In this document: piece after piece, positions 1 through 64,000 of the stretch
Numbering within the stretch: the stretch's first letter is position 1
How the letters are laid out: each line of letters begins with the position of its first letter
Assembly (NCBI RefSeq): GCF_024655635.1
Contig: NZ_JANLGI010000015.1
Span: 62,001-126,000 of the forward strand
Direction of reading: 5' to 3'
From: Allobosea sp. 47.2.35
Lineage (GTDB): Bacteria; Pseudomonadota; Alphaproteobacteria; Rhizobiales; Beijerinckiaceae
Length of the DNA: 64,000 bases
Position numbers and translations under genes: made by a program
The notes under the pieces: model-generated
What the model was told of the DNA's origin: nothing
The model's input: the letters and a program-made list of their open reading frames with translations, nothing else
Database searches by the model: none

Positions 1-296
1 GTCGAGCCGACGGTGGCGGCGAGGCCACCGGGCAGGCGGGCGGCGCTGACGAAGAGCAGGGCGAAGAAGATGCCGATATTGGCGAGGCCGAGCGCCGCCA
101 GCGGCAGGAGCTTGTCGCGCGGCGGCAGGCCGGGGCCGAGCGCCATCAGCAGCAATCCGGCCGGCAGGGCCCGGAGCGCGCCGACGAGCAGCGGATGATC
201 CACCGGCAGCGTCTGGGTGAAGATGATGTAGGTGGTGCCCCAGATGCAGGGCACGAGGATCGTAGTCAGCAGGGTTCTGTTGAGGCTGAGCGACAT
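1..296 (-). CDS. EamA/DMT-family permease, 5' part only
   Basis: The first 98 codons of a membrane protein run off the left edge of the window. The N terminus begins MSLSLNRTLLTTILVPCIWG and has a hydrophobic first helix followed by a G-T-T-Y-I-I-F-T stretch. That pattern is typical of the first EamA repeat of drug/metabolite-superfamily exporters (inner membrane, small-molecule efflux). A second hydrophobic helix (ALRALPAGLLLMAL) and a third (LGLANIGIFFALLF) follow with the usual spacing. The start is the ATG at 294-296. The gene lies 36 bp downstream of the nitroreductase gene on the same strand and could be co-transcribed with it. The substrate cannot be inferred, and the missing C-terminal half prevents a firmer call. 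Confidence 0.75.
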   Translation of the reverse strand, partial: MSLSLNRTLLTTILVPCIWGTTYIIFTQTLPVDHPLLVGALRALPAGLLLMALGPGLPPRDKLLPLAALGLANIGIFFALLFVSAARLPGGLAATVGS

Positions 297-332
297 GGCG
301 GGCTCCCGGGCGGGATGATGGTCACGGGACGG

Positions 333-917
333 TCAGGCGGGGAAGGGGCCAGCGAAGGCGGTTTCCGTCAGGGGCCGGCGCAGGCTCGGATGCTCGCGGT
401 CCCGCAGAGCTGGCGGCAGGAGGTCCGGCGTGCCGCGGCGGCCGATCGCGACGGCGATCTCGATGCGGAAGCGGCCGGGCACGGCGAGGTTGCGGCGCGC
501 GACATCGTATTCGAGCCCCGCCATGGCATGGGCGTGATAGCCGAGCCGCGTGGCCTGAAGGGCGAGCTGGGACCAGGCTGCACCTGTGTCGAAGCTGCGC
601 AGCGCCGGGGATTGCGCCTGTGCATCGGCCGCGTCCGCTCCGGCATCCGACAGCACGAAGACGAGGGCCGCGGCGTTCTGCGCCCATTCGCGGTTGAAAT
701 CGTCGAGCGAGGCCAGGAATTCCGGCCAGTGGGCGTCGCCGCGCAGGGCGTAGAGGAAGCGCCAAGGCTGCTCGTTAAAAGCGGAGGGTGCCCAGCGTGC
801 GGCCTCGAGCATTGTCAGCAGGGCGTGCTGGTCGATCTCGTCGGGCTGGAAGGCGCGGGGCGACCAGCGGTCGAGAAAGACCGGGTCGATCGGGAAACTG
901 GCGGTCCTCGGTTCCAT
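333..917 (-). CDS. nitroreductase family flavoprotein
   Basis: A protein of 194 residues, the normal length for FMN-dependent nitroreductases that reduce nitro compounds, quinones or enones with NAD(P)H. The phosphate/FMN contact motif RWSPR is at residues 17-21. The family segment W-A-P-S-x-x-N-x-Q-P-W-R-F follows at 42-54, and the dimer/FMN helix around GAAWSQLALQA is near 112-122. I start at the ATG at 915-917; the open frame continues upstream through the divergent regulator but without a plausible start. It is divergent from a MarR gene with a palindrome between them, the classic layout of a reductase induced by its electrophilic or aromatic substrate. The exact substrate is unknown. Confidence 0.88.
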   Translation of the reverse strand: MEPRTASFPIDPVFLDRWSPRAFQPDEIDQHALLTMLEAARWAPSAFNEQPWRFLYALRGDAHWPEFLASLDDFNREWAQNAAALVFVLSDAGADAADAQAQSPALRSFDTGAAWSQLALQATRLGYHAHAMAGLEYDVARRNLAVPGRFRIEIAVAIGRRGTPDLLPPALRDREHPSLRRPLTETAFAGPFPA

Positions 918-987
918 GGCAGGATGTCCGTATGGCTTGCCCTGCGAGGGGCGGATGGTATTGTGGTTTGAAGTCAGATATTTCGAT

Positions 988-1002
988 ATCAAATTATTTG
1001 AT
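988..1002. promoter_or_regulatory. palindromic operator-like site, probably for the adjacent MarR regulator
   Basis: The 15 bp ATCAAATTATTTGAT is a perfect 6+6 inverted repeat with a 3-bp centre. It lies in an AT-rich 111-bp gap between two divergent genes in otherwise GC-rich DNA. A second, weaker ATAT-TTCG-ATAT repeat adjoins it at 978-989. MarR dimers usually bind such 15-20 bp palindromes over the shared promoter region, so autoregulation and control of the nitroreductase is a reasonable inference. Confidence 0.6.
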
Positions 1003-1028
1003 GTCGCGTAATTAGGCGAGGCATAAAA

Positions 1029-1526
1029 ATGAGTCAAGAGCGCCGGGACGCGCAGGGCGGCCCGATGGATTCGATCCTGGCGCAGTGGCGGCGGGAGCGG
1101 CCCGACCTCGACACCAGCGTCATGGCGGTCTGCGGCGATCTCTGGCGGGCGGCGGACCGGGTGCGCGAAGGTGTTTCCGCCAATCTTGCGGCGGACGATC
1201 TCGATCTCGCCGGCCACGACGTACTGCTGACGCTCCGGCGCCAGGGCAGGGGGCGGGCGCTCTCGCCCTCCGAACTCGCCGCGGACATGATGATCTCGAC
1301 CTCGGCGATGACGAACCGGCTCGACCGCCTGCAGAAGCGCGGGTTGATCGAGCGGCAGCCCGATCCGGCCGACCGGCGGGCGCTGCGGATCGTGCTGACG
1401 GAGGCCGGCTTCGCGCTGGTGGACCGAATCGTCGTCAGCCATGTCGCGACCGAGGAGCGGCTGGTCAGCGCGCTCTCGGCGGAGGAACGCGCCGAACTCA
1501 GGCGGCTGCTCGCGAAGATCGGCTAA
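1029..1526 (+). CDS. MarR family transcriptional regulator
   Basis: A protein of 165 residues with the MarR winged-helix layout. There is an N-terminal dimerisation helix (about 15-50). The helix-turn-helix SELAADMMISTSAMTNRLDR is at about 81-100. The wing with the diagnostic D-P-x-D-R-R motif is at about 112-117, followed by a C-terminal helix pair that completes the dimer. A ribosome-binding AGGCGAGG lies just upstream of the ATG. MarR proteins repress neighbouring detoxification or efflux genes and release DNA on binding phenolic or oxidised ligands. The divergent nitroreductase is therefore the likely target. The single Cys at residue 35 is worth noting as a possible redox sensor but is not evidence of one. 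Confidence 0.9.
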   Translation: MSQERRDAQGGPMDSILAQWRRERPDLDTSVMAVCGDLWRAADRVREGVSANLAADDLDLAGHDVLLTLRRQGRGRALSPSELAADMMISTSAMTNRLDRLQKRGLIERQPDPADRRALRIVLTEAGFALVDRIVVSHVATEERLVSALSAEERAELRRLLAKIG

Positions 1527-1580
1527 GCCCGGCCGCAGCGGGCTTCGCGCGGTATCGGGGCTGCGCGCCAAGGCTTCCCG

Positions 1581-1627
1581 TTAACGCCGGACGCTTCATG
1601 GTTAACGCGCTGTTAACCAAGTTTAAC
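1581..1627. promoter_or_regulatory. cluster of TTAAC boxes (CtrA-like binding region) before ddlB-ftsQAZ
   Basis: Four TTAAC elements occur in 47 bp, starting at 1581, 1602, 1613 and 1623. The pair at 1602/1613 is an exact TTAA-N7-TTAAC, the published consensus of the alphaproteobacterial cell-cycle regulator CtrA; the next pair has a 6-bp spacer. The cluster ends 34 bp before the ddlB start. CtrA control of division genes is known in Caulobacter and Rhizobiales. Binding here is inferred from sequence only. Confidence 0.6.
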
Positions 1628-1661
1628 GAGGTTGGGCCCATCGCATCGAGCGGGGGCCGGC

Positions 1662-2576
1662 ATGAGCAAACACGTCGCAGTGCTGATGGGCGGTTGGTCC
1701 GTCGAGCGGGAGGTCAGCCTCAATAGCGGCGCGGCCTGCGCGCGGGCGCTGGAGAGCGTCGGCTATCGCGTCACCCGCGTCGACGTGCAGCGCGACATCG
1801 CCGAGGTGCTGGCGAAGCTGAAGCCCGATGTCGCCTTCAATGCCCTGCATGGCCGCTTCGGCGAGGACGGCACGATCCAGGGCGTGCTCGAGATCCTGCG
1901 CATTCCCTATAGCCATTCCGGCGTGCTGGCTTCCGCGCTGGCGATCCGCAAGGACCGGGCGAAGACGGTGGTGAAGGCCGCCGGTGTGCCGGTCGCCCAT
2001 GGCGTCAACGTCTCGCGATTCGCGGCTGCCAAGACGCATGTCCTGCCGCCTCCTTACGTGCTCAAGCCAATCGACGAGGGCTCTTCCGTCGGCGTCGTGA
2101 TCGTGAAGAAGGGCAGGGAGCATCCGCCGCAGGAAATCGCCCGGCCGGACTGGCCTTGCGGCGAGATGCTGCTGGCCGAAACCTTCATTGCGGGGCGCGA
2201 GCTGACCTGCGCCGTGATGGGCGACCGCAGCCTCGGTGTGACCGAAATACAAGCCGCAACCGGCGAGTTTTACGACTACGACGCGAAGTACGCGAAAGGC
2301 GGCTCGATCCACATCTGTCCGGCTCAAATTTTACCGAAAATTTACCAGCAGATCGAAGAGTGTGCGTTAACGGCGCATCAAGCAATCGGATGCCGGGGCG
2401 TCAGCCGATCTGACTTCCGCTACCACGACGAGAGCGACACGCTCGTCTGGCTGGAGGTCAATACGCAGCCCGGGATGACCGAAACCAGCCTGGTGCCCGA
2501 GTTGGCTGCCCATGCGGGCCTGGATTTCGGTGAGCTCGTCAAATGGATGGTGGAGGACGCCTCCCTCGATCGGTGA
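1662..2576 (+). CDS. ddlB: D-alanine--D-alanine ligase
   Basis: A 304-residue ATP-grasp enzyme that makes D-Ala-D-Ala for the peptidoglycan pentapeptide in the cytoplasm. Visible landmarks are the N-terminal G-G-W-S-x-E-R-E-V-S loop (10-19), the substrate loop H-G-x-F-G-E-D-G (63-70) and the ATP-grasp K-P-x-D-E-G-S-S-V-G-V (135-145). The C-terminal catalytic E-V-N-T-Q-P-G-M-T (275-283) supplies Mg2+ ligands and the omega-loop. I start at the ATG at 1662; an upstream in-frame TTG at 1632 would add ten non-conserved residues. It is the first gene of a ddlB-ftsQ-ftsA-ftsZ run. The murB gene often found just upstream in alphaproteobacteria is absent here. Confidence 0.96.
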   Translation: MSKHVAVLMGGWSVEREVSLNSGAACARALESVGYRVTRVDVQRDIAEVLAKLKPDVAFNALHGRFGEDGTIQGVLEILRIPYSHSGVLASALAIRKDRAKTVVKAAGVPVAHGVNVSRFAAAKTHVLPPPYVLKPIDEGSSVGVVIVKKGREHPPQEIARPDWPCGEMLLAETFIAGRELTCAVMGDRSLGVTEIQAATGEFYDYDAKYAKGGSIHICPAQILPKIYQQIEECALTAHQAIGCRGVSRSDFRYHDESDTLVWLEVNTQPGMTETSLVPELAAHAGLDFGELVKWMVEDASLDR

Positions 2577-2581
2577 AAGCG

Positions 2582-3544
2582 ATGACGACGAAGACCGTTG
2601 CCATGCCCCGATATGCGCCTGCCCGGCCGCTCTCCCGGCTCCCGGTCGCGCCTGCCGCCCCCCAGCTTCTGGTGGGTGAGCAGCGCCAGGGCCGCTGGAT
2701 GCGCCGCTCGCGCCGCAGCGCCGTCGCGGTGCCGCTGGCTCAGCGCCTGCCGCAGAGCCTCGGCACCTGGCTGGCGCTCGGCTTCCTCACGCTCAGCCTC
2801 GGCAGCGGCTTCGTGCTCGGTGGCCACTGGCAGACCATGCAGGACAATTACGGCGAGCCGCGTCACATGTTCGCGCGGGCGCTCGGCTTCGGCATCGACC
2901 GTGTCACCATCTCCGGCCTCGCGGGCCTGTCCGAGCAGGAGGTCCTGGTCGCGGCCGGCATCGATTCGAAGACCTCGCTGGTGTTCTTCGACGCCGACGA
3001 GGCCCGCAAGCAGCTCGAGGCGACGCCGCTGATTCGCGAGGCCGCCGTCCGCAAGCTCTATCCGGGCGAGGTCTCGATCCAGCTCACCGAGCGTGAGCCC
3101 TATGCGCTCTGGCAGGTCAAGGGCGAGCTCTTCGTGATCGCGGCAGACGGCACGGTGATCGACAAGATGGACGATGGCCGCTTCGCCTACCTGCCGCTGG
3201 TCGTCGGCAAGGACGCCAATAACCGCGCCGCCGAATATCTGGCGATCCGCAGCCAGGCCGGCGCCTTCGCCCAGCATATCCGCGCAGCCACGCTCGTTTC
3301 CGGGCGTCGCTGGAACCTGAAACTCGACAACGGCATGGATGTGCGCTTGCCCGAGACCAAGCCGGAAGCCGCGGTGCAGCGCCTCGTCTCGCTGGAGAGC
3401 GATTACCGCATCCTCGAAAAGGACGTGCTCGCCATCGACCTGCGCCAGCCCGACCGGGTGACGATGCGGCTCTCGGAAGAGGCGGCTGCGGCCCGCGCCG
3501 ACCAGCTCAAGAGCAAGTCCAAGAAGAAGGGAGGCGAGGCGTGA
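2582..3544 (+). CDS. ftsQ: cell division protein FtsQ
   Basis: About 320 residues of the bitopic divisome protein that links early (FtsA/FtsZ) and late (FtsL/B, FtsW/I) components. The order is a basic, proline-rich cytoplasmic N terminus (1-58), one membrane helix (about 61-80), a POTRA domain (about 105-173, starting I-D-R-V-T-I-S-G-L-A-G-L), then the beta domain with E-R-E-P-Y-A-L-W-Q. The start is uncertain: ATG 2582 is used, but an in-frame GTG at 2573 overlaps the ddlB stop as GTGA and sits 16 bp after a GGAGG, so translational coupling from there is possible. Its 3' end overlaps ftsA by 4 bp. Confidence 0.94.
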   Translation: MTTKTVAMPRYAPARPLSRLPVAPAAPQLLVGEQRQGRWMRRSRRSAVAVPLAQRLPQSLGTWLALGFLTLSLGSGFVLGGHWQTMQDNYGEPRHMFARALGFGIDRVTISGLAGLSEQEVLVAAGIDSKTSLVFFDADEARKQLEATPLIREAAVRKLYPGEVSIQLTEREPYALWQVKGELFVIAADGTVIDKMDDGRFAYLPLVVGKDANNRAAEYLAIRSQAGAFAQHIRAATLVSGRRWNLKLDNGMDVRLPETKPEAAVQRLVSLESDYRILEKDVLAIDLRQPDRVTMRLSEEAAAARADQLKSKSKKKGGEA

Positions 3545-4872
3545 ACCACGTCACCTCCCAGGGTCTGACCCCGCGCATGCGTCCGCTGTCGTCGCGCAAG
3601 AGCGCGACCTTGTCGATTCTCGACATCGGCACCAGCAAGGTCGTCTGCCTGATCGCCGAGCTCAGCCCGGCCGAGACCAACGAGCGGCTGCGCGGACGCA
3701 CCCATGTCGCCCGCATCATCGGCATCGGCCACCAGCGCTCGCTCGGCCTGAAGGGCGGCGCGATCGTCGATCTCGAAAGCGCCGAGCGCGCCATCCGGGC
3801 TGCCGTCGATGCGGCCGAGCGCATGGCCAAGGTCGAGGTGCAGTCGGTCATCGTCAACCTGACCGGCGGGCGCATCGGCTCGCAGCATTATGCCGCCAGC
3901 GTCGACCTGCGCTCCGGCTCGGTCGGCGACGGCGACGTGAAGCGCGTGCTCGCGACCGCCGCAACCCATGCGCTGCGCCCCGGCAAGGCCGTGCTCCATG
4001 CCCTGCCGACCGGCTATGCGCTGGACGGCGTGCCGGGCGTGCTCGATCCGCGCGGGTTGATCGGCGGCAAGCTCTCGGTCGACATGCATGTCGTCGCCAG
4101 CGAGGCAGCGGCGGCGCGCAACGTCATGCTCGCGGTCGAGCGCTGCCATCTTGAAGTCGAGGCGGTGGTCGCGACCCCCTATGCGTCGGGCCTCTCCGTC
4201 CTTGTCGACGACGAATCGGAGATGGGCGTCGTGCTTGTCGATCTCGGCGGCGGCTCGACCTCGCTCGGCGTGTTCTCCGGCGGGCATCTCGTCCATGCCG
4301 ACGCGATCGCGGTCGGCGGCAACCACATCACCATGGACGTGGCGCGCGGTCTCTCGACCCGCGTCTCGGCGGCCGAGCGTCTGAAGACGCTGCACGGCTC
4401 CTGCATCTCCAGCGCTTCGGACGAGCGCGACATGATCGCCGTGCCGCAGGTCGATGACGACGAGCGCGACATGCCGAACCATCTCGCCAAGTCGCATCTG
4501 GTGCGGATCATCAAGCCGCGCGTCGAGGAAATCCTCGAGCTGGTGCGTGACCGGCTGAACAATGCCGGCTTCTCGGCCCAGGCCGGACGGCGCGTCGTCC
4601 TGACCGGCGGCGCCTGCCAACTCACCGGCCTGCCGGAAGTGGCGCGGCGCATCCTCGGCGGCCAGGTCCGCACCGGGCGCCCGCTCGGGATCAAGGGCCT
4701 GCCGGAAGCGGGCAAGGGCCCGGCCTTCGCGGCGGCGGTCGGCCTGCTGGTCTATCCGCAGGTCGCCCATGTCGAGCATTTCGAGCCGCGCGCCGCTGGC
4801 GGGCGTCCTCTGATGACTGGGACGGACGGGTATTTCTCGCGTGTCGGCCGGTGGCTGAAAGACAGTTTCTAG
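3541..4872 (+). CDS. ftsA: cell division protein FtsA
   Basis: A 443-residue actin-like ATPase that tethers FtsZ to the inner membrane. The phosphate-1 motif L-D-I-G-T-S-K is at about 27-33. The phosphate-2 region V-D-L-G-G-G-S-T-S is near 232-240, and the adenosine motif [10 protein letters not shown] near 354-363. The C-terminal amphipathic membrane-targeting helix ends [12 protein letters not shown]. The start is a GTG overlapping the ftsQ TGA (GTGA), with a strong GGGAGG upstream, so the two genes are translationally coupled. It is slightly longer than E. coli FtsA (420) because of an N-terminal extension before the ATPase core, which is common in Rhizobiales. Confidence 0.96.
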
Positions 4873-4883
4873 TGAGTACGGCT

Positions 4884-4897
4884 CGCCCTCGAGGGCG
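4884..4897. other. 14-bp perfect palindrome between ftsA and ftsZ
   Basis: CGCCCTCGAGGGCG lies in the 97-bp ftsA-ftsZ gap and is followed by no T-run, so it is not a normal intrinsic terminator. It could form a short RNA hairpin that tunes ftsZ relative to ftsA, or act as a protein site. I see only the symmetry. Confidence 0.35.
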
Positions 4898-4969
4898 GGC
4901 CACGGCGTCAAACGTAGCAATCGGGACGGCTCCCGCCAGGCGCCGGACAAGGGATCAAAAGAGGCAACC

Positions 4970-6676
4970 ATGGCGATGAATCTGCAAGCCCCGGACATCC
5001 GGGAACTGAAGCCCCGGATCACGGTGTTCGGCGTCGGTGGCGCCGGTGGCAATGCGGTCAACAACATGATCGAGGCCGGCCTCGACGGCGTCGACTTCGT
5101 CGTAGCCAACACCGACGCGCAGGCTCTCGCCCTGTCGCGCGCCTCCCGCATCGTGCAGATGGGCCTGCAGGTCACCGAGGGCCTCGGCGCCGGCTCGCAG
5201 CCGGAAGTCGGCCGCGCGGCGGCCGAAGAGGTCATCGACGAGATCCGTGACCATCTGGCGGGCGCCCACATGGTCTTCATCACCGCCGGCATGGGCGGCG
5301 GCACCGGCACCGGCGCTGCTCCCGCGATTGCCCGCGTCGCCCGCGACATGGGCATCCTGACCGTTGGCGTCGTCACCAAGCCGTTCCAGTTCGAAGGCCA
5401 GCGCCGCATGCGCATGGCGGAAGCCGGCATCGGCGAGCTGAACGAGGCGGTCGACACCCTGATCGTCATCCCGAACCAGAACCTGTTCCGCGTCGCCAAC
5501 GAGACCACCGGCTTCGCAGATGCCTTCGGCATGGCCGATCAGGTGCTCTATTCAGGCGTCGCCTGCATCACCGACCTGATGGTCCGCCCCGGCCTGATCA
5601 ATCTCGACTTTGCCGACGTGCGCGCCGTGATGCGCGGCATGGGCAAGGCGATGATGGGCACCGGCGAGGCGCAGGGCGAGAAGCGCGCGCTGACCGCGGC
5701 CCAGGCTGCGATCAACAACCCGCTGCTCGACGACGTCTCGATGAAGGGCGCGCGCGGCCTGCTGATCTCGATCACCGGCGGGCGCGACATGAAGCTCTAT
5801 GAGGTCGACGAGGCCGCCACCCGCATCCGCGAGGAGGTCGATTCCGAGGCCAACATCATCGTCGGTGCCACCTTCGACGAATCGCTCGAAGGCACCGTGC
5901 GCGTCTCCGTCGTCGCGACTGGCATCGACAAGCCGATCTCGTCGCTGGTCGAGAACGACGACACCGAGGCCCGCATCGCCCAGGTCGCCGAGCGCCTGAA
6001 GGCCGAGGCCCGCCTGCGCAGCAACGCCGCGGTCGCCGCCGCCCGTCCGGTCGCCCCGCCGGCGCCCGTGATCGAGACGGCCCGCGTTGCCCCGGTGCCG
6101 ATGCCGGAGCCCGCTCCGGTCGCCCAGGTCGCGCAGGACATCCGCATCGAGCCGGTGCAGCCGCGTCCCGTGATGGCCGCTCCGCCGGCCCCGGAGCCTG
6201 TCCACCAGGCCGAGCCGCACCTGCATTTCGACGAGAGCTTCATCCCGCCGATGCCGGAACGCGCCGTCGTTCGCCCGACCCGCATGCCGCGCGTCGAGGA
6301 CCTGCCGGTTCCCGGCCAGGCCCAGCTCAATGCGCATCGCGGCGCCCAGCCCGCGCCGCAGCCGCCGAGCGCCGTCGAGCAGAAGCGCATGTCGCTGATG
6401 CAGCGCCTCGCCTCGGTCGGTTTCGGTGGCCGCAAGGACGAGGAGGCCGAGATGGCTCCGGCCCTGGCGCCCGTCCGCCAGATGCCGCAGGCCCCGATGC
6501 CGCAGGCGGCCGCGCCGAGCGCAGCGCACGCCGAATACATGCGCCGCCCGGCGCCGCAGCCGGCCTCGCGCCCGGCGCAGGGCCAGCTCGACCCGCATGG
6601 CCGCGCTCAGCCTGCTCGCTCCAGCGAGGAAGACCATCTCGAGATTCCCGCCTTCCTCCGCCGCCAGGCGAACTGA
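4970..6676 (+). CDS. ftsZ: cell division protein FtsZ (long-linker form)
   Basis: A tubulin-like GTPase that builds the Z ring. The N-terminal nucleotide domain has G-V-G-G-A-G-G-N (21-28) and the tubulin signature G-G-G-T-G-T-G-A-A (109-117). The synergy loop N-L-D-F-A-D-V is near 214-220. At 568 residues it is far longer than E. coli FtsZ (383). The extra length is a Pro/Ala-rich intrinsically disordered linker (about 340-545), and the protein ends in the conserved FtsA-binding tail around E-I-P-A-F-L-R-R. Such linkers are normal for alphaproteobacteria. The gene is last in the ftsQAZ run and is followed by a strong terminator. Confidence 0.98.
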
Positions 6677-6709
6677 CGGGACCCGAGCCTCTCACGGCTT
6701 TGTAACAAG

Positions 6710-6739
6710 CCCGCCGCGGATCATCCGCGGCGGGTTTTT
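6710..6739 (+). terminator. rho-independent terminator after ftsZ
   Basis: A perfect 11-bp stem (CCCGCCGCGGA / TCCGCGGCGGG) with a 3-nt loop is followed directly by TTTTT. It lies 34 bp after the ftsZ stop codon and closes the ddlB-ftsQAZ unit. The 240 bp between here and lpxC therefore probably hold a separate lpxC promoter. Confidence 0.9.
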
Positions 6740-6983
6740 CGTCGTTAGAAAATGTTTATCTTTCAGCGCTTTATATGATCCGATCCGCCTGGGCAGCGCT
6801 GTAACACAGCGAAAGAAAGCGTGATTTTGAGAGGCGGCCTCAAAAGCTTATCTTGCGGCGCATCAGAACGACAGCGTCGCCGGGTCTGCTCCGGTGCCGG
6901 CCTTGGATAGACATCGCCGGACCGTGCCACCTTCGCCCCGGCGGAGAGCAGGCTGAACCCGGTGATCAGGATTGGATAACCGA

Positions 6984-7931
6984 ATGACCTTCGATCGGCA
7001 GACGACCTTGCGGGCAGCCGTGACCCTGACCGGCATCGGCGTTCATTCCGGAGCTCCCGCCAGCATCTGCCTCAAGCCCTCCAGCGCCAATTCGGGCGTC
7101 GTCTTCCTGCGGACGGGCATCGAGGGCATGCCGCCGCAGCTCATCCATGCCAAGCACACCAAGGTCAGCGCCACCGAGCTCTGCACGGTGATCGGCGACC
7201 GTGGCCCGGCCTCGGTCTCGACCATCGAGCACCTGATGTCGGCCTGCGCCGGCATGGGCCTCGACAACGTGCTCGTCGAGATCGACGGGCCGGAAATGCC
7301 GATCATGGACGGCAGCGCCCGCGAGTTTGTCGCCGCCATCGAGGCGACCGGCATGACGACGCTCGCCGCGCCGCGCCGCTACCTCAAGGTTCTCCAGCCG
7401 GTCCGCATCGAGCAGGGCCGTGCCTTCGCCGAGCTCGCCCCGGCCGAGCATGGCTTCCGCCTCGATGTCGAGATCGATTTCGACAGCGTCGTGATCGGCC
7501 GCCAGCGCAAGATCTTCGATCTCGACGCCCAGGCCTATGCCAGCGAGATCTCGAAGGCTCGCACCTTCGGCTTCATGCGCGATGTCGAGCAGCTCTGGAA
7601 GGCGGGCTTCGCCCAGGGCGCCTCGCTCGATAACACCGTCGCTGTCGGCGAGGACAAGGTCATCAACCCCGAGGGCCTGCGCTACGGCGACGAGTTCGTG
7701 CGCCACAAGGTGCTCGACGCGATCGGCGACCTCGCGCTTGCCGGCTATCCGATCATCGGCGAGTTCCGCTCCTATTGCGGCGGCCACCGGATGAATGTTC
7801 AGATCCTTCAGGCGCTGTTCGCCGACCGCGCGAATTTCGCGATCGTCGAATCCCAGCCGGTCTTCGCCGCGCCGCGCGCCGTTCAGATGGCTGCCGCCGC
7901 GCCGGCCGCCTTTGCGCCTGACCTGCACTGA
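6984..7931 (+). CDS. lpxC: UDP-3-O-acyl-N-acetylglucosamine deacetylase
   Basis: A 315-residue zinc amidase for the committed step of lipid A synthesis in the cytoplasm. The N-terminal signature T-L-x-G-I-G-V-H-S-G is at about 15-23. Zinc ligands are seen as H in T-I-E-H-L-M-S-A (about 83) and in the H-K-V-L-D-A-I-G-D-L motif (about 235-244), whose His and Asp complete the H-x3-D pair. A second conserved His is in Y-C-G-G-H-R-M-N. I use the ATG at 6984; an upstream TTG at 6972 adds only MDNR. The position after ftsZ is conserved across many bacteria, and LpxC is typically limited by proteolysis. Confidence 0.97.
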   Translation: MTFDRQTTLRAAVTLTGIGVHSGAPASICLKPSSANSGVVFLRTGIEGMPPQLIHAKHTKVSATELCTVIGDRGPASVSTIEHLMSACAGMGLDNVLVEIDGPEMPIMDGSAREFVAAIEATGMTTLAAPRRYLKVLQPVRIEQGRAFAELAPAEHGFRLDVEIDFDSVVIGRQRKIFDLDAQAYASEISKARTFGFMRDVEQLWKAGFAQGASLDNTVAVGEDKVINPEGLRYGDEFVRHKVLDAIGDLALAGYPIIGEFRSYCGGHRMNVQILQALFADRANFAIVESQPVFAAPRAVQMAAAAPAAFAPDLH

Positions 7932-7947
7932 GAGCCTCCAGCAAAAT

Positions 7948-7988
7948 CCGGCGAGACGCTGCTTCGCCTTCCTATCGCCGGGTTTTTG
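7948..7988 (+). terminator. probable intrinsic terminator after lpxC
   Basis: CCGGCGA (7948-7954) pairs with TCGCCGG (7975-7981) across a 20-nt loop, and TTTTT follows at 7983-7987. It lies 17 bp after the lpxC stop. The large loop makes it weaker than the ftsZ terminator. Confidence 0.6.
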
Positions 7989-8136
7989 TCCCAGATGCCG
8001 CAGCGATGCGGAATCCCGTCATAACCGATTTTCGGCAGTGGCGCGGGGGAAGCGTCTGAGGTAAGGCATGCTTCCCGGAGGCTGGATCGCGGTGCGTCCC
8101 AACAGACGCAAAGTGGCGATCCGGTTCTTGGTTTCA

Positions 8137-8182
8137 GCATCGGATTGCCCCGAAAAGTGGCTTCCACTTTTCGGTCCGATGC
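8137..8182. repeat. interspersed palindromic repeat, copy 1
   Basis: A 46-bp imperfect palindrome has outer arms GCATCGGA / TCCGATGC and inner arms CCGAAAAGTGG / CCACTTTTCGG. It is the first of three copies in this window (others at 11951-12000 and 35562-35610), all in intergenic DNA. Such REP-like elements are common in Rhizobiales. This copy lies in the lpxC-bamD gap just ahead of the bamD ribosome-binding site. Confidence 0.8.
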
Positions 8183-8212
8183 TTGAGGGACGATCGAAAG
8201 AGGACGGACGAC

Positions 8213-9136
8213 GTGAGCGTGACGCGGCAAAGCCTTCCGGCAATCCATCGCGGTCTTTCGCCGCGCAAGGGCATCGCCCTCGCGCTGGGCGCCGCCTTGC
8301 TGCTCGGCGGCTGCGATACCCTGTCCTCGCTCAATCCCTTCGACAAGCCGGAGGTCTACAAGCCGGACCTGACGCCGGTGACGCCGGCCGACAAGCTCTA
8401 CAACGAAGGGCTCGCCCGTCTCCAGAACGGCGACAGCGAAGGCGCCGCGAAGCGGTTCGAGGATATCGACAAGACCGCGCCGTTCTCGCCCTATGCCCGC
8501 AAGGGCCTGCTGATGACGGCCTATACCAATTTCCAGGCATCGAAATGGGAAGAGGCGATCACCGCCTCGAAGCGATTCATCGCACAGAATCCGGCGAGCC
8601 CGGACGCGGCCTATGCGCAGTACATCATGGCGATGTCCTATTATAATCAGATCCCGGACGCGACCCGCGACCAGGAGCGGACGGGCCAGGCGATCCAGGC
8701 GCTGGAACAGCTCATCGCCAATTACCCGAAGTCGGAATACGTGATCGACGCCAGGGAGAAACTCCTGGTGGCGCGCGACCAGCTGGCCGGCAAGGAGATG
8801 AATGTCGGGCGCTACTATCTGGAGAAGCGCAACTACACCGGCGCGGTGAACCGCTTCCGCGAGGTCATCATCAAGTACCAGACCACGCGTCATGTCGAGG
8901 AGGCGCTGATGCGCCTGTCCGAGGCCTATATGGCGATGGGCATCACCAACGAGGCGCAGACGGCGGCAGCCGTGCTCGGGCACAACTTCCCCGACAGCCC
9001 GTGGTACAAGGACGCCTATGCCCTGCTGCAGAGCGGCGGCCTGGAGCCTCGCGAGGATCGCGGCTCCTATATCAGCCGCGCCTTCCAGGGCTTCTCGCGC
9101 ACGGTTGGCGGTATCGTCGGGATTACCCGCTTCTGA
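8213..9136 (+). CDS. bamD: outer membrane assembly lipoprotein BamD
   Basis: A 307-residue lipoprotein of the BAM complex, which inserts beta-barrel proteins into the outer membrane. A signal peptide with a lipobox L-L-G-G-C places the lipidated Cys at about residue 34. The mature part is a run of TPR-like helices (around L-Y-N-E-G-L-A-R-L, A-Y-A-Q-Y-I-M-A-M-S-Y-Y, and A-L-M-R-L-S-E-A-Y), the BamD/ComL pattern. The start is the GTG at 8213, preceded by AGAGGA; an in-frame TTG at 8183 would add ten residues before the signal peptide. It precedes recN, a conserved order in alphaproteobacteria. Confidence 0.94.
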   Translation: MSVTRQSLPAIHRGLSPRKGIALALGAALLLGGCDTLSSLNPFDKPEVYKPDLTPVTPADKLYNEGLARLQNGDSEGAAKRFEDIDKTAPFSPYARKGLLMTAYTNFQASKWEEAITASKRFIAQNPASPDAAYAQYIMAMSYYNQIPDATRDQERTGQAIQALEQLIANYPKSEYVIDAREKLLVARDQLAGKEMNVGRYYLEKRNYTGAVNRFREVIIKYQTTRHVEEALMRLSEAYMAMGITNEAQTAAAVLGHNFPDSPWYKDAYALLQSGGLEPREDRGSYISRAFQGFSRTVGGIVGITRF

Positions 9137-9206
9137 CGGATGGGACGCCCCTTGCATGACGGGCCACGGGCGATCCTGCCAGATCCGAAAACGAGGTTGA
9201 GCGCCG

Positions 9207-10889
9207 ATGCTGGCGCAGCTTTCGATTCGCGACATCGTCCTGATCGACAGGCTCGATCTCGGCTTCCATGAGGGGCTGAGCGTTCTCACCGGCGAGACCG
9301 GTGCCGGCAAGTCGATCCTGCTCGACGGCTTCGCGCTGGCGCTCGGCGGCCGTGGCGACGGCTCGCTCGTGCGCCATGGCGAGGCGCAAGGGCAGGTCAG
9401 CGCCGTGTTCGACCTGCCGATGACCCATCCCGCCCGCAAGCTGGCGCAGGCGCAGGAGATCGACACGGACGGCGATCTCATCCTGCGCCGCGTGCAGTAC
9501 GCGGACGGACGCACCCGTGCCTTCATCAATGATCAGCCGGTCTCGGTGCAGATTCTGCGCATGGTCGGCGCCGCGATCGTCGAGATCCATGGCCAGCATG
9601 ACGACCGTGCCCTGACCGATCCGGCGCAGCACCGCACGATCCTCGATGGGTTCGGCGGGCTGGAGGCGCAAGCCGAGGGCGTCGCAGCTGCGAGCGAAAC
9701 ACTGAAGCGGGCGCGGCAGGCCCTGCAATCGCAGCGCCTGCGCGTCGAGGCGGCGCGCAAGGAAGCGGATTTCCTGCGCCATGCCGTCGAGGAACTCGGC
9801 AAGCTCGCGCCGAAGGCCGGCGAGGAGGATGCGCTGGCCGCGACCCGGCAAGGCATGATGCAGGCCGAGAAGGTCGCACGCGATCTCAACGAAGCCTATG
9901 AGGCGGTCGGCGGGCAATCCTCGGCCGTGCCGACGCTCGCCGCCGTGCTGCGCCGGCTGGAACGCCGGGCCGGGCAAGCTCCGGAGCTGGTCGATCCTTC
10001 GATCGCCGCGCTCAACACCGCGATCGTCGCGCTGGAAGAGGCTGGCGAGGCGCTTGCCGCCGCGACGCGCGCCGCCGAATACGATCCGCGCGAGCAGGAA
10101 CGTATCGAGGAGCGGCTGTTCGCGCTGAGGGCGGCCGGCCGCAAATACGATGTGCCGGTCGACGGACTCTCGGTTCTGGCAGCCACGATGGCGAGCGATC
10201 TCGCCGCGCTGGATGAGAGCGAATCGTCGCTGTCGCGGCTCGAAGCGGAGCTGAACGAGGCGGAAGTAGCCTTCATTGGGCTGGCGCAGGCTCTGTCGGA
10301 CGCGCGCCAAGGCGCTGCTGCACGGCTCGATGCCGCCGTGAAAGCCGAATTGCCGCCGCTCAAGCTGGAGCGGGCGCGCTTCATCACCCGCATCGAAAGC
10401 GATGCTGCGGCGCGCGGGCCTGAAGGCTTCGACAAGGTCGAGTTCTGGGTCGAGACCAATCCCGGTACACGGCCGGGGCCGATGATGAAGGTTGCCTCGG
10501 GCGGCGAGCTCTCGCGCTTCATGCTGGCACTGAAGGTCGTGCTGGCCGAGCGCGGCTCGGCGCCGACGCTGGTCTTCGACGAGATCGACACGGGCGTGGG
10601 TGGTGCCGTAGCCGATGCGATCGGTGAGCGATTGGCGCGGCTTGCCGGCCGGGTACAGGTGATCTCGGTGACGCATGCGCCGCAGGTCGCGGCCAAGGCC
10701 GGGCAGCATTTCCTGATCGCGAAATCGGCGGGGGAGGGCGAGGCCTCGCGCACCGTAACGCGGGTGACGGCGCTGGAGGATCAGGCACGGCGTGAGGAGA
10801 TTGCGCGGATGCTGGCCGGTGCCTCTATCACCGAGGAAGCGCGCGCGGCGGCCGGGCGCCTGCTGCAGGCGGCGGGTTTGCGCGGCTGA
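9207..10889 (+). CDS. recN: DNA repair protein RecN
   Basis: A 560-residue SMC-like ATPase that acts early in double-strand-break repair. Walker A is G-E-T-G-A-G-K-S at 29-36. A long coiled-coil middle (about 150-370) is rich in Ala, Glu, Arg and Leu. The ABC signature S-G-G-E-L-S-R-F and Walker B L-V-F-D-E-I-D-T-G-V-G-G are in the C-terminal third, followed by the switch His in V-T-H-A-P-Q-V-A. Length matches the family (about 550). The ATG follows GAGG by a short spacer. No LexA-type box was recognised by eye in the short gap after bamD. Confidence 0.96.
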   Translation: MLAQLSIRDIVLIDRLDLGFHEGLSVLTGETGAGKSILLDGFALALGGRGDGSLVRHGEAQGQVSAVFDLPMTHPARKLAQAQEIDTDGDLILRRVQYADGRTRAFINDQPVSVQILRMVGAAIVEIHGQHDDRALTDPAQHRTILDGFGGLEAQAEGVAAASETLKRARQALQSQRLRVEAARKEADFLRHAVEELGKLAPKAGEEDALAATRQGMMQAEKVARDLNEAYEAVGGQSSAVPTLAAVLRRLERRAGQAPELVDPSIAALNTAIVALEEAGEALAAATRAAEYDPREQERIEERLFALRAAGRKYDVPVDGLSVLAATMASDLAALDESESSLSRLEAELNEAEVAFIGLAQALSDARQGAAARLDAAVKAELPPLKLERARFITRIESDAAARGPEGFDKVEFWVETNPGTRPGPMMKVASGGELSRFMLALKVVLAERGSAPTLVFDEIDTGVGGAVADAIGERLARLAGRVQVISVTHAPQVAAKAGQHFLIAKSAGEGEASRTVTRVTALEDQARREEIARMLAGASITEEARAAAGRLLQAAGLRG

Positions 10890-10894
10890 GCCTG

Positions 10895-11716
10895 TCAGGC
10901 CGCGATCAGTTCGTAGCCTGCGCCCTTCTTGATCACCCGCCTGAAACCTTCGACATGCCCGCCGGACACCAGCCAGTTCTCGTGAGCGGCCCGCCCCAGG
11001 ATGCCGCGACGCGAGGCGAGCGCCGTCCCGGCATCGAAATCATAGACGAAGCCGATATCCGGGTCGGAGGCCTGGAGATCGGAGAGGTGCAGAGCATCGC
11101 CCCAGATCAGCAGGCTCTCGTCCGCGCCCTCGATCAGGTAGCCGCTATGGCCGAAGGTGTGGCCGGGAAGCGAGATCAGCGTGATGCCCGAATGGGCCTC
11201 GCCGGCCGGGACAGCGCGAATCCGGCCGGCATAAAGCTTCTTCAGCGTCGCGGTGATGGCGAAAGCACCGTGCTTCTTCTCCGGCACGCGCGCGCGATTG
11301 GCCTCGTCGCCATAGAAGCCGAAATCGGTCTCGGGCACGATGATCTCGGCGTTCGGGAAGAAGGGCTTGTCGCCGTCGAACAGGCCAAGCGCGTGATCGC
11401 CATGGAGATGCGTGATCAGGACGCGGGCGACATTCTCGGGTGCGATACCTGCCGCTGCCATTGCGGCCGGTGCATGACCCATCGCGGCGCCCCAGGACGG
11501 GCCGGTGCCGGCATCGATCAATGTGATCCCGTCCGCTCCCTTCAGAGCGAAGCAGTTCACGATGATGCTGACCTTCGGCTTGCCCCAGCGCGCCACGGCT
11601 TCGTCGCGGGCGGCCTCGCCATCGGCATGGATGAGCACATCGAGTGGAGCCTCGAAGACGCCGTCATGCAGGATCGAGATCTCGTAGGCGCCGATGCGGC
11701 GGGATTGCTGGACCAT
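10895..11716 (-). CDS. MBL-fold metallo-hydrolase
   Basis: A 273-residue metallo-beta-lactamase-fold protein. The metal-binding H-L-H-G-D-H is at 103-108. Further ligands are expected at H-S-G-I-T-L (about 176) and the G-D-A-L-H motif near 213-217, with a late G-G-H-V-E. There is no signal peptide, so it is cytoplasmic. The overall pattern (early D-A-G-T-G-P, then ITHLHGDHALG) is that of the lactonase/glyoxalase-II-like branch, but the substrate cannot be named. It faces recN tail to tail with 5 bp between stops and is followed upstream by a 357-bp gap. Confidence 0.85.
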   Translation of the reverse strand: MVQQSRRIGAYEISILHDGVFEAPLDVLIHADGEAARDEAVARWGKPKVSIIVNCFALKGADGITLIDAGTGPSWGAAMGHAPAAMAAAGIAPENVARVLITHLHGDHALGLFDGDKPFFPNAEIIVPETDFGFYGDEANRARVPEKKHGAFAITATLKKLYAGRIRAVPAGEAHSGITLISLPGHTFGHSGYLIEGADESLLIWGDALHLSDLQASDPDIGFVYDFDAGTALASRRGILGRAAHENWLVSGGHVEGFRRVIKKGAGYELIAA

Positions 11717-12073
11717 GGCTGTTCTCCGCTTCGGCGAGATGCGCCTTCGTGAGGCCGGAAGCTAGTGGGGCCGCTACCTCGCCGGCAAGGCGCGTCCGGC
11801 CCGGCTCAGCCCTGCGCAGGGCGCGGGAATGCCGCATTTCCTTTTGTATCGCTTTGCTTTATGAGCCGCTGTCATCCGATGGTGCAGCATGCCGTTAGAT
11901 CGCCATATGTCCTTCCGGACGACGGGGGGCGATCTAGCTTTTTTGTTCTGGCATCGGATTTGCCGAAAAGTGCATTCTGCCTTTCGGTCCGATGCTCTAG
12001 TGCCGCCTGAACCCATCGCTCACGCTTTCGCGCCGTTCCCTCATCGGCGCCGCAACCCTTAGGCCTTTATCGC
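11717..12073. other. gene-free gap with one palindromic repeat
   Basis: This is a 357-bp spacer between two divergently read genes. Apart from the palindromic repeat at 11951-12000 I see no supported gene. An AT-richer patch around 11930-11960 could carry promoter elements for the helicase gene, but no clear -35/-10 pair can be assigned by eye. Confidence 0.5.
11951..12000. repeat. interspersed palindromic repeat, copy 2
   Basis: It has the same outer arms (GCATCGGA / TCCGATGC) and degenerate inner arms (GCCGAAAAGTGC / CTTTCGG) as the copy at 8137-8182, and ends in GATGCTCTAG, an ending shared with the third copy. It lies 74 bp upstream of the helicase start. Confidence 0.8.
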
Positions 12074-14098
12074 ATGTCGTTTTCCCTCACGAGCCCGCCG
12101 CTCGCGCGCGCGCTCGCCGATCGCAATTACTCCGACCCGACGCCGGTGCAGAGCGCCGTCATTGAAGACGCCGCCCGCGGACGCGACCTGCTGGTCTCCT
12201 CGCAGACCGGCTCCGGCAAGACCATCGCCTATGGCCTCGCCATCGGCGAGACCCTGCTGGGCACGGCCGAGAAGCTCGGCCCTGCGGCCGAACCGCTGGC
12301 CCTGATCATCGCGCCGACGCGCGAACTCGCCTTGCAGGTGCAGCGCGAGCTCGCCTGGCTCTATGCCCAGACCGGTGCGCGGGTGATCTCCTGCGTCGGC
12401 GGCATGGACCCGCGCCGCGAAGCGATGCTGCTCGACGAGGGCGCGCATATCGTGGTCGGCACGCCCGGCCGCCTGCGCGACCATATCGAGCGCCGCCGTC
12501 TCGATGTCTCCGCGCTCAAGGCCGTCGTGCTCGACGAGGCCGACGAGATGCTCGATCTCGGCTTCCGCGATGATCTCGAATTCATCCTGAAGACGGCGCC
12601 CGAGAGCCGCCGCAGCCTGCTGTTCTCGGCGACCTTCCCGAAGGCGATCGTCCAGCTCGCGCAGAGCTACCAGCGCGATGCGCTGCGCATCGAGGTCGAA
12701 GCGACCCGGCGCGGCCATGCCGACATCGCCTACAAGGCCGTGCGCGTCTTCCCGAAGGAAGCCGAGCTTGCGGTCGTCAACCTGCTGCGCTTCCACAATG
12801 CGCCGGTGGCACTCGTCTTCTGCAACACCCGCAACGCCGTGCGCCATCTCGAGGCGATCCTGCTGGAGCGCGGCTTCACTTCCGTCGCGCTGTCCGGCGA
12901 ACTCGGCCAGAACGAGCGCAACGCGGCGCTCCAGGCGCTGCGCGACGGCCGGGCGCGGGTCTGCGTCGCGACCGACGTCGCCGCGCGCGGCATCGACCTG
13001 CCGGGGCTCGATCTCGTCATCCATGCCGAACTGCCGAACGATTCCGAGGTGATGCAGCACCGCTCGGGCCGCACCGGCCGCGCCGGCAACAAGGGCACGA
13101 GCGTCCTGTTGGTGCCGCAGTCGCGCCGCCGCAAGGCCGAGCGCCTGCTGATCGAAGCCAAGGTCGAGGCCGAGTGGATCGGCCCGCCGACCGAGGAGGA
13201 GATCCGCGTCCTCGATCAGGAGCGCCTGCTCTCCGACCCGCTGCTGAATGGCGACGGCTCCGAGGACGATGCCGGCATGATCGAGGCGCTGATGGCCGGC
13301 CGTGAGGCGCGCGACATCGCCGCTGCGCTGGTCCGGCTCTATCGCGCCCGCCTGCCGGCGGCGGAAGAGGTCGGCGATCCCGGCTTCGGCCGCGACGAGC
13401 GCCGCCCGGCCCGCACCAACGAGGATTATGCTGCCAAGCGCCGCCCGTTTGGCGCCGGGCGCGACGAGGGCGAGGATGGCGAGCGTCCGCGCAAGCCGGC
13501 CGGGCCGCGTGGCGACACCGTCTGGTTCCGGCTCGATATCGGCCGCAAGCAGGGCGCCGATCCGCGCCAGCTCCTGCCGATGCTGTGTCGCCGTGGCCGG
13601 ATCACGCGCGACGAGGTCGGCGCGATCCGCATCTTCGACCGCGAGACCAAGGTCGAGATCGATGCGGATGTCGCCGACCGCTTCTACGATTCGGTGCGTA
13701 TTCCGGATCGCGACAAGATCGTGATCGAGCCGACGACCGAGGCCGAGCGCCGCCCGGCAAAATCGTTCGCCGACAAGGCCGAGCGCCCCGCCGCGCCGCG
13801 CCGGAGCTGGGGTGACGATCAGGCTGCCGAGGACAGGCCGCAGCGGCCGCGTTTCGAGCCCCGGGACGCCAATCAACGCGCGCCGCGGAGCGAGGACCGC
13901 AAGCCCTACCGCGCCGACAGCAGGCCTCCGCGCGATGACGCGCGTCCGCCACGCCGCGACGATGGCAAGCCGGGTGGCGGGTTCAAGAAGCCGTTTGCCG
14001 GGAAGGGCAAGCCCTTCGGTGGCAAGCCCGAGGGCGGGCGCCCAGGCGGCCCCAAGCCTTTCGGCAAGGGCAAGCCGCGGGGCGGCCCTCGCGGCTAA
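12074..14098 (+). CDS. DEAD-box ATP-dependent RNA helicase with DbpA-type RNA-binding domain
   Basis: A 674-residue RNA helicase. The N-terminal core shows motif I S-Q-T-G-S-G-K-T (43-50), Ia P-T-R-E-L-A (81-86), II D-E-A-D (154-157) and III S-A-T in L-F-S-A-T-F-P. The second RecA lobe has motif VI H-R-S-G-R-T-G-R-A-G. A DbpA/CsdA-like RNA-binding fold (about 475-555, starting T-V-W-F-R-L-D-I-G) follows, and the tail is a long basic Arg/Pro/Gly/Lys-rich disordered segment ending K-P-R-G-G-P-R-G. This is the CsdA/DeaD-like architecture, used in ribosome assembly and cold adaptation. The tail probably adds non-specific RNA affinity. Confidence 0.93.
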   Translation: MSFSLTSPPLARALADRNYSDPTPVQSAVIEDAARGRDLLVSSQTGSGKTIAYGLAIGETLLGTAEKLGPAAEPLALIIAPTRELALQVQRELAWLYAQTGARVISCVGGMDPRREAMLLDEGAHIVVGTPGRLRDHIERRRLDVSALKAVVLDEADEMLDLGFRDDLEFILKTAPESRRSLLFSATFPKAIVQLAQSYQRDALRIEVEATRRGHADIAYKAVRVFPKEAELAVVNLLRFHNAPVALVFCNTRNAVRHLEAILLERGFTSVALSGELGQNERNAALQALRDGRARVCVATDVAARGIDLPGLDLVIHAELPNDSEVMQHRSGRTGRAGNKGTSVLLVPQSRRRKAERLLIEAKVEAEWIGPPTEEEIRVLDQERLLSDPLLNGDGSEDDAGMIEALMAGREARDIAAALVRLYRARLPAAEEVGDPGFGRDERRPARTNEDYAAKRRPFGAGRDEGEDGERPRKPAGPRGDTVWFRLDIGRKQGADPRQLLPMLCRRGRITRDEVGAIRIFDRETKVEIDADVADRFYDSVRIPDRDKIVIEPTTEAERRPAKSFADKAERPAAPRRSWGDDQAAEDRPQRPRFEPRDANQRAPRSEDRKPYRADSRPPRDDARPPRRDDGKPGGGFKKPFAGKGKPFGGKPEGGRPGGPKPFGKGKPRGGPRG

Positions 14099-14143
14099 GC
14101 TCCGCGCGTCGGCGCGGGTCGAGAACGCTCTCGCCCTCCCTCC

Positions 14144-14218
14144 TCAGCGCAGGCCGAGGAAGGAGAGGATGGCGAGCACGACCACGACGAGGCCGACGAG
14201 ATAAATGATGTTGTTCAT
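14144..14218 (-). CDS. 24-residue hydrophobic membrane peptide
   Basis: A very short gene reads MNNIIYLVGLVVVVLAILSF followed by LGLR and a stop. It is almost entirely one membrane-spanning helix with a basic last residue. A good Shine-Dalgarno (AGGGGG) sits 6 nt before the ATG on the minus strand, which argues for a real gene. Peptides of this type (M-N-x-I-I-Y-x-V-G-L-V-V-V-V) recur in Rhizobiales as unnamed small proteins. The function is unknown; a small inner-membrane accessory protein is the natural reading. It lies between the helicase and the DUF2189 gene. Confidence 0.65.
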   Translation of the reverse strand: MNNIIYLVGLVVVVLAILSFLGLR

Positions 14219-14315
14219 GAAAAACCCCCTGACGGAATGGAGCCTTGCGGCTCGATCTGGCAGGGGGTGAACCCGTTCTGGGCGCCAAAGGTTCCCGCTT
14301 GGCGCTTGTCGACGC

Positions 14316-15107
14316 TCAGCCGACTACCTTGCGGTAGAGATGCCAGGTGGCGTGCCCGAGCACTGGCATGACCACGATCAGTCCGACCAGCATCGGCAGG
14401 CAGCCGAGCACGAGAAGCCCGGTCACCATCAGGCCCCAGTACATCATCACGCGCGGATTGGCCTCGACGGCGGCGATCGAGGTGCGGATCGCTGTGGGCG
14501 CATCGACATGCCGGTCGATGATCAGCGGGAAGGACACGACCGAGATCGAGAAGGCGAGGATCGCGAGCAGAAGCCCGATCGAGTTGCCGATCACCATCAT
14601 GATCCAGCCGTCGGCGGTGGTGAACACGGCGCGCAGGAAATCGGCGGTCGAGACATCGGCCGGCAGGCCGAGCAGGCCGCGATAGAGGAACCAGGCGCTG
14701 AACAGCCAGCCGAGGAAAATCCCGGTCAGCATCGCGCCGAGCAGGACGATCTGCCCGATCGAGGGCGAGCGCAGCACCGCGAAGGCATGCATCCAGGACG
14801 AATCCATGCCTTTCTCGCGGCGGCGGCTGATCTCGTAGAGCCCGATCGCGGCGAAGGGGCCGAGCAGCGCGAAGCCGGAAAGCAGCGGGAAGAGCAGCGG
14901 GAAGATATTGTAGCTCACCGTGAGCTGCGCCAGCAGGATGCCGGCAACGGGATAGATCAGCGCGACGAAGACGAGGTGGCTCGGCTGCGCCTTGAAATCC
15001 TCCCAGCCGCGCAAGAGCGCTTCGGTCAGGTCCCGCGTGGTGATGGTCTTGATGCGCGGCTGCGAGAGCGAAACAATGTCATGAACTGTGCCGTCGAGAT
15101 TGGCCAT
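14316..15107 (-). CDS. DUF2189 family integral membrane protein
   Basis: A 263-residue polytopic protein with about six hydrophobic segments, for example H-L-V-F-V-A-L-I-Y-P-V-A, L-L-S-G-F-A-L-L-G-P-F and M-V-T-G-L-L-V-L-G-C-L-P-M. It shows the DUF2189 hallmarks: an early D-L-x-x-A-L-x-x-G-W-x-D-F, then G-L-Y-E-I-S-R-R-R-E. The family is sometimes linked to cytochrome c oxidase neighbours, but none are here, and its function is undefined. I start at the ATG at 15105-15107 with GGGAGAC upstream; the much longer open frame upstream is a shadow of ligA. Confidence 0.85.
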   Translation of the reverse strand: MANLDGTVHDIVSLSQPRIKTITTRDLTEALLRGWEDFKAQPSHLVFVALIYPVAGILLAQLTVSYNIFPLLFPLLSGFALLGPFAAIGLYEISRRREKGMDSSWMHAFAVLRSPSIGQIVLLGAMLTGIFLGWLFSAWFLYRGLLGLPADVSTADFLRAVFTTADGWIMMVIGNSIGLLLAILAFSISVVSFPLIIDRHVDAPTAIRTSIAAVEANPRVMMYWGLMVTGLLVLGCLPMLVGLIVVMPVLGHATWHLYRKVVG

Positions 15108-15311
15108 GGCGTGTCTCCCGGTTCCGGCCCGGTTCGCCATATGGCTGTCGACAAAATCCTTGGCGTCAACGGCCTGCGGCGTCGAGCTTCCAATTCCCAG
15201 CCTTGGAATTATATCCGCGAATGCCGGGTTTGTCGCAGGCTTTCGGGACGGCGCAGCCCTGCGCTTGTGGCAAAGGCTGCTGCCCTTTCTCGTCACGCGC
15301 ATCTCGCCTAA

Positions 15312-17486
<2,175 letters not shown>

Positions 17487-17489
17487 GGC

Positions 17490-18464
17490 CTACTCCGCAG
17501 CTTCCGCCGCTGGCGTGAACATCGCGGCCGGCGGTGCTTCGCCGGCAGTCCGCACCTGGCTCGGTGCCATGCCGGTGATGCGCTTGAAGGCGCGGCTGAA
17601 CGAGGCTTCCGACTCGTAGCCGAGGCGCTGTGCCACCACCGCGATCCGCAATTTGTCGCGGGCGAGCCATTGCCTTGCCTGATGCATCCGGACCTGCGCG
17701 ACATAGCGGGCCGGCGTCTCGCCGACGACCTCGGCGAAGCGCTCGGCGAAGCCGGAGCGCGACGCGCCCATCAACTCGGCTAGGCTCTCGACCGTCCAGT
17801 CGGTCTCGGGATGGGCGTGGATCGCCGCCAGAACCTTGCCGATCGTCGGGCAGCGGGCCGCCGCGACCCAGCCCTTCGCGGCGCCGCAGCCGCGCTCGAC
17901 CCAGGCGCGGATGATCGCGGCCGCCAGCACGTCGGCGAGGCGGGCGAGGATGCCGCCGGCGCCGACGCGGTCCAGCATGACCTCGCGGCCCATCGCCTCC
18001 AGCAGATGCGGCAGCCCCGGCTCGTCGGCGATGAAATCGCTCATCCGCATTAGGTCCGGCATCAGGCGCAGCAGCGGATGGTCGAGATCGACATTGAAGG
18101 TCATGCGGCCGGTGAAGAGCAGCATATGCGCGCCCGTGCCGCCGCCCTCGACATCGAAGACATTGCCATAGGCTTCCAGCACGCGGCATTCGCAGGGCGG
18201 GGAGGCGAGGGCCTTGGGCGAACTGGCGAGGACATGGCCACCGCCACGCGGCAGCAGGACGGCGTCGCCATCCGCGAGCTCCAGCCATTCGCCGGCCGGC
18301 GTCTTCAGCGAGCAGCTGCCGCGCGAGATGAAATGGAAATAGGCCTGATGGGTCGGCGGGTAGACGACGCCCCAGGGCGCGGCCAATTGGCAGCGGCTGT
18401 AATCGACGCCGTCGAGCCTCAGGCCCCGCAGCATCTCGGTCAGGTGGTCGGCGGAAGCGGTCAT
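17490..18464 (-). CDS. AraC family transcriptional regulator with cupin-type sensor domain
   Basis: A 324-residue regulator. The N-terminal half is a cupin-like fold (P-T-H-Q-A-Y-F-H-F-I, later L-L-P-R-G-G-G-H-V) of the type found in AraC proteins that guard exporter or aldehyde/alcohol genes. The C-terminal two helix-turn-helix units contain L-M-G-A-S-R-S-G-F-A-E-R-F and Y-E-S-E-A-S-F-S-R-A-F-K-R-I-T-G. I chose the ATG at 18462-18464 because the family normally begins close before the cupin; the open frame extends to 18533. It is divergent from an MFS exporter gene with a 95-bp gap, so the exporter is its likely target. Confidence 0.85.
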   Translation of the reverse strand: MTASADHLTEMLRGLRLDGVDYSRCQLAAPWGVVYPPTHQAYFHFISRGSCSLKTPAGEWLELADGDAVLLPRGGGHVLASSPKALASPPCECRVLEAYGNVFDVEGGGTGAHMLLFTGRMTFNVDLDHPLLRLMPDLMRMSDFIADEPGLPHLLEAMGREVMLDRVGAGGILARLADVLAAAIIRAWVERGCGAAKGWVAAARCPTIGKVLAAIHAHPETDWTVESLAELMGASRSGFAERFAEVVGETPARYVAQVRMHQARQWLARDKLRIAVVAQRLGYESEASFSRAFKRITGMAPSQVRTAGEAPPAAMFTPAAEAAE

Positions 18465-18505
18465 GGCAATCCTGGACGAACGGTCATGAGATGCGGATGA
18501 TATAG

Positions 18506-18520
18506 CATGGAAACTCCATG
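18506..18520. promoter_or_regulatory. possible operator between AraC and MFS genes
   Basis: CATGG-AAACT-CCATG is a 5+5 inverted repeat with a 5-bp centre in the 95-bp gap between divergent genes. Its size suits a regulator site, but AraC proteins usually prefer direct repeats, so this is only a candidate. Confidence 0.3.
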
Positions 18521-18559
18521 GGGCCACGCCCATCTTCCGGCAACCTCATGGAGAACCCC

Positions 18560-19804
18560 ATGTCAGATTCCCTGTCTGCCACTGCACTAGAATTCGACGA
18601 CAGCGCCGAGGAGGCCCGCGACAAGCCGGCCTGGGCCGCCGTCACATCACTCACCTTCGGCGTCTTCGGCCTCGTCACGGCCGAGTTCCTGCCGGCGAGC
18701 CTGCTCACCCCGATGGCGGCCGATGTCGGCGTTTCCGTCGGCGCCGCCGGGCAGGCGGTGACCGCGACCGCCGTCGTCGGCGCCATCGCGGGTCTCGCCG
18801 CGGCCATCGTGACGCGCGGCATCGACCGGCGCCTCGTGATCTGGTCGCTGACCGGCCTGCTGATCGTCTCCAGCATCATCGCGGCGATCGCCACCAACCT
18901 GACGACGCTGCTCTTCGCCCGCGTCCTGCTCGGCATCGGGCTCGGCGCCTTCTGGTCGATGGTCGCGGCGACCGCGATGCGGCTCGTGCCGCCCAGCGCG
19001 CTCCCCAAGGCGATGTCGCTGATCTTCGCCGGTGTCTCCCTCGCCACCGTCAGCGCCGCGCCGATCGGGGCCTATCTCGGCAACGTGATGGGCTGGCGCT
19101 TCGTGTTCTGGCTCTCGGCGCTGGTCGGCGTCGCGACACTCGTCGTCCAGATCGCGGTGCTGCCGCGGCTGCCGGCGCGCGGCTCGCCCGATGTCCGCAC
19201 GCTGTTCCGCCTGCTCGGCCAGCCCAGCATCGCGCTGGTGCTCGCTGGCATCGTCGTGGTGATCTCCGGCCATTTCGCGGGCTTCACCTATGTCCGTCCG
19301 TTCCTGGAGCAGATACCCAAGCTCTCGGTCGAGGCGATCTCGCTCGTCCTGCTGGCCTATGGCGTCGGCGGCTTCCTCGGCAACTTCGCGGGCGGGGCGA
19401 TCACCGCGCGCAGCGCCAAGGCCTCGGTGATCTTCGGCGCCTTCCTGATCGCGCTGGTGGGGTTCAGCCTGCTCTTCGTCGGCGCGTCGCCGATCGCCTC
19501 GGCCATCGCGGTCGGGCTCTGGGGCTTCGCCTTCGGCGCGCTGCCGGTCGGCTTCCAGACCTGGCTGGTGCGGGTCGCGCCTGAGGACGAGGCCGAGTCG
19601 GCCGGTGGCCTGATCGTCGCGGCCTTCCAGATCGCGATCGCGAGCGGGGCCATCTTCGGCGGCCTGCTGGTCGACTGTTTCGGGACGCTCGGCGTCATCG
19701 CCTATGCCACGGTCGCGACGCTGGTCGGCGGGTTGGGCGTGCTGCTGCTGGGCTCGAAGAGCCCCGAGCGGATCGGTGCAGGTGCGGCCGCGCACGCGCT
19801 CTGA
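18560..19804 (+). CDS. MFS transporter (DHA1/sugar-efflux type)
   Basis: About 414 residues with twelve predicted membrane helices. It shows the MFS hallmark loop variant after helix 2/3 (A-I-V-T-R-G-I-D-R-R-L-V) and the early F-G-x-V-T-A-E-F-L-P-A-S-L of DHA1 proteins such as arabinose-efflux permeases. Three in-frame ATGs compete (18518, 18548, 18560); I take 18560 because GGAGA lies 6 nt before it. It pumps small molecules across the inner membrane by proton exchange, but the substrate is unknown. It probably belongs with the divergent AraC gene, and a strong terminator follows. Confidence 0.88.
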   Translation: MSDSLSATALEFDDSAEEARDKPAWAAVTSLTFGVFGLVTAEFLPASLLTPMAADVGVSVGAAGQAVTATAVVGAIAGLAAAIVTRGIDRRLVIWSLTGLLIVSSIIAAIATNLTTLLFARVLLGIGLGAFWSMVAATAMRLVPPSALPKAMSLIFAGVSLATVSAAPIGAYLGNVMGWRFVFWLSALVGVATLVVQIAVLPRLPARGSPDVRTLFRLLGQPSIALVLAGIVVVISGHFAGFTYVRPFLEQIPKLSVEAISLVLLAYGVGGFLGNFAGGAITARSAKASVIFGAFLIALVGFSLLFVGASPIASAIAVGLWGFAFGALPVGFQTWLVRVAPEDEAESAGGLIVAAFQIAIASGAIFGGLLVDCFGTLGVIAYATVATLVGGLGVLLLGSKSPERIGAGAAAHAL

Positions 19805-19829
19805 CGCTTCACCCAAAACTGGCAAAATC

Positions 19830-19860
19830 GATCGGGCGCGTGATGCGCCCGATCACTTTT
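19830..19860 (+). terminator. rho-independent terminator after the MFS gene
   Basis: A perfect 10-bp stem (GATCGGGCGC / GCGCCCGATC) with a 5-nt loop is followed by ACTTTTCTT. It lies 25 bp after the MFS stop, so the next AraC gene, 41 bp further on, must have its own promoter in a very short interval. Confidence 0.85.
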
Positions 19861-19900
19861 CTTCAAGACAGCTCGGCAGGCTTCTGCGCTATCCTTGGGC

Positions 19901-20764
19901 ATGCAGTCGATCTCGCAGGAACAGGCCTTGCTGGAAACCCCGCTCAGGGCGGGGGAGAGCGCGCACCTGTTCGCCACGCGCCGCTTCGACGGGCTCGAGT
20001 TCCTCGCCGCCACCTTCCGCACCCATGCCTATGCCCCGCATGCCCATGACACCTACGCGATCGGCACGATCGAGATGGGTTGCGAAATCTGGCATGCGCG
20101 CGGGCAGAAGCTCTATGCCGGCCCCGGCGACATCGTCATGAACCATCCGCTCGACGTCCATGACGGCGCGCCGAGCGAGGGCGGCTATCGCTACCGGATG
20201 AGCTACCCCTCCGTCGAACTGATGCAGGAAATCGCGGCATCGCTGACCGGGAACGAGGCAGTCGGCACGCCGTTCTTCCGCGATCCCGTCGTGCAGGACC
20301 CCGCCGGCGCCGCGCTGTTCAGTGCCGCGCATCGCTTGCTGGAGGAAGGCACCGACGCATTGGCGGGCGAGGAAGCGCTGCTACGCGCCTATGCCCATAT
20401 GCTGGCGCGCCATGCCGACCTGACTGTGCAGGCGATCGGGCGCGAGGACGGGCCGGTGGCGCGCACGCGGCGTGCGATCGAGGCGCGCTACGAGGAAGAC
20501 CTGTCACTGGCCGATCTCGCTGCACTGGCTGGGTTGCCGCGCCATCATCTCATCCGGGCCTTCCGGCGCGAGACCGGGCTGACACCGCATGCCTACCTCA
20601 TCGATGTCCGCGTCCGGCGGGCGCGCGAGCGCTTGCGGCGCGGCGAGAGCCTGGGCGAGGTCGCGGCGGCGACGGGCTTCTGCGACCAGCCGCATCTGAC
20701 GCGGGCCTTCAAGGCGCGGCTCGGGGTCACGCCCGGCGCCTTCCGGGCGGCGCATGCCGGCTGA
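19901..20764 (+). CDS. AraC family transcriptional regulator (likely of azlCD)
   Basis: A 287-residue regulator. The N-terminal AraC-binding cupin has H-A-H-D-T-Y-A-I-G (about 46-54) and G-D-I-V-M-N-H-P. The C-terminal double helix-turn-helix shows D-L-S-L-A-D-L-A-A-L-A-G-L and V-A-A-A-T-G-F-C-D-Q-P-H-L-T-R-A-F. The ATG at 19901 is used; an upstream TTG adds two residues. It is followed after 29 bp by azlC and azlD on the same strand, an association seen widely, so it probably controls that exporter. Confidence 0.87.
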   Translation: MQSISQEQALLETPLRAGESAHLFATRRFDGLEFLAATFRTHAYAPHAHDTYAIGTIEMGCEIWHARGQKLYAGPGDIVMNHPLDVHDGAPSEGGYRYRMSYPSVELMQEIAASLTGNEAVGTPFFRDPVVQDPAGAALFSAAHRLLEEGTDALAGEEALLRAYAHMLARHADLTVQAIGREDGPVARTRRAIEARYEEDLSLADLAALAGLPRHHLIRAFRRETGLTPHAYLIDVRVRRARERLRRGESLGEVAAATGFCDQPHLTRAFKARLGVTPGAFRAAHAG

Positions 20765-20793
20765 GCAATAATCTCCAAGAGAACCGACAATCC

Positions 20794-21507
20794 ATGTCCA
20801 CGATGCGTGACGACATCAGGCGCGGCCTGAGCGATATCTGGCCGGCCGCGGTGGCTGCGGCGCCGATCGGCCTGCTCTTCGGTGCGGTCGCGGCCAGCAA
20901 GGGGCTCTCGCCCTTCGAAGTCTTCCTGATGAGCATCATGGTCTTCGCCGGCGGGGCGCAGTTCGCCGCGATCGAGCTCTGGGCGAGCCCGGCGCCGGTG
21001 GCCGCGCTGGTGTTCTCGACGCTGCTGATCAATGCGCGCCATGTGCTGATGGGCGCCTCGCTTGCGCCGAAGCTGCAGGGCTTCAGCCGCTGGCAGAAAT
21101 TCCTCGGCCTCTACTACATGGCCGACGAGAACTGGGCGCTGGCCGAGAAACGCGCCCGCACCCACCGCCTGACGCCGGCCTACTGGTTCGCGATGGTCAT
21201 CCCCTTCGTCTCGGGCTGGCTGATCAACTCGACGCTCGGCGCGATGATCGGCGCCGTGCTGGGCGATCCCAAGCGGCTCGGTGCCGATTTCGCCTTCACG
21301 GCGCTGTTCATCGCCCTCGTCGCCGCCTTCTGGAAGGGCCGGGTGACGTTCTGGACCGTGGCGGCGGCCGGCATCGCCTCGGCGTTGACCTATCGGCTGG
21401 CCGGGCCGCCCTGGCATGTCGCGGCGGGGGCCTTGTGCGGGTTGCTGGCGGCATGGCTCGCGGCAGGTAGTGAAGAACAGCCGGTCACCGAGGAGGCAAA
21501 GGCGTGA
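20794..21507 (+). CDS. azlC: AzlC family branched-chain amino acid exporter, large subunit
   Basis: A 237-residue inner-membrane protein with about six to seven helices. Family signatures are G-L-L-F-G-A-V-A-A, the M-V-F-A-G-G-A-Q-F-A-A-I-E-L run, and N-A-R-H-V-L-M-G-A-S-L. AzlC pairs with the small AzlD to export branched-chain amino acids or analogues (BrnFE/AzlCD system). It overlaps azlD by 4 bp (GTGA), so the two are made together. 'ABC permease' labels sometimes given to this family are misleading; no ATPase is present here. Confidence 0.92.
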   Translation: MSTMRDDIRRGLSDIWPAAVAAAPIGLLFGAVAASKGLSPFEVFLMSIMVFAGGAQFAAIELWASPAPVAALVFSTLLINARHVLMGASLAPKLQGFSRWQKFLGLYYMADENWALAEKRARTHRLTPAYWFAMVIPFVSGWLINSTLGAMIGAVLGDPKRLGADFAFTALFIALVAAFWKGRVTFWTVAAAGIASALTYRLAGPPWHVAAGALCGLLAAWLAAGSEEQPVTEEAKA

Positions 21508-21803
21508 GCGTCGATCCGATCAACCTCCTCGCCTTCCTCGGTATGGCGATCGTGACTTATTTCACGCGCGTCGCCGGGCTGGCATTGGCCGGGCGGCTCA
21601 GCCTCTCGCCGCGGGCGCAGGCCGCCTTCGACGCGATCCCGCCTGCCGTGCTGATCGCGGTGATCGCGCCGAGCGCGCTCGCGACCGGCTGGGCCGAGAC
21701 GGCGGCGGCGGCAATCACGGCGCTTGCGGCGACACGATTGCCCTTGCTGGGCGTGGTCGCGGTCGGGGTTATCGCGGTCGTCGGGTTCAGGATGGTGATG
21801 TGA
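21504..21803 (+). CDS. azlD: AzlD family branched-chain amino acid exporter, small subunit
   Basis: A 99-residue membrane protein with about four helices. It begins M-S-V-D-P-I-N-L-L-A-F-L-G-M-A and has the AzlD pattern T-Y-F-T-R-V-A-G plus F-D-A-I-P-P-A-V-L-I-A-V. It starts with a GTG that overlaps the azlC stop, indicating translational coupling. It is the partner subunit of the AzlC protein just upstream. Confidence 0.9.
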   Translation: MSVDPINLLAFLGMAIVTYFTRVAGLALAGRLSLSPRAQAAFDAIPPAVLIAVIAPSALATGWAETAAAAITALAATRLPLLGVVAVGVIAVVGFRMVM

Positions 21804-21833
21804 CCACATCTGTCCCGGCCTTGATGGGAGGGG

Positions 21834-21995
21834 CGCGGGGAACCCTCTCCCGGAGGGAGAGGGCAGGGTTAGGGGTAGGCCCCTCACCGTATTTCTGTGA
21901 GATGGTCGCTGCGTGGCGGTGAGGCAAAGTTCCGCTGGTCCAAGGGCCTACACCTCACCCCTGCCCCTCTCCTTACAGGAGAGGGGTTCCCCGCG
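21834..21995. repeat. inverted pair of REP-like elements
   Basis: The left unit (21834-21881) contains CGCGGGGAACCCTCTCCCGG with an internal GAGAGGGCAGGG. The right unit (21945-21995) is its reverse complement with a few changes. The two flank a 63-bp centre, making a BIME-like head-to-head pair. Each unit also has its own CTCTCC/GGAGAG stem. It fills the gap between the convergent azlD and aminopeptidase genes and could terminate both. Confidence 0.8.
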
Positions 21996-21999
21996 TTCT

Positions 22000-23862
22000 T
22001 CACAGCGGCCGGCAGGCCGCTTCCAGCCAGACCTTCGCCTCGCCCTCGACCTGCGGCGCGAGCTTGTCCCAGACCTTGGCGTGATAGGCGTCGATCCAGG
22101 CGATCTCGCCGGCGTCGAGCATGTCCTTCTCGATCAGGGCGCGCTCATAGGGGCACCAGGTGATCGTCTCGAAGCCGTAGATCGTGCGCTCGGCTCCGGG
22201 GATCTGGCGCTCCTCGACCACGATCAGGTTCTCGATGCGGATGCCGTATTCGCCCTGCTTGTAATAACCGGGCTCGTTGGAGAGGATCATACCCGGCTCC
22301 AGCGGTGTGGTGCCGAGCTTCGAGAGCCGCTGCGGCCCCTCATGCACCGAGAGATAGCTGCCGACGCCATGGCCGGTGCCGTGGTCGAAGTCGAAGCCGC
22401 CCTGCCAGAGCGGCAAGCGCGCGAAGGCATCGAGCTGTGCGCCCGAGGTGCCTTTGACGAAGACCAGCCGCGAGATCGCGAGATGGCCTTTGAGCACGCG
22501 GGTATAGCGATCGCGCATCTCGGCTGTCGGTGTGCCGATCACCATGGTGCGTGTGATGTCGGTGGTGCCGTCCTCGTACTGGCCGCCTGAATCGACCAGG
22601 AAGATGCCGGGCTCCAGCTTGCGGTTGGTCGCTTCGCTGACGCGGTAATGCGGCAATGCCGCATTGGGGCCGGCGCCGGCGATGGTGGTGAAGGAGACGT
22701 CCTTGAGCAGGCCGGTCTTGAGCCGCTCGGCCTCCAGCGCGGCGACAGCGTCGATCTCGGTCAGGCCGCCCTTCGGCGCCTCGCGCGCCAGCCAGGAGAG
22801 GTAACGCACCATGACGGCGCCGTCACGCAGATGGGCATTGCGGGCGCCGTCCAGCTCGGCCGCATTCTTGCGCGCCTTCATCAGAGCGATCGGGTCGGTG
22901 CCGGCATCGGGCGTGCCGCCGGCCTCGCTGATCAGGGTCGCGAGCGCGGAGGCGGCGGTCGTGGCGTCGAGCCGGACCTTGGCCTTGGCCGCGCCGAGCT
23001 TGGCGATCTGCTTGTCGAGATCGGCTGGAGGGGCGATCTCGCCGACGGCGCCGATCGCATCGCCCGCCTCGTTGGTGATCTTCTCCGGTGCGAGGAAGAC
23101 GGTCGGCCGGCCCTTGCGCGGGACGATGGCATAGCCGAGCGGCAATGGCGTGTGCTCGACATCGCCGCCACGGATGTTGAAGACCCAGGCCAGCGCATGC
23201 GGATCGGAGACGACGAGCGCATCAACCTTGGCCTCGGCAAGCGCTTTCTGGATGCGGGCGAGCTTCGAGACGCTGTCCTCGCCGGCAAAGGCGGCCGGGT
23301 GTGCCTTGACCGGCGCGGTCGGCGGCGCCGGACGGTCGCTCCAGAGCGCGTCGATCGGGTTGGCCTTGAGGGCAATAAGGCTGCCGCCGGCCGCGGCCGC
23401 AGCCTTTTCGAGCCGGGCGAGTCCATCCACCGTATGCAGCCAGGGATCGTAGCCGAGCTTGCCGCCGGCCGGCAGGTTCTGCTCGACCCAGCGCTCCAGC
23501 GGCGTCTCTTCCATGCGGACCGGCGTGACGATCGCGGTGTCGGTCTGCTCGGCCGACTGGATGGTGTAGCGGCCATCGACGATCAGCGCGGCCTTGTCGG
23601 CCAGCACCACAGCATTGCCGGCCGAGCCGGTGAAGCCGGTCAGCCAGGCGAGGCGGGCCATATGGGCGGGGACGTACTCACCCTGATGTTCGTCGGCACG
23701 CGGGATCACGAAGCCGTCGAGCCCTTGCGTGGCAAGCGCCTTGCGCAGGGCGGCGACGCGGCCGGCCACCAGCCGGGGATCGCTCGGTTCGGAAAAGGAC
23801 TGGAAACGGCAGGTCGGCAGGGTCGAATCGATCATGGCAAGGTCCGGCTTAGGTCGCGGCAT
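22000..23862 (-). CDS. pepP: Xaa-Pro aminopeptidase, M24B family (aminopeptidase P type)
   Basis: About 620 residues, the long three-domain form (two creatinase-N-like domains plus the pita-bread catalytic domain) resembling eukaryotic cytosolic XPNPEP1 more than E. coli PepP (441). The metal-site motifs are visible: D-S-G-G-Q-Y-x-D-G-T-T-D-I-T-R (two Asp), H-G-T-G-H-G-V-G, S-N-E-P-G-Y-Y and I-R-I-E-N. It removes N-terminal residues before proline, cytoplasmic. I use the ATG at 23860-23862 (GAGG just upstream); MIDST at 23835 is an alternative start. Confidence 0.88.
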   Translation of the reverse strand: MPRPKPDLAMIDSTLPTCRFQSFSEPSDPRLVAGRVAALRKALATQGLDGFVIPRADEHQGEYVPAHMARLAWLTGFTGSAGNAVVLADKAALIVDGRYTIQSAEQTDTAIVTPVRMEETPLERWVEQNLPAGGKLGYDPWLHTVDGLARLEKAAAAAGGSLIALKANPIDALWSDRPAPPTAPVKAHPAAFAGEDSVSKLARIQKALAEAKVDALVVSDPHALAWVFNIRGGDVEHTPLPLGYAIVPRKGRPTVFLAPEKITNEAGDAIGAVGEIAPPADLDKQIAKLGAAKAKVRLDATTAASALATLISEAGGTPDAGTDPIALMKARKNAAELDGARNAHLRDGAVMVRYLSWLAREAPKGGLTEIDAVAALEAERLKTGLLKDVSFTTIAGAGPNAALPHYRVSEATNRKLEPGIFLVDSGGQYEDGTTDITRTMVIGTPTAEMRDRYTRVLKGHLAISRLVFVKGTSGAQLDAFARLPLWQGGFDFDHGTGHGVGSYLSVHEGPQRLSKLGTTPLEPGMILSNEPGYYKQGEYGIRIENLIVVEERQIPGAERTIYGFETITWCPYERALIEKDMLDAGEIAWIDAYHAKVWDKLAPQVEGEAKVWLEAACRPL

Positions 23863-24132
23863 CGTCGCCTCGCACCGCTGAAAGCGCCAGCGCAAATGCG
23901 TCGGCGGGGCACTGCCCGTTCCGTGGGACGGCGCTGCCTCAGCGCTTCGCATTGTGCTGTCTGGTTATGCAATCTGCGCAAACATTAATGGATATGGACC
24001 AATCGCATGCGTTTTTTGCATATCTTGCATATGCGAACATATCTTCTCGCAAGTGCGAAATGACCCCACCTTAGTCGCATAAGAGAACGAGGAAGCGACC
24101 GGGACTGTCCTTCGTTTTTCGGAGATAGACCC
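23863..24132. promoter_or_regulatory. divergent control region with clustered GCATAT motifs
   Basis: This 270-bp AT-rich gap separates the aminopeptidase gene from two small plus-strand genes. At about 24014-24045 GCATAT/GAACATAT words recur (TTGCATAT-C-TTGCATATGCGAA), forming overlapping direct and inverted repeats that look like a regulator site. I cannot assign the regulator. Confidence 0.4.
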
Positions 24133-24375
24133 ATGACCTACGTGTTGAACAATGCCGACGTGCTGCCCGTACCGGGCCGGAGCCATGGCGAAACCCGCGC
24201 CAGCAAGCCGGGCCTGATGCAGCGCTTCTATGCCGCGCTCGTCGTGAGCCGCGCGCGCTCCGCAGCCCGCGAACTGCGCGCCCGCAACCTCCTCGTCAAC
24301 GAGGCAGAACTCGTGCTGGGCGGCTTCCCGTCCGCGACGCTGTCGAGCGACGTCTCGCTGCCTTTCAACCGCTGA
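24133..24375 (+). CDS. small basic protein of unknown function
   Basis: An 80-residue protein beginning MTYVLNNADVLPVPGRSHGE. The centre is an Arg/Ala-rich helix (Y-A-A-L-V-V-S-R-A-R-S-A-A-R-E-L-R-A-R-N), followed by L-V-N-E-A-E-L-V-L-G-G-F. The helix loosely resembles DUF1127-type small regulators of Rhizobiales, but the DUF1127 core L-x-D-I-G is not evident, so I do not assign it. GGAG lies 8 nt before the ATG. No signal peptide is seen. It is followed 56 bp later by another tiny gene, and a strong terminator closes the pair, suggesting a dedicated short transcript. Confidence 0.6.
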   Translation: MTYVLNNADVLPVPGRSHGETRASKPGLMQRFYAALVVSRARSAARELRARNLLVNEAELVLGGFPSATLSSDVSLPFNR

Positions 24376-24431
24376 ATTCACGCCGCCGCGGCTCTGAGCC
24401 GCGCAGCCGACAACCTACAAGGACCTTCATC

Positions 24432-24560
24432 ATGATCGCCATCATCAAGCACATCTACGAACAGATCGCGGATGCCGCGAAGTTCACCGCCGCCGTCTGG
24501 CACGATGCCCGCAGCCTGCAGGCTGATGCCGAGAAGAAGTACGGTTATATCGGCTTCTGA
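24432..24560 (+). CDS. 42-residue small protein of unknown function
   Basis: A short gene starting M-I-A-I-I-K-H-I-Y-E-Q-I-A-D-A-A-K-F and ending K-K-Y-G-Y-I-G-F. It would form one amphipathic helix with an aromatic tail. AGGA lies before the ATG, and the codon use is GC-rich like the rest of the genome. It sits between the 80-residue gene and a strong terminator, consistent with co-transcription. I do not recognise the family. Confidence 0.55.
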   Translation: MIAIIKHIYEQIADAAKFTAAVWHDARSLQADAEKKYGYIGF

Positions 24561-24605
24561 GCTGAACGAGTAACGGCCTCGCGCTTCCCTCGGGAGCGCC
24601 GGAGG

Positions 24606-25553
24606 TCAGGCAAGGCGGCGCAGCCTCGGGGCTGCGCCGCCTTTTTTCATGACCAGCGTGGCCCAGCCTTCGCGCAGCGAATGGCTCGCGAGATAGACGC
24701 CCTGGTGCCGGTAGGCCGAGACGACGCCGGGCACATCCATCGCCAGCAGGCCCGACAGGATCAGCGTGCCGTTCGACGAGAGCACGCGGGCGATCGACGG
24801 GGCGAGCCGCTTCAGCGGGCCGGCCAGGATATTGGCGAAGACGAAGTCGAAATGGCCGGGGCGCCAGGCCTTGGCATGGCGCAGGCCGGGCGCGACATAG
24901 AGATCGAGCGCGTTCGGGGCATGGTTGAGCCGGGCGTTATGAGCGGAGACCTCGACCGCGACCGCGTCGATATCACCGGCGACGACCTTGCGCTTGATCT
25001 GCTTGGCGAGCGCCAGCCCGAGAATGCCGGTGCCGGTGCCGATATCGATGCCGTTGCGCGGGCGGCGCTTCTTCAGTTCGGCATCGAGCGCGAGCAGGCA
25101 GCCGGCGGTAGTGCCGTGATGGCCGGTGCCGAAGGCGAGCGCGGCCTCGATCTCGATGGCGACATCGTTGGTACGGACGACATGCCGGTCATGCGCGCCA
25201 TGGACGAGGACCCGACCAGCACGGACCGGCTTCAGCCCGTCGAGGCTGTTGGCGACCCAGTCCTTGGTGTTGACGGTGGTGAAGGGCGTGTTGTCGACGA
25301 GCTCGCCGACGATCGGGCGCAGCAGGTCGCGCACTGCTTCTTCGTCGGGCGGGTTGGCGAAATAGATCTCGACCTTCCACGGAATATTCATCGAGAGCGT
25401 GGTGATCCCGTCCTCGACCTCGAAGGCGGAGATCGCCGTCTCGGTGGGATCGAAGATCTCGCCGAGCAATTCGGTGAGGGCCCGGGCCTGTTCGCCCGAG
25501 GTGGAGAGTTCGAGGACGGTCGCGACCGTCGCTGGCAGGAGGCCTTCACGCAT
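24606..25553 (-). CDS. prmA: ribosomal protein L11 methyltransferase
   Basis: A 315-residue SAM-dependent enzyme that trimethylates L11. The N-terminal substrate-recognition part is about 1-120. The class I methyltransferase core carries D-I-G-T-G-T-G-I-L-G-L-A-L (motif I) and F-A-F-G-T-G-H-H-G-T-T just before it, a PrmA hallmark (A-F-G-T-G-x-H). A later D-F-V-F-A-N-I-L-A-G-P corresponds to the catalytic N-I/N-P region. Start ATG at 25551-25553. Its last codons overlap a terminator that works on the opposite strand. Confidence 0.93.
   Translation of the reverse strand: MREGLLPATVATVLELSTSGEQARALTELLGEIFDPTETAISAFEVEDGITTLSMNIPWKVEIYFANPPDEEAVRDLLRPIVGELVDNTPFTTVNTKDWVANSLDGLKPVRAGRVLVHGAHDRHVVRTNDVAIEIEAALAFGTGHHGTTAGCLLALDAELKKRRPRNGIDIGTGTGILGLALAKQIKRKVVAGDIDAVAVEVSAHNARLNHAPNALDLYVAPGLRHAKAWRPGHFDFVFANILAGPLKRLAPSIARVLSSNGTLILSGLLAMDVPGVVSAYRHQGVYLASHSLREGWATLVMKKGGAAPRLRRLA
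24614..24647 (+). terminator. rho-independent terminator for the small genes, inside the prmA 3' end
   Basis: A perfect 11-bp stem (GGCGGCGCAGC / GCTGCGCCGCC) with a 6-nt loop is followed by TTTTTT on the plus strand. It ends the transcript of the two small genes 54 bp after their last stop. The same bases encode residues near the C terminus of prmA (G-G-A-A-P-R-L-R-R) on the minus strand. Confidence 0.85.
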
Positions 25554-25674
25554 GCGCTGGCCTTAGCAGCGTGCGGCGGGGTTGTCATGCGATCGCTGCG
25601 CTTCCGGGCGGTGCACCTTGCGGTAGGGTGCGAGACATTCCCAAGCTGCCAAAGCTGGAAGCAGGAGGTCCCGC

Positions 25675-26067
25675 ATGTTCTCCCATATCAGCGTCGGAAC
25701 GAATGCCTTCGAGCGAGCAGAGGCTTTCTATGGCGCGCTCTGCGGCGCATTGGGGCTGAAGCTGCGCTTCCGTGATCCGGAAGCCGCCGCTGCCGCCTGG
25801 CAGCCGACGGATTCCGACCGGCCCCTGCTGTTCCTGACCCGCCCTTTCGATGGGCAAGCCGCCGCGCCTGGGAACGGCCACATGGTGGCCTTCCTGGCCG
25901 AAAGCCGGGCGACCGTCGACAGCTGCCACGCGATCGCGCTGGCCCATGGTGGGATCTGCGAAGGGCCGCCGGGCCTGCGGCCACATTATCACGCGCATTA
26001 TTACGGGGCCTATTTTCGCGACCCCGACGGCAACAAGGTTTGCGTCTGCTGCCATCGGGCGGAGTAA
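25675..26067 (+). CDS. VOC family (glyoxalase-like) protein
   Basis: A 130-residue vicinal-oxygen-chelate protein. It opens M-F-S-H-I-S-V-G-T with the first metal-ligand His, continues A-x-x-F-Y-G-A-L, and ends with Y-G-A-Y-F-R-D-P-D-G-N-K-V, the conserved VOC tail. Members include glyoxalase I-like enzymes, lyases and resistance proteins; the substrate here is open. It stands alone between prmA (divergent) and an SDR gene (convergent). Confidence 0.88.
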   Translation: MFSHISVGTNAFERAEAFYGALCGALGLKLRFRDPEAAAAAWQPTDSDRPLLFLTRPFDGQAAAPGNGHMVAFLAESRATVDSCHAIALAHGGICEGPPGLRPHYHAHYYGAYFRDPDGNKVCVCCHRAE

Positions 26068-26079
26068 TACCCTCTTTCG

Positions 26080-26835
26080 TCAACCGTGCTGCGCGTTGAG
26101 CCCGGCAAAGACCTGCGCAAAGCTGCCAGTCGCCTCGGCGAAGCGCAGCGGCTTGCAGCGCTCGACGATAATCTCGGCGGCCTCGGGCTGGGTTTCGAGG
26201 ATCGTCATCACCTCGTTGGTGAAATCGGCGAGCGGCATCGCGGCCGGATCGACCGCCTGATGCGGGCCGAGCAGCTCGGTCTGCACATAGGGCGGGGCGA
26301 TCTCGATGACCTCGACCGATGTGTTCTTGAGCTGCTCGCGCAGGCCGATCGACCAGGAATGGATCGCGGCCTTGGTCGCGCTATAGGTCGGGGTCGCCGC
26401 CAGCGGCACGAAGGCGAGGCCGGAGGAGACGGTCAGGACCGTGGCGTGCGGCTGCTTCAGGAGATGCGGCAGCAGCGCGGTGGTCAGGCGGATCGGCCCG
26501 AGCAGGTTGGTCGCGATCGTCTCCTCGGCGATGGCGAGATTGTCGGCAGCCGGGACATTCTCCGGCTTCATGATGCCGGCATTGTTGATGACGGCATTCA
26601 GGTTTGGGAAGCGCGCGACGGCCTGTCGGGCGAAGGCCGCGATATCGGCCTCGTCCTGGATGTCGAGCAGCATCGATTCCATGCCGGGATTGGCCGCGGT
26701 GACCGCATCGAGCACGGCTTCGCGGCGCCCGGCGATGACGATCTTGTTGCCCTTGGCGTGCAGCCCCTCGGCCAGCGCCCGGCCGATGCCCGAGCCGCCG
26801 CCGGTGATGAGGATGGTGTTTCCGGAAATCTTCAT
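26080..26835 (-). CDS. short-chain dehydrogenase/reductase (DltE-like)
   Basis: A 251-residue classical SDR. The cofactor loop T-G-G-G-S-G-I-G is at about 12-19. N-N-A-G-I-M is near 91-96. The catalytic Ser lies in V-S-S-G-L and the Y-S-A-T-K catalytic Tyr/Lys follow. Sequence style (K-I-S-G-N-T-I-L-I-T-G-G-G) matches DltE-like oxidoreductases. I start at the ATG at 26833-26835. It is divergent from an HxlR regulator gene with a 102-bp gap, a common pair in which the regulator represses the reductase. Confidence 0.9.
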   Translation of the reverse strand: MKISGNTILITGGGSGIGRALAEGLHAKGNKIVIAGRREAVLDAVTAANPGMESMLLDIQDEADIAAFARQAVARFPNLNAVINNAGIMKPENVPAADNLAIAEETIATNLLGPIRLTTALLPHLLKQPHATVLTVSSGLAFVPLAATPTYSATKAAIHSWSIGLREQLKNTSVEVIEIAPPYVQTELLGPHQAVDPAAMPLADFTNEVMTILETQPEAAEIIVERCKPLRFAEATGSFAQVFAGLNAQHG

Positions 26836-26937
26836 GGCAAAGCCCTCTCGTGGTTGCACGAGACGAGATGGCGCCCATACTCTTCAAAGGAAAGAAGGCG
26901 CTTGAGAGTGCCATACGTACCAAAAGGAGAGTGTCGG

Positions 26938-27357
26938 ATGCAGGCGATCCGGATTGCCATGGCGGCGATGCATCAGCGCAGCGAAGCGATCCCGCCGGTC
27001 AGCCCCGCGGTGGAATCGCTGGTCCGTCAGGTCATCGCGCAGATCGCCGACAAATGGACGATGCTGGTTCTGGAAGCGCTGGAGGAGCATGGCACGCTGC
27101 GCTTCACCGAGGTTGGGCGTATCGTCGGCGGCATCAGCCAGAAGATGCTGACCAAGACACTGCGCGAGATGGAGCGCGACGGGCTGGTGACCCGCACGGT
27201 CCATCCGGTGATCCCGCCGCATGTCGACTACACGCTGACCGAGTTGGGCCGCGAGCTCAGCGCCGCTTTCTGCGGGGTTTGGACCTGGGCCGAGACCTAT
27301 TACGCCGAGGTTTCGGCGGCGCGGAAAGCCTTCCGTGAGCGGGAAGGCGGCGCCTGA
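26938..27357 (+). CDS. HxlR family transcriptional regulator
   Basis: A 139-residue single-domain winged-helix regulator. The HxlR core is visible as I-x-D-K-W-T-M-L-V-L-E-A-L (about 37-49), then L-R-F-T-E-V-x-R-I-V-G-G-I-S-Q-K-M-L-T and V-x-Y-T-L-T-E-L-G. AGGAGA precedes the ATG at 26938. HxlR proteins sense electrophiles or redox change and often repress a neighbouring SDR or quinone reductase; the divergent SDR is the evident candidate. A CCATACGTACC stretch in the gap (about 26912-26922) could be its site. Confidence 0.9.
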   Translation: MQAIRIAMAAMHQRSEAIPPVSPAVESLVRQVIAQIADKWTMLVLEALEEHGTLRFTEVGRIVGGISQKMLTKTLREMERDGLVTRTVHPVIPPHVDYTLTELGRELSAAFCGVWTWAETYYAEVSAARKAFREREGGA

Positions 27358-27361
27358 CCGC

Positions 27362-27784
27362 TCACAAGTCCTTGGTCAGGTAGATCCGGGTCGCGCCGGG
27401 CGGCTTCGGGGCGATCTCGCCGAAAACCTGCCAGCCGAGCTTCTTGTAGAATTCCGGTGCCTGGAAGCTGATGGTGAAGAGCACGGCCTTGCTGCAGCCG
27501 CGCCGGCGCCCTTCCTCCTCGGCCATGGCAAGGATGCGGCTGCCGATGCCGGTGCCGCGCAGGCTTTTCGGCAAGTAGACGGTGTCGATGAAGAGCAGGC
27601 CGAGCGAGGTGCGCCCCGCGAGCCCGCCGATCGGCTCGCCCGTTTCCGGGTCGCTGATGCGAATCTGCAATTCTTGGCGATCGTGCCGGCCGATCGTCGC
27701 GTCGTTATAGTCTTTCAGGCCTTCGCCGAGCAGCTTGCGAAAGGCGTCGTCTTCGGCGTCGGTGAGGGTGATCTCGGGAGGCAT
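27362..27784 (-). CDS. GNAT family N-acetyltransferase
   Basis: A 140-residue single-domain acetyltransferase. The acetyl-CoA loop is R-G-T-G-I-G-S-R (about 80-87), with beta-4 D-T-V-Y-L-P just before it and the late F-Y-K-K-L-G-W-Q-V-F-G typical of GNAT ends. Substrate unknown. It is the last gene of a minus-strand run uvrD-orphan-hicB-GNAT and is 42 bp downstream of the HicB-like gene. It meets the HxlR gene tail to tail. Confidence 0.9.
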   Translation of the reverse strand: MPPEITLTDAEDDAFRKLLGEGLKDYNDATIGRHDRQELQIRISDPETGEPIGGLAGRTSLGLLFIDTVYLPKSLRGTGIGSRILAMAEEEGRRRGCSKAVLFTISFQAPEFYKKLGWQVFGEIAPKPPGATRIYLTKDL

Positions 27785-27826
27785 GGTCGGTCGTATCGTT
27801 GGAGCGGCGGCAGGGATGCGCTGCTT

Positions 27827-28114
27827 CTACTCCGCCGCCGGCTGCAACGATAGGCCGGGTGCCGGGATCAAGGCGATGGCATGCGCCGCCATGTCCGCAG
27901 AGGTCTCGGGATCACTGCGCAATTCGCTGGGAGTGCGAGCGTGGGGTGCCGGGCCGCCTTGGGCTTCGATCCAGAGTGCCACTGCCTCGGGAGCGTTGAG
28001 CAAGGCTTCATCCAGCGTATCGCCGGCCGCGAAGCAGCCGGGCAGATCGGGAAACCAGACGCCGACGGCATGGTCGGGGCCTGCATCCTCGATGATGGCG
28101 ACGTAATGGGTCAT
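27827..28114 (-). CDS. HicB-like antitoxin-fold protein without an adjacent HicA
   Basis: A 95-residue protein with the HicB partial RNase H-like fold: Y-V-A-I-I-E-D (about 4-10), then V-W-F-P-D-L-P-G-C-F-A-A-G-D-T-L-D-E-A (19-37) and A-L-W-I-E. The C-terminal part is Pro/Ala-rich and has no obvious helix-turn-helix or RHH domain. HicB normally neutralises the small mRNA interferase HicA (about 60 residues, double-stranded-RNA-binding fold). No HicA-like frame lies on either side. The ATG directly follows the TAA of the unknown upstream gene, so the two are almost certainly co-translated. Confidence 0.8.
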   Translation of the reverse strand: MTHYVAIIEDAGPDHAVGVWFPDLPGCFAAGDTLDEALLNAPEAVALWIEAQGGPAPHARTPSELRSDPETSADMAAHAIALIPAPGLSLQPAAE

Positions 28115-28759
28115 TTAATTGTTGAACAGTTCGGGGAATTCCCCTGCATTTCCCATGCGAAGTTTCTCCAAAAGTACGTCAGCGCGCCTGCCTTCCTCAT
28201 GGGTCGCCAAGTCGAGATATATATTTTCTCCGACAGAATTTTTTGCAAAGATGATCCAGTCTCCAGTCATGCGGCGGGCCGCTGACCGATCTTCTAGGCC
28301 ACCTATTACAATGCGGTGTGCGATGGCTCCTGGCCAAATTGATGGTTGCTCACCGCAATCCTTCATGGCTTCTGTGATCATGTTATTTAGATCGGCGTTT
28401 CCGTTGCGCCCGAGGTTCCAGCGTTCGCCAAAATTGCGAATGATATGCCTCGATGAGTAGAAGTGCTTATGCCACAGTCCCTTAAGCGCGCCTCTTTTAA
28501 AGATCGTTGCCGCTTTTGTGATCCCCGGCGGGCGTAGCCCTTCCAGCGAGTCTATCTCGTCGAAAACATCCCTGGCTTCGCCGTAAACTTTCTCCAAGTT
28601 AGCTAAACGTAGGCAGAACGCTAGGCTCAGGCGGCTCCAATACGGCGCGTCGTTTGCGATGTAGCGTTTGATCGTATCGATCTCACAAACATCGAGACTA
28701 AATTGAACCATGTCGGATTGCTGCTCGGGCGATCCGACATCATCCGACATTTTGTTCAC
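28115..28759 (-). CDS. unknown 214-residue protein, AT-richer than its surroundings
   Basis: I do not recognise this family. The N-terminal half looks helical (I-K-R-Y-I-A-N-D-A-P-Y-W-S-R-L-S-L-A-F). The middle is basic and aromatic (I-F-K-R-G-A-L-K-G-L-W-H-K-H-F-Y-S-S-R-H). The C-terminal part reads like beta strands (G-D-W-I-I-F-A-K-N-S-V-G-E-N-I-Y-L-D-L-A-T-H-E-E-G). Base composition drops to roughly half G+C, against about two thirds around it, suggesting transfer. The GTG start overlaps the uvrD stop (GTGA); an ATG three codons later is possible. The stop abuts the HicB-like ATG. A toxin-like or mobile accessory role is inference from context only. Confidence 0.7.
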   Translation of the reverse strand: MNKMSDDVGSPEQQSDMVQFSLDVCEIDTIKRYIANDAPYWSRLSLAFCLRLANLEKVYGEARDVFDEIDSLEGLRPPGITKAATIFKRGALKGLWHKHFYSSRHIIRNFGERWNLGRNGNADLNNMITEAMKDCGEQPSIWPGAIAHRIVIGGLEDRSAARRMTGDWIIFAKNSVGENIYLDLATHEEGRRADVLLEKLRMGNAGEFPELFNN

Positions 28760-31131
28760 CCGGCCTTCTGCACGAAGCTATCCAGCACCATCTTCCGGCC
28801 GGCCTTGTCGAAATCGACCGTCAGCTTGTTGCCGTCGACGCTGGCGACCGAGCCGGGGCCGAACTTGACGTGGAAGACGCGGGCGCCCTCGCCATAGGCG
28901 GATTCGCCTGAGGATTTCGCCGTCAGCTCGCCCTCGATTAGGAGCGGGCCACGCTGGCGGGAGGAGCCGCCGAAATTGCCCTGGCCGAAGCCACGGCCGC
29001 CTTCGGAGAAGCCACCGCCGCTGTTTTTCGCCCGGTTCTCCTGCGCGCGCTGCCAGCCCGGCGTGTTGTAGGTCGAGCCGAAGCTTTCCATCCGGTCGAA
29101 GCGCGAGGCGCCGTAGCCGCCCTGCGAGTAGCTGGTCGGGGCCTGCTCGACCTCGACATGCTCCTCCGGCAATTCGTCGATGAAGCGGGAGGGCAGGCTG
29201 GTCTGCCAGAGGCCGTGAATGCGCCGGTTCGAGGCGAAATAGAGCTTCAGCTTCTTGCGGGCGCGGGTGAGGCCGACATGGGCGAGCCGGCGCTCTTCCT
29301 CAAGGCCTGCGCGGCCGCTTTCGTCGAGGGCGCGCTGGTTCGGGAACAGGCCTTCCTCCCAGCCGGGCAGGAAGACCGTGTCGAATTCGAGCCCCTTGGC
29401 GGCGTGCAGCGTCATGATCGAGACGCGGGCCTCGGCCTCGCCATCGGCGACATCCATCACCAGCGAGACGTGTTCGAGGAAGGCCGGCAGGTCGGGGAAT
29501 TCGTCGAGCGAGCGGACCAGTTCCTTGAGGTTTTCGAGGCGCCCGGCGGCATCGGCCGAGCGATCCTTCTTCCACATCTCGGTGTAGCCGGATTCCTCCA
29601 GCACCAGCTCGGCCAACTCGCCCTGAGGCATGTGCTCGGCGCGTTTCGACCAGCGGCCGAAGGCCTCGACCAGCTCGCGCAGGGCCGTGCGGGCCTTGGG
29701 TTTCAACTCGTCGCTCTCGACCGCGGCGCGAGCCGACTGCATCAGCGAGAAGCCGGTGGCGCGGGCGTGATTGTGGAGGAGCTGGACGGTGGCGTCGCCA
29801 AGGCCGCGCTTGGGCACGTTGACGATGCGCTCGAAGGCGAGATCGTCTGTCGGCGACACCACGCAGCGCAGATAGGCGAGCGCATCGCGGATTTCGGCGC
29901 GCTCGTAGAAGCGCGGGCCGCCGATGACGCGATAGGGCACGCCGGCCTGGACGAAGCGCTCTTCGATCTCGCGCATCTGGGCGGAGATGCGCACGAGCAC
30001 CGCGACTTCGGCGAGATTGTATTTCTTCGCCTGCATCGCCTCGATCTCGTCGGAGATCAGGCGGGCCTCCTCCTGGCTGTCCCAGGCGCCGGTGATGGTG
30101 ACCTTCTCGCCGAGCGCGTCCTCGGTGCGCAGCGTCTTGCCGAGGCGGCCCTCGTTGCGGGCGATCAGCTTCGAGGCGGTGGCGAGGATATGGCCGGTCG
30201 AGCGGTAGTTGCGCTCCAGCCGGATCACGGTCGCGCCGGGAAAATCGTGCTCGAAGCGCAGGATGTTGTCGACCTCGGCGCCGCGCCAGCCATAGATCGA
30301 TTGGTCGTCGTCGCCGACGCAGCAGATGTTGCGGCGGCCCTGGGCCAGCAGGCGCAGCCAGAGATATTGCGCGGTGTTGGTGTCCTGGTACTCGTCGACG
30401 AGGATGTAGCGGAAGCGGTCGTGATAGGTCTGGAGCACGTCCGGATAGTCGCGGAACAGCGTCAGGCAGTGCAGCAGCAGATCGCCGAAATCGACGGCGT
30501 TCAGCGCGGTCAAGCGCTCCTGATAGGCGGCGTAGAGCTTGCCGCCCTTGCCGTTGGCGAAGACGGCGGCCTCGCCATGCGGAACGTCCTTGGGCGCCAG
30601 ACCGCGGTTCTTCCAGCTATCGATGAAGCCCGCCAGCATGCGGCCGGGCCAGCGCTTCTCGTCGATGCCCTCGGCCTGGATCACCTGCTTCATCAGGCGG
30701 ATCTGGTCGTCGGTGTCTAGGATGGTGAAGTCGCTGCGCAGGTCGAGCAGTTCGGCATGGCGGCGCAGCAGCTTCGCGGAGATCGAATGGAAAGTGCCGA
30801 GCCAGGGCATGCCCTCGGCGACCGGGCCGACGAGATGGGCGACGCGCTCCTTCATCTCGCGCGCCGCCTTGTTGGTGAAGGTCACGGCGAGGATCTGCGA
30901 GGGATAGGCGCGGCTGGTCGAGATCAGGTGGCCGATGCGGGTGGTCAGCACGCGGGTCTTGCCGGTGCCCGCGCCGGCCAGCACGAGTACAGGACCTTCC
31001 GTCGCCTCGACCGCCTGGCGCTGCTCCGGGTTCAGCCCCGCGAGATAGCCGGCCGCCGGCTGCGCGGCTGCGCGCGCGGCGAGGCCGCCGGGGCGGGGCG
31101 GAGGAGCGGAAAAGGGGTCTGCGTCGGACAA
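28756..31131 (-). CDS. uvrD: UvrD/PcrA-type ATP-dependent DNA helicase
   Basis: A 791-residue superfamily 1A 3'-5' helicase for nucleotide-excision and mismatch repair and for removing stalled polymerase or RecA. Visible motifs are the Q motif L-N-P-E-Q-R-Q-A-V (about 34-42), Walker A A-G-A-G-T-G-K-T, D-E-Y-Q-D-T-N (motif II), G-D-D-D-Q-S-I-Y-G-W-R-G-A (III) and the late V-G-L-T-R-A-R-K-K-L (VI). The Gly-rich linker and C-terminal Tudor-like piece (V-F-H-V-K-F-G-P-G-S-V) are those of PcrA/UvrD. The only plausible start is a TTG at 31129-31131 with a weak ribosome-binding site. Its 3' end overlaps the unknown gene by 4 bp. Confidence 0.95.
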   Translation of the reverse strand: MSDADPFSAPPPRPGGLAARAAAQPAAGYLAGLNPEQRQAVEATEGPVLVLAGAGTGKTRVLTTRIGHLISTSRAYPSQILAVTFTNKAAREMKERVAHLVGPVAEGMPWLGTFHSISAKLLRRHAELLDLRSDFTILDTDDQIRLMKQVIQAEGIDEKRWPGRMLAGFIDSWKNRGLAPKDVPHGEAAVFANGKGGKLYAAYQERLTALNAVDFGDLLLHCLTLFRDYPDVLQTYHDRFRYILVDEYQDTNTAQYLWLRLLAQGRRNICCVGDDDQSIYGWRGAEVDNILRFEHDFPGATVIRLERNYRSTGHILATASKLIARNEGRLGKTLRTEDALGEKVTITGAWDSQEEARLISDEIEAMQAKKYNLAEVAVLVRISAQMREIEERFVQAGVPYRVIGGPRFYERAEIRDALAYLRCVVSPTDDLAFERIVNVPKRGLGDATVQLLHNHARATGFSLMQSARAAVESDELKPKARTALRELVEAFGRWSKRAEHMPQGELAELVLEESGYTEMWKKDRSADAAGRLENLKELVRSLDEFPDLPAFLEHVSLVMDVADGEAEARVSIMTLHAAKGLEFDTVFLPGWEEGLFPNQRALDESGRAGLEEERRLAHVGLTRARKKLKLYFASNRRIHGLWQTSLPSRFIDELPEEHVEVEQAPTSYSQGGYGASRFDRMESFGSTYNTPGWQRAQENRAKNSGGGFSEGGRGFGQGNFGGSSRQRGPLLIEGELTAKSSGESAYGEGARVFHVKFGPGSVASVDGNKLTVDFDKAGRKMVLDSFVQKAG

Positions 31132-31246
31132 GGGTGTGCAGTGCTCGTGCGTGATTCGTTCTCCGGCGAATATAGGGCGTCGCTGTCAGGATTGCGCCCT
31201 GCCGGAGCGATCATTTTATATCCCGTTCCACAGGGAGGTGGCAGCA

Positions 31247-32893
31247 ATGACCGGACAGGGCGGAGCAGAGCGCTGGGAGGTCAGCAACCAGGTGCCGGTG
31301 CTGGCTGGTTACGACGCCTTCGCCGCCGATCCGGTGCTGCCCGGGATCGTCGCGGCCTTCGGCGCCGATTGGGCGCGCGAGCGACTGCATGAGGCGGGGC
31401 GGACGGTCGGTTCGGCTGATGTGCAGGAGCTGGCTTATCTCGCGAACCGCTACGCGCCCGAACTCAAGGCCTTCGACCGCTTCGGCAACCGCATCGACGA
31501 GATCGCCTTCCATCCAGCGTGGCATGAGTTGATGGGGCTCGCCATCGGGCAGGAGACGCATGCGCTCGCCTGGAACCGGCCCGAGCCCGGCGCGCAAGTG
31601 GCGCGGGCCGCCCTGCAATATCTCTGGTACGGGGCGGAGAGCGGCATCTGCTGCCCGATCAGCATGACCTATGCTGCCGTGCCCGTGCTGAAGCAGGATG
31701 CCGCGCTGTGGAGGCAGTGGGGCTCGCTCGTCACCTCCAATCGCTACGATCCGCGGCAAGGGCCGGCCCATCTCAAGACGGGCGCGACCGTCGGTACGGC
31801 GATGACGGAGACGCAAGGCGGCTCGGATCTGCGCCAGACGCAAACGGTGGCCGAAGACAATCGCGACGGGACATGGTCGCTGCACGGGCGGAAATGGTTC
31901 TTCTCGGTGCCGCATTCCGACGTCTTCCTGACGCTGGCGCGGACGGACGAGGGTATCTCCTGCTTCGTCGTGCCGGGCTGGCTGCCGGATGGAGCGCGCA
32001 ACGGCGTCGCGATCCAGCGGCTCAAGGACAAGGTCGGCAACCGTTCGAATGCCTCCTCCGAGGTCGAGTTTCGGGGTGCCATCGGTCATCTCATCGGCGA
32101 GCCGGGGCGCGGTATCCGCACCGGCCTGTCGATGAATCACAATTCGCGGCTCGATATCGCGGCGGCATCGTCCGGGTTGATGCGGATGGCGGTTTCGCTC
32201 GCGGCGCATCACGCGCAGCATCGCCGCGCCTTCCAGAAGGCGCTGATCGACCAGCCGATCATGCAGAACGTGCTGGCCGATATCGCTATCGAAGCGGAGG
32301 CTGCGGCCTGGCTCGCTTTCCGGCTCTTCGCAGCGCTCGACCGGCAGGAGGCGTCGGGAAGCGAGCGTTTGCTGGCGCGGGTCGGCGCACCGATCGCGAA
32401 ATACTGGATCACACGGCGTGCGCCTGCCGTCGTCACCGAGGCACTGGAATGCCATGGCGGCAACGGATTCATCGAGGAGAACCCGATGGCGCGACTCTAT
32501 CGGGAGGCGCCGCTCAATGCGATCTGGGAGGGCTCGGGTAACGTCATCTGCCTCGACGTGCTGCGCTCGCTGGCGCGGGGGGAGGGGGCAGTCGACGTGC
32601 TGCGGGCGGAGCTGATGGCGGCTGCTGGCGCGGACAGGCGCTATGATGCGGCGCTGAAGCGGCTGGAGGGCGCATTGCCGGAGATGATGCGCAACGAGGG
32701 GCAGGCGCGGAGGCTGACGGAGAAACTGGCGCTGATGCTGCAAGGCTCGCTGCTGCTGCGCTTTGCGCCGGGTGCTGTGGCAGATGCGTTCATCGCGACG
32801 CGGCTGGATGGTGGCTGGTCGGGGCAGTTCGGCGATCTGCCGACGATGGTGGATGCGGCAGCGCTGGCGCGAAGGGCGGTGCCCGCTGTCTGA
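31247..32893 (+). CDS. aidB: AidB-like acyl-CoA dehydrogenase family protein
   Basis: A 548-residue flavoprotein matching AidB, the adaptive-response protein tied to alkylation protection, rather than a beta-oxidation enzyme (about 380). Early N-Q-V-P-V-L-A-G-Y-D is the AidB opening. M-T-E-T-Q-G-G-S-D-L-R (about 185-195) and the G-K/H-G-R-K-W-F-F-S stretch are flavin-contact segments. E-C-H-G-G-N-G-F-I-E-E-N and W-E-G-S-G-N-V follow, then an extra C-terminal DNA-binding-like domain. AGGGAGG precedes the ATG. No ada or alkB gene is adjacent, so inducibility is unproven. Confidence 0.88.
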   Translation: MTGQGGAERWEVSNQVPVLAGYDAFAADPVLPGIVAAFGADWARERLHEAGRTVGSADVQELAYLANRYAPELKAFDRFGNRIDEIAFHPAWHELMGLAIGQETHALAWNRPEPGAQVARAALQYLWYGAESGICCPISMTYAAVPVLKQDAALWRQWGSLVTSNRYDPRQGPAHLKTGATVGTAMTETQGGSDLRQTQTVAEDNRDGTWSLHGRKWFFSVPHSDVFLTLARTDEGISCFVVPGWLPDGARNGVAIQRLKDKVGNRSNASSEVEFRGAIGHLIGEPGRGIRTGLSMNHNSRLDIAAASSGLMRMAVSLAAHHAQHRRAFQKALIDQPIMQNVLADIAIEAEAAAWLAFRLFAALDRQEASGSERLLARVGAPIAKYWITRRAPAVVTEALECHGGNGFIEENPMARLYREAPLNAIWEGSGNVICLDVLRSLARGEGAVDVLRAELMAAAGADRRYDAALKRLEGALPEMMRNEGQARRLTEKLALMLQGSLLLRFAPGAVADAFIATRLDGGWSGQFGDLPTMVDAAALARRAVPAV

Positions 32894-32900
32894 CGCGTCT

Positions 32901-32976
32901 TGCCCGGGCTTGACCCGGGCATCTCTTCATCGCTTTTCCGTCACGAGATGCTCGGGTCAAGCCCGAGCATGACGGG
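32901..32976. repeat. inverted repeat element between aidB and msrB
   Basis: Two palindromic units, TGCCCGGGCTTGACCCGGGC (from 32901) and GCTCGGGTCAAGCCCGAGCA (32950-32969), lie in inverted order around a 20-bp AT-richer centre. ATCTC/GAGAT extend the pairing. It sits between convergent genes and could serve as a bidirectional terminator; the same word type recurs in many alphaproteobacterial genomes. Confidence 0.75.
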
Positions 32977-32982
32977 TGTGCC

Positions 32983-33423
32983 TCAAGCCGCTTCCGGCTC
33001 GAAATTCATCGCCTCGCCGTTGATGCAGTAGCGCAGGCCGGTGGGAGGCGGGCCGTCCGGGAAGACATGGCCGAGATGGCCGCCGCAATTGGCGCAGTGG
33101 ACCTCGACGCGGAGCATGCCGTAGCTGCGGTCCTCGGTGGTGCCGACAGAACCCTCCAACGGCTGGTCGAAGCTCGGCCAGCCGGTGCCGCTCTCGAACT
33201 TCTTGCCAGACTTGAACAGCTTCTGGTCGCAGCCGGCGCAGGAGAAGGTGCCGGCGCGCTTCTCGTAGTTCAGCGCGCAGGAGCCGGCCCGCTCGGTGCC
33301 GTGGCCGCGCAGGATGCGATACTGCTCCGGTGTCAGGCGTGCGCGCCATTCGGCGTCCGTGAGCTGGAAGGGGAAGCTCTCGTCCTGCTTCTTCTCGGCT
33401 CCGAACATGCTCATCAGACCCAT
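32983..33423 (-). CDS. msrB: peptide-methionine (R)-S-oxide reductase
   Basis: A 146-residue MsrB that reduces the R-form of oxidised methionine, cytoplasmic here (no signal peptide). Zinc-binding pairs C-A-G-C (about 62-65) and C-A-N-C (about 109-112) are present. H-L-G-H-V-F-P-D-G-P follows, and R-Y-C-I-N-G-E-A carries the catalytic Cys (about 132). The resolving Cys seen in some MsrBs is not obvious. GGAAGGAG precedes the ATG (33421-33423). It is not fused to MsrA. Confidence 0.95.
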   Translation of the reverse strand: MGLMSMFGAEKKQDESFPFQLTDAEWRARLTPEQYRILRGHGTERAGSCALNYEKRAGTFSCAGCDQKLFKSGKKFESGTGWPSFDQPLEGSVGTTEDRSYGMLRVEVHCANCGGHLGHVFPDGPPPTGLRYCINGEAMNFEPEAA

Positions 33424-33611
33424 CGCGATCTCCTTCCTGGCGGGAGCGCCTCATCGGCTTTCGTGCCGCCAATATGGGGCTTCGCGTGCGGAATTTCAGC
33501 CCCGCCGATCTCCGGTCGTTTCACGATGCCGTGGCAATCGCTGCAGCATCGTCACCGGACCGTCACGCGACTCCTCTAGCAGCCCGGCCACCCGCAAAGG
33601 GAGGAAAGCCG

Positions 33612-34877
33612 GTGACGGAACAAGCGACGCAAACGGCACGCGCGGCCCGCCGCATGACGAGTTCGGGCCTGGGACAGGCCGTCCGGCGCAGCAAGACGCT
33701 CTCCAAGGCCGGCCTGCTGGAATGGCTGTTCGCCCGCGCTTTCTCCGGGCTGGTCTATCCGCAGATCTGGGAGGATCCGGTCGTCGACATGGCGGCGCTG
33801 CAGCTCAAGGCCGGCGACCATGTCGTCGCGATCGCGTCCGGTTCCTGCAACATCCTGTCCTATCTGACGGCGGCGCCGATCAAGGTCAGCGCGGTCGATC
33901 TCAATGCTACCCATATCGCTCTGGGGCGGCTGAAGCTCGCGGCGCTGGCGCGGATGGAGAGGCAGGATGATTTCCTGCGCTTCTTCGGCCGGGCCAATGA
34001 GAACGCCAATGTCGCGCTCTACGATCGCGAGATCGCCGAGCATCTCGATGCCGTTTCGCGCGGCTATTGGGAGGGTCGGGGATTGAACGGGCGGCGCCGG
34101 ATCAATCTCTTCGCGAGGGGATTCCATCGCTATGGCCTGCTCGGGCGCTTCATCGGGACCGGCCATGTGCTGGCGCGATTGCTCGGCGGCAATCCCAAGG
34201 CGATGCTGGCGGCGCGCGACCTGGCCGAGCAGCGGGCTCTCTACGACAGGCATCTCGCACCCGTCTTCGAGCGCAAGCTGGTGCGCTGGCTCGTGCGCCA
34301 GCCGGCCTCGCTCTATGGGCTCGGCATCCCTCCGGCGCAATACAAGGCGCTGGCCGCCGATGGCGAGGACGGCATCCTGGGTGCGCTGAAATTGCGGCTG
34401 GAGCGTCTCGCTTGCGATTTCGACCTGAAGGACAATTATTTCGCCCAGCAGGCGTTCGGCCGGCGTTATGGCGAAGGGCCGGATGCGGCCTTCCCGCCCT
34501 ATCTCCAGAAGCAGCATTTCGCGGCGGTGAAGGAACGCGCTCCGAAGGTTTCCTATCGCCAGAGCGCGGTTACGGCCTTCCTGGAAGACCAGCCGGCGGA
34601 GAGCTGCGACGCCTATGTGCTGCTCGACGCGCAGGACTGGATGAACGATGCCGATCTGACGGCACTGTGGTCGCAGATCACGCGGACGGCCCGGCCGGGC
34701 GCGCGGGTGATCTTCCGCACCGCCGCCGATGAGCGCCTGCTGCCGGGAAGGGTGCCAGCGGCGATCCTCGACCAGTGGCACTACGAGGACGAGAAGAGCC
34801 GCGAGCTCTGCCGGCAGGATCGCTCGGCGATCTATGGCGGCTTCCATCTCTATGTCCTGAAGGGGGTGGCACAGTGA
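33612..34877 (+). CDS. btaA: BtaA-type S-adenosylmethionine:diacylglycerol 3-amino-3-carboxypropyltransferase
   Basis: A 421-residue protein of the DUF3419/BtaA family, close to the known Rhodobacter BtaA (about 413). It transfers the aminocarboxypropyl group of SAM to diacylglycerol to make diacylglyceryl-homoserine. Seen: Y-P-Q-I-W-E-D-P, a SAM-binding-like loop I-A-S-G-S-C-N-I-L-S-Y-L (about 81-92), D-L-N-A-T-H, and a late L-L-D-A-Q-D-W-M. I start at the GTG at 33612, which has AGGGAGG 9 nt upstream; the frame is open to 33474 but that stretch lacks conserved features. It overlaps btaB by 4 bp, and the pair is the evidence for the pathway. Confidence 0.9.
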   Translation: MTEQATQTARAARRMTSSGLGQAVRRSKTLSKAGLLEWLFARAFSGLVYPQIWEDPVVDMAALQLKAGDHVVAIASGSCNILSYLTAAPIKVSAVDLNATHIALGRLKLAALARMERQDDFLRFFGRANENANVALYDREIAEHLDAVSRGYWEGRGLNGRRRINLFARGFHRYGLLGRFIGTGHVLARLLGGNPKAMLAARDLAEQRALYDRHLAPVFERKLVRWLVRQPASLYGLGIPPAQYKALAADGEDGILGALKLRLERLACDFDLKDNYFAQQAFGRRYGEGPDAAFPPYLQKQHFAAVKERAPKVSYRQSAVTAFLEDQPAESCDAYVLLDAQDWMNDADLTALWSQITRTARPGARVIFRTAADERLLPGRVPAAILDQWHYEDEKSRELCRQDRSAIYGGFHLYVLKGVAQ

Positions 34878-35557
34878 GCGCGGCCGAGGCGCCGGCCGGC
34901 TCCGCCGCCGGGCTGATGGACCGGATCTATCGGCACCAGCGCCATATCTACAATGCCAGCCGCAAATTCTATCTGCTCGGCCGCGACCAGCTCATCGATG
35001 GGTTGCAACCGCCCAAGGGCGGGAGCGTGCTGGAGATCGGCTGCGGCACCGGGCGCAATCTGATCCGGATCGCGCAGCGCTATCCGGACTGCGCCTGCCA
35101 TGGACTCGACGTCTCCAGCGCGATGCTGGCGACGGCGCAGGGCTCGGTTGCGAAGGCGGGGCTACAGAGGCGGATCAGGCTCGCGCAGGCGGATGCCACC
35201 GGCTTCGATCCGCAGGCTCTGTTCGATCGCGCCGGCTTCGATCGGATCGTGATCTCCTATGCGCTTTCGATGATCCCGCCCTGGCAGGGCGTCGTCGCCG
35301 AGGCCTTGCGCCAGCTTTGCCCCGATGGCTCGCTGCATGTCGTCGATTTCGGCGATCAGGCCGGATTGCCGGCGCCGTTCAAGGTTGTGCTGCTGCGCTG
35401 GCTCGCGCTGTTCCATGTGACGCCGCGCGAGAATTTGCCTGAGGTCGTGCGGGCGATGTCTGAGGCCGCTGGGGCCGATTGCCGGGTCGGTGCGCCCTAT
35501 CGCGGCTATGCGGTTCATGCGGTGGCGACGCGGCGTAGCGGCGCGCCAGGCTTTTGA
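34874..35557 (+). CDS. btaB: BtaB-type N-methyltransferase of betaine lipid synthesis
   Basis: A 227-residue class I methyltransferase that adds three methyls to diacylglyceryl-homoserine to give the phosphorus-free betaine lipid DGTS. The opening M-D-R-I-Y-R-H-Q-R-H-I-Y-N is characteristic of BtaB. Motif I is V-L-E-I-G-C-G-T-G-R-N-L, then G-L-D-V-S and a late V-D-F-G-D-Q. GTG start overlapping the btaA stop (GTGA) shows coupling. Betaine lipids replace phosphatidylcholine under phosphate limitation in related species. No Pho box was identified in the 188-bp upstream gap by eye. Confidence 0.9.
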   Translation: MSAAEAPAGSAAGLMDRIYRHQRHIYNASRKFYLLGRDQLIDGLQPPKGGSVLEIGCGTGRNLIRIAQRYPDCACHGLDVSSAMLATAQGSVAKAGLQRRIRLAQADATGFDPQALFDRAGFDRIVISYALSMIPPWQGVVAEALRQLCPDGSLHVVDFGDQAGLPAPFKVVLLRWLALFHVTPRENLPEVVRAMSEAAGADCRVGAPYRGYAVHAVATRRSGAPGF

Positions 35558-35561
35558 TCTT

Positions 35562-35610
35562 CCATCGGCTTCGCCCGAAAACCGCGGGCCACTTTTCGGG
35601 CCGATGCTCT
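35562..35610. repeat. interspersed palindromic repeat, copy 3
   Basis: The arms CATCGG...CCCGAAAA and CACTTTTCGGG...CCGATG match the copies at 8137-8182 and 11951-12000; the ending GATGCTCTAG is shared with the second. It begins 4 bp after the btaB stop and ends 8 bp before the ion-channel ATG, so it forms nearly the whole intergenic gap. Confidence 0.8.
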
Positions 35611-35617
35611 AGCGCCT

Positions 35618-36427
35618 ATGCTGGCGGCGATGGATGCCGCCGACGCCCCTTCCGATCCGAGCCGTTTCGACGCCCTGCGCGACCGGCTGCGCCAGCTCTA
35701 TCACGGCCGCTCGCCGGCTGCCCTGCGTTTCCAGGCGGTGACGACGGTCATCGACCTGCTGATCATCGCCTTCTTCATCCTGACGCCCTTGCTCAGGGAG
35801 AATGCGGCCTTCCTCTGGATCGACTATTCCGTCGCGGTGATCATGATCGCCGAGATCGCGGCGCGACTGCTGGCCTCGACCAATATGCTCCGGCTGCTGC
35901 GCCAGCCGACCATGCTGCTCGATCTCTTCATTCTGCTGACGCTGCTCGCGCCGCAATGGCTGGAGAATTTCGGCTTCCTGCGCATCCTCAGGCTGTGGTC
36001 GCTGTCGCATAAGGGCATCGTCTGGGCGCAGTTCCGCGAAACGCGCTTGCGCGAATGGGAAAGCGTCGTCCGGGCGCTGAGCAATATCGCGACCTTCCTC
36101 TTCGTGGTGACCGGCTTCGTCTACACCTTCTTCTTCCGGCATGAAGGCGGGCTGGAGAGCTATGTCCAGGCGCTCTATTTCACCGTCGCGACGGTAACCA
36201 CGACAGGCTTCGGCGACGTGACCCTGCCGGGCGTCGCCGGCAAGCTGACCTCGATCGTGGTGATGATCGTCGGGATCACGCTGTTCGTGCGGCTCGCGCA
36301 GGCGCTGTTCCGCCCGAACAAGGTGCTGTTTCCCTGTCCGGAATGTGCCTTGCAGCGCCATGAGCCGGATGCGGTCTATTGCAAGGCCTGCGGGCACAAG
36401 CTGAAGATCCCCGACGACGATCCCTGA
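35618..36427 (+). CDS. voltage-gated-like potassium channel with C-terminal zinc-ribbon motif
   Basis: About 269 residues with six membrane segments. The pore loop carries the selectivity filter T-V-T-T-T-G-F-G-D-V (about 191-200), a K+-type T-x-G-F/Y-G-D filter. The S4-like segment R-I-L-R-L-W-S-L is only weakly charged. Unusually, the cytoplasmic end has two CxxC pairs (C-P-E-C and C-K-A-C) spaced like a zinc ribbon, where K+ channels usually have a RCK or cyclic-nucleotide domain. The start is uncertain: ATG 35618 or ATG 35630. The gene may be read on from btaAB. Confidence 0.82.
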   Translation: MLAAMDAADAPSDPSRFDALRDRLRQLYHGRSPAALRFQAVTTVIDLLIIAFFILTPLLRENAAFLWIDYSVAVIMIAEIAARLLASTNMLRLLRQPTMLLDLFILLTLLAPQWLENFGFLRILRLWSLSHKGIVWAQFRETRLREWESVVRALSNIATFLFVVTGFVYTFFFRHEGGLESYVQALYFTVATVTTTGFGDVTLPGVAGKLTSIVVMIVGITLFVRLAQALFRPNKVLFPCPECALQRHEPDAVYCKACGHKLKIPDDDP

Positions 36428-36439
36428 TACGGCCCCCGT

Positions 36440-37012
36440 TCAATGCCGGGTTTCGGTCGCCGTCTCGGTCTCGCGTTCCTCGGCGGTCTCGTCCACCCGG
36501 ATCGCGGACTTCCGGGGCATGCCGATGATGCGGCCGATCGTGGCCGGCAGCGGCATCATGCTGTGCGCCGCCTTCATCAGGGCGATATTGGCGAGGATAT
36601 CGGCCGGGAAGGGCGTGACCTTGCGATGGACCATGTCGACATGCAGCGAGAGGTTCTCGCTGGTCGCCGCGAGCCAGCCCTCGTTGGCGTGCCGCATCTC
36701 CAGGTAATAATGCAGGCGCTTGTCGTCGAAGGCGATGAGCTGCGCGGTGACGCGGACGAGATCGCCCTCGGTCAGTTCACGCTTGTAGAGGATGTGGCAC
36801 TCCGCCGTGAAAGTGGAGGCATGGCGCGTCTCGACATAGTCGCGGGTCAATCCGACCAACGAGAAGACCTCGTCGACCGCGCGGTCGAACAGCACATGGT
36901 AATAAGCCATGTTGAGATGGCCGTTATAGTCGATCCATTGCGGCTCGACCCGCATCGCCGACGAGACGAAAGGCGCGAAGAACAGCGCCGGGGCGCGCGT
37001 ATCGTGTTTCAT
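36440..37012 (-). CDS. hotdog-fold thioesterase family protein
   Basis: A 190-residue acyl-CoA thioesterase-like protein (4-hydroxybenzoyl-CoA thioesterase fold). It shows V-E-P-Q-W-I-D-Y-N-G-H-L-N-M-A-Y-Y (about 22-38), with the Asp/Asn-Gly-His of the family active site, and F-D-R-A-V-D-E-V-F. The C-terminal stretch after about 140 is less conserved and ends in an acidic/Thr-rich tail. Such proteins next to carnitine or betaine genes hydrolyse betainyl-CoA-type thioesters, but no such genes are here. ATG at 37010-37012 follows AGGGAGG by 6 nt. Confidence 0.83.
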   Translation of the reverse strand: MKHDTRAPALFFAPFVSSAMRVEPQWIDYNGHLNMAYYHVLFDRAVDEVFSLVGLTRDYVETRHASTFTAECHILYKRELTEGDLVRVTAQLIAFDDKRLHYYLEMRHANEGWLAATSENLSLHVDMVHRKVTPFPADILANIALMKAAHSMMPLPATIGRIIGMPRKSAIRVDETAEERETETATETRH

Positions 37013-37042
37013 GTTCGCCTCCCTGACAGGCGCCTCGTTCAA

Positions 37043-37069
37043 GGGCAGGCGGCATTATTGCCGCTGCCC
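37043..37069. other. 27-bp hairpin-forming inverted repeat
   Basis: GGGCAG-G-CGGCA then TTAT then TGCCG-CTGCCC gives an 11-bp stem with one bulge. It lies in the 202-bp divergent gap, 31 bp upstream of the thioesterase start. It could be an operator or part of that gene's 5' leader. Confidence 0.4.
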
Positions 37070-37214
37070 ATTCGACCGTCGCATGATCTAGTATGCATCG
37101 CTCGCAATCGGCGTCAGCATCTTGGACCGGCCAGTATGGCAGGACCATGTCGAAGCGTAACCGATTGCGAAACCGATCTGTTCCAAGTCTAAGCGCCAAA
37201 ACCGGATGTTGACA

Positions 37215-38654
37215 ATGAGCCTGCCTGCCGCCGCTCTTCATGACAGCCCTGTCCCGGCCGCAGTGCTGCCGCCCTCGCCGGAGGCGATCGCGGCAGTGAC
37301 GCAAGCGCTGGCCGCCAGCTTCGGCAACCGGCTGGTCACCAGCCTCGCCGTGCGCCAGCAGCACGGCCACACGCTGACCTGGATCCCGAACCAGCCGCCG
37401 GATGCGGTGGTGTTTCCGCAGAACACCGAAGAGGTCTCGGAAATCGTGAAGCTCTGCGCCGCCCATGGCGTGCCGGTTATCGCTTTCGGTACAGGCACTT
37501 CGCTGGAAGGCCATGTGAATGCGGCCTTCGGCGGCGTCTCAATCGACATGTCGCAGATGAAGCGGATCATCGCGGTCCATGCCGAGGATCTCGATGTCGT
37601 GGTCGAGGCCGGCGTCACCCGCAAGGAGCTCAACGAGCATCTGCGCGACCAGGGCCTGATGTTCCCGATCGATCCCGGCGCCGACGCCTCGCTCGGCGGC
37701 ATGGCGGCGACGCGGGCCTCGGGTACCAATGCTGTCCGCTATGGGACGATGAAAGACAATGTGCTCGCGCTGACCGCGGTGATGGCCGACGGCTCGATCG
37801 TCAGGACCTCGACGCGGGCTCGCAAGACCTCGGCCGGCTATGATCTCACCCGCCTGCTCGTCGGCTCGGAAGGCACGCTCGGCATCATCACCGAGGTGAC
37901 GCTGAAACTGCATGGCATCCCGGAGGCGGTTTCCGCCGGCGTCTGCCCTTTCCCTTCGGTGAAAGCCGCCTGCGACGCGACGATCCTGACGATCCAGACC
38001 GGTTTGCCGGTGGCGCGCATCGAGTTGCTCGACGACGTGATGATCCGCGGCGTCAACCTGCATGCCAAGCTTGGCCTGCCGGAGACGACGATGCTCTTCG
38101 TCGAGTTCCACGGCACGGAAGCCGGCGTGAAGGAGCAGTCCGAGCGTTTCGGTGAGATCGCAGCCGAGTTCGGCGGCGGCCCGTTCGAGTGGGCGACCAA
38201 GGCCGAGGACCGCTCCAAGCTCTGGCAGGCGCGCCATGACGCCTATTGGGCGGCCAAGGCGCTCCGGCCCGGCTTCGACTCGGTCGCGACCGATGTCTGC
38301 GTGCCGATCTCGCAGCTCGCCGAATGCGTCGAGGAGACCAAGCGCGACATCGAGGCCTCCGGTCTGATCGCGCCGATCGCCGGCCATGTCGGCGACGGCA
38401 ATTTCCATACGCAGCCGCTGGTCGATCTCGCGGACAAGGCCGAGGTCGAGCGGGCGCAGGCCTTCATCGACCGGCTGGTGAAGCGGGCGCTCGCCATGGG
38501 CGGCACCTGCACCGGCGAGCACGGCGTCGGCCAGAAGAAGATGAAGTATCTGGAGCAGGAGCACGGGGCCGAGGCGCTCGCGGTGATGCGCACGCTGAAG
38601 CGCGCGCTCGACCCGCGCAACATCCTCAATCCCGGAAAAATCGTCGCCCTGTGA
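37215..38654 (+). CDS. FAD-binding oxidase (glycolate/D-lactate dehydrogenase type)
   Basis: A 479-residue FAD enzyme with the PCMH-type FAD domain: P-V-I-A-F-G-T-G-T-S-L-E-G-H (about 97-110), and I-D-P-G-A-D-A-S-L-G-G-M. The C-terminal cap has G-H-V-G-D-G-N-F-H and G-T-C-T-G-E-H-G-V-G, metal-binding motifs of D-lactate and D-2-hydroxyacid dehydrogenases. Its length fits a D-lactate dehydrogenase (cytochrome type) or GlcD, but no GlcE/GlcF partner is adjacent, so D-lactate or another D-2-hydroxyacid is more likely than glycolate. Start ATG 37215; ATG 37206 is also in frame. Confidence 0.88.
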   Translation: MSLPAAALHDSPVPAAVLPPSPEAIAAVTQALAASFGNRLVTSLAVRQQHGHTLTWIPNQPPDAVVFPQNTEEVSEIVKLCAAHGVPVIAFGTGTSLEGHVNAAFGGVSIDMSQMKRIIAVHAEDLDVVVEAGVTRKELNEHLRDQGLMFPIDPGADASLGGMAATRASGTNAVRYGTMKDNVLALTAVMADGSIVRTSTRARKTSAGYDLTRLLVGSEGTLGIITEVTLKLHGIPEAVSAGVCPFPSVKAACDATILTIQTGLPVARIELLDDVMIRGVNLHAKLGLPETTMLFVEFHGTEAGVKEQSERFGEIAAEFGGGPFEWATKAEDRSKLWQARHDAYWAAKALRPGFDSVATDVCVPISQLAECVEETKRDIEASGLIAPIAGHVGDGNFHTQPLVDLADKAEVERAQAFIDRLVKRALAMGGTCTGEHGVGQKKMKYLEQEHGAEALAVMRTLKRALDPRNILNPGKIVAL

Positions 38655-38818
38655 CGCCGTTGCGGCTTGCGCTGCCCGTGGGGTTCGCGGAAATGTCGTG
38701 ATCTCGCCGCTACTTGCGGGCAGGATGGGGGAGGCGCCGGTACCGGCCGTCATTGTGGTCGCAATGACTTTCGAGGCCAGCGCTGCTTCACCATGACGAC
38801 AGGGGCAGGCAGCGGAAT

Positions 38819-41800
38819 TTGCGTGAGAGTCTGACAGTTCTGGCCGGCCTGCTGGTGCTGGCGTTGCTGGCGGCCCTGATCGGCCCCGGCTTCGTCGACT
38901 GGCGCGCCTATCGCCCGCAGATTGAGGCGCGATTGAGCGAGGCGCTCGGCGTCGAGACGCGGGTCGGCGGCGCGATCGGCCTGCGCCTGCTGCCCTCGCC
39001 GCGCATCGCACTGGAGGATGTCCGGATCGGGCCGGGCGACGGCATGGCAAGCTCCGCCAGCGCCCAGCATGCGACCGTGGAACTGGCGCTGGCGGCTCTG
39101 GCGCGCGGCGAGTTCCGCTTCTCGGAAGCGCGGCTCGATGGCGCGGCGATCTCGCTTGCGCTGGACGAGGCGGGCGTGATCCGCCTGCCGGAGCGCAGCG
39201 GGACGGGTATTCCAGCCGGGGCGAGCCTGGACCGCCTGACGATCAGCCGCTCGACCCTGATCTGGCGCGAGGCGGGCAAACCTGCCGTCACGCTCTCGCC
39301 GATCGCGGCCGAGATGTCGGCGGTGAGTTTTGCCGGCCCCTGGCGCTTCGAGGGCGAGGTCGCGGGCGCGTCGCTGCGCGTCACCACCGGCGAGATCGAG
39401 GCCGACGGAAGGCTGCGGACGAAAGCCTATCTCACCGGAGAGGACCTGCAGCTCGGCTTCGACGGCGCTCTGCTGTTCCCGAATGGTGCCGAGGGCTTCG
39501 GAGTGGAGCTGGACGGCGCCTTCAATCTTTCGCCGGGCGGAGCGGTCGCGCTGGCCGGCCGGGTCAAGGGCGGTAGCCGTCAGCTCGACCTGTCCGGGCT
39601 TGCTTTGGACATCGCGGGTGGTGCGGCGCGGCTGGAAGGCGAGGGGCAGTATCTCCCCGGCACCGGCAAGGGCTCGCTGGCATTGCGGGCGCGCCGGCTC
39701 GATGCCGATGCGCTGACGACGGCGCTGGCCGAGCGGCAAGGTTTCGAGCGCGCCTTGCAGGGCCTGCCGGGCGCCTTCGACATAAGCCTCGATCTCGACC
39801 AGCTGATCTGGCGCGGCGAGGATTTCTCGACGCTTGCCGTGCGCGGGCATCTCCATGACGGCGGCTTGAGTGATGCTTCCGCCTCCGTGCGTGTCGCCGG
39901 GGCTCTGCTGGGCGCGAGCGGCAATCTCGATGGGAATGGGGCCTCGGGGCGGCTCAATCTCAAGGCCGAGGATGCACGGCGCGTCGGGCTGGTGCTGGCG
40001 CGGGCCGGGCTCGATCCGGCGCTGACCGATTTCATCGCGCGGCTCGGACGGATCGATGCCGATATCGTCGGCGCCTGGGCCGGCAATGGCGGCCGGTTCC
40101 AGCGCCTGCTGGTCGCGGGTTCGTCGGGGCTGCGGCTCGATGCCTCCGGCGAGATCGCGCCGAACCGTATCGCGGCCAAGGCTGCGGTGAACGGGCTCTC
40201 GCTCGACACCCTCCCGCCCGGCAACAGCCTCTCCGGCCTGCTCCGGCAGCGTGACGTAACGCTCCAGCTTGCCCTGACCAACCTGCGCTTCCGGAATGCC
40301 CCGCCGGGCTCGGCCGATCTCGATCTCCGGCGCGAGGGCGATGTCTGGCGCCTGAGCCGGCTGTCGGTCGAGGGTTTCGGCGGTGTTGCGGTCGCCGGCG
40401 CCGGCGCCTTGCTGGCGGAGGGCGGCGAAATTTCCGGACGGGTTCGGGCGCCGCGCTTCGAGACGTTGACGGCACTGGCCGGCCCGCTGCTGCCTGAAAC
40501 GGCGATCCAGGCACTGCAGCGCGTCGGCGAGGGGCTGGCGCGGCTCGATACGGGCTTCCGGCTGACGCGGGCGGCTTCCGGCGAGACCAGCCTGTCGGCG
40601 GAAGGCACGGCTGCGGCGGGCAAACTCAAGCTCGACGGGCGGCTCGACCGGGCCGGCAACTGGAGCCGCGCCGCGCTCGGCTTCGAACTCAATGACAGGC
40701 GGCAGGCTTTCGCGGCGCTGGGGCTGCCATTGCCGCAGCAGGGCGGGGCGGGGCGGTTCAACCTCGAACTGGACCGTGGCAAGGCAACGGGCTCGCTCGC
40801 AGGGCAGGGGCTGTCCCTTGTCGTCGAGGATGGCGGCAAGGGACCGCAGCTGACCTTGCAGGCCGATGGACCGGGGCAGATTCTTGCCGAAGGCCCCGCG
40901 CGGCTGCTGCCCGATGGGGTCATCGACGCTTCAGCACGGCTCGGCATCGCCGAGGAAGCGATCCGGCTCGACGATATCACCGCCCATCTCGGCGGCATGG
41001 CGGTGAACGGTTCGCTGCTGCTGCCGCGCGAGGGGCGCTCCTCCGGGCGGATCGCGGTGCCCTCGGTCGATCTGCGTCCTTTGATGAACGCGGCGCTGGG
41101 GCAGGCGGCGGCAACGCCGAGCACGCTCTGGTCGACAGGGCGCTTCGGGCGCGTGGCGGGCTTCCCCGATTTCGATATCGCGGTGGAGGCGGGGACGCTC
41201 CTCGCCTTTGATGGTGGCACGGTCCGCAATGCCAGCTTCGCCCTGCGTTCGGATCAGGACGGGCTCAGGATCGACGACATCCGCGGCAGCTATGGCGGCG
41301 GGCAGGTCACCGGACGGCTCGGCTTGCGCCGCGATGGCGGGCTGGCCCAGCTCAACGGGCGGCTCAGCCTGATGGCGGTCGACCTCGGCGAATTCACCAA
41401 GGGGGCGGTCGGCGGCAAGGCCTCGGGGCAGGTCGAGTTCGGCGGTTCCGGCGAGACGCCGGCACGACTGGTCGCAGGCCTGAGCGGGGCAGGCAGCCTC
41501 GCGCTTACCGCCACGCGGCTCGCACGCTTCGACCCCAATGCCTATGCGCGGATCATCGCCGGTACCGGCGAGGACGCCTCCGAAAGCGACGCCTCGCGCC
41601 TGCAGGACCGCCTGAGCGAGGCGCTGGACAAGGATGCCTGGGCGCTTGGCGATGTCACGCTGCCCTTCACGCTGGCCGGCGGCCTGATCCGGCTCCAGCC
41701 CTTCGCCTTCGAGCGCAATGGCCTGCGTGCCGAGGCAAGCGGCATTCTCGACCTGCGCGCGCTCACCGCCGATCTCAGGCTCGGTCTGAAGCCGCTCGGC

Positions 41801-42421
41801 GCCTTGCCGAAGGGCTGGCCAGGCGATGCGCCGCAGATCGGCATCGCCTGGCGCGGGCCCTTGTCCAATCTCCGGCGCGAAAGCGATGTTAGCGCCTTGT
41901 CCAATACTGTGGCGGCGCGGGCGCTGGCGCGCGAGATCGAGCGGGTCGAGGCCTTCGAGGCGGATGCACGCGAGCGGGCGATGCATGCGCGGCGCCTGCG
42001 GGCGGAGCGCGAGACGCGTGAGAACGAGCGCAAGCTCGCCGAATTCCTGAAGGCGCAGGAAGAGGCCCGCATCGCCGAGGAGAAGCGGCAGGAAGAGGCG
42101 CGGCGTATCGAGGAGCAGCGGCGGCAGGTCGAGGAGAGGCGCGCCGAGGAATTGCGGCGCATCGAGCAGGCGAGAGCCGAGCTGGAAGCGCGCCGGCGCG
42201 CTGAAGCCGAGGAACGCGCTCGCGTCGCGGCTGAGCGAGCGGCGGCGGCCGAACGGGCTGCAGCACAATCCGCGCCTCCGCAGCCCCAACCACAGCCCGG
42301 CCCCCTGGTTTTGCCGGGAGCCCCGCTTAGCAGCTCACCGGAAGGCGCGGTGCAGGCGCCAACCGGTGGCGTCGCACCGTCGGCGCCGCAATCACAGCCG
42401 CGCAGCGCGCCGTTGCGTTGA
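38819..42421 (+). CDS. large AsmA family protein
   Basis: A 1200-residue protein with an N-terminal membrane anchor (about 5-24, L-T-V-L-A-G-L-L-V-L-A-L-L) and a long periplasmic body of repeated beta-rich AsmA units. The AsmA opening P-x-F-V-D-W-R-A-Y-R-P-Q-I-E-A-R-L-S and G-x-x-x-L-R-L-L-P-S-P are clear. Such bridges are thought to carry phospholipids to the outer membrane. The last 150 residues differ: a Glu/Arg/Ala coiled coil (about 1040-1145) followed by a Pro/Gln-rich tail, not usual for AsmA. The start is a TTG at 38819 preceded by a weak AGCGGA; no in-frame ATG is nearby. Confidence 0.85.
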   Translation: MRESLTVLAGLLVLALLAALIGPGFVDWRAYRPQIEARLSEALGVETRVGGAIGLRLLPSPRIALEDVRIGPGDGMASSASAQHATVELALAALARGEFRFSEARLDGAAISLALDEAGVIRLPERSGTGIPAGASLDRLTISRSTLIWREAGKPAVTLSPIAAEMSAVSFAGPWRFEGEVAGASLRVTTGEIEADGRLRTKAYLTGEDLQLGFDGALLFPNGAEGFGVELDGAFNLSPGGAVALAGRVKGGSRQLDLSGLALDIAGGAARLEGEGQYLPGTGKGSLALRARRLDADALTTALAERQGFERALQGLPGAFDISLDLDQLIWRGEDFSTLAVRGHLHDGGLSDASASVRVAGALLGASGNLDGNGASGRLNLKAEDARRVGLVLARAGLDPALTDFIARLGRIDADIVGAWAGNGGRFQRLLVAGSSGLRLDASGEIAPNRIAAKAAVNGLSLDTLPPGNSLSGLLRQRDVTLQLALTNLRFRNAPPGSADLDLRREGDVWRLSRLSVEGFGGVAVAGAGALLAEGGEISGRVRAPRFETLTALAGPLLPETAIQALQRVGEGLARLDTGFRLTRAASGETSLSAEGTAAAGKLKLDGRLDRAGNWSRAALGFELNDRRQAFAALGLPLPQQGGAGRFNLELDRGKATGSLAGQGLSLVVEDGGKGPQLTLQADGPGQILAEGPARLLPDGVIDASARLGIAEEAIRLDDITAHLGGMAVNGSLLLPREGRSSGRIAVPSVDLRPLMNAALGQAAATPSTLWSTGRFGRVAGFPDFDIAVEAGTLLAFDGGTVRNASFALRSDQDGLRIDDIRGSYGGGQVTGRLGLRRDGGLAQLNGRLSLMAVDLGEFTKGAVGGKASGQVEFGGSGETPARLVAGLSGAGSLALTATRLARFDPNAYARIIAGTGEDASESDASRLQDRLSEALDKDAWALGDVTLPFTLAGGLIRLQPFAFERNGLRAEASGILDLRALTADLRLGLKPLGALPKGWPGDAPQIGIAWRGPLSNLRRESDVSALSNTVAARALAREIERVEAFEADARERAMHARRLRAERETRENERKLAEFLKAQEEARIAEEKRQEEARRIEEQRRQVEERRAEELRRIEQARAELEARRRAEAEERARVAAERAAAAERAAAQSAPPQPQPQPGPLVLPGAPLSSSPEGAVQAPTGGVAPSAPQSQPRSAPLR

Positions 42422-42523
42422 GAGCTTGATTCAAGAGCTTCGCGATTTGATTCCGGAAGTTTCTTGAAGTCTTTGAAAACGCGAATTTCCTTGCCTTGCG
42501 GCAAGGCGGTTGACATCGCCGCT

Positions 42524-42748
42524 TCAGGCGCTGCCGGCCAGCTTTCGGTAATGCGCGAGCGCATGCAACCGCAGGGCAGAGGAGAGGTTCAGCTCGCCCC
42601 GGCCGGAATCGACCTCGGCGACGAGGGCGGCGATCGGGCGGTCCTCGCCGGCCGCGATCTCCTTCAGCGCCTCCCAGAAGGGCGCTTCCAGCGATATGCT
42701 GGTGGGGTGGCCGGCGATGCTGAGCGAGCGCTTGCGCTCCGGCTTCAT
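42524..42748 (-). CDS. ribbon-helix-helix domain protein
   Basis: A 74-residue protein, short enough to be a single domain. K-R-S-L-S-I-A-G-H-P-T-S-I-S-L-E-A-P-F-W-E-A-L (about 6-28) shows the RHH strand plus first helix (x-x-T-S-I-S-L). It overlaps the DUF4169 gene by 4 bp (ATGA), so they are translated together. It could be a DNA-binding autoregulator; the target is unknown. It follows fumC and DUF4169 in the same minus-strand run. Confidence 0.83.
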   Translation of the reverse strand: MKPERKRSLSIAGHPTSISLEAPFWEALKEIAAGEDRPIAALVAEVDSGRGELNLSSALRLHALAHYRKLAGSA

Positions 42749-42942
42749 GCCGGCTCCGGCTCGTCGTCGCGATCGAGCTTGTGCCCGTCGATATGGCGGG
42801 CGGCCTTGTCGCGCTCGGCCTCGGTCAGCTTGCGCTCGGCCTTGGTGCGGCCGAACGTGATGCGGTTCTGCTCGGCCGTCTTCTCGGCCTCCGCCCGCGC
42901 CTTTTGCTTGCGGACCTGGCGGAGGTTGATGATCTCGGCCAC
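42745..42942 (-). CDS. DUF4169 family small protein
   Basis: A 65-residue, highly charged protein. It begins M-A-E-I-I-N-L-R-Q-V-R-K-Q-K-A-R and continues with alternating Arg/Lys/Glu, and ends D-G-H-K-L-D-R-D-D-E-P. This is the DUF4169 pattern, restricted mainly to alphaproteobacteria and functionally uncharacterised. Helical and soluble by inspection. It lies 15 bp after fumC and overlaps the RHH gene. The block RHH-DUF4169-fumC-sspB recurs in Rhizobiales. Confidence 0.85.
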   Translation of the reverse strand: MAEIINLRQVRKQKARAEAEKTAEQNRITFGRTKAERKLTEAERDKAARHIDGHKLDRDDEPEPA

Positions 42943-42957
42943 CGGGGGAGCCTTGCG

Positions 42958-44352
42958 TCAGGCCGGGCCGAGCATCAGCTCGGGCTTGACCGTGGCGTCG
43001 AAGAGTTCGGCCTCGACGCCGGCCTTCAGGGCTTCCTCGCGCAAGGTCGTGCCGTTGTGATGCGCGGCCTTGGCGATGCCGGCGGCCTTGTCGTAGCCGA
43101 TCGCGGGTGCCAGCGCCGTCACCAGCATCAGCGAGCGCGAGAGCAGCTCCTTGAGTTGCGTCTCGTTGGCCTCGATGCCCTCGACGCAGTTGACGCGGAA
43201 GCTTTCGGCGGCGTCGGCGAGAAGCCGCACGGACTGCAGGAAGGCGGCGGCGATCACCGGCTTGAAGACATTGAGCTCGAAATGGCCCTGGCTGGCGGCG
43301 AAGCCGACCGTCGCCTGGTTGCCGTGGACCTGGGTCGCGACCATGGTCAGCGCCTCGGCCTGGGTCGGGTTGACCTTGCCCGGCATGATCGAGGAACCCG
43401 GCTCGTTCTCCGGCAGGCTGATCTCGCCGAGACCCGAGCGCGGGCCGGAGCCCATCAGGCGGATGTCGTTGGCGATCTTGAACAGGTCGGAAGCGAGCGC
43501 GGCGAGCGCGCCATGGGCGGCGGCGAGCGCGCCATGGCTCGCGAGCGCCTCGAACTTGTTCTCGGCGCTGCGGAAGGGCAGGCCGGTCAGTGTCGCGGCT
43601 TCCTTGGCGAAGAAGGCGGCGAAATCCGGATGGGCGTTGAGGCCGGTGCCGACGGCGGTGCCGCCCTGCGCCAGCGCATAGAGCCCACCGAGAGCCGCCT
43701 CGATCCGGCCGATGCCGAGATGGAGCTGCATCGCATAGCCGGAGAATTCCTGGCCGAGCGTGACCGGGGTCGCATCCTGCAGATGGGTGCGGCCGATCTT
43801 GACGAGATGCCTGAAGGCCTCGGCCTTGGCGTTCAGCGCCTTCTCAAGGCCGCGCAGCGCGGGCAGCAGCCGGCGCGTGATCTCCAGCACGGCGGCGATA
43901 TGCATCGCGGTCGGGAAGGAATCGTTCGATGACTGGCCGCGATTGACGTGATCGTTGGGGTGGACCGGGCTCTTGGCGCCGAGGCCGGCACCGAGCAGTT
44001 CATTGGCGCGGTTCGCCAGAACCTCGTTGGCGTTCATGTTCGACTGGGTGCCGGAACCGGTCTGCCAGATCACCAGCGGGAAATGCCCGTCGAACTTGCC
44101 GGCGAGCGCCTCGTCGGCCGCATGGGCGATGGCGCCGGCGACGCGCTGGTCGAGCAGGCCGAGCTTGGCGTTGACATGGGCGGCGGCCTTCTTGACCAGC
44201 ACCAGCGCATGGACGAGCGGCAGCGGCATGCGCTCGCTCTCGCCGCCGATGCGGAAATTCTCGAGGGAACGCTGGGTCTGCGCGCCCCAGTATCGATCCG
44301 CCGGCACGGCGATCGGGCCGAAGGAATCGGTTTCGGTGCGCGTCTCGGTCAT
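42958..44352 (-). CDS. fumC: class II fumarate hydratase
   Basis: A 464-residue homotetrameric, iron-free fumarase of the TCA cycle. Length matches E. coli FumC (467). The N-terminal [13 protein letters not shown] and W-G-A-Q-T-Q-R-S-L are standard. S-S-N-D-S-F-P-T, the T-H-L-Q-D-A-T-P catalytic region and the signature loop [11 protein letters not shown] are present. It is 11 bp downstream of sspB, on the same strand. Start ATG at 44350-44352. Confidence 0.97.
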
Positions 44353-44363
44353 GGCGTCCGTCG

Positions 44364-44936
44364 TCAGGGCTTCTTGCGGAAGGAATCGAGGCTGACCACT
44401 TCGGCGCTGCCTCGGCTTTCATCGCCCTCGGTGGCCGGCTCCGCTTTCGCGGATGCGGCGGCAGGATCGGCGGCAGGCGTCTTGCCCTTTGCGGCGGGAA
44501 GGGCGGCTGGCACGATCTTGGCCGGTGCGGGGGCCGGCTCGGCGGGCTCAGGCTCTGCCGAAACGCTGTCTTCCGCCTGGTCCTGCGCCTCGAATTTCAG
44601 GCCGAACTGGACGGAGGGGTCGAAGAAGGTCGAGATCGCGTCGAAGGGCACGAGCAGCCGCTCCGGCACGCCGGAGAAGGACAGGCCGACCTCGAAGGAA
44701 TGCTCGCCGACGCTCAGGTCCCAGAACTGATGCTGGAGAACGATGGTCATTTCGTCGGGATGCTTCTCGCGCAGGCGCTGCGACAGGCGCACGCCCGGAG
44801 CCCCCGTGCGGAAGGTCACGTAGAAATGGTGCTCGCCCGGCAGCCCGTCGCGCGCGGCCTCCGTCAGGATCTTGCGGACCACGCCCTTCAGCGCGTCCTG
44901 CACCATGAGATCGTAACGAAGAACATCCTTGGACAT
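44364..44936 (-). CDS. sspB: SspB family ClpXP adaptor (alpha type)
   Basis: A 190-residue adaptor that binds ssrA-tagged proteins and delivers them to ClpXP. The N-terminal substrate domain (about 1-120) has [10 protein letters not shown] and H-H-F-Y-V-T-F-R-T, then the [12 protein letters not shown] strands. A long Ala/Pro/Glu-rich linker follows, and the extreme C terminus S-L-D-S-F-R-K-K is the XB-like ClpX-docking tail. The gene lies just downstream of the ssrA gene on the same strand, separated by the group II intron, and just upstream of fumC. Confidence 0.92.
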
Positions 44937-45043
44937 CGAGTCGTGGTTTCCGCTTGTTGCGTTCCGGCGGGAACAGCCGGCAGGCCGTCAGAAAAAGAAG
45001 TGGTCGAGTAGGTGAGCTACATTACTGTAGCCCACCCCTCTCA

Positions 45044-45077
45044 GAACCGTGCAGGCGGGTTTCCCCACACACGGCTC
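45044..45077 (-). ncRNA. group II intron domain V (catalytic hairpin)
   Basis: A 34-nt RNA, minus strand, starting GAGCCGTGTG, with the GAAA tetraloop-like tip (GGGGAAACC) and ending GCACGGTTC. The catalytic AGC triad (bases 2-4) and the paired GTT are intact, so the ribozyme core looks functional. Confidence 0.92.
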
Positions 45078-45083
45078 AAGCAC

Positions 45084-46571
45084 CTAGCTGGTCGCCGCTC
45101 GCCTTAATTTCAACCGCCGCGACGCCCGAGCCATCCAATAATGGCGCAGCTCCGGGTCGAACGGTGAAGCACGTCCTTCCACCTTAATCCAACGCTGGAT
45201 AGAGAAGAAGTCGTGTTTGAGCAATGCCCGCTTGCCGTCGTTTAGCTGCCATCCCCGCCCACCCGCGCCATTGGTGAAGTACCGGCGCTGAACCCACTTG
45301 TGTGGCTTCATCGGGTGTCGTCGCTTCGCCCATTTGTAGAGCATCGGCCACATGGCGTCGTCAATTTTGGCAAATACCCGCTTAGAGACGACATATCGGT
45401 AGTAATTGACCCATCCTCGGATGACTGGGTTGAGGTGGCGGATCAGCCCTGCTGTGGGCTGCTGCCGATGGGACCGCACGTATTCCGACAAGGCCCTGAG
45501 GTGTCCCAGTACCTTCGTCTTTTGCGGCTTGATCAACACTTTCCCGGACATATCTCTGACGTGGAACCCCAGGAAGTCAAAGCCCTCGGAGATATGGACG
45601 ACCTTGGTCTTGGCTTCACTGAGTTGCAGGCCGCGGCTGGCCAGGAAGTTGGCGAGCCGTGGAAGGGCATACTGTTCCGCAACCTCCCGTGTCGGACAGA
45701 GCACTACAAAGTCGTCGGCATATCGAATGAGGTGCATGCCGCGATTCATCCCCCTTCTTCGGCTTGGCAACTTCGGCCTTCCGTCTTGGTTTTCGGCCTC
45801 GAAGAGGCGCTCCATTCCGGTGAGGGCGATGTTGGCAAGGAGAGGGGAAATGATCCCGCCTTGAGGCGTTCCCGCGTCGCTTTCCGTTCGTTTACCGAGC
45901 TCGACGACTCCGGCTTTAAGCCATCGTCGCACTACTTCTCTGAGGTGCTCGGGCACAAGGCTGAGAAGGGCCTCGTGGTCGATGTTGTCAAAACACCCGC
46001 TGATGTCGGCATCCACGACCCACTGGCTAGCTCCGTCCTGGTTTAGACCAAGCCAGATTGCTTTGATGGCGTCATGGGCTGATCGGCCCGGCCTGAAACC
46101 GTATGAGTTAGCTTCAAATCGGCTTTCCCATTCGGGCTCCAGGGCAAGCTTCACGATTGCCTGCATCACCCTGTCTTTGACGGTCGGAATCCCGAGGGGC
46201 CGCATCTTCCCATTGCTCTTCGGGATATAGACCCGCCGAACTGGGGAGGGGCGGTAACCGTCGAGGTCGAGACCGCTCTTGAGGAGTTCCATGCGCTGGG
46301 AGTCGCTTGAGCAGACAAAGCCGTCTACGCCGGCGGTGTTCTTCCCAGCATTGAGTTGGGTCACCTGTCGGATCGCCAGCACCTTGGCATGGAATGATCG
46401 GACCATGAGCTTTTGAAGGTTACGAACCCTCGCATGCTCTCGGTTTTTCGCAGCTCGGAAGATGCGCTCTTGCAGTCGGCGTACTTCTCGTTCCACCGTG
46501 GCCCAGTCGATCTGGTCCCACGCCTTCGTGAGTCGTCCTTCTTTCCGTTCGGCAGAGCCGTCAAACGTCAT
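45084..46571 (-). CDS. ltrA: group II intron reverse transcriptase/maturase
   Basis: A 495-residue intron-encoded protein. The N-terminal RVT-N part is about 10-90. Reverse transcriptase fingers and palm follow, with Y-I-P-K-S-N-G-K-M-R-P-L-G-I-P (115-129), A-D-I-S-G-C-F-D-N-I (188-197), T-P-Q-G-G-I-I-S-P-L (235-244) and the catalytic Y-A-D-D at 284-287. The maturase (X) domain is about 355-430, with G-W-V-N-Y-Y-R-Y. No HNH endonuclease Cys/His set is seen at the C terminus, so mobility would rely on other priming. The frame is intact with no stop or frameshift, implying recent or maintained activity. Confidence 0.93.
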   Translation of the reverse strand: MTFDGSAERKEGRLTKAWDQIDWATVEREVRRLQERIFRAAKNREHARVRNLQKLMVRSFHAKVLAIRQVTQLNAGKNTAGVDGFVCSSDSQRMELLKSGLDLDGYRPSPVRRVYIPKSNGKMRPLGIPTVKDRVMQAIVKLALEPEWESRFEANSYGFRPGRSAHDAIKAIWLGLNQDGASQWVVDADISGCFDNIDHEALLSLVPEHLREVVRRWLKAGVVELGKRTESDAGTPQGGIISPLLANIALTGMERLFEAENQDGRPKLPSRRRGMNRGMHLIRYADDFVVLCPTREVAEQYALPRLANFLASRGLQLSEAKTKVVHISEGFDFLGFHVRDMSGKVLIKPQKTKVLGHLRALSEYVRSHRQQPTAGLIRHLNPVIRGWVNYYRYVVSKRVFAKIDDAMWPMLYKWAKRRHPMKPHKWVQRRYFTNGAGGRGWQLNDGKRALLKHDFFSIQRWIKVEGRASPFDPELRHYWMARASRRLKLRRAATS

Positions 46572-47166
46572 AGCAGGTTAGGCCGATACGTTAGCTTCGC
46601 TTCCGTTGGTACCCGTCAGAAGTCTGCACCCTTTCGGGTCGGTTATACCCGTTTCCGGACCTATCCCGCCGATTACAGGCGGGCCTTCGCTTTCTCTGAC
46701 ATCCTTTACCCCCTGCATCGTCCCCCTCCCTTACGGTTGGGATACCGCTTGCGACGGGATGCAATGGGCTTACCCGGTTCCCCCATTTCCAGAATGTGAC
46801 GGGGTTAGGTGCTGCCTCTTAGCCCGGTGGGGACAACAGGTGCTGAGCAGACGAGCTCCATCGCCGGCTCACGCCCCACTCACCTTTTGGTCACGGCCTG
46901 TCAGCCTTATTTGGCCGTTTCAACATGACGAGCCTAATGGCAGTTAGCTTGTGTTCACCATACCCGTCTTCCCTCAGGCTATGGCCGGCTTAGGCTGCCA
47001 GCCAATCGCCCTTTGTCTCCGAGTCTCAGCGTATTGGATTACTCCGTTACGCCCTCGGATAGGGACATCTGAGCACCGCAGAGTCTCCGACAGCGAACCG
47101 TGGAGCACTAGAAAAGAGGGCCTTCGGGGTCAAAAACCTTTCGGTTTCTGACCCCTCCGGTCGAAC

Positions 47167-47525
47167 GAGGCTTCTGTTGCCAGGCGCCTCCGAGCCCCGC
47201 CTTACGTCGCTAAACGGAAGGACTTAGGTTTGGGAACCAGCACCGCTCACGCGGCGACAGCAACCCGAGCATTGTTGTCGTTGGCAACTATGCAATGGCC
47301 CGATAACGGCGGAACCATTCCGAGCAAAAGGAAGACCTTTACACCCTCGTCGATCCTATTTCGCCCCCGCCGCAGCCCTGCAACCGCTCGGCTGCACGTT
47401 CCTGCTGCTCGCGCTGCAGGGCTGGGGTGGAGGCGCCGGGTACCGCCCCCGGGTCCGAAAGGCTTATTACGTAATCCGTTTATCGCCATAGCCGTTCTTG
47501 CGAGCGGCACTCCCGAATATAGGGA
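47167..47525 (-). ncRNA. ssrA: permuted (two-piece) transfer-messenger RNA
   Basis: The acceptor piece (upper coordinates, ending near 47427) has a T arm CCGGG-GGCGGTA-CCCGG and 3' strand CGCCTCC-A. A processed spacer follows, stabilised by CAGCCCTGCA/TGCAGGGCTG. The coding piece starts GGGGGCG at 47368, which pairs with CGCCTCC as a 7-bp acceptor stem with one G-U. The tag reading frame at 47247-47285 reads ANDNNARVAVAA and a stop, a classic alphaproteobacterial tag. The 3' helix GGAGGC...GCCTC closes at about 47167. The terminal CCA is not fully encoded (ACCC). The outer boundaries are approximate. Confidence 0.9.
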
Positions 47526-47586
47526 ACCCCGCGGCGTTGGGAAAGGGTTCTCACGCTTTTTCGACAAGGACTGCGGTTTCCCTGCC

Positions 47587-47850
47587 TCAATTCAGAATGC
47601 GTCCATTTCGGATGTCGATATCGAGGCTCATCTCGTCGTCCTCGGCGGTGCGGCCGGCGACCTCCCAGCGGTCGTCCAGGCGGACGATCTCCTCGACATG
47701 GACGAGCCCGGCGCTCCAGGCGATGTCGCGGGCCTGCCGCTCCGAGATCGTCGCGTTGGCATAGGTTTCCTCGGCATGCGCCGACAGCACGATCAGGGTG
47801 TTGAGAGCGAGCGCGGCAAGCAAGCGTGTCGGAGCGTTCAGGGTCGGCAT
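47587..47850 (-). CDS. small secreted PepSY-like protein
   Basis: An 87-residue protein with a clear signal peptide (R-L-L-A-A-L-A-L-N-T-L-I-V-L, cleavage after A-H-A). The mature part is one short domain: A-R-D-I-A-W-S-A-G-L-V-H-V-E-E-I, then R-L-D-D-R-W-E-V-A-G-R-T and D-I-D-I-R-N-G-R-I-L, the alternation seen in PepSY-type domains. I assign PepSY only tentatively. Start ATG at 47848-47850; a GTG at 47865 would add five residues. It is divergent from thyA and 62 bp from ssrA. Confidence 0.72.
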   Translation of the reverse strand: MPTLNAPTRLLAALALNTLIVLSAHAEETYANATISERQARDIAWSAGLVHVEEIVRLDDRWEVAGRTAEDDEMSLDIDIRNGRILN

Positions 47851-48066
47851 ATCGACTATCCCCACGAATCAAGCGCGCGATGAGCGGCGCCGATTGGGGC
47901 GGGTTTGCGGACGGGGATGCCTCACGACGTTTCGCATTCGCGTGAGGAGTCAGGCTCCCGCCACACCCTGACAGGGTCTGCGGCAAAGGCTGGGGATGCC
48001 TGCCTGCCGGGCAGGGGCCAAGCCGCCCGCGAGCCGCTATAGTCGCGCGCCTTCCAGAGAGTCGCC

Positions 48067-48861
48067 ATGCGCCAGTATCACGACCTGCTCCAACGCGTCC
48101 TGACCGAGGGCGTCCGCAAGGACGACCGCACCGGAACCGGCACGCTCGCCGTCTTCGGGCATCAGATGCGCTTCGACCTGTCGGAAGGGTTCCCGCTGGT
48201 CACGACCAAGAAGCTGCACCTGAAATCGATCATCCACGAGCTGATCTGGTTCCTGCGCGGCGACACCAATGTGCGCTATCTCCAGGAGAACGGCGTCACG
48301 ATCTGGGACGAATGGGCCGACGCGAATGGCGATCTCGGCCCGGTCTATGGCCGGCAGTGGCGTTCATGGGCCGCGCCGGACGGGCAGGTGATCGACCAGA
48401 TCGCCTGGCTGGTGAACGAGATCCGCCGCAATCCGGATTCGCGCCGGCTGATCGTCTCGGCCTGGAACCCGGCGGACATCCCGAAGATGGCGCTGGCGCC
48501 CTGCCATTGCCTGTTCCAGTTCTTCGTCGCCAACGGCAAGCTCTCCTGCCAGCTCTACCAGCGCTCGGCCGACGTCTTCCTCGGCGTGCCCTTCAACATC
48601 GCGAGCTATGCGCTGCTGACCCATATGGTGGCGCAGGTGACGGGGCTCGGCGTCGGCGAGTTCGTGCATTCCTTTGGCGATACGCATCTCTACGTGAACC
48701 ACCTCGACCAGACGCGCCTCCAGCTCTCGCGCGAGCCGCGCGCGTTGCCGAAGCTCACGCTCAACCCGGCGGTGACGCGGCTGGAGGATTTCGAGTTCTC
48801 CGACGTCACGATCACCGATTACGACCCGCATCCCGGCATCAAGGCTCCGATCGCAGTATGA
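48067..48861 (+). CDS. thyA: thymidylate synthase
   Basis: A 264-residue enzyme, the same length as E. coli ThyA, which methylates dUMP to dTMP with methylene-tetrahydrofolate. The catalytic Cys is at residue 146 in A-P-C-H-C-L-F-Q-F. The phosphate-binding R-T-G-T-G-T is at about 21-26, G-V-P-F-N-I-A-S-Y near 175-183, and D-T-H-L-Y-V-N-H is close to the dUMP pocket. It is followed, overlapping by 4 bp (ATGA), by a GNAT gene, then folA. Confidence 0.97.
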
Positions 48862-49340
48862 CGCTCTCCATCCGTTCCGCCCGTCCCGGCGAGGCCGGGC
48901 TCGTGCTCGCCTTCATCCGCGAGCTCGCCGAATACGAGAAGCTGCTGCACGAGGTCGTGGCGACCGAGGCCGAGCTCGAGGCCGCGCTGTTCGGGCCGAA
49001 TCCGAAGACCTTCTGCGACATCGCCGAATGGAATGGCGAGCCGGTCGGCTTCGCGGTGTGGTTCTACACCTATTCGACCTTCTCCGGCCGGCACGGCATC
49101 TGGCTGGAGGACCTCTATGTCCGGCCGGACCAGCGCGGGCGCGGCATTGGCAAGGCCCTGATCGCGGGGCTGGCGCGGCGCTGCGTCGAAGAAGGTCTGC
49201 CGCGCCTTGCCTGGTGGGTGCTGAACTGGAACGAGCCCTCGCGGGTCTTCTACCGGGCGATCGGCGCCAAGGCGCAGGACGAATGGACCGTGAAGCGGCT
49301 GGAAGGCGAGGCACTGGCGAAGCTCGGCGCGGAGGCTTGA
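48858..49340 (+). CDS. GNAT family N-acetyltransferase (spermidine/diamine-like)
   Basis: A 160-residue acetyltransferase. It starts [13 protein letters not shown] and shows [20 protein letters not shown] (about 81-100), the acetyl-CoA motif of SSAT-like GNATs. [15 protein letters not shown] completes the fold. The ATG overlaps the thyA stop. It lies between thyA and folA but has no known link to folate, so a polyamine or amino-acid substrate is more likely. Confidence 0.9.
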
Positions 49341-49345
49341 GCGCA

Positions 49346-49861
49346 ATGCAGCCTCTTCCGGTCGTCCTCATCGCTGCCATCGCGGACAATGGCGTGATCG
49401 GCAGCGACAACAGGCTGATCTGGCGGCTGAGAACCGATCTGCAGCGCTTCCGCCGGCTGACGACCGGCTGCCCGATCATCATGGGGCGCAAGACCTACTT
49501 GTCGATCGGCAAGCCCTTGCCGGGGCGTCAGACCGTGGTGCTGACGCGGGATCGCGCTTTCCATGCCGAAGGCGTCCATGTCGCCCATGAGGTTCCGGAG
49601 GCGCTGGCGCTGGCGCAAAGACTTGGGCAGGAGATGGGCGCCCATTCCGTGATCGTCGGCGGTGGCACCGAGATCTACGCGCAGATGCTGCCGCTGGCCG
49701 ACCGGCTCGAACTCACCATGGTCCATGCGCGGCCTTCCGGCGACGCCGTGTTCCCGGACTGGGACAAGGCAGCCTTCGCCGAGACGGCGCGGGAAAGCCA
49801 TCCGGCCGATGCCGAGAACGACCATCCTTATACCTTCGTCACCTATGCCAGGCGCGGCTGA
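49346..49861 (+). CDS. folA: dihydrofolate reductase
   Basis: A 171-residue enzyme that regenerates tetrahydrofolate used by ThyA, cytoplasmic, NADPH-dependent. The opening V-V-L-I-A-A-I-A-D-N-G-V-I-G is standard. I-W-R-L-R-T-D-L-Q-R-F carries the active-site acid at the usual place (Asp), G-R-K-T-Y-L-S-I-G-K-P-L-P-G-R is the NADPH loop, and V-I-V-G-G-G-T-E-I-Y follows. It starts at the ATG 5 bp after the GNAT stop, so thyA-GNAT-folA likely form one operon. Confidence 0.95.
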   Translation: MQPLPVVLIAAIADNGVIGSDNRLIWRLRTDLQRFRRLTTGCPIIMGRKTYLSIGKPLPGRQTVVLTRDRAFHAEGVHVAHEVPEALALAQRLGQEMGAHSVIVGGGTEIYAQMLPLADRLELTMVHARPSGDAVFPDWDKAAFAETARESHPADAENDHPYTFVTYARRG

Positions 49862-49933
49862 TCGCCGCTTTCCGTTCACGATGAATGGCTTGCGCCGTTG
49901 ACGAATCCATGGCCCATGACCAAGTCAGCCCAA

Positions 49934-49951
49934 CGCCTTCGCTCGAAGGCG
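49934..49951. other. perfect inverted repeat upstream of hflK
   Basis: CGCCTTCG-CT-CGAAGGCG is flanked by a further GTCAG / CTGAC pair, so the hairpin is longer with an internal bulge. There is no T-run. It lies between folA and hflK and could be a weak terminator or a regulator site. Confidence 0.4.
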
Positions 49952-50013
49952 CTGACAAGCGGCCGTGATTTGCTTATCTCGGCCTCGACAGAACGAAAGG
50001 GAACGGCTCGCGA

Positions 50014-51177
50014 ATGCCTTGGAGCAATCAGAGCGGCGGTGGCAGCGGCGGGGGTGGACCCTGGGGCCAGCGCGGAGGTAATGGCGGCGGCGGTCCCTGG
50101 GGCGGCGGTTCAGGCGGGGGCGGCGGCAACGGCAATCCGCCCGATCTCGAGGAGATCCTGCGGCGCAGCCAGGACCGGCTGAAGAACCTCGTGCCGGGCG
50201 GCAATATCGGCGGGCGCGGCCTGATCATCGGCGGGCTCTTGCTGATCCTGCTCTGGCTCGGCTCCGGCATCTATTTCGTGCGGCCCAACGAGGTCGGCCT
50301 CAACGTCGTGTTCGGCCGTTTCGCCGGCAAGACCGGCGAAGGCATGAACTGGAACTGGCCCTATCCGATCGGTGGCGTGGTCAAGCCGCAGGTGACGAAC
50401 GTCATCACCACCGAGGTCGGTTTCCGCACGGTCGAATCGGTGCGCACCTCGCGCCAGACCGACGTCACCGAGGAGAGCCTGATGCTCACCGGCGACGAGA
50501 ACATCGTCGATATCGACTTCATCGTGCAGTGGCAGATCGATCCGGCCGCGCCCGAGAACTATGTCTTCAATATCCAGGATCCGCCGGGCACCGTGAAGGC
50601 CGTGGCCGAGAGCGCGATGCGCGAGATCATCGGCCGCCGCAACATCCAGCCGGTGCTGACGACCGACCGCGGCGCGATCGAGACCGAGGTGCGCCAGCTG
50701 ATGCAGGAGACGCTCAACGGCTATAATGCCGGCGTGCAGATTCGCCTCGTCCAGCTCCAGAAGGTCGATCCGCCGCAGCAGGTCATCGACGCCTTCCGCG
50801 ACGTCCAGGCGGCCCGTGCCGACCAGGAGCGCCTGCGCAACGAGGCGCAGACCTATGCCAACCGCATCGTGCCCGAGGCTCGTGGTCGCGCGGCCGGGCT
50901 GGTCCAGTCGGCGGAAGCCTTCAAGGAACAGACCGTCGCCGAAGCGCGTGGTCAGGCCAGCCGCTTCAACGCGGTCTACGAGCAGTACAAGAACGCTCCG
51001 GGCGTGACGCGCGAGCGTCTCTTCCTGGAGACGATGGAACGCGTGATGGGCGGCACCGACAAGATCATCCTCGACAACCCCGCGGGCGGGCAGGGCGTGG
51101 TGCCCTATCTGCCGCTGGACCAGCTACAGCAGCGTCGCCCGGTGCCGGGCCAGCAGCAGGGAGGGGCTCAGCGATGA
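50014..51177 (+). CDS. hflK: FtsH protease regulator subunit HflK
   Basis: A 387-residue SPFH (band 7) protein that pairs with HflC to cage the FtsH protease in the inner membrane. The N terminus is a very Gly-rich cytoplasmic stretch (about 1-45), followed by one membrane helix (about 67-88). The SPFH domain then begins I-Y-F-V-R-P-N-E-V-G-L-N-V-V-F-G. A long helical C-terminal part (R-A-D-Q-E-R-L-R-N-E-A) and a Gln-rich tail follow. It overlaps hflC by 4 bp (ATGA), so the two subunits are made in step. Confidence 0.93.
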   Translation: MPWSNQSGGGSGGGGPWGQRGGNGGGGPWGGGSGGGGGNGNPPDLEEILRRSQDRLKNLVPGGNIGGRGLIIGGLLLILLWLGSGIYFVRPNEVGLNVVFGRFAGKTGEGMNWNWPYPIGGVVKPQVTNVITTEVGFRTVESVRTSRQTDVTEESLMLTGDENIVDIDFIVQWQIDPAAPENYVFNIQDPPGTVKAVAESAMREIIGRRNIQPVLTTDRGAIETEVRQLMQETLNGYNAGVQIRLVQLQKVDPPQQVIDAFRDVQAARADQERLRNEAQTYANRIVPEARGRAAGLVQSAEAFKEQTVAEARGQASRFNAVYEQYKNAPGVTRERLFLETMERVMGGTDKIILDNPAGGQGVVPYLPLDQLQQRRPVPGQQQGGAQR

Positions 51178-52109
51178 ACTCTTCCGTGTTGCGCGCGGCG
51201 CTTCTCGTCGCGGTCATCGCCGCCGCAGTCGTCCTGTACGCCTGCACCTTCGTGGTCTCGCAGACCCAATCGGCTCTCGTGCTGCGCCTCGGCGCGGTCC
51301 GCAGCGTCGTCACGGCGCCGGGCCTCTATTTCAAGCTGCCGGCTCCGTTCGAGCAGGTGACCCTGCTCGACAACCGCATCCTCGATCTCGACCTGCCGGC
51401 GCAGGAAATCATCGCCTCGGACCAGAAGCGTCTCGTGGTCGATGCCTTCACGCGCTACCGCATCTCGGACCCGCTGCGCTTCTACCAGGCGGTCAACAAC
51501 ATCCCGCGTGCGAACTCGCAGCTGGCCTCGATCGTGAATGGTAACGTCCGCTCGGTGCTGGCGGAGGCGTCCTTCATTGCGATGGTCCGTACCGAGCGTT
51601 CGCGCCTGATGAACCGCATCCGCGACGACGTGAACCGCGAAGCGGCGCGCTTCGGCATGACCGTCGTCGACGTCCGGCTGCGGCGCGTCGACCTGCCGGC
51701 GGCGAACTCCGCTGCGGTGTTCCAGCGCATGCAGACCGAACGCCAGCGCGAGGCGGCGGAAGCGCGCGCGCTCGGCGGCCAGCAGGCCCAGGAAGTCCGG
51801 GCCCGGGCCGACAGGGACGCGACCGTGATCGTCGCCGAGGCGCAGCAGCGCTCCGACGTGATCCGCGGTGAAGGCGAGGCGGAGCGTAACAAGGTCTTCG
51901 CCGAAGCCTTCGGCAAGGACCCGGAGTTCTTCGCCTTCTACCGCTCGATGCAGGCCTATGAAGCCAGCATCAAGCCGGGGGACACGCGGATGGTGCTGAC
52001 GCCGGATTCGCCGTTCTTCCGTTTCTTCAACGGCCCCAGCGCGCAGCGCCAGGACGGCCAGGCCGCGGCTGCCGCCACGCCTGCCCAGCCTGCGCCGGCC
52101 CGGCCCTGA
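51174..52109 (+). CDS. hflC: FtsH protease regulator subunit HflC
   Basis: A 311-residue SPFH protein, partner of HflK. One N-terminal membrane helix (about 5-24) is followed by S-A-L-V-L-R-L-G-A-V-R-S-V-V and G-L-Y-F-K-L-P-A-P-F-E-Q-V, hallmarks of HflC. The C-terminal coiled region R-Q-R-E-A-A-E-A-R-A follows. A Gln/Ala-rich tail ends it. Length fits the family (about 300-335). It starts inside the hflK stop and is followed by a DUF2065 gene 18 bp away. Confidence 0.94.
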   Translation: MNSSVLRAALLVAVIAAAVVLYACTFVVSQTQSALVLRLGAVRSVVTAPGLYFKLPAPFEQVTLLDNRILDLDLPAQEIIASDQKRLVVDAFTRYRISDPLRFYQAVNNIPRANSQLASIVNGNVRSVLAEASFIAMVRTERSRLMNRIRDDVNREAARFGMTVVDVRLRRVDLPAANSAAVFQRMQTERQREAAEARALGGQQAQEVRARADRDATVIVAEAQQRSDVIRGEGEAERNKVFAEAFGKDPEFFAFYRSMQAYEASIKPGDTRMVLTPDSPFFRFFNGPSAQRQDGQAAAAATPAQPAPARP

Positions 52110-52127
52110 TCGAGGCGAGCGACGCGA

Positions 52128-52319
52128 ATGCTGGATTTCATCGCGGCGCTCGGCCTGGTCTTCGCTATCGAGGGTATTCTCTTCGCAGCGATCCCGAATC
52201 TGGCGAAGGATGCCCTGCGCAGCGCGGCTGAAACGCCGGTGGACCGGATGCGGCTCATCGGCATCGGCTCGGCGGTGCTGGGCGTGATCCTGGTCTGGCT
52301 CGCGCGCGGCGTCTGGTAG
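52128..52319 (+). CDS. DUF2065 family small membrane protein
   Basis: A 63-residue protein with two hydrophobic segments (I-A-A-L-G-L-V-F-A-I-E-G-I-L-F-A-A and G-S-A-V-L-G-V-I-L-V-W-L). This is the DUF2065/YjeT-like layout, seen often right after hflK-hflC, including in E. coli. Its role is unknown; a partner of the HflKC-FtsH complex would fit its position. Confidence 0.85.
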   Translation: MLDFIAALGLVFAIEGILFAAIPNLAKDALRSAAETPVDRMRLIGIGSAVLGVILVWLARGVW

Positions 52320-52479
52320 CAGCGGGGGCGGGCACATGATCGTGTTCGATGACATGATCGTGCGTCGCCCTTCCGCCGCATTTCGGAGTTCAATCATCAG
52401 GCGCGTCCGTCTGCCTTGAGGCGTCGGGCGCGCCTGCCTGCATCGATCGGCCCGTATTCTTCCGAACATGAGGACCCCT

Positions 52480-53997
52480 ATGGCATCGAACACCCTTTCC
52501 GCAGCCAGGCCTGTCCGCATCGCTCTCGCTGCCGGCGTCGCCGGCCTCGCGCTGCTGGCTTCGCCGGTGCTGGCGCCGGGGCATGCGCAGGCCAACACGC
52601 CGCTCCTCCAGGGGCAGACCTCGCTTGCCGACCTCGTCGACAAGGTCATGCCGGCGGTGGTCAACATCGCGGCCGTCACGACCAACGACACGAAGGGCCG
52701 CAACCTGCCGCAACTGCCGCAGCTCGGCCCCGATACGCCCTTCGGCGACCTGTTCGAGGAGTTCTTCAACCGCCGCAACCAGCAGGGTGAGCGCCAGGCG
52801 CCGCAGCAGCGCCGCTCGCAATCGGCCGGCTCCGGCTTCGTGGTCGATCCGTCCGGCATCGTGGTCACCAACAACCACGTCATCGGCGACGCCAACGAGA
52901 TCACCGTGATCTTCAGCGACGGCCTGCGTCTCAAGGCCGAGGTGATCGGCAAGGACAGCAAGGTCGATCTCGCCGTGCTGCGCGTGAAGCACGACAAGCC
53001 GCTGCCTTCCGTCAAGTTCGGCGATTCCGACAAGATGCGGATCGGCGATCCCGTGATGGCGATCGGCAACCCGTTCGGCCTCGGCGGCTCGGTCTCTTCG
53101 GGCATCGTCTCGGCCCGCAACCGCGACATCAGCCAGGGGCCGTACGACACCTATATCCAGACCGACGCGGCCATCAACAAGGGCAACTCGGGCGGTCCGC
53201 TGTTCAACATGGCCGGCGAGGTCATCGGCATCAACACGGCGATCCTGTCGCCGACGGGCGGCTCGGTCGGCATCGGCTTTGCCGTGCCCTCGACGCTGGC
53301 GACCAACATCGTCGACCAGCTCAAGGAGTTCGGCGAGACCCGGCGCGGCTGGCTCGGCGTGCGCATCCAGACCGTCGATGACGCCACGGCCGAGGCGCTC
53401 GGCCTTGGCTCGGCGCGCGGCGCGCTCGTCGCCGGCATCGACGAGAAGGGCCCGGCGAAGCCCGCCGGCCTCGAAACCGGCGACGTGATCGTCAAGTTCG
53501 ACGGCAAGGACGTGAAGGATTCACGCGACCTGCCGCGCATCGTCGCGGCGACGCCGGTCGGCAAGGACGTGCCGCTCGTGGTGGTCCGCAAGGGCAAGGA
53601 AGAGACCAAGACGGTCAAGCTCGGCCGCCTCGAGGATGGCGAGAAGGTCCAGTCGGCTTCGGCGAACAAGCCCGCGGCCGAGCCGGCCAAGCCCGTGGTG
53701 ACGAGCGCGCTCGGCCTCGAATTCTCGCCGCAGACGGACGAGCTCCGGAAGCGCTACTCGATCAAGGACGGCCTCAAGGGCGTGGTCATCACCAAGGTCG
53801 ATGCCAATTCGAACGCCGCCGACAAGCGCGTCCTGGTCGGCGAGCTGATCGTCGAGGTCGGCCAGGAGCCGGTCAACGCGCCGGCAGACGTGACCAAGCG
53901 GCTCGATGCGCTGAAGAAGGAAGGCAAGAAATCCGCCCTCCTGCTCGTCTCGAACGGTCAGGGCGAGGTTCGCTTCGTCGCCGTCTCGATGAACTGA
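52480..53997 (+). CDS. degP: DegP/HtrA-type periplasmic serine endoprotease
   Basis: About 505 residues. The signal peptide (A-L-A-A-G-V-A-G-L-A-L-L-A) ends near A-H-A/Q-A. The chymotrypsin-fold protease has the catalytic triad visible: His in V-T-N-N-H-V-I-G, Asp in S-K-V-D-L-A-V-L, and Ser in G-N-S-G-G-P-L. Two PDZ domains follow (about 285-375 and 400-505). This is the Do family; it degrades or refolds misfolded envelope proteins. I use the ATG at 52480 because GAGGA lies 5 nt before it; ATG 52468 is an alternative. A strong terminator follows. Confidence 0.94.
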   Translation: MASNTLSAARPVRIALAAGVAGLALLASPVLAPGHAQANTPLLQGQTSLADLVDKVMPAVVNIAAVTTNDTKGRNLPQLPQLGPDTPFGDLFEEFFNRRNQQGERQAPQQRRSQSAGSGFVVDPSGIVVTNNHVIGDANEITVIFSDGLRLKAEVIGKDSKVDLAVLRVKHDKPLPSVKFGDSDKMRIGDPVMAIGNPFGLGGSVSSGIVSARNRDISQGPYDTYIQTDAAINKGNSGGPLFNMAGEVIGINTAILSPTGGSVGIGFAVPSTLATNIVDQLKEFGETRRGWLGVRIQTVDDATAEALGLGSARGALVAGIDEKGPAKPAGLETGDVIVKFDGKDVKDSRDLPRIVAATPVGKDVPLVVVRKGKEETKTVKLGRLEDGEKVQSASANKPAAEPAKPVVTSALGLEFSPQTDELRKRYSIKDGLKGVVITKVDANSNAADKRVLVGELIVEVGQEPVNAPADVTKRLDALKKEGKKSALLLVSNGQGEVRFVAVSMN

Positions 53998-54022
53998 GAT
54001 CGGCAGAAGCGCTAGAATGCGA

Positions 54023-54049
54023 AGGGCGGTCCGGTCGGGCCGCCCTTTT
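54023..54049 (+). terminator. rho-independent terminator after degP
   Basis: AGGGCGG (54023-54029) pairs with CCGCCCT (54040-54046), with extra inner CC/GG pairs, followed by TTTT. It lies 26 bp after the degP stop. Confidence 0.85.
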
Positions 54050-54144
54050 CATGTCCTGTCCGCAGAGCGGCGGCGAGGCGCGTGCGCTGGTGCGTGGCGG
54101 TCAAACACGGCTAGAGCTTGGCGACGGCGCCCGGAGAGACCGAG

Positions 54145-54486
54145 ATGAAGCTCAGCGAAATTCCCTTCGTCACCACCGACTGGGCGACGATTCCCGTGGA
54201 GCGTCATGCCGGCGACAGCGGCGAGGCGACCTGGCGCGTCCAGTATTTCGGGCCCGAGGACAACCGCATCCGGGTGCGGATGGTCGAGTATTCGCCCGGC
54301 TATGTCGCCGACCACTGGTGCTCGAAGGGGCACATCATCCTGTGCCTCGAAGGCGAGATGGAGACCACGCTCGCCGATGGCCGCGTGCTGCCGCTGCGGG
54401 CCGGCATGAGCTATCAGGTCGCCGACAATGCCGAGGCGCATCGCTCCGCGACCAAGACCGGTGCGAAACTTTTCATCGTCGACTGA
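54145..54486 (+). CDS. small cupin protein with DHxC motif
   Basis: A 113-residue single cupin. R-M-V-E-Y-S-P-G-Y-V-A-D-H-W-C-S-K-G-H-I (about 45-64) holds the two His and the Cys of the family motif D-H-W-C, followed by L-C-L-E-G-E-M-E. The C-terminal A-E-A-H-R-S completes a metal site. Such proteins bind a metal ion; the substrate is not known. I start at the ATG 54145, with GGAGA 9 nt before. It meets serB stop to stop, with no gap. Confidence 0.85.
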   Translation: MKLSEIPFVTTDWATIPVERHAGDSGEATWRVQYFGPEDNRIRVRMVEYSPGYVADHWCSKGHIILCLEGEMETTLADGRVLPLRAGMSYQVADNAEAHRSATKTGAKLFIVD

Positions 54487-55374
54487 TCAGTCCCGGACGA
54501 TCTCGCTGCCCGTGTAGCCCTGGGCGTAGAGCAGGGCGGTGAGATCGGCGTGGTCAAGCCGGGCATCGGCAGCCGCTGCGACTGCCGGCTTGGCGCGGAA
54601 GGCCGCGCCCAGCCCCGCCTCGCCGAGCATGGCGAGGTCGTTGGCGCCGTCGCCGACGGCCATGGTCTGCTCCGGTGCCAGCTTGAAACGGGCACGCAGC
54701 TCGATAAGCGCGTCGAGCTTGGCCTGCTTGCCGAGGATCGGATCGGCGACCGTGCCGTTCAGGATGCCGTCACTGGCGATAAGCGTGTTCGAGCGATGCT
54801 CGTCGAAGCCGATGGTCTGGCCGATCGGCCCGGTGAAGACGGTGAAGCCGCCCGAGACGAGGGCGGTATAGCCGCCATTCGCCCGCATCGTTCGGACCAG
54901 CTCGCGCCCGCCCGGCGTCAGCGTGATGCGGTCGCGGATGATCTCGCCGACGACAGAGAGCGACACGCCCTTCAGCAGGGCGACGCGCTCGCGCAAGGCC
55001 GGCTCGAAGTCGATCTCGCCACGCATGGCGCGTTCGGTGATGGCCGCGACATGCTCCTTGAGGCCGACGAAGGCGGCGAGCTCGTCGATGCATTCCTGTC
55101 CGATCATGGTCGAATCCATGTCGGCGAGGAACAGCGCCTTGCGGCGCGTCGCCGCCGGCTGGACGATGACGTCGATCGCGGCGTCGCCCAGAGCGGCCCG
55201 AATGTCGGCTTCGAGCTTGCGTGCGTCGGCTGCTTCCGCGAAGAGGTCGGCAGCGATTTCGCCGTCGAGCACCGCCGTGCCGGTGATGCCGGGCAGGGTG
55301 CGGGCAAGGCGGGTGAGAAGGGCTTCGCCAACCAGCGCCTGGCCGTGGGCGGATACGAGTGTGGCGACGAGCAT
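54487..55374 (-). CDS. serB: phosphoserine phosphatase
   Basis: A 295-residue HAD-family enzyme for the last step of serine synthesis. The catalytic D-M-D-S-T-M-I (about 84-90) holds the nucleophile Asp. Motif II is L-V-S-G-G-F-T-V-F, and motif III/IV is [11 protein letters not shown]. The first 75 residues form an ACT-like regulatory piece. The ATG is only 12 bp from the miaA start on the other strand, so each promoter lies in the other gene. Confidence 0.95.
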
Positions 55375-55386
55375 GTGAGGAACCGG

Positions 55387-56313
55387 GTGAAGGCGGAAGG
55401 GCAATTCGGCGCGGTGCTCATCGCAGGTCCGACCGCGAGCGGCAAGTCCGCGCTGGCGATCGAGATCGCGCGCCGCACCGGCGGGACCGTCGTCAATACC
55501 GATTCCATGCAGGTCTACGCCGATCTGCGCGTCCTGTCGGCCCGGCCGAGCGAGGCGGAAGAGGAGATGGTTCCGCATCGCCTCTACGGGCATGTCGATG
55601 GAGCGGTGAACTATTCGGCGATGCGCTATGCCGCCGATGTGACATCACTGTTGGCGGAGCTGCGCGTGAGCGGCTCGCTGCCGATCCTGGTCGGAGGCAC
55701 CGGGCTCTATTTCAAGGCCGTCACCGAAGGCTTCTCGGCGATGCCGCCCGTGCCGGAGGAGGTGCGAGCCGCTTTCCGTGCCGATGCCGAGGGGCGCGAG
55801 ACGGCCGCGCTTCATGGCGAGCTCGCCGCTTGCGATCCGGCGATGGCTGGGCGGTTGCGCCCCAGCGACCGGATGCGGATCATGCGGGCGCTGGAGGTTT
55901 TCCAGGCGACGGGGCGCTCGCTGGCGAGCTTCCAGGGCGAGCGCGAGCCGGGGCCGCTGGGCGATGTGCCGACGCTGCGGCTGTTCGTTCATCCCGAGCG
56001 CGAGGCGGTCCGAGAGCGGATCGACCGGCGCTTCGAGGCGATGATGGGCGAAGGCGCGCTCGACGAGGTTGTGCGGTTGAAGCAGCGCGGGCTCGATCCG
56101 CTCCTGCCGATCATGCGCGCCCATGGCGTGCCGGGCCTGATCGCCCATCTCGACGGCGCGATCACGCTGGAGGAGGCGGTCGGGCGGGGCCAGGCCGATA
56201 CGCGCGCCTATGCCAAGCGGCAGGTGACGTGGTTCCGTCATCAGATGGAAGGGTGGGAAGCCGTCGCGCCGGAGGCTGCGCTGGAACTGGCCGTGCGGCG
56301 TCTCGGGCTCTGA
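55387..56313 (+). CDS. miaA: tRNA dimethylallyltransferase
   Basis: A 308-residue enzyme that adds the dimethylallyl group to A37 of tRNAs reading U-starting codons. P-loop G-P-T-A-S-G-K-S (about 13-20), then [22 protein letters not shown], and [11 protein letters not shown] are all MiaA hallmarks. Start GTG at 55387 with AGGA 6 nt upstream; GTG 55375 is an in-frame alternative. In many alphaproteobacteria serB-miaA-ilvB lie together, as here, although a GGDEF gene intervenes. Confidence 0.95.
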
Positions 56314-56316
56314 GCC

Positions 56317-57780
56317 TCAGGCCGCTTCGGCGACGGGAGCGGGATCGGCGAGGCCGAGCCGGTTGCGGCCCTCGTTCTTGGCGCGATAGAGCGCCTGATC
56401 GGCGCGGGCGGTCAGCGATGCCAGCGTTTCGCCGGGGTGAAGCGCGGCGATGCCGAGGCTCGCAGTCACCTTGAGCGCCAGGGTTTCGGAGACCGGCATG
56501 GAGCGGGTGAGCAGGGCGTCCTGAATCTGGCGGGCGCTTGCCGCGGCGGCAGCCAGGTCGCAGCCTTGCAGCAGGATGCCGAACTCCTCGCCGCCGAAGC
56601 GGCCGACGAGGTTGCGCTCGTTGCGGAACTGGCCGAGCAGCAGATCGGCGAAGGCGCGGATCACCGCATCCCCGGCCGGGTGCCCATAGGTGTCGTTGAC
56701 CTGCTTGAAATGGTCGAGGTCGACGATGATGAGGGCGATGTCGGTGCTGTCCGCCTCGCTCGCCGCGATCGCGGCATTGGCCTTGTCGGTGAAGGAGCGG
56801 CGATTGAGCAGCGCCGTCAATGGGTCCGTCTCCGCCAGGCGGCGCAGTTCCTTCTCGCGCTCCTCGCGCAGGCCGATTTCCTCGGACAGCGCGCGGCGGG
56901 TCGCGCGTTCGCGGCCGATCTCCAGCGCCAGCGTCGCGGCGCGCATCTGCAAGGTCTGGTTGGCGACCGTCAGGTCGGTGATGTCCGTGAGAGTGAGAAG
57001 GAGCCCGTCACCGAGCGGGGCGATTGCGACCCTGAGCCAGGTCGTGGCGTCTTCGTGCGTGAAGGAAACCTCGAGCGTGTCGGCGCGCTGCAGGTCAATG
57101 GCATAGAGGCAGCGACGCCAGACCGATGGATCGGATAGGAAGGGCAGGCTCTCACGGCCATCGGTGTCGAGCAGGTCGTTTTCCGGGCGCCCGCTCAGTT
57201 CGGCAGCGCGCCGGTTCGCGGTGACAACGACGGCCTGCTCGATCTGGCCGGCCGCATCGCGGATGGCGCGCAAGGCGACGATGCCGCTGGGGGAGGAGTC
57301 CAGCACGGCATTGAGCAGGTCCTCGCGGAACTGCAGCGGGCGGCTGAAGGCGATGATGAAGCGGCGGCCGTCGCGGGTCGTGGTGGGCAGGACCAGGCGC
57401 TCCCAGAGGGCGACGCGTACCGTCTGGGTCGAGCGATGCACGGTGTAGAGCGGGCGGTCCTCAGCCAGGGCCTGGTCGAAGCTGTCGATCGAAAAGCGGG
57501 CGACGTGCTCGCGCATGCCCGAGAGGCGCTTGCCGAGGCGGCTGGCGCCGGAATAGCGGATGATCTCGCGCCCGAAATGCAGCCAGCGATAGTCGCCGTC
57601 GCCGGTGGGCTCCAGGATCATCAGGTCCTCGCCGAATTCCGGCAGCAGCGCGGCGGCGAGTTTCTCGTAGCCGACGACCCCGCCGTCCTGACGATGAAGC
57701 GCGAAGCGGTTCAGAATCCGCGCGATCTCCGGGGCGTGGCCGCGGGCCGCGATATTCTCGGTGTGGACCTCGTAGTACAT
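56317..57780 (-). CDS. GGDEF domain protein (probable diguanylate cyclase) with a PAS-like sensor
   Basis: A 487-residue signalling protein with no membrane helix. The N-terminal 140 residues are unrecognised, then a PAS-like region (about 150-265), a short coiled coil (about 268-310) and a C-terminal GGDEF domain. The catalytic motif is G-G-E-E-F, with D-L-D-H-F-K-Q-V-N-D-T-Y-G-H upstream, so it should make c-di-GMP. The inhibitory RxxD site expected five residues before GGEEF is not there (N-E-R-N), so feedback inhibition through that site is unlikely. It faces miaA tail to tail. Confidence 0.9.
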   Translation of the reverse strand: MYYEVHTENIAARGHAPEIARILNRFALHRQDGGVVGYEKLAAALLPEFGEDLMILEPTGDGDYRWLHFGREIIRYSGASRLGKRLSGMREHVARFSIDSFDQALAEDRPLYTVHRSTQTVRVALWERLVLPTTTRDGRRFIIAFSRPLQFREDLLNAVLDSSPSGIVALRAIRDAAGQIEQAVVVTANRRAAELSGRPENDLLDTDGRESLPFLSDPSVWRRCLYAIDLQRADTLEVSFTHEDATTWLRVAIAPLGDGLLLTLTDITDLTVANQTLQMRAATLALEIGRERATRRALSEEIGLREEREKELRRLAETDPLTALLNRRSFTDKANAAIAASEADSTDIALIIVDLDHFKQVNDTYGHPAGDAVIRAFADLLLGQFRNERNLVGRFGGEEFGILLQGCDLAAAAASARQIQDALLTRSMPVSETLALKVTASLGIAALHPGETLASLTARADQALYRAKNEGRNRLGLADPAPVAEAA

Positions 57781-57946
57781 ATCCGTCCCGGTTCGAGCGG
57801 GGAGAACCTAGCGCCGACGGATTGAGAAAGTGTTCCCTTGCGGCATGGCATTTTCAGGACTCGTCGGAAGTGCCGATCCACACACATGTTAACGCTTGAC
57901 CGGCTGCGCGGCCTCCGTTAGCGTTCGGCAACTTTCGTCAAGGAAC

Positions 57947-57991
57947 ATGTGCGCAATGCGCAAGCTTATTCTCGTAGAGGTGCGCTGGTAG
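57947..57991 (+). CDS. ilvB leader peptide
   Basis: A 14-codon frame reads M-C-A-M-R-K-L-I-L-V-E-V-R-W and stop, with AAGGA in front. The run Leu-Ile-Leu-Val-x-Val contains the products or co-products of the downstream enzyme's pathway, as in ilv attenuators. A second ATG at 57956 gives an 11-residue form. It overlaps the first arm of the attenuator RNA. Confidence 0.7.
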   Translation: MCAMRKLILVEVRW

Positions 57992-58056
57992 GGGCCGGTT
58001 TTCGAACCGGGCGTCCCCGACGCCAGCGCACGCCCAGGCCCCTCCGAGGGCCTTTT
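57980..58056 (+). promoter_or_regulatory. transcription attenuator of ilvB
   Basis: GTGCGCTGG (57980-57988, covering the leader stop region) pairs with CCAGCGCAC (58023-58031) around a UUCG hairpin CCGGTT-TTCG-AACCGG. AGGGGCC (57990-57996) can pair with GGCCCCT (58037-58043). The terminator is GGCCC / GGGCC followed by TTTTTT, ending about 58056. Ribosome stalling on scarce Leu/Ile/Val codons would shift the pairing and permit transcription of ilvB. Confidence 0.75.
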
Positions 58057-58106
58057 TTATTGCCCGCATTCCAGACAGACAAAAAGACCAGCCGCAGGAG
58101 AGCGTA

Positions 58107-59870
58107 ATGAGCGAGATGATGACCGGCGCCGAGATGGTCGTCCGCGCGCTTCAGGATCAAGGTGTCGAGCACCTGTTCGGTTATCCGGGCGGCGCCGTAC
58201 TTCCGATCTACGACGCCATTTTCCAACAGGATAAGGTCAAGCACGTCCTCGTCCGCCACGAGCAGGGCGCGGTCCACGCCGCCGAGGGCTATGCCCGCTC
58301 CGGCGCCGGCAAGGTCGGCTGCGTTCTCGTCACCTCCGGCCCCGGCGCGACCAATGCGGTCACGGGTCTGACCGACGCGCTGCTCGACTCGATCCCGCTC
58401 GTCGTCATCACCGGCCAGGTCCCGACGCATCTGATCGGCTCGGACGCCTTCCAGGAATGCGACACGGTCGGCATCACCCGCTCCTGCACCAAGCACAACT
58501 ATCTGGTGAAGAGCATCCACGACCTGCCGCGCATCCTGCACGAGGCGTTCTATGTCGCCGCCAACGGCCGCCCGGGCCCGGTCGTGATCGACATCCCGAA
58601 GGACATCCAGTTCGCGTCGGGCGCCTATAGCCGTCCGCGCGACAACCAGCACAAGACCTATCGCCCGGTGGTCAAGGGCGACCTGAACAAGATCAAGGCG
58701 GCGGTCGAGCTGATCGCCGGAGCCAAGCGCCCGGTCTTCTACACCGGCGGCGGCGTGATCAATTCCGGCCCGCATGCCTCGGTGCTGCTGCGCGAACTGG
58801 CGCGGTTGACCGGCTTCCCGGTCACCTCGACGCTGATGGGGCTCGGCGCCTTCCCGGCCGCCGACAAGCAGTGGCTCGGCATGCTCGGCATGCACGGCAC
58901 CTACGAGGCGAACCTCGCGATGCATGACTGCGACGTCATGATCAATATCGGCGCGCGCTTCGACGACCGCATCACCGGGCGCATCGACGGCTTCTCGCCG
59001 CGCTCGAAGAAGATCCATATCGATATCGACCCGTCCTCGATCAACAAGACGGTCAAGGTCGATATCGGCATCGTCGGCGATTGCGCCCATGTGCTGGAGG
59101 ACATGGTCCGGATCTGGCGCGAGAGCAGCCCGCAGGTCGACAAGACCGCGCTTGCCGCCTGGTGGACGCAGATCGACGGCTGGCGCGGCCGCAAGAGCCT
59201 CGCCTACAAGAACTCGGACACGATCATCAAGCCGCAATATGCGCTGGAGCGCCTGCACGCTCTGACCAAGGATCGCGATACCTACATCACGACCGAAGTC
59301 GGCCAGCACCAGATGTGGGCGGCGCAGTATCTGCAGTTCCAGGAGCCCAACCGCTGGATGACCTCGGGCGGCCTCGGCACGATGGGCTACGGCCTGCCGG
59401 CGGCCATCGGCGTGCAGATGAAGCACCCCAAGGCGCTCGTCATCGACGTTGCCGGCGAGGCCTCGATCCTGATGAACATGCAGGAGATGTCGACGGCGGT
59501 GCAGTATCGGCTGCCGGTGAAGATCTTCATCCTCAACAACGAGTACATGGGCATGGTGCGCCAGTGGCAGGAATTGCTGCATGGCGGGCGCTATTCGGAA
59601 AGCTATTCGCAGTCCCTGCCGGACTTCGTGAAGCTGGCCGAGGCCTATGGCGGCCACGGCATCCGCTGCTCCGACCCGGCCAAGCTCGACGCCGCGATCA
59701 TGGAGATGATCGAGACGCCCGGCCCGGTGATCTTCGACTGCCTCGTCGCCAAGGAAGAGAACTGCTTCCCGATGATCCCGTCGGGCAAGGCCCATAACGA
59801 GATGATCCTGCCCGATTTCGAGGGCGATACCGGCGAGATCATCGACGCCAAGGGCAAGCAGCTCGTCTGA
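58107..59870 (+). CDS. ilvB: acetolactate synthase large subunit
   Basis: A 587-residue thiamine diphosphate enzyme that starts valine/leucine/isoleucine synthesis. The N-terminal catalytic Glu lies in V-R-H-E-Q-G-A-V-H-A-A-E-G-Y-A. G-P-G-A-T-N and the late G-L-G-T-M-G-Y-G-L-P-A-A are standard. The ThDP-metal motif usually written G-D-G-S is A-G-E-A-S here, with M-N-M-Q-E completing it, a form common in alphaproteobacteria. CAGGAGAG precedes the ATG. Regulated by the upstream attenuator. Its partner IlvN lies 1.6 kb downstream. Confidence 0.96.
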   Translation: MSEMMTGAEMVVRALQDQGVEHLFGYPGGAVLPIYDAIFQQDKVKHVLVRHEQGAVHAAEGYARSGAGKVGCVLVTSGPGATNAVTGLTDALLDSIPLVVITGQVPTHLIGSDAFQECDTVGITRSCTKHNYLVKSIHDLPRILHEAFYVAANGRPGPVVIDIPKDIQFASGAYSRPRDNQHKTYRPVVKGDLNKIKAAVELIAGAKRPVFYTGGGVINSGPHASVLLRELARLTGFPVTSTLMGLGAFPAADKQWLGMLGMHGTYEANLAMHDCDVMINIGARFDDRITGRIDGFSPRSKKIHIDIDPSSINKTVKVDIGIVGDCAHVLEDMVRIWRESSPQVDKTALAAWWTQIDGWRGRKSLAYKNSDTIIKPQYALERLHALTKDRDTYITTEVGQHQMWAAQYLQFQEPNRWMTSGGLGTMGYGLPAAIGVQMKHPKALVIDVAGEASILMNMQEMSTAVQYRLPVKIFILNNEYMGMVRQWQELLHGGRYSESYSQSLPDFVKLAEAYGGHGIRCSDPAKLDAAIMEMIETPGPVIFDCLVAKEENCFPMIPSGKAHNEMILPDFEGDTGEIIDAKGKQLV

Positions 59871-59887
59871 GGTCGAATCCTGTAGCC

Positions 59888-59988
59888 GTCATCCCGGACA
59901 AGCCGCGCGAGCGGCGCCGATCCGGGATCCATTCCTGAACCGTTCCGGAATGGATCCCGGGTCTCCGCGCCGCTGCGCCCGGGATGAC
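59888..59988. repeat. 101-bp palindromic intergenic repeat
   Basis: GTCATCCCGG at the left and CCGGGATGAC at the right frame an inner palindrome GATCCATTCC...GGAATGGATC and GCGGCGC / GCGCCGC arms. Together they make one long foldable element. It lies between ilvB and the racemase gene, 18 bp after ilvB. Elements of this kind are widespread in Rhizobiales. Confidence 0.8.
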
Positions 59989-60011
59989 CCTGAGAAATGG
60001 GCTAGGACACC

Positions 60012-60722
60012 ATGGCCACCATCGGTCTGATCGGCGGGATGAGCTGGGAGTCGACCGCGGTCTATTACCGGCTCCTCAACGAGGGCGTGCGTGCGCGCTC
60101 GGGCGGTTTGCATTCGGCCGATGTGCTGCTGCATTCGGTCGATTTCGCCCCCATCGCCGAAATGCAGGCAAAGGGTGACTGGGCCGCGGCCGGTGCTGCG
60201 CTGGCCGCGAGCGCGCGCCGCCTCGAACAGGGCGGGGCCTCCTGCCTCGTGCTCTGCACCAACACCATGCACAAGGTCGCGGACCAGATCATCGCCGCTA
60301 CCAAGCTGCCCTTCCTGCATCTCGCCGACGTGACGGCGCGGGCGGTTCTGGCGTCTCCGTCACGCCGGCCGCTTCTGCTGGCGACGCGCTTCACGATGGA
60401 GCAGGGCTTCTACCGCGACCGACTCAGGGCCTTCGGGGTGGAGGCGCTGGTGCCGGCCGCCCAGGAGCGCGACGACGTCCACCGCATCATCTACGAGGAA
60501 TTGTGCCGGGGACGGATCGAGCCGGCCTCGCGCGAGCGTTATCGTGCCATAATTGCACGCGCTGCCAGGGAGGAGGGCGCTGACGGCGTCATCCTCGGCT
60601 GCACCGAGATCGGCCTCCTGCTCTCGCAGGGCGATGTTGCCGTGCCGGTGTTCGACACGACGGCCTTGCATGTCGCGGCGGCGCTCGATTTCGTCGATGA
60701 GTGGGAGGCTGCCGCGGCATGA
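60012..60722 (+). CDS. aspartate/glutamate racemase family protein
   Basis: A 236-residue enzyme of the PLP-independent Asp/Glu racemase family. It begins T-I-G-L-I-G-G-M-S-W-E-S-T (3-15). The two catalytic Cys positions are in L-V-L-C-T-N-T-M-H (about 78-86) and I-L-G-C-T-E-I-G-L. It may racemise aspartate, but some members act on other substrates. It overlaps the GST gene by 4 bp and sits between ilvB and ilvN. Confidence 0.9.
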   Translation: MATIGLIGGMSWESTAVYYRLLNEGVRARSGGLHSADVLLHSVDFAPIAEMQAKGDWAAAGAALAASARRLEQGGASCLVLCTNTMHKVADQIIAATKLPFLHLADVTARAVLASPSRRPLLLATRFTMEQGFYRDRLRAFGVEALVPAAQERDDVHRIIYEELCRGRIEPASRERYRAIIARAAREEGADGVILGCTEIGLLLSQGDVAVPVFDTTALHVAAALDFVDEWEAAAA

Positions 60723-61402
60723 AGCTTCTGATCGGTAACAAATGCTATTCGTCCTGGTCGCTTCGGGCCTGGCTCCTGATGCGCGTGGCTGGCATCGCCT
60801 TCACCGAGCAGCTCGTCCCGCTCGACGAGCCCGGTTTCAAGGAGACCGTCTTCGCCGCGGCGCCCGGCAGCGGCGGCACGTTGCCGATGGTGGTCGATGG
60901 CGATGTCGCCGTCTGGGAGACGCTGGCGATCTGCGAATATCTGCATGACACGCATCCGCAGGCCGGGATCTGGCCGCGCGATGTTGCGGCGCGAGCGCAT
61001 GCGCGGGCCGTCTCCAGCGAGATGCATGCCGGTTTCATGGCGCTGCGCAGTACCTGCCCGATGAATCTGGGCAAGCGCTTCGCCACCCGCGATCGCGGCC
61101 CCGGCGTCGCTCGCGACGTCGAACGGCTGACCGCGCTGTGGCGGCAGGCGCGCGAGCGCTTCGGCGCCGGCGGGCCCTTCCTCTATGGCGCCTTCTCGGC
61201 GGCGGATGCGATGTTCGCGCCGGTCGTCACACGCTTCGATACCTATGGCATCGCGGTCGATCCGGTCTCCCAGGACTACATGCGCGCGATCCTCGCGCTG
61301 CCTGCCTATCGCGAGTGGCTCGCTGCTGCGCTCGTAGAACCCTGGATCGTCGCGCAGGACGAGGTGGACGAACCCGCCCTCGTCGATCTCCGCCACAGCT
61401 GA
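60719..61402 (+). CDS. glutathione S-transferase family protein
   Basis: A 227-residue GST-fold protein. It opens K-L-L-I-G-N-K-C-Y-S-S-W-S-L-R-A-W (2-18), with the Ser/Trp active-site region typical of the GST-N_4/N_3 class. G-T-L-P-M-V-V is the cis-Pro glutathione contact, and W-E-T-L-A-I-C-E-Y-L is the glutathione-binding helix. A helical C-terminal domain follows. Start ATG overlapping the racemase stop (ATGA), so both are coupled. The substrate is unknown. Confidence 0.9.
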   Translation: MKLLIGNKCYSSWSLRAWLLMRVAGIAFTEQLVPLDEPGFKETVFAAAPGSGGTLPMVVDGDVAVWETLAICEYLHDTHPQAGIWPRDVAARAHARAVSSEMHAGFMALRSTCPMNLGKRFATRDRGPGVARDVERLTALWRQARERFGAGGPFLYGAFSAADAMFAPVVTRFDTYGIAVDPVSQDYMRAILALPAYREWLAAALVEPWIVAQDEVDEPALVDLRHS

Positions 61403-61444
61403 TCATTCCACTCTCTTCCGCTCCAACCCGCCTCACAGGTCGTC

Positions 61445-61987
61445 ATGTCGAAGCCCGCCACTCACTATCCGAATGCCCCGAAATCCCAGCCGGTCGCGCG
61501 CCACACGCTGGCGGTGATCGTCGACAACGAACCGGGCGTTCTTGCCCGCATCGCCGGGCTGTTCTCGGGCCGCGGCTACAATATCGAGAGCCTCACCGTC
61601 TCCGAGACCGAGCATGAGAAGCATCTCTCGCGCATCACGGTCGTGACCTCCGGCACGGCCAGCGTCATCGACCAGATCAAGGCGCATCTCGACCGGCTCG
61701 TTCCCGTGCATCGCGTCGTCGACCTGACCGAGCAGGGCGAGGCGGTCGAGCGCGAGCTCGCGCTGGTCAAGGTCGTCGGCAAGGGCGATCACCGTGTCGA
61801 GGCGATGCGCCTCGCCTCCGCCTTCGGCGCGCGCGTGCTCGATGCCTCGCTGACCTCCTTCGTCTTCGAATTGACCGGCGCGACCGAGGAGATCGAGCGC
61901 TTCATCAAGACGATGACGGCGGTCGGCCTGACCGAGGTCTCGCGCACCGGCATCGCCGCGATGAGCCGCGGCCCGGACTCGATGTGA
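61445..61987 (+). CDS. ilvN: acetolactate synthase regulatory (small) subunit
   Basis: A 180-residue subunit that gives IlvB full activity and valine feedback control. The N-terminal ACT domain begins H-T-L-A-V-I-V-D-N-E-P-G-V-L-A-R-I-A-G-L (about 20-39), with the valine-binding G-Y-N-I-E-S-L-T-V. The C-terminal ALS-ss domain ends with V-G-L-T-E-V-S-R-T-G. Length fits IlvH-type subunits. It should pair with ilvB upstream even though two unrelated genes lie between. Confidence 0.95.
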   Translation: MSKPATHYPNAPKSQPVARHTLAVIVDNEPGVLARIAGLFSGRGYNIESLTVSETEHEKHLSRITVVTSGTASVIDQIKAHLDRLVPVHRVVDLTEQGEAVERELALVKVVGKGDHRVEAMRLASAFGARVLDASLTSFVFELTGATEEIERFIKTMTAVGLTEVSRTGIAAMSRGPDSM

Positions 61988-62003
61988 CCACCGGCTCCTG
62001 CCG

Positions 62004-63254
62004 GTGACACGTCGCTACGAGATCGCGGTCGCCGGCTGTGGACCGGCGGGGCTCGCGGCTGCGCTTCTGCTGGAGCGCGCCGGGCACCGCGTCACGCTGG
62101 TCGAGCGTTTCGCGACGCCGCAGCCGCTCGGCTCCGGCCTGATCCTCCAGCCGACCGGGCTCGCCGTTTTGCGCGAACTCGGCCTTGCCGATGCGCTGAT
62201 CGCGCGCGGCAGCCGGCTCGACCGGCTCTACGGGCTGGGAGCGACCACCGACTCCGTCGTGCTCGACGTGCGCTATGCGGCGCTCGGGCCCGATGCCTTC
62301 GGGCTCGGTATTCATCGCGGCAGCCTGTTCGAGGCGCTGTTCGCGGCGGTGACGGCAGGCGGCATCGCGGTCGAGATCGGCTGCGAGGTCGCGGATGTGG
62401 AGACCGGTGGCGGCAACGTCTCGCTCCTCCTTGAGAATGGCCGGAGGCTCGGTCCCTTCGACCTTGCCATCGATGCCACGGGCGCGCGCTCGCCCTTGAT
62501 CGGCCGGGCCTTTAGGCCGGTGCGGCAGCGCCCACTGGCCTATGGCGCGGTCTGGGCCAATGCGCCACTGGCGGAGGGGTTCGATCCTCACGCGCTGGAG
62601 CAGCGCTATTACAGGGCGAGCGTGATGGTCGGCGTGCTGCCGATCGGCCGGCGGCCGGAGGATGAGAGGCTGCTCGCCTCGTTCTTCTGGAGCCTGAAGC
62701 CGGCCGAGCACGCGCAATGGCAGGCGCGGGGACTCGATGCCTGGAAGGCCGATGTGCTCAGGCATTGGCCGCAGACGGCACCGATGCTGGAGACCATCAC
62801 GTCATCCGAGAAATTGCTGCTGGCCTCCTACCGACATCATGCCTTGCCGGTGCCGGCCGGGCGCGGGCTCGCCTTCATCGGCGATGCCGCGCATTCGACC
62901 AGCCCGCAGCTCGGGCAGGGCGCCAATATGGGCTTGCTTGATGCTTATGCGCTGGCCGTGGCGGTGAACGAGGCTGCCGATATTGCCGGCGCGTTGGAGC
63001 GTTATGCGGAGCTGCGGCGCTTCCATGTCAGGCTTTATCAGGCGGCAAGCCGCCTGTTCACGCCCTTCTACCAGTCCGACAGCTACGTGCTGCCCTTGCT
63101 GCGCGACCGGCTCGTGCCGCCTCTGGCGCGGTTGCCGGGGATAGACCGGCAGCTGGCCCTGCTCGTCGCGGGGCTGTATGGCGATCCCTTGCGGGCCCTG
63201 AAACTGGGACCGGCCTTCCCGACGAAGCCGGCATTTGCGAGCGTAAGGGCATGA
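62004..63254 (+). CDS. FAD-dependent monooxygenase (UbiH/salicylate-hydroxylase class)
   Basis: A 416-residue flavoprotein. The dinucleotide-binding G-C-G-P-A-G-L-A-A-A (11-20), then V-T-L-V-E-R (about 30-35), and the second FAD motif F-I-G-D-A-A-H-S-T-S-P (about 291-301) are clear. R-F-G/D-R-type contact is not obvious. Substrates of this class are aromatic or quinone-like. Start GTG at 62004, 17 bp after ilvN. It overlaps the next gene by 4 bp. No pathway gene nearby identifies the substrate. Confidence 0.87.
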   Translation: MTRRYEIAVAGCGPAGLAAALLLERAGHRVTLVERFATPQPLGSGLILQPTGLAVLRELGLADALIARGSRLDRLYGLGATTDSVVLDVRYAALGPDAFGLGIHRGSLFEALFAAVTAGGIAVEIGCEVADVETGGGNVSLLLENGRRLGPFDLAIDATGARSPLIGRAFRPVRQRPLAYGAVWANAPLAEGFDPHALEQRYYRASVMVGVLPIGRRPEDERLLASFFWSLKPAEHAQWQARGLDAWKADVLRHWPQTAPMLETITSSEKLLLASYRHHALPVPAGRGLAFIGDAAHSTSPQLGQGANMGLLDAYALAVAVNEAADIAGALERYAELRRFHVRLYQAASRLFTPFYQSDSYVLPLLRDRLVPPLARLPGIDRQLALLVAGLYGDPLRALKLGPAFPTKPAFASVRA

Positions 63255-63472
63255 CGACACCGAGCCTCGAACAGATCGCGTTGTTCCTCGGCATTGCCGG
63301 GCTTGCCTGCTTTGCCTGGCCGATCATGATGCGGCTTTCCGGCAAGGGGCAGGCCGAGCCGCTCGGCAGCGGCAAGAGCCTGCGCTCGCCCTTGTGGTGG
63401 ACGGGCTTCCTGCTGACGATCGCGGCGATCTTCCTGCAGCGCATCGCGAGCCAGCAGGCCATGGGCGGCTGA
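63251..63472 (+). CDS. small two-helix membrane protein of unknown function
   Basis: A 73-residue protein with two hydrophobic stretches (L-F-L-G-I-A-G-L-A-C-F-A-W-P-I and W-W-T-G-F-L-L-T-I-A-A-I-F-L). The basic or polar loop between them is K-G-Q-A-E-P-L-G-S-G-K. The ATG overlaps the stop of the monooxygenase gene, indicating coupled translation, so it may be an accessory of that enzyme. No family recognised. Confidence 0.7.
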   Translation: MTTPSLEQIALFLGIAGLACFAWPIMMRLSGKGQAEPLGSGKSLRSPLWWTGFLLTIAAIFLQRIASQQAMGG

Positions 63473-63543
63473 GCTGCCGCCTGAAGCATGCCGCCTTGCC
63501 TCGCGAGGCAGGGGCGCGCATGACTTGCTGAGGAGGGCGCCCG

Positions 63544-64000
63544 ATGTCGATCCAGCTCGAGGTCCGCAGCTATCGCGGCGGCGACCGGCATCATCACGAT
63601 TTCAGCCAGATCCTGCTGCCGATGCAGGGCGCCATGCGGCTGGATGTCGAGGGGCGCCGGGGCGTCGTTTCCCACAACTGCGTCGCCCTGATCCCCCGGC
63701 ATTGCGAGCACGGCTTCGAGCCGAGCAGCGATTGCAGCATGTTCATCCTCGATGTCGACATGGCGGGCCTGGGCAGCGAGGCGCAGCCGGCCTTGCTCAA
63801 CAGCGCGGAGCCTTCGCTCCTGCCGATCGCGCCCTGGCTGTGGCGCATGTTCCGCCAGCTCGGCGCCGAAGTCGAAACCGGGGCCTGCCCGAGCGGGGCT
63901 GCCGCGCGCATGGCGATGACGGCGCTGCATCTGGTCGAGCCGGACGAGCGGCCGCAGCCCTGGTCGCGCGCGGAACAGCGCGTGCTGGATGTCGCCGATG
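63544..64000 (+). CDS. AraC family regulator, N-terminal part only
   Basis: A gene beginning MSIQLEVRSYRGGDRHHHDF runs off the right edge. The visible 152 codons resemble an AraC sensor cupin: H-H-H-D-F-S-Q-I-L-L-P, then a G-R-R-G-V-V-S-H-N-C-V-A-L-I-P core and H-C-E-H-G-F-E. The helix-turn-helix should lie beyond 64000, starting near the R-A-E-Q-R-V-L-D-V-A-D stretch. AGGAGGG lies 7 nt upstream of the ATG at 63544. Confidence 0.7.
   Translation, partial: MSIQLEVRSYRGGDRHHHDFSQILLPMQGAMRLDVEGRRGVVSHNCVALIPRHCEHGFEPSSDCSMFILDVDMAGLGSEAQPALLNSAEPSLLPIAPWLWRMFRQLGAEVETGACPSGAAARMAMTALHLVEPDERPQPWSRAEQRVLDVAD

Follow-up and report, generated by a model that had tools for sequence, protein, structure and literature searches.

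The window, i.e. the whole stretch of 64,000 nucleotides of Allobosea sp. 47.2.35 analysed here, carries on its minus strand, in this order, ssrA, a group II intron, sspB and fumC (Table 1). A reading made from the letters alone, hereafter the sequence-only reading, had proposed that ssrA and sspB are consecutive on one strand with a group II intron between them. The assignments obtained with ARAGORN and RF01849, with PF04386, and with RF00029 together with TIGR04416 all agree with this proposal.

Table 1. Positions, in window coordinates, of the genes and sequence elements of the ssrA-sspB region
Feature	Position	Strand	Basis
ssrA, alpha-type permuted tmRNA	47163..47548	-	Rfam RF01849, ARAGORN
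ssrA promoter-like site TTCCCA-16-TATATT	47516..47543	-	sigma70-like scan
tmRNA acceptor piece	47426..47507	-	82-nt extent inferred from S. meliloti
tmRNA coding piece to insertion point, 202 bases	47167..47368	-	counted from first G (47368)
Tag frame ANDNNARVAVAA + stop	47247..47285	-	ARAGORN
Conserved hairpin at ssrA 3' end (GGAGG...CCTC), predicted terminator stem	47167..47191	-	
IBS2 GGCAACAG	47174..47181	-	
IBS1 GCCTC	47167..47171	-	
Group II intron, 2164 bases	45003..47166	-	empty sites in relatives; sister intron
EBS2 CUGUUGUC	46832..46839	-	
EBS1 GAGGC	46814..46818	-	
Reverse transcriptase/maturase, 495 aa	45084..46571	-	RVT_N, RVT_1, GIIM; TIGR04416
Intron domains 5 and 6	45003..45079	-	RF00029, 63.3 bits, gathering 40
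T-rich stretch CACTTCTTTTT, directly after the hairpin in intron-free relatives	44992..45002	-	
sspB, ClpXP adaptor	44364..44936	-	PF04386
fumC, 11 bases past sspB	42958..44352	-	ORF list, NCBIfam

The covariance model RF01849 was matched at 47548-47163 over its positions 1-355 with a score of 278 bits (gathering threshold 50), and ARAGORN called a single permuted tmRNA gene at 47156-47520 on the minus strand. Both calls place the tag frame inside the tmRNA gene, as had been supposed from the letters. The tag ANDNNARVAVAA is of the ANDN type, ends with AA followed by the stop, and was found identical in 15 of the 18 same-genus loci run through ARAGORN. By its whole-model match, its ANDN-type tag and its acceptor piece preceding the coding piece, the gene resembles the alphaproteobacterial two-piece tmRNA described by RF01849. 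It differs from it in that the CCA is not encoded (CCACCCC) and that the intron displaces the final four model positions (CACU), whose match at 47166-47163 overlaps intron letters. A sigma70-like scan of positions 44900-47900, a crude one, detected as sole site the promoter-like site of ssrA, just upstream of the tmRNA (1 found against 0.8 expected by shuffling). The same site was detected in the relatives L147 and L005, once in each, against 0.2 and 0.1 expected, respectively.

The sspB product matches PF04386 with 173.5 bits (cut-off 27) as well as three solved alphaproteobacterial proteins, 2nys (E 1.8e-48), 2qas and 2qaz, while NCBIfam assigned no family to it. It has in common with these proteins the tag-binding domain, and with 2nys a C-terminal tail of 14 residues. 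The protein itself is unremarkable compared with them, the unusual part lying only in the upstream DNA. The leader of 66 bases between the intron and sspB (45002-44937) is ordinary, and at least its first 20 bases are identical to those of some intron-free relatives. Alphaproteobacterial SspB is reportedly the subject of papers by Lessner and by Chien (2007).

The boundaries of the intron were set by comparison with empty sites and with a sister intron. Relatives in the genus that lack the intron have GGAGGCGCCTGGCAACAGAAGCCTC and then directly CAC and the T-rich stretch. Aligned at the insertion site, relatives read GGCAACAGAAGCCTC followed immediately by CACTTCTTTTT, and the window carries 2164 extra bases at this joint. 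Among 40 distinct ssrA ends collected by a motif search, 3 match the first 20 bases of the window past the site. The sister intron, located on plasmid p1 of Rhizobium sp. NZLR1 (locus L210), is 73% identical in DNA over 2.1 kb and opens with the same ten bases, GTTCGACCGG, in different flanks. From the empty sites and the start of the NZLR1 sister, the intron therefore extends from 47166 to 45003. The sequence-only reading had put the intron edge at 47108, where GTGCTCC is like the usual GUGYG start, and the splice junction at 47109 to 45002. This was rejected because intron-free relatives lack 47166-47109 and because GTGCTCCACGG, at 47108 in the window, is internal in the NZLR1 sister: the first 58 intron bases had been mistaken for ssrA flank. 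With a 5' end at 47166, the predicted spliced junction joins 47167 to 45002.

Domains 5 and 6 fold far better than shuffled sequences (z -7.39) and leave unpaired an A at 45009, 7 bases from the 3' end, as branch-point candidate. The reverse transcriptase (RT)/maturase matches TIGR04416 with 374 bits (cut-off 300), and its reading frame is open, of full length, and includes YADD. The intron is present in a single copy in its own genome. Its reading frame, its domains 5 and 6 and both exon edges all appear intact, in keeping with a recent insertion. Searching for the hairpin followed by the intron start retrieved only the window's own genome among 397 genomes of the order and, with one mismatch allowed, 2 of 385 genomes of the class (own genome included; this set overlaps the 397). 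The second class match, in genome G211, lies on contig C277, whereas the ssrA of that genome lies on contig C19. In these two overlapping sets, the intron was detected at this site in no genome other than the window's own. Among 149 genomes of the family (own genome included), an RT match of any kind was found in 28, the best of the others reaching 214 bits at 41% identity (up to 48% in shorter pieces). A scan of viral contigs yielded 7 relatives at 32-45%.

The best solved relative of the RT is 6me0 (408 bits, E 3.5e-121, residues 15-483 of 495 aligned), which we take to be TeI4h, a CL-type enzyme of group IIB (its database label being 'Maturase reverse transcriptase'). The scores were 160 bits against LtrA and 140 bits against the GsI-IIC enzyme 6ar1. 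The Pfam domain search detected no HNH endonuclease domain in the 495 residues: in P0012, a relative at 63% identity, HNH occupies residues 499-544 of 552, and the window protein stops at 495. No HNH domain is listed for the closer relatives P0002-P0009 (68-75% identical) either. With the TeI4h intron of 6me0, the window intron has in common the aligned RT, a domain 5 above the Rfam gathering threshold, and the presence of both EBS1 and EBS2. It differs in its lack of the HNH domain, unlike 63% relatives such as P0012, and in its location at the end of a tmRNA gene. Judged by scores against solved relatives, the best reading of its class is an endonuclease-less group II intron of the homing type (IIB/CL-like). 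Endonuclease-minus CL introns are known and form a minority of the CL introns according to the part of PMC4424553 covered, which describes insertion at terminators for class C introns and homing for the other lineages.

Guide pairing connects this intron to its site. EBS2 pairs with the exon over 8 positions, one of them G-U, at -15 to -8, and EBS1 over 5 positions at -5 to -1, so that the two guides pair with the loop and the 3' strand of the hairpin conserved at the end of ssrA. When the first 600 bases of the intron were shuffled 5000 times by mononucleotide, the same two guides came up in 22 of the shuffles, the criterion having been set after the guides had been seen. A competing chance helix to the same exon, of 9 pairs including 2 G-U, exists elsewhere in the intron. 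The NZLR1 sister carries different letters at the guide positions, which pair with its own, different target: EBS2 at 7 of 8 positions and EBS1 at 5 of 5 when the best of five offsets is taken, G-U included in both counts. Its host is not an ssrA end but a gene whose 3' part encodes an SIS domain and whose 63-residue 5' part has no Pfam match. The 15-base target of the window intron is present in 36 of the 40 distinct ssrA ends, an upper estimate since CTGGCAACAG and CCTC were prerequisites of the motif search, which left 19 fetched loci unmatched. Taken together, insertion into the end of ssrA and targeting of its hairpin by the guides are well supported by these sequence comparisons. The proposal that the intron lies between the two genes thus held, but incompletely: the intron also interrupts the 3' end of ssrA with its predicted terminator, and its guides pair with the hairpin there.

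The insertion point probably spares the mature tmRNA. In S. meliloti the 3' piece of the tmRNA measures 204 nt on Northern blots (PMC2245857, in the portion covered), to be compared with the 202 bases counted in the window from the first G to the insertion point. If the lengths are alike in the two species, the intron would lie no more than a few bases from the 3' end of the mature coding piece and the tmRNA would stay intact. The window offers an example of an endonuclease-less intron of the homing type lodged in a non-coding RNA gene of high conservation, where its presence should leave the mature RNA unharmed.

What follows the hairpin in relatives suggests a terminator. They average 6.7 T per 14 bases past the hairpin, with a weak T content in some (e.g. 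L026 and L158). The insertion strips the outermost pair of the hairpin and shifts the T-rich stretch 2.2 kb away; the folded stretch of a relative (46 nt) reaches -16.4 kcal/mol and that of the window side (36 nt) -11.9 kcal/mol. The hairpin does not fold better than shuffled sequences, with z -1.25 when it is intact and z 0.31 as it stands in the window. The case for an intrinsic terminator at the ssrA end is made by the hairpin and the T-rich stretch of the relatives, yet the terminator scan called no such site in L147, L005 or L016. The portion of PMC2245857 covered describes the terminator of the S. meliloti tmRNA as two stem-loops and T-tracts as often absent in GC-rich bacteria, so splitting the hairpin from the T-rich stretch may not matter.

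The reading that we favour, with a probability of about 0.72, combines a guided insertion of an endonuclease-less intron, a tmRNA that is probably spared, a predicted terminator that is split, and the joining of ssrA, intron and sspB into one transcript. A group II intron with an RT of the 6me0 (TeI4h) kind would have retro-inserted into the ssrA end, EBS2 and EBS1 pairing with the hairpin and the intron entering between the hairpin and the T-rich stretch, a step that the sequences support. The predicted intrinsic terminator being split, polymerase starting at the ssrA promoter would then be expected to cross the intron into sspB, and probably into fumC. Splicing would rejoin the hairpin and the T-rich stretch only in the finished RNA, too late for stopping transcription. 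It had been suggested that the intron could alter or uncouple the expression of the two genes. This is plausible, and the layout of the region speaks less for simple uncoupling than for a split ssrA terminator with read-through into sspB.

The first alternative, which we consider possible but on the unlikely side, is an insulated insertion: a strong hairpin close to the intron start, or what remains of the ssrA hairpin, would still terminate transcription, sspB would have a promoter of its own, and the intron would add distance only. Consistently with it, a 13-pair hairpin lies in the intron at 47155-47126 with a terminator-like site at 47138-47119, and the longer ssrA-sspB spacer of some relatives could hold a promoter. 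The intron hairpin might act as a terminator, and it was retained as a separate ssrA terminator solely within this alternative. However, terminator-like sites are about as frequent in shuffled sequences (4 sites in the scan against 3.4 expected), and the NZLR1 sister differs in sequence at the hairpin, as one would expect if it is a variable intron arm and not a terminator that is kept. Moreover, no sigma70-like site adjoins sspB in the window, L005 or L016, the scan being crude enough to miss an sspB promoter. A second alternative, less probable again, is a polar intron, where the long unspliced RNA, translation of the RT and Rho would lower the expression of sspB and fumC, and tagged proteins would last longer. 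The 2164 bases and the 495-codon reading frame between the ssrA promoter and sspB are in line with such polarity; sspB, its leader and fumC are all intact, which speaks only against a long-term loss. It is very unlikely that the intron is a working part of the system, a cut at its 5' splice site (splicing step 1 or hydrolysis), on or beside the last base of the mature coding piece, making the 3' end of the tmRNA and the split terminator allowing the ssrA promoter to drive sspB; were this the case, the tag RNA and the tag reader would come from one ribozyme-processed transcript.

Finally, group IIC introns are described as residing at intrinsic terminators (PMC4424553, which cites Robart 2007), and the window intron likewise adjoins a terminator-like hairpin of its host gene and has no recognisable endonuclease domain. 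The identification as a class C intron with terminators as its normal target, a habit described for IIC introns in the covered part of PMC4424553, was nevertheless rejected as hardly tenable given the RT scores (408 bits to 6me0 against 140 to GsI-IIC 6ar1), the EBS2-IBS2 pairing and the location of the 73% sister in a gene with an SIS-domain 3' part. Group I introns are known in tmRNA genes. They share with the present case the interruption of a tmRNA gene by an intron, and differ from it in intron class and in position.

The neighbourhood of ssrA and sspB was then compared across genomes, by searching RF01849 and PF04386 in the same genomes and comparing the positions; the pair was counted as close when sspB started 0-500 bases downstream of ssrA on the same strand. 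The near set of 61 genomes was made up of the window's own together with 36 of the genus and 24 of the order; 58 genomes have both genes and 50 of these have the close order, with a median of 95.5 bases between the model matches. The 8 misses comprise 6 pairs on different contigs, 1 with a gap of 16.9 kb and the window itself (2256 bases). The class set comprised 133 genomes, drawn from 132 families; in it the close order was found in 81 of the 118 genomes having both genes over the cut-off, with a median of 101 bases, the window's own genome again being a miss. Among the 37 misses, the genes are on different contigs in 21 and share a contig in 16; in 10 of these 16 (window included) they lie on one strand and less than 4 kb apart. 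As a control pair, sspB was followed by fumC within 500 bases in 18 of the 77 class genomes with both genes; the two shared a contig in 43 and lay within 4 kb in 31. Set against this control, the proportions of 50/58 and 81/118 indicate that the ssrA-sspB neighbourhood is widespread and better kept than the next one along. The linkage of the tag and tag-reader genes proposed by the sequence-only reading therefore stands, the two genes being mostly close, not far apart, in relatives. The best reading is that of an old, conserved neighbourhood which the intron interrupts but does not break.

A study of small RNAs in alphaproteobacteria, published in 2007 (PMC2245857), notes, in the portion covered, that both genes flanking the tmRNA are conserved and calls a functional association uncertain; sspB does not occur in the main text as covered. 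In the literature searched, which left subscription papers largely outside, neither a group II intron at ssrA nor the ssrA-sspB linkage was found, so the linkage may be in print already. Neither is reported in the portions covered of PMC8119881, PMC2245857, PMC3985003, PMC4424553, PMC2573895, PMC13153191, PMC4223743 and PMC5042515. The conserved linkage is a more general and more useful result than the intron itself. It suggests that many alphaproteobacteria keep the genes of the degradation-tag RNA and of the ClpXP adaptor linked, with a hairpin and about 100 bases (median) between them, and the natural insertion makes testable the question of whether sspB is supplied by read-through from the ssrA promoter.

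We also considered whether other wide ssrA-sspB gaps are further intron insertions. This was rejected for the 11 wide-gap loci L190-L200, where no Rfam group II intron model matched at its gathering threshold (five more wide-gap genomes of the class, G212, G216, G246, G288 and G311, lying outside this set). According to the lists of open reading frames, the gap contains long reading frames in L190 and L192.

Immediately upstream of sspB, the gene of the ClpXP adaptor, tmRNA genes are paired in tandem in two genomes of the same genus (G027 and G024). The sspB-proximal copy is the weaker one by score, with 184 and 172 bits versus 252 and 252 for the other copy (loci L144 and L142, respectively), and no ARAGORN call was obtained for it at either locus. 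At L144, this copy reads with its tag and 3' hairpin intact. Divergent second tmRNA genes were also found in G009 and G024, each on a smaller large contig, and are perhaps borne by a plasmid or chromid.

Additional tmRNA genes in relatives
Feature	Locus	Coordinates	Genome, contig	Tag
Tandem tmRNA pair	L144	1001-1858	G027	
Tandem tmRNA pair	L142	1823-2689	G024	
Second tmRNA gene	L146	1923-2343	G009, C1 (709 kb)	VNDNNAGYALAA
Second tmRNA gene	L143	1781-2140	G024, C2 (759 kb)	ANDNHAAGYAVAA

The acceptor piece of the window tmRNA carries no encoded CCA, with CCACCCC at 47426; CCA is encoded in 37 of the 43 distinct tmRNA acceptor ends matched by motif search.

In one relative (G046, locus L199), ssrA and sspB lie on one strand 16.9 kb apart. 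A group II intron match was looked for in this gap and none was found; the gap may hold an island that integrated where ssrA ends.

Searching the named genome collection with the intron reverse transcriptase, a scan that picks up close relatives only, yielded two Lokiarchaeota MAGs as the top matches (L062 and L063, 51% and 50%), an odd distribution for introns of this type.
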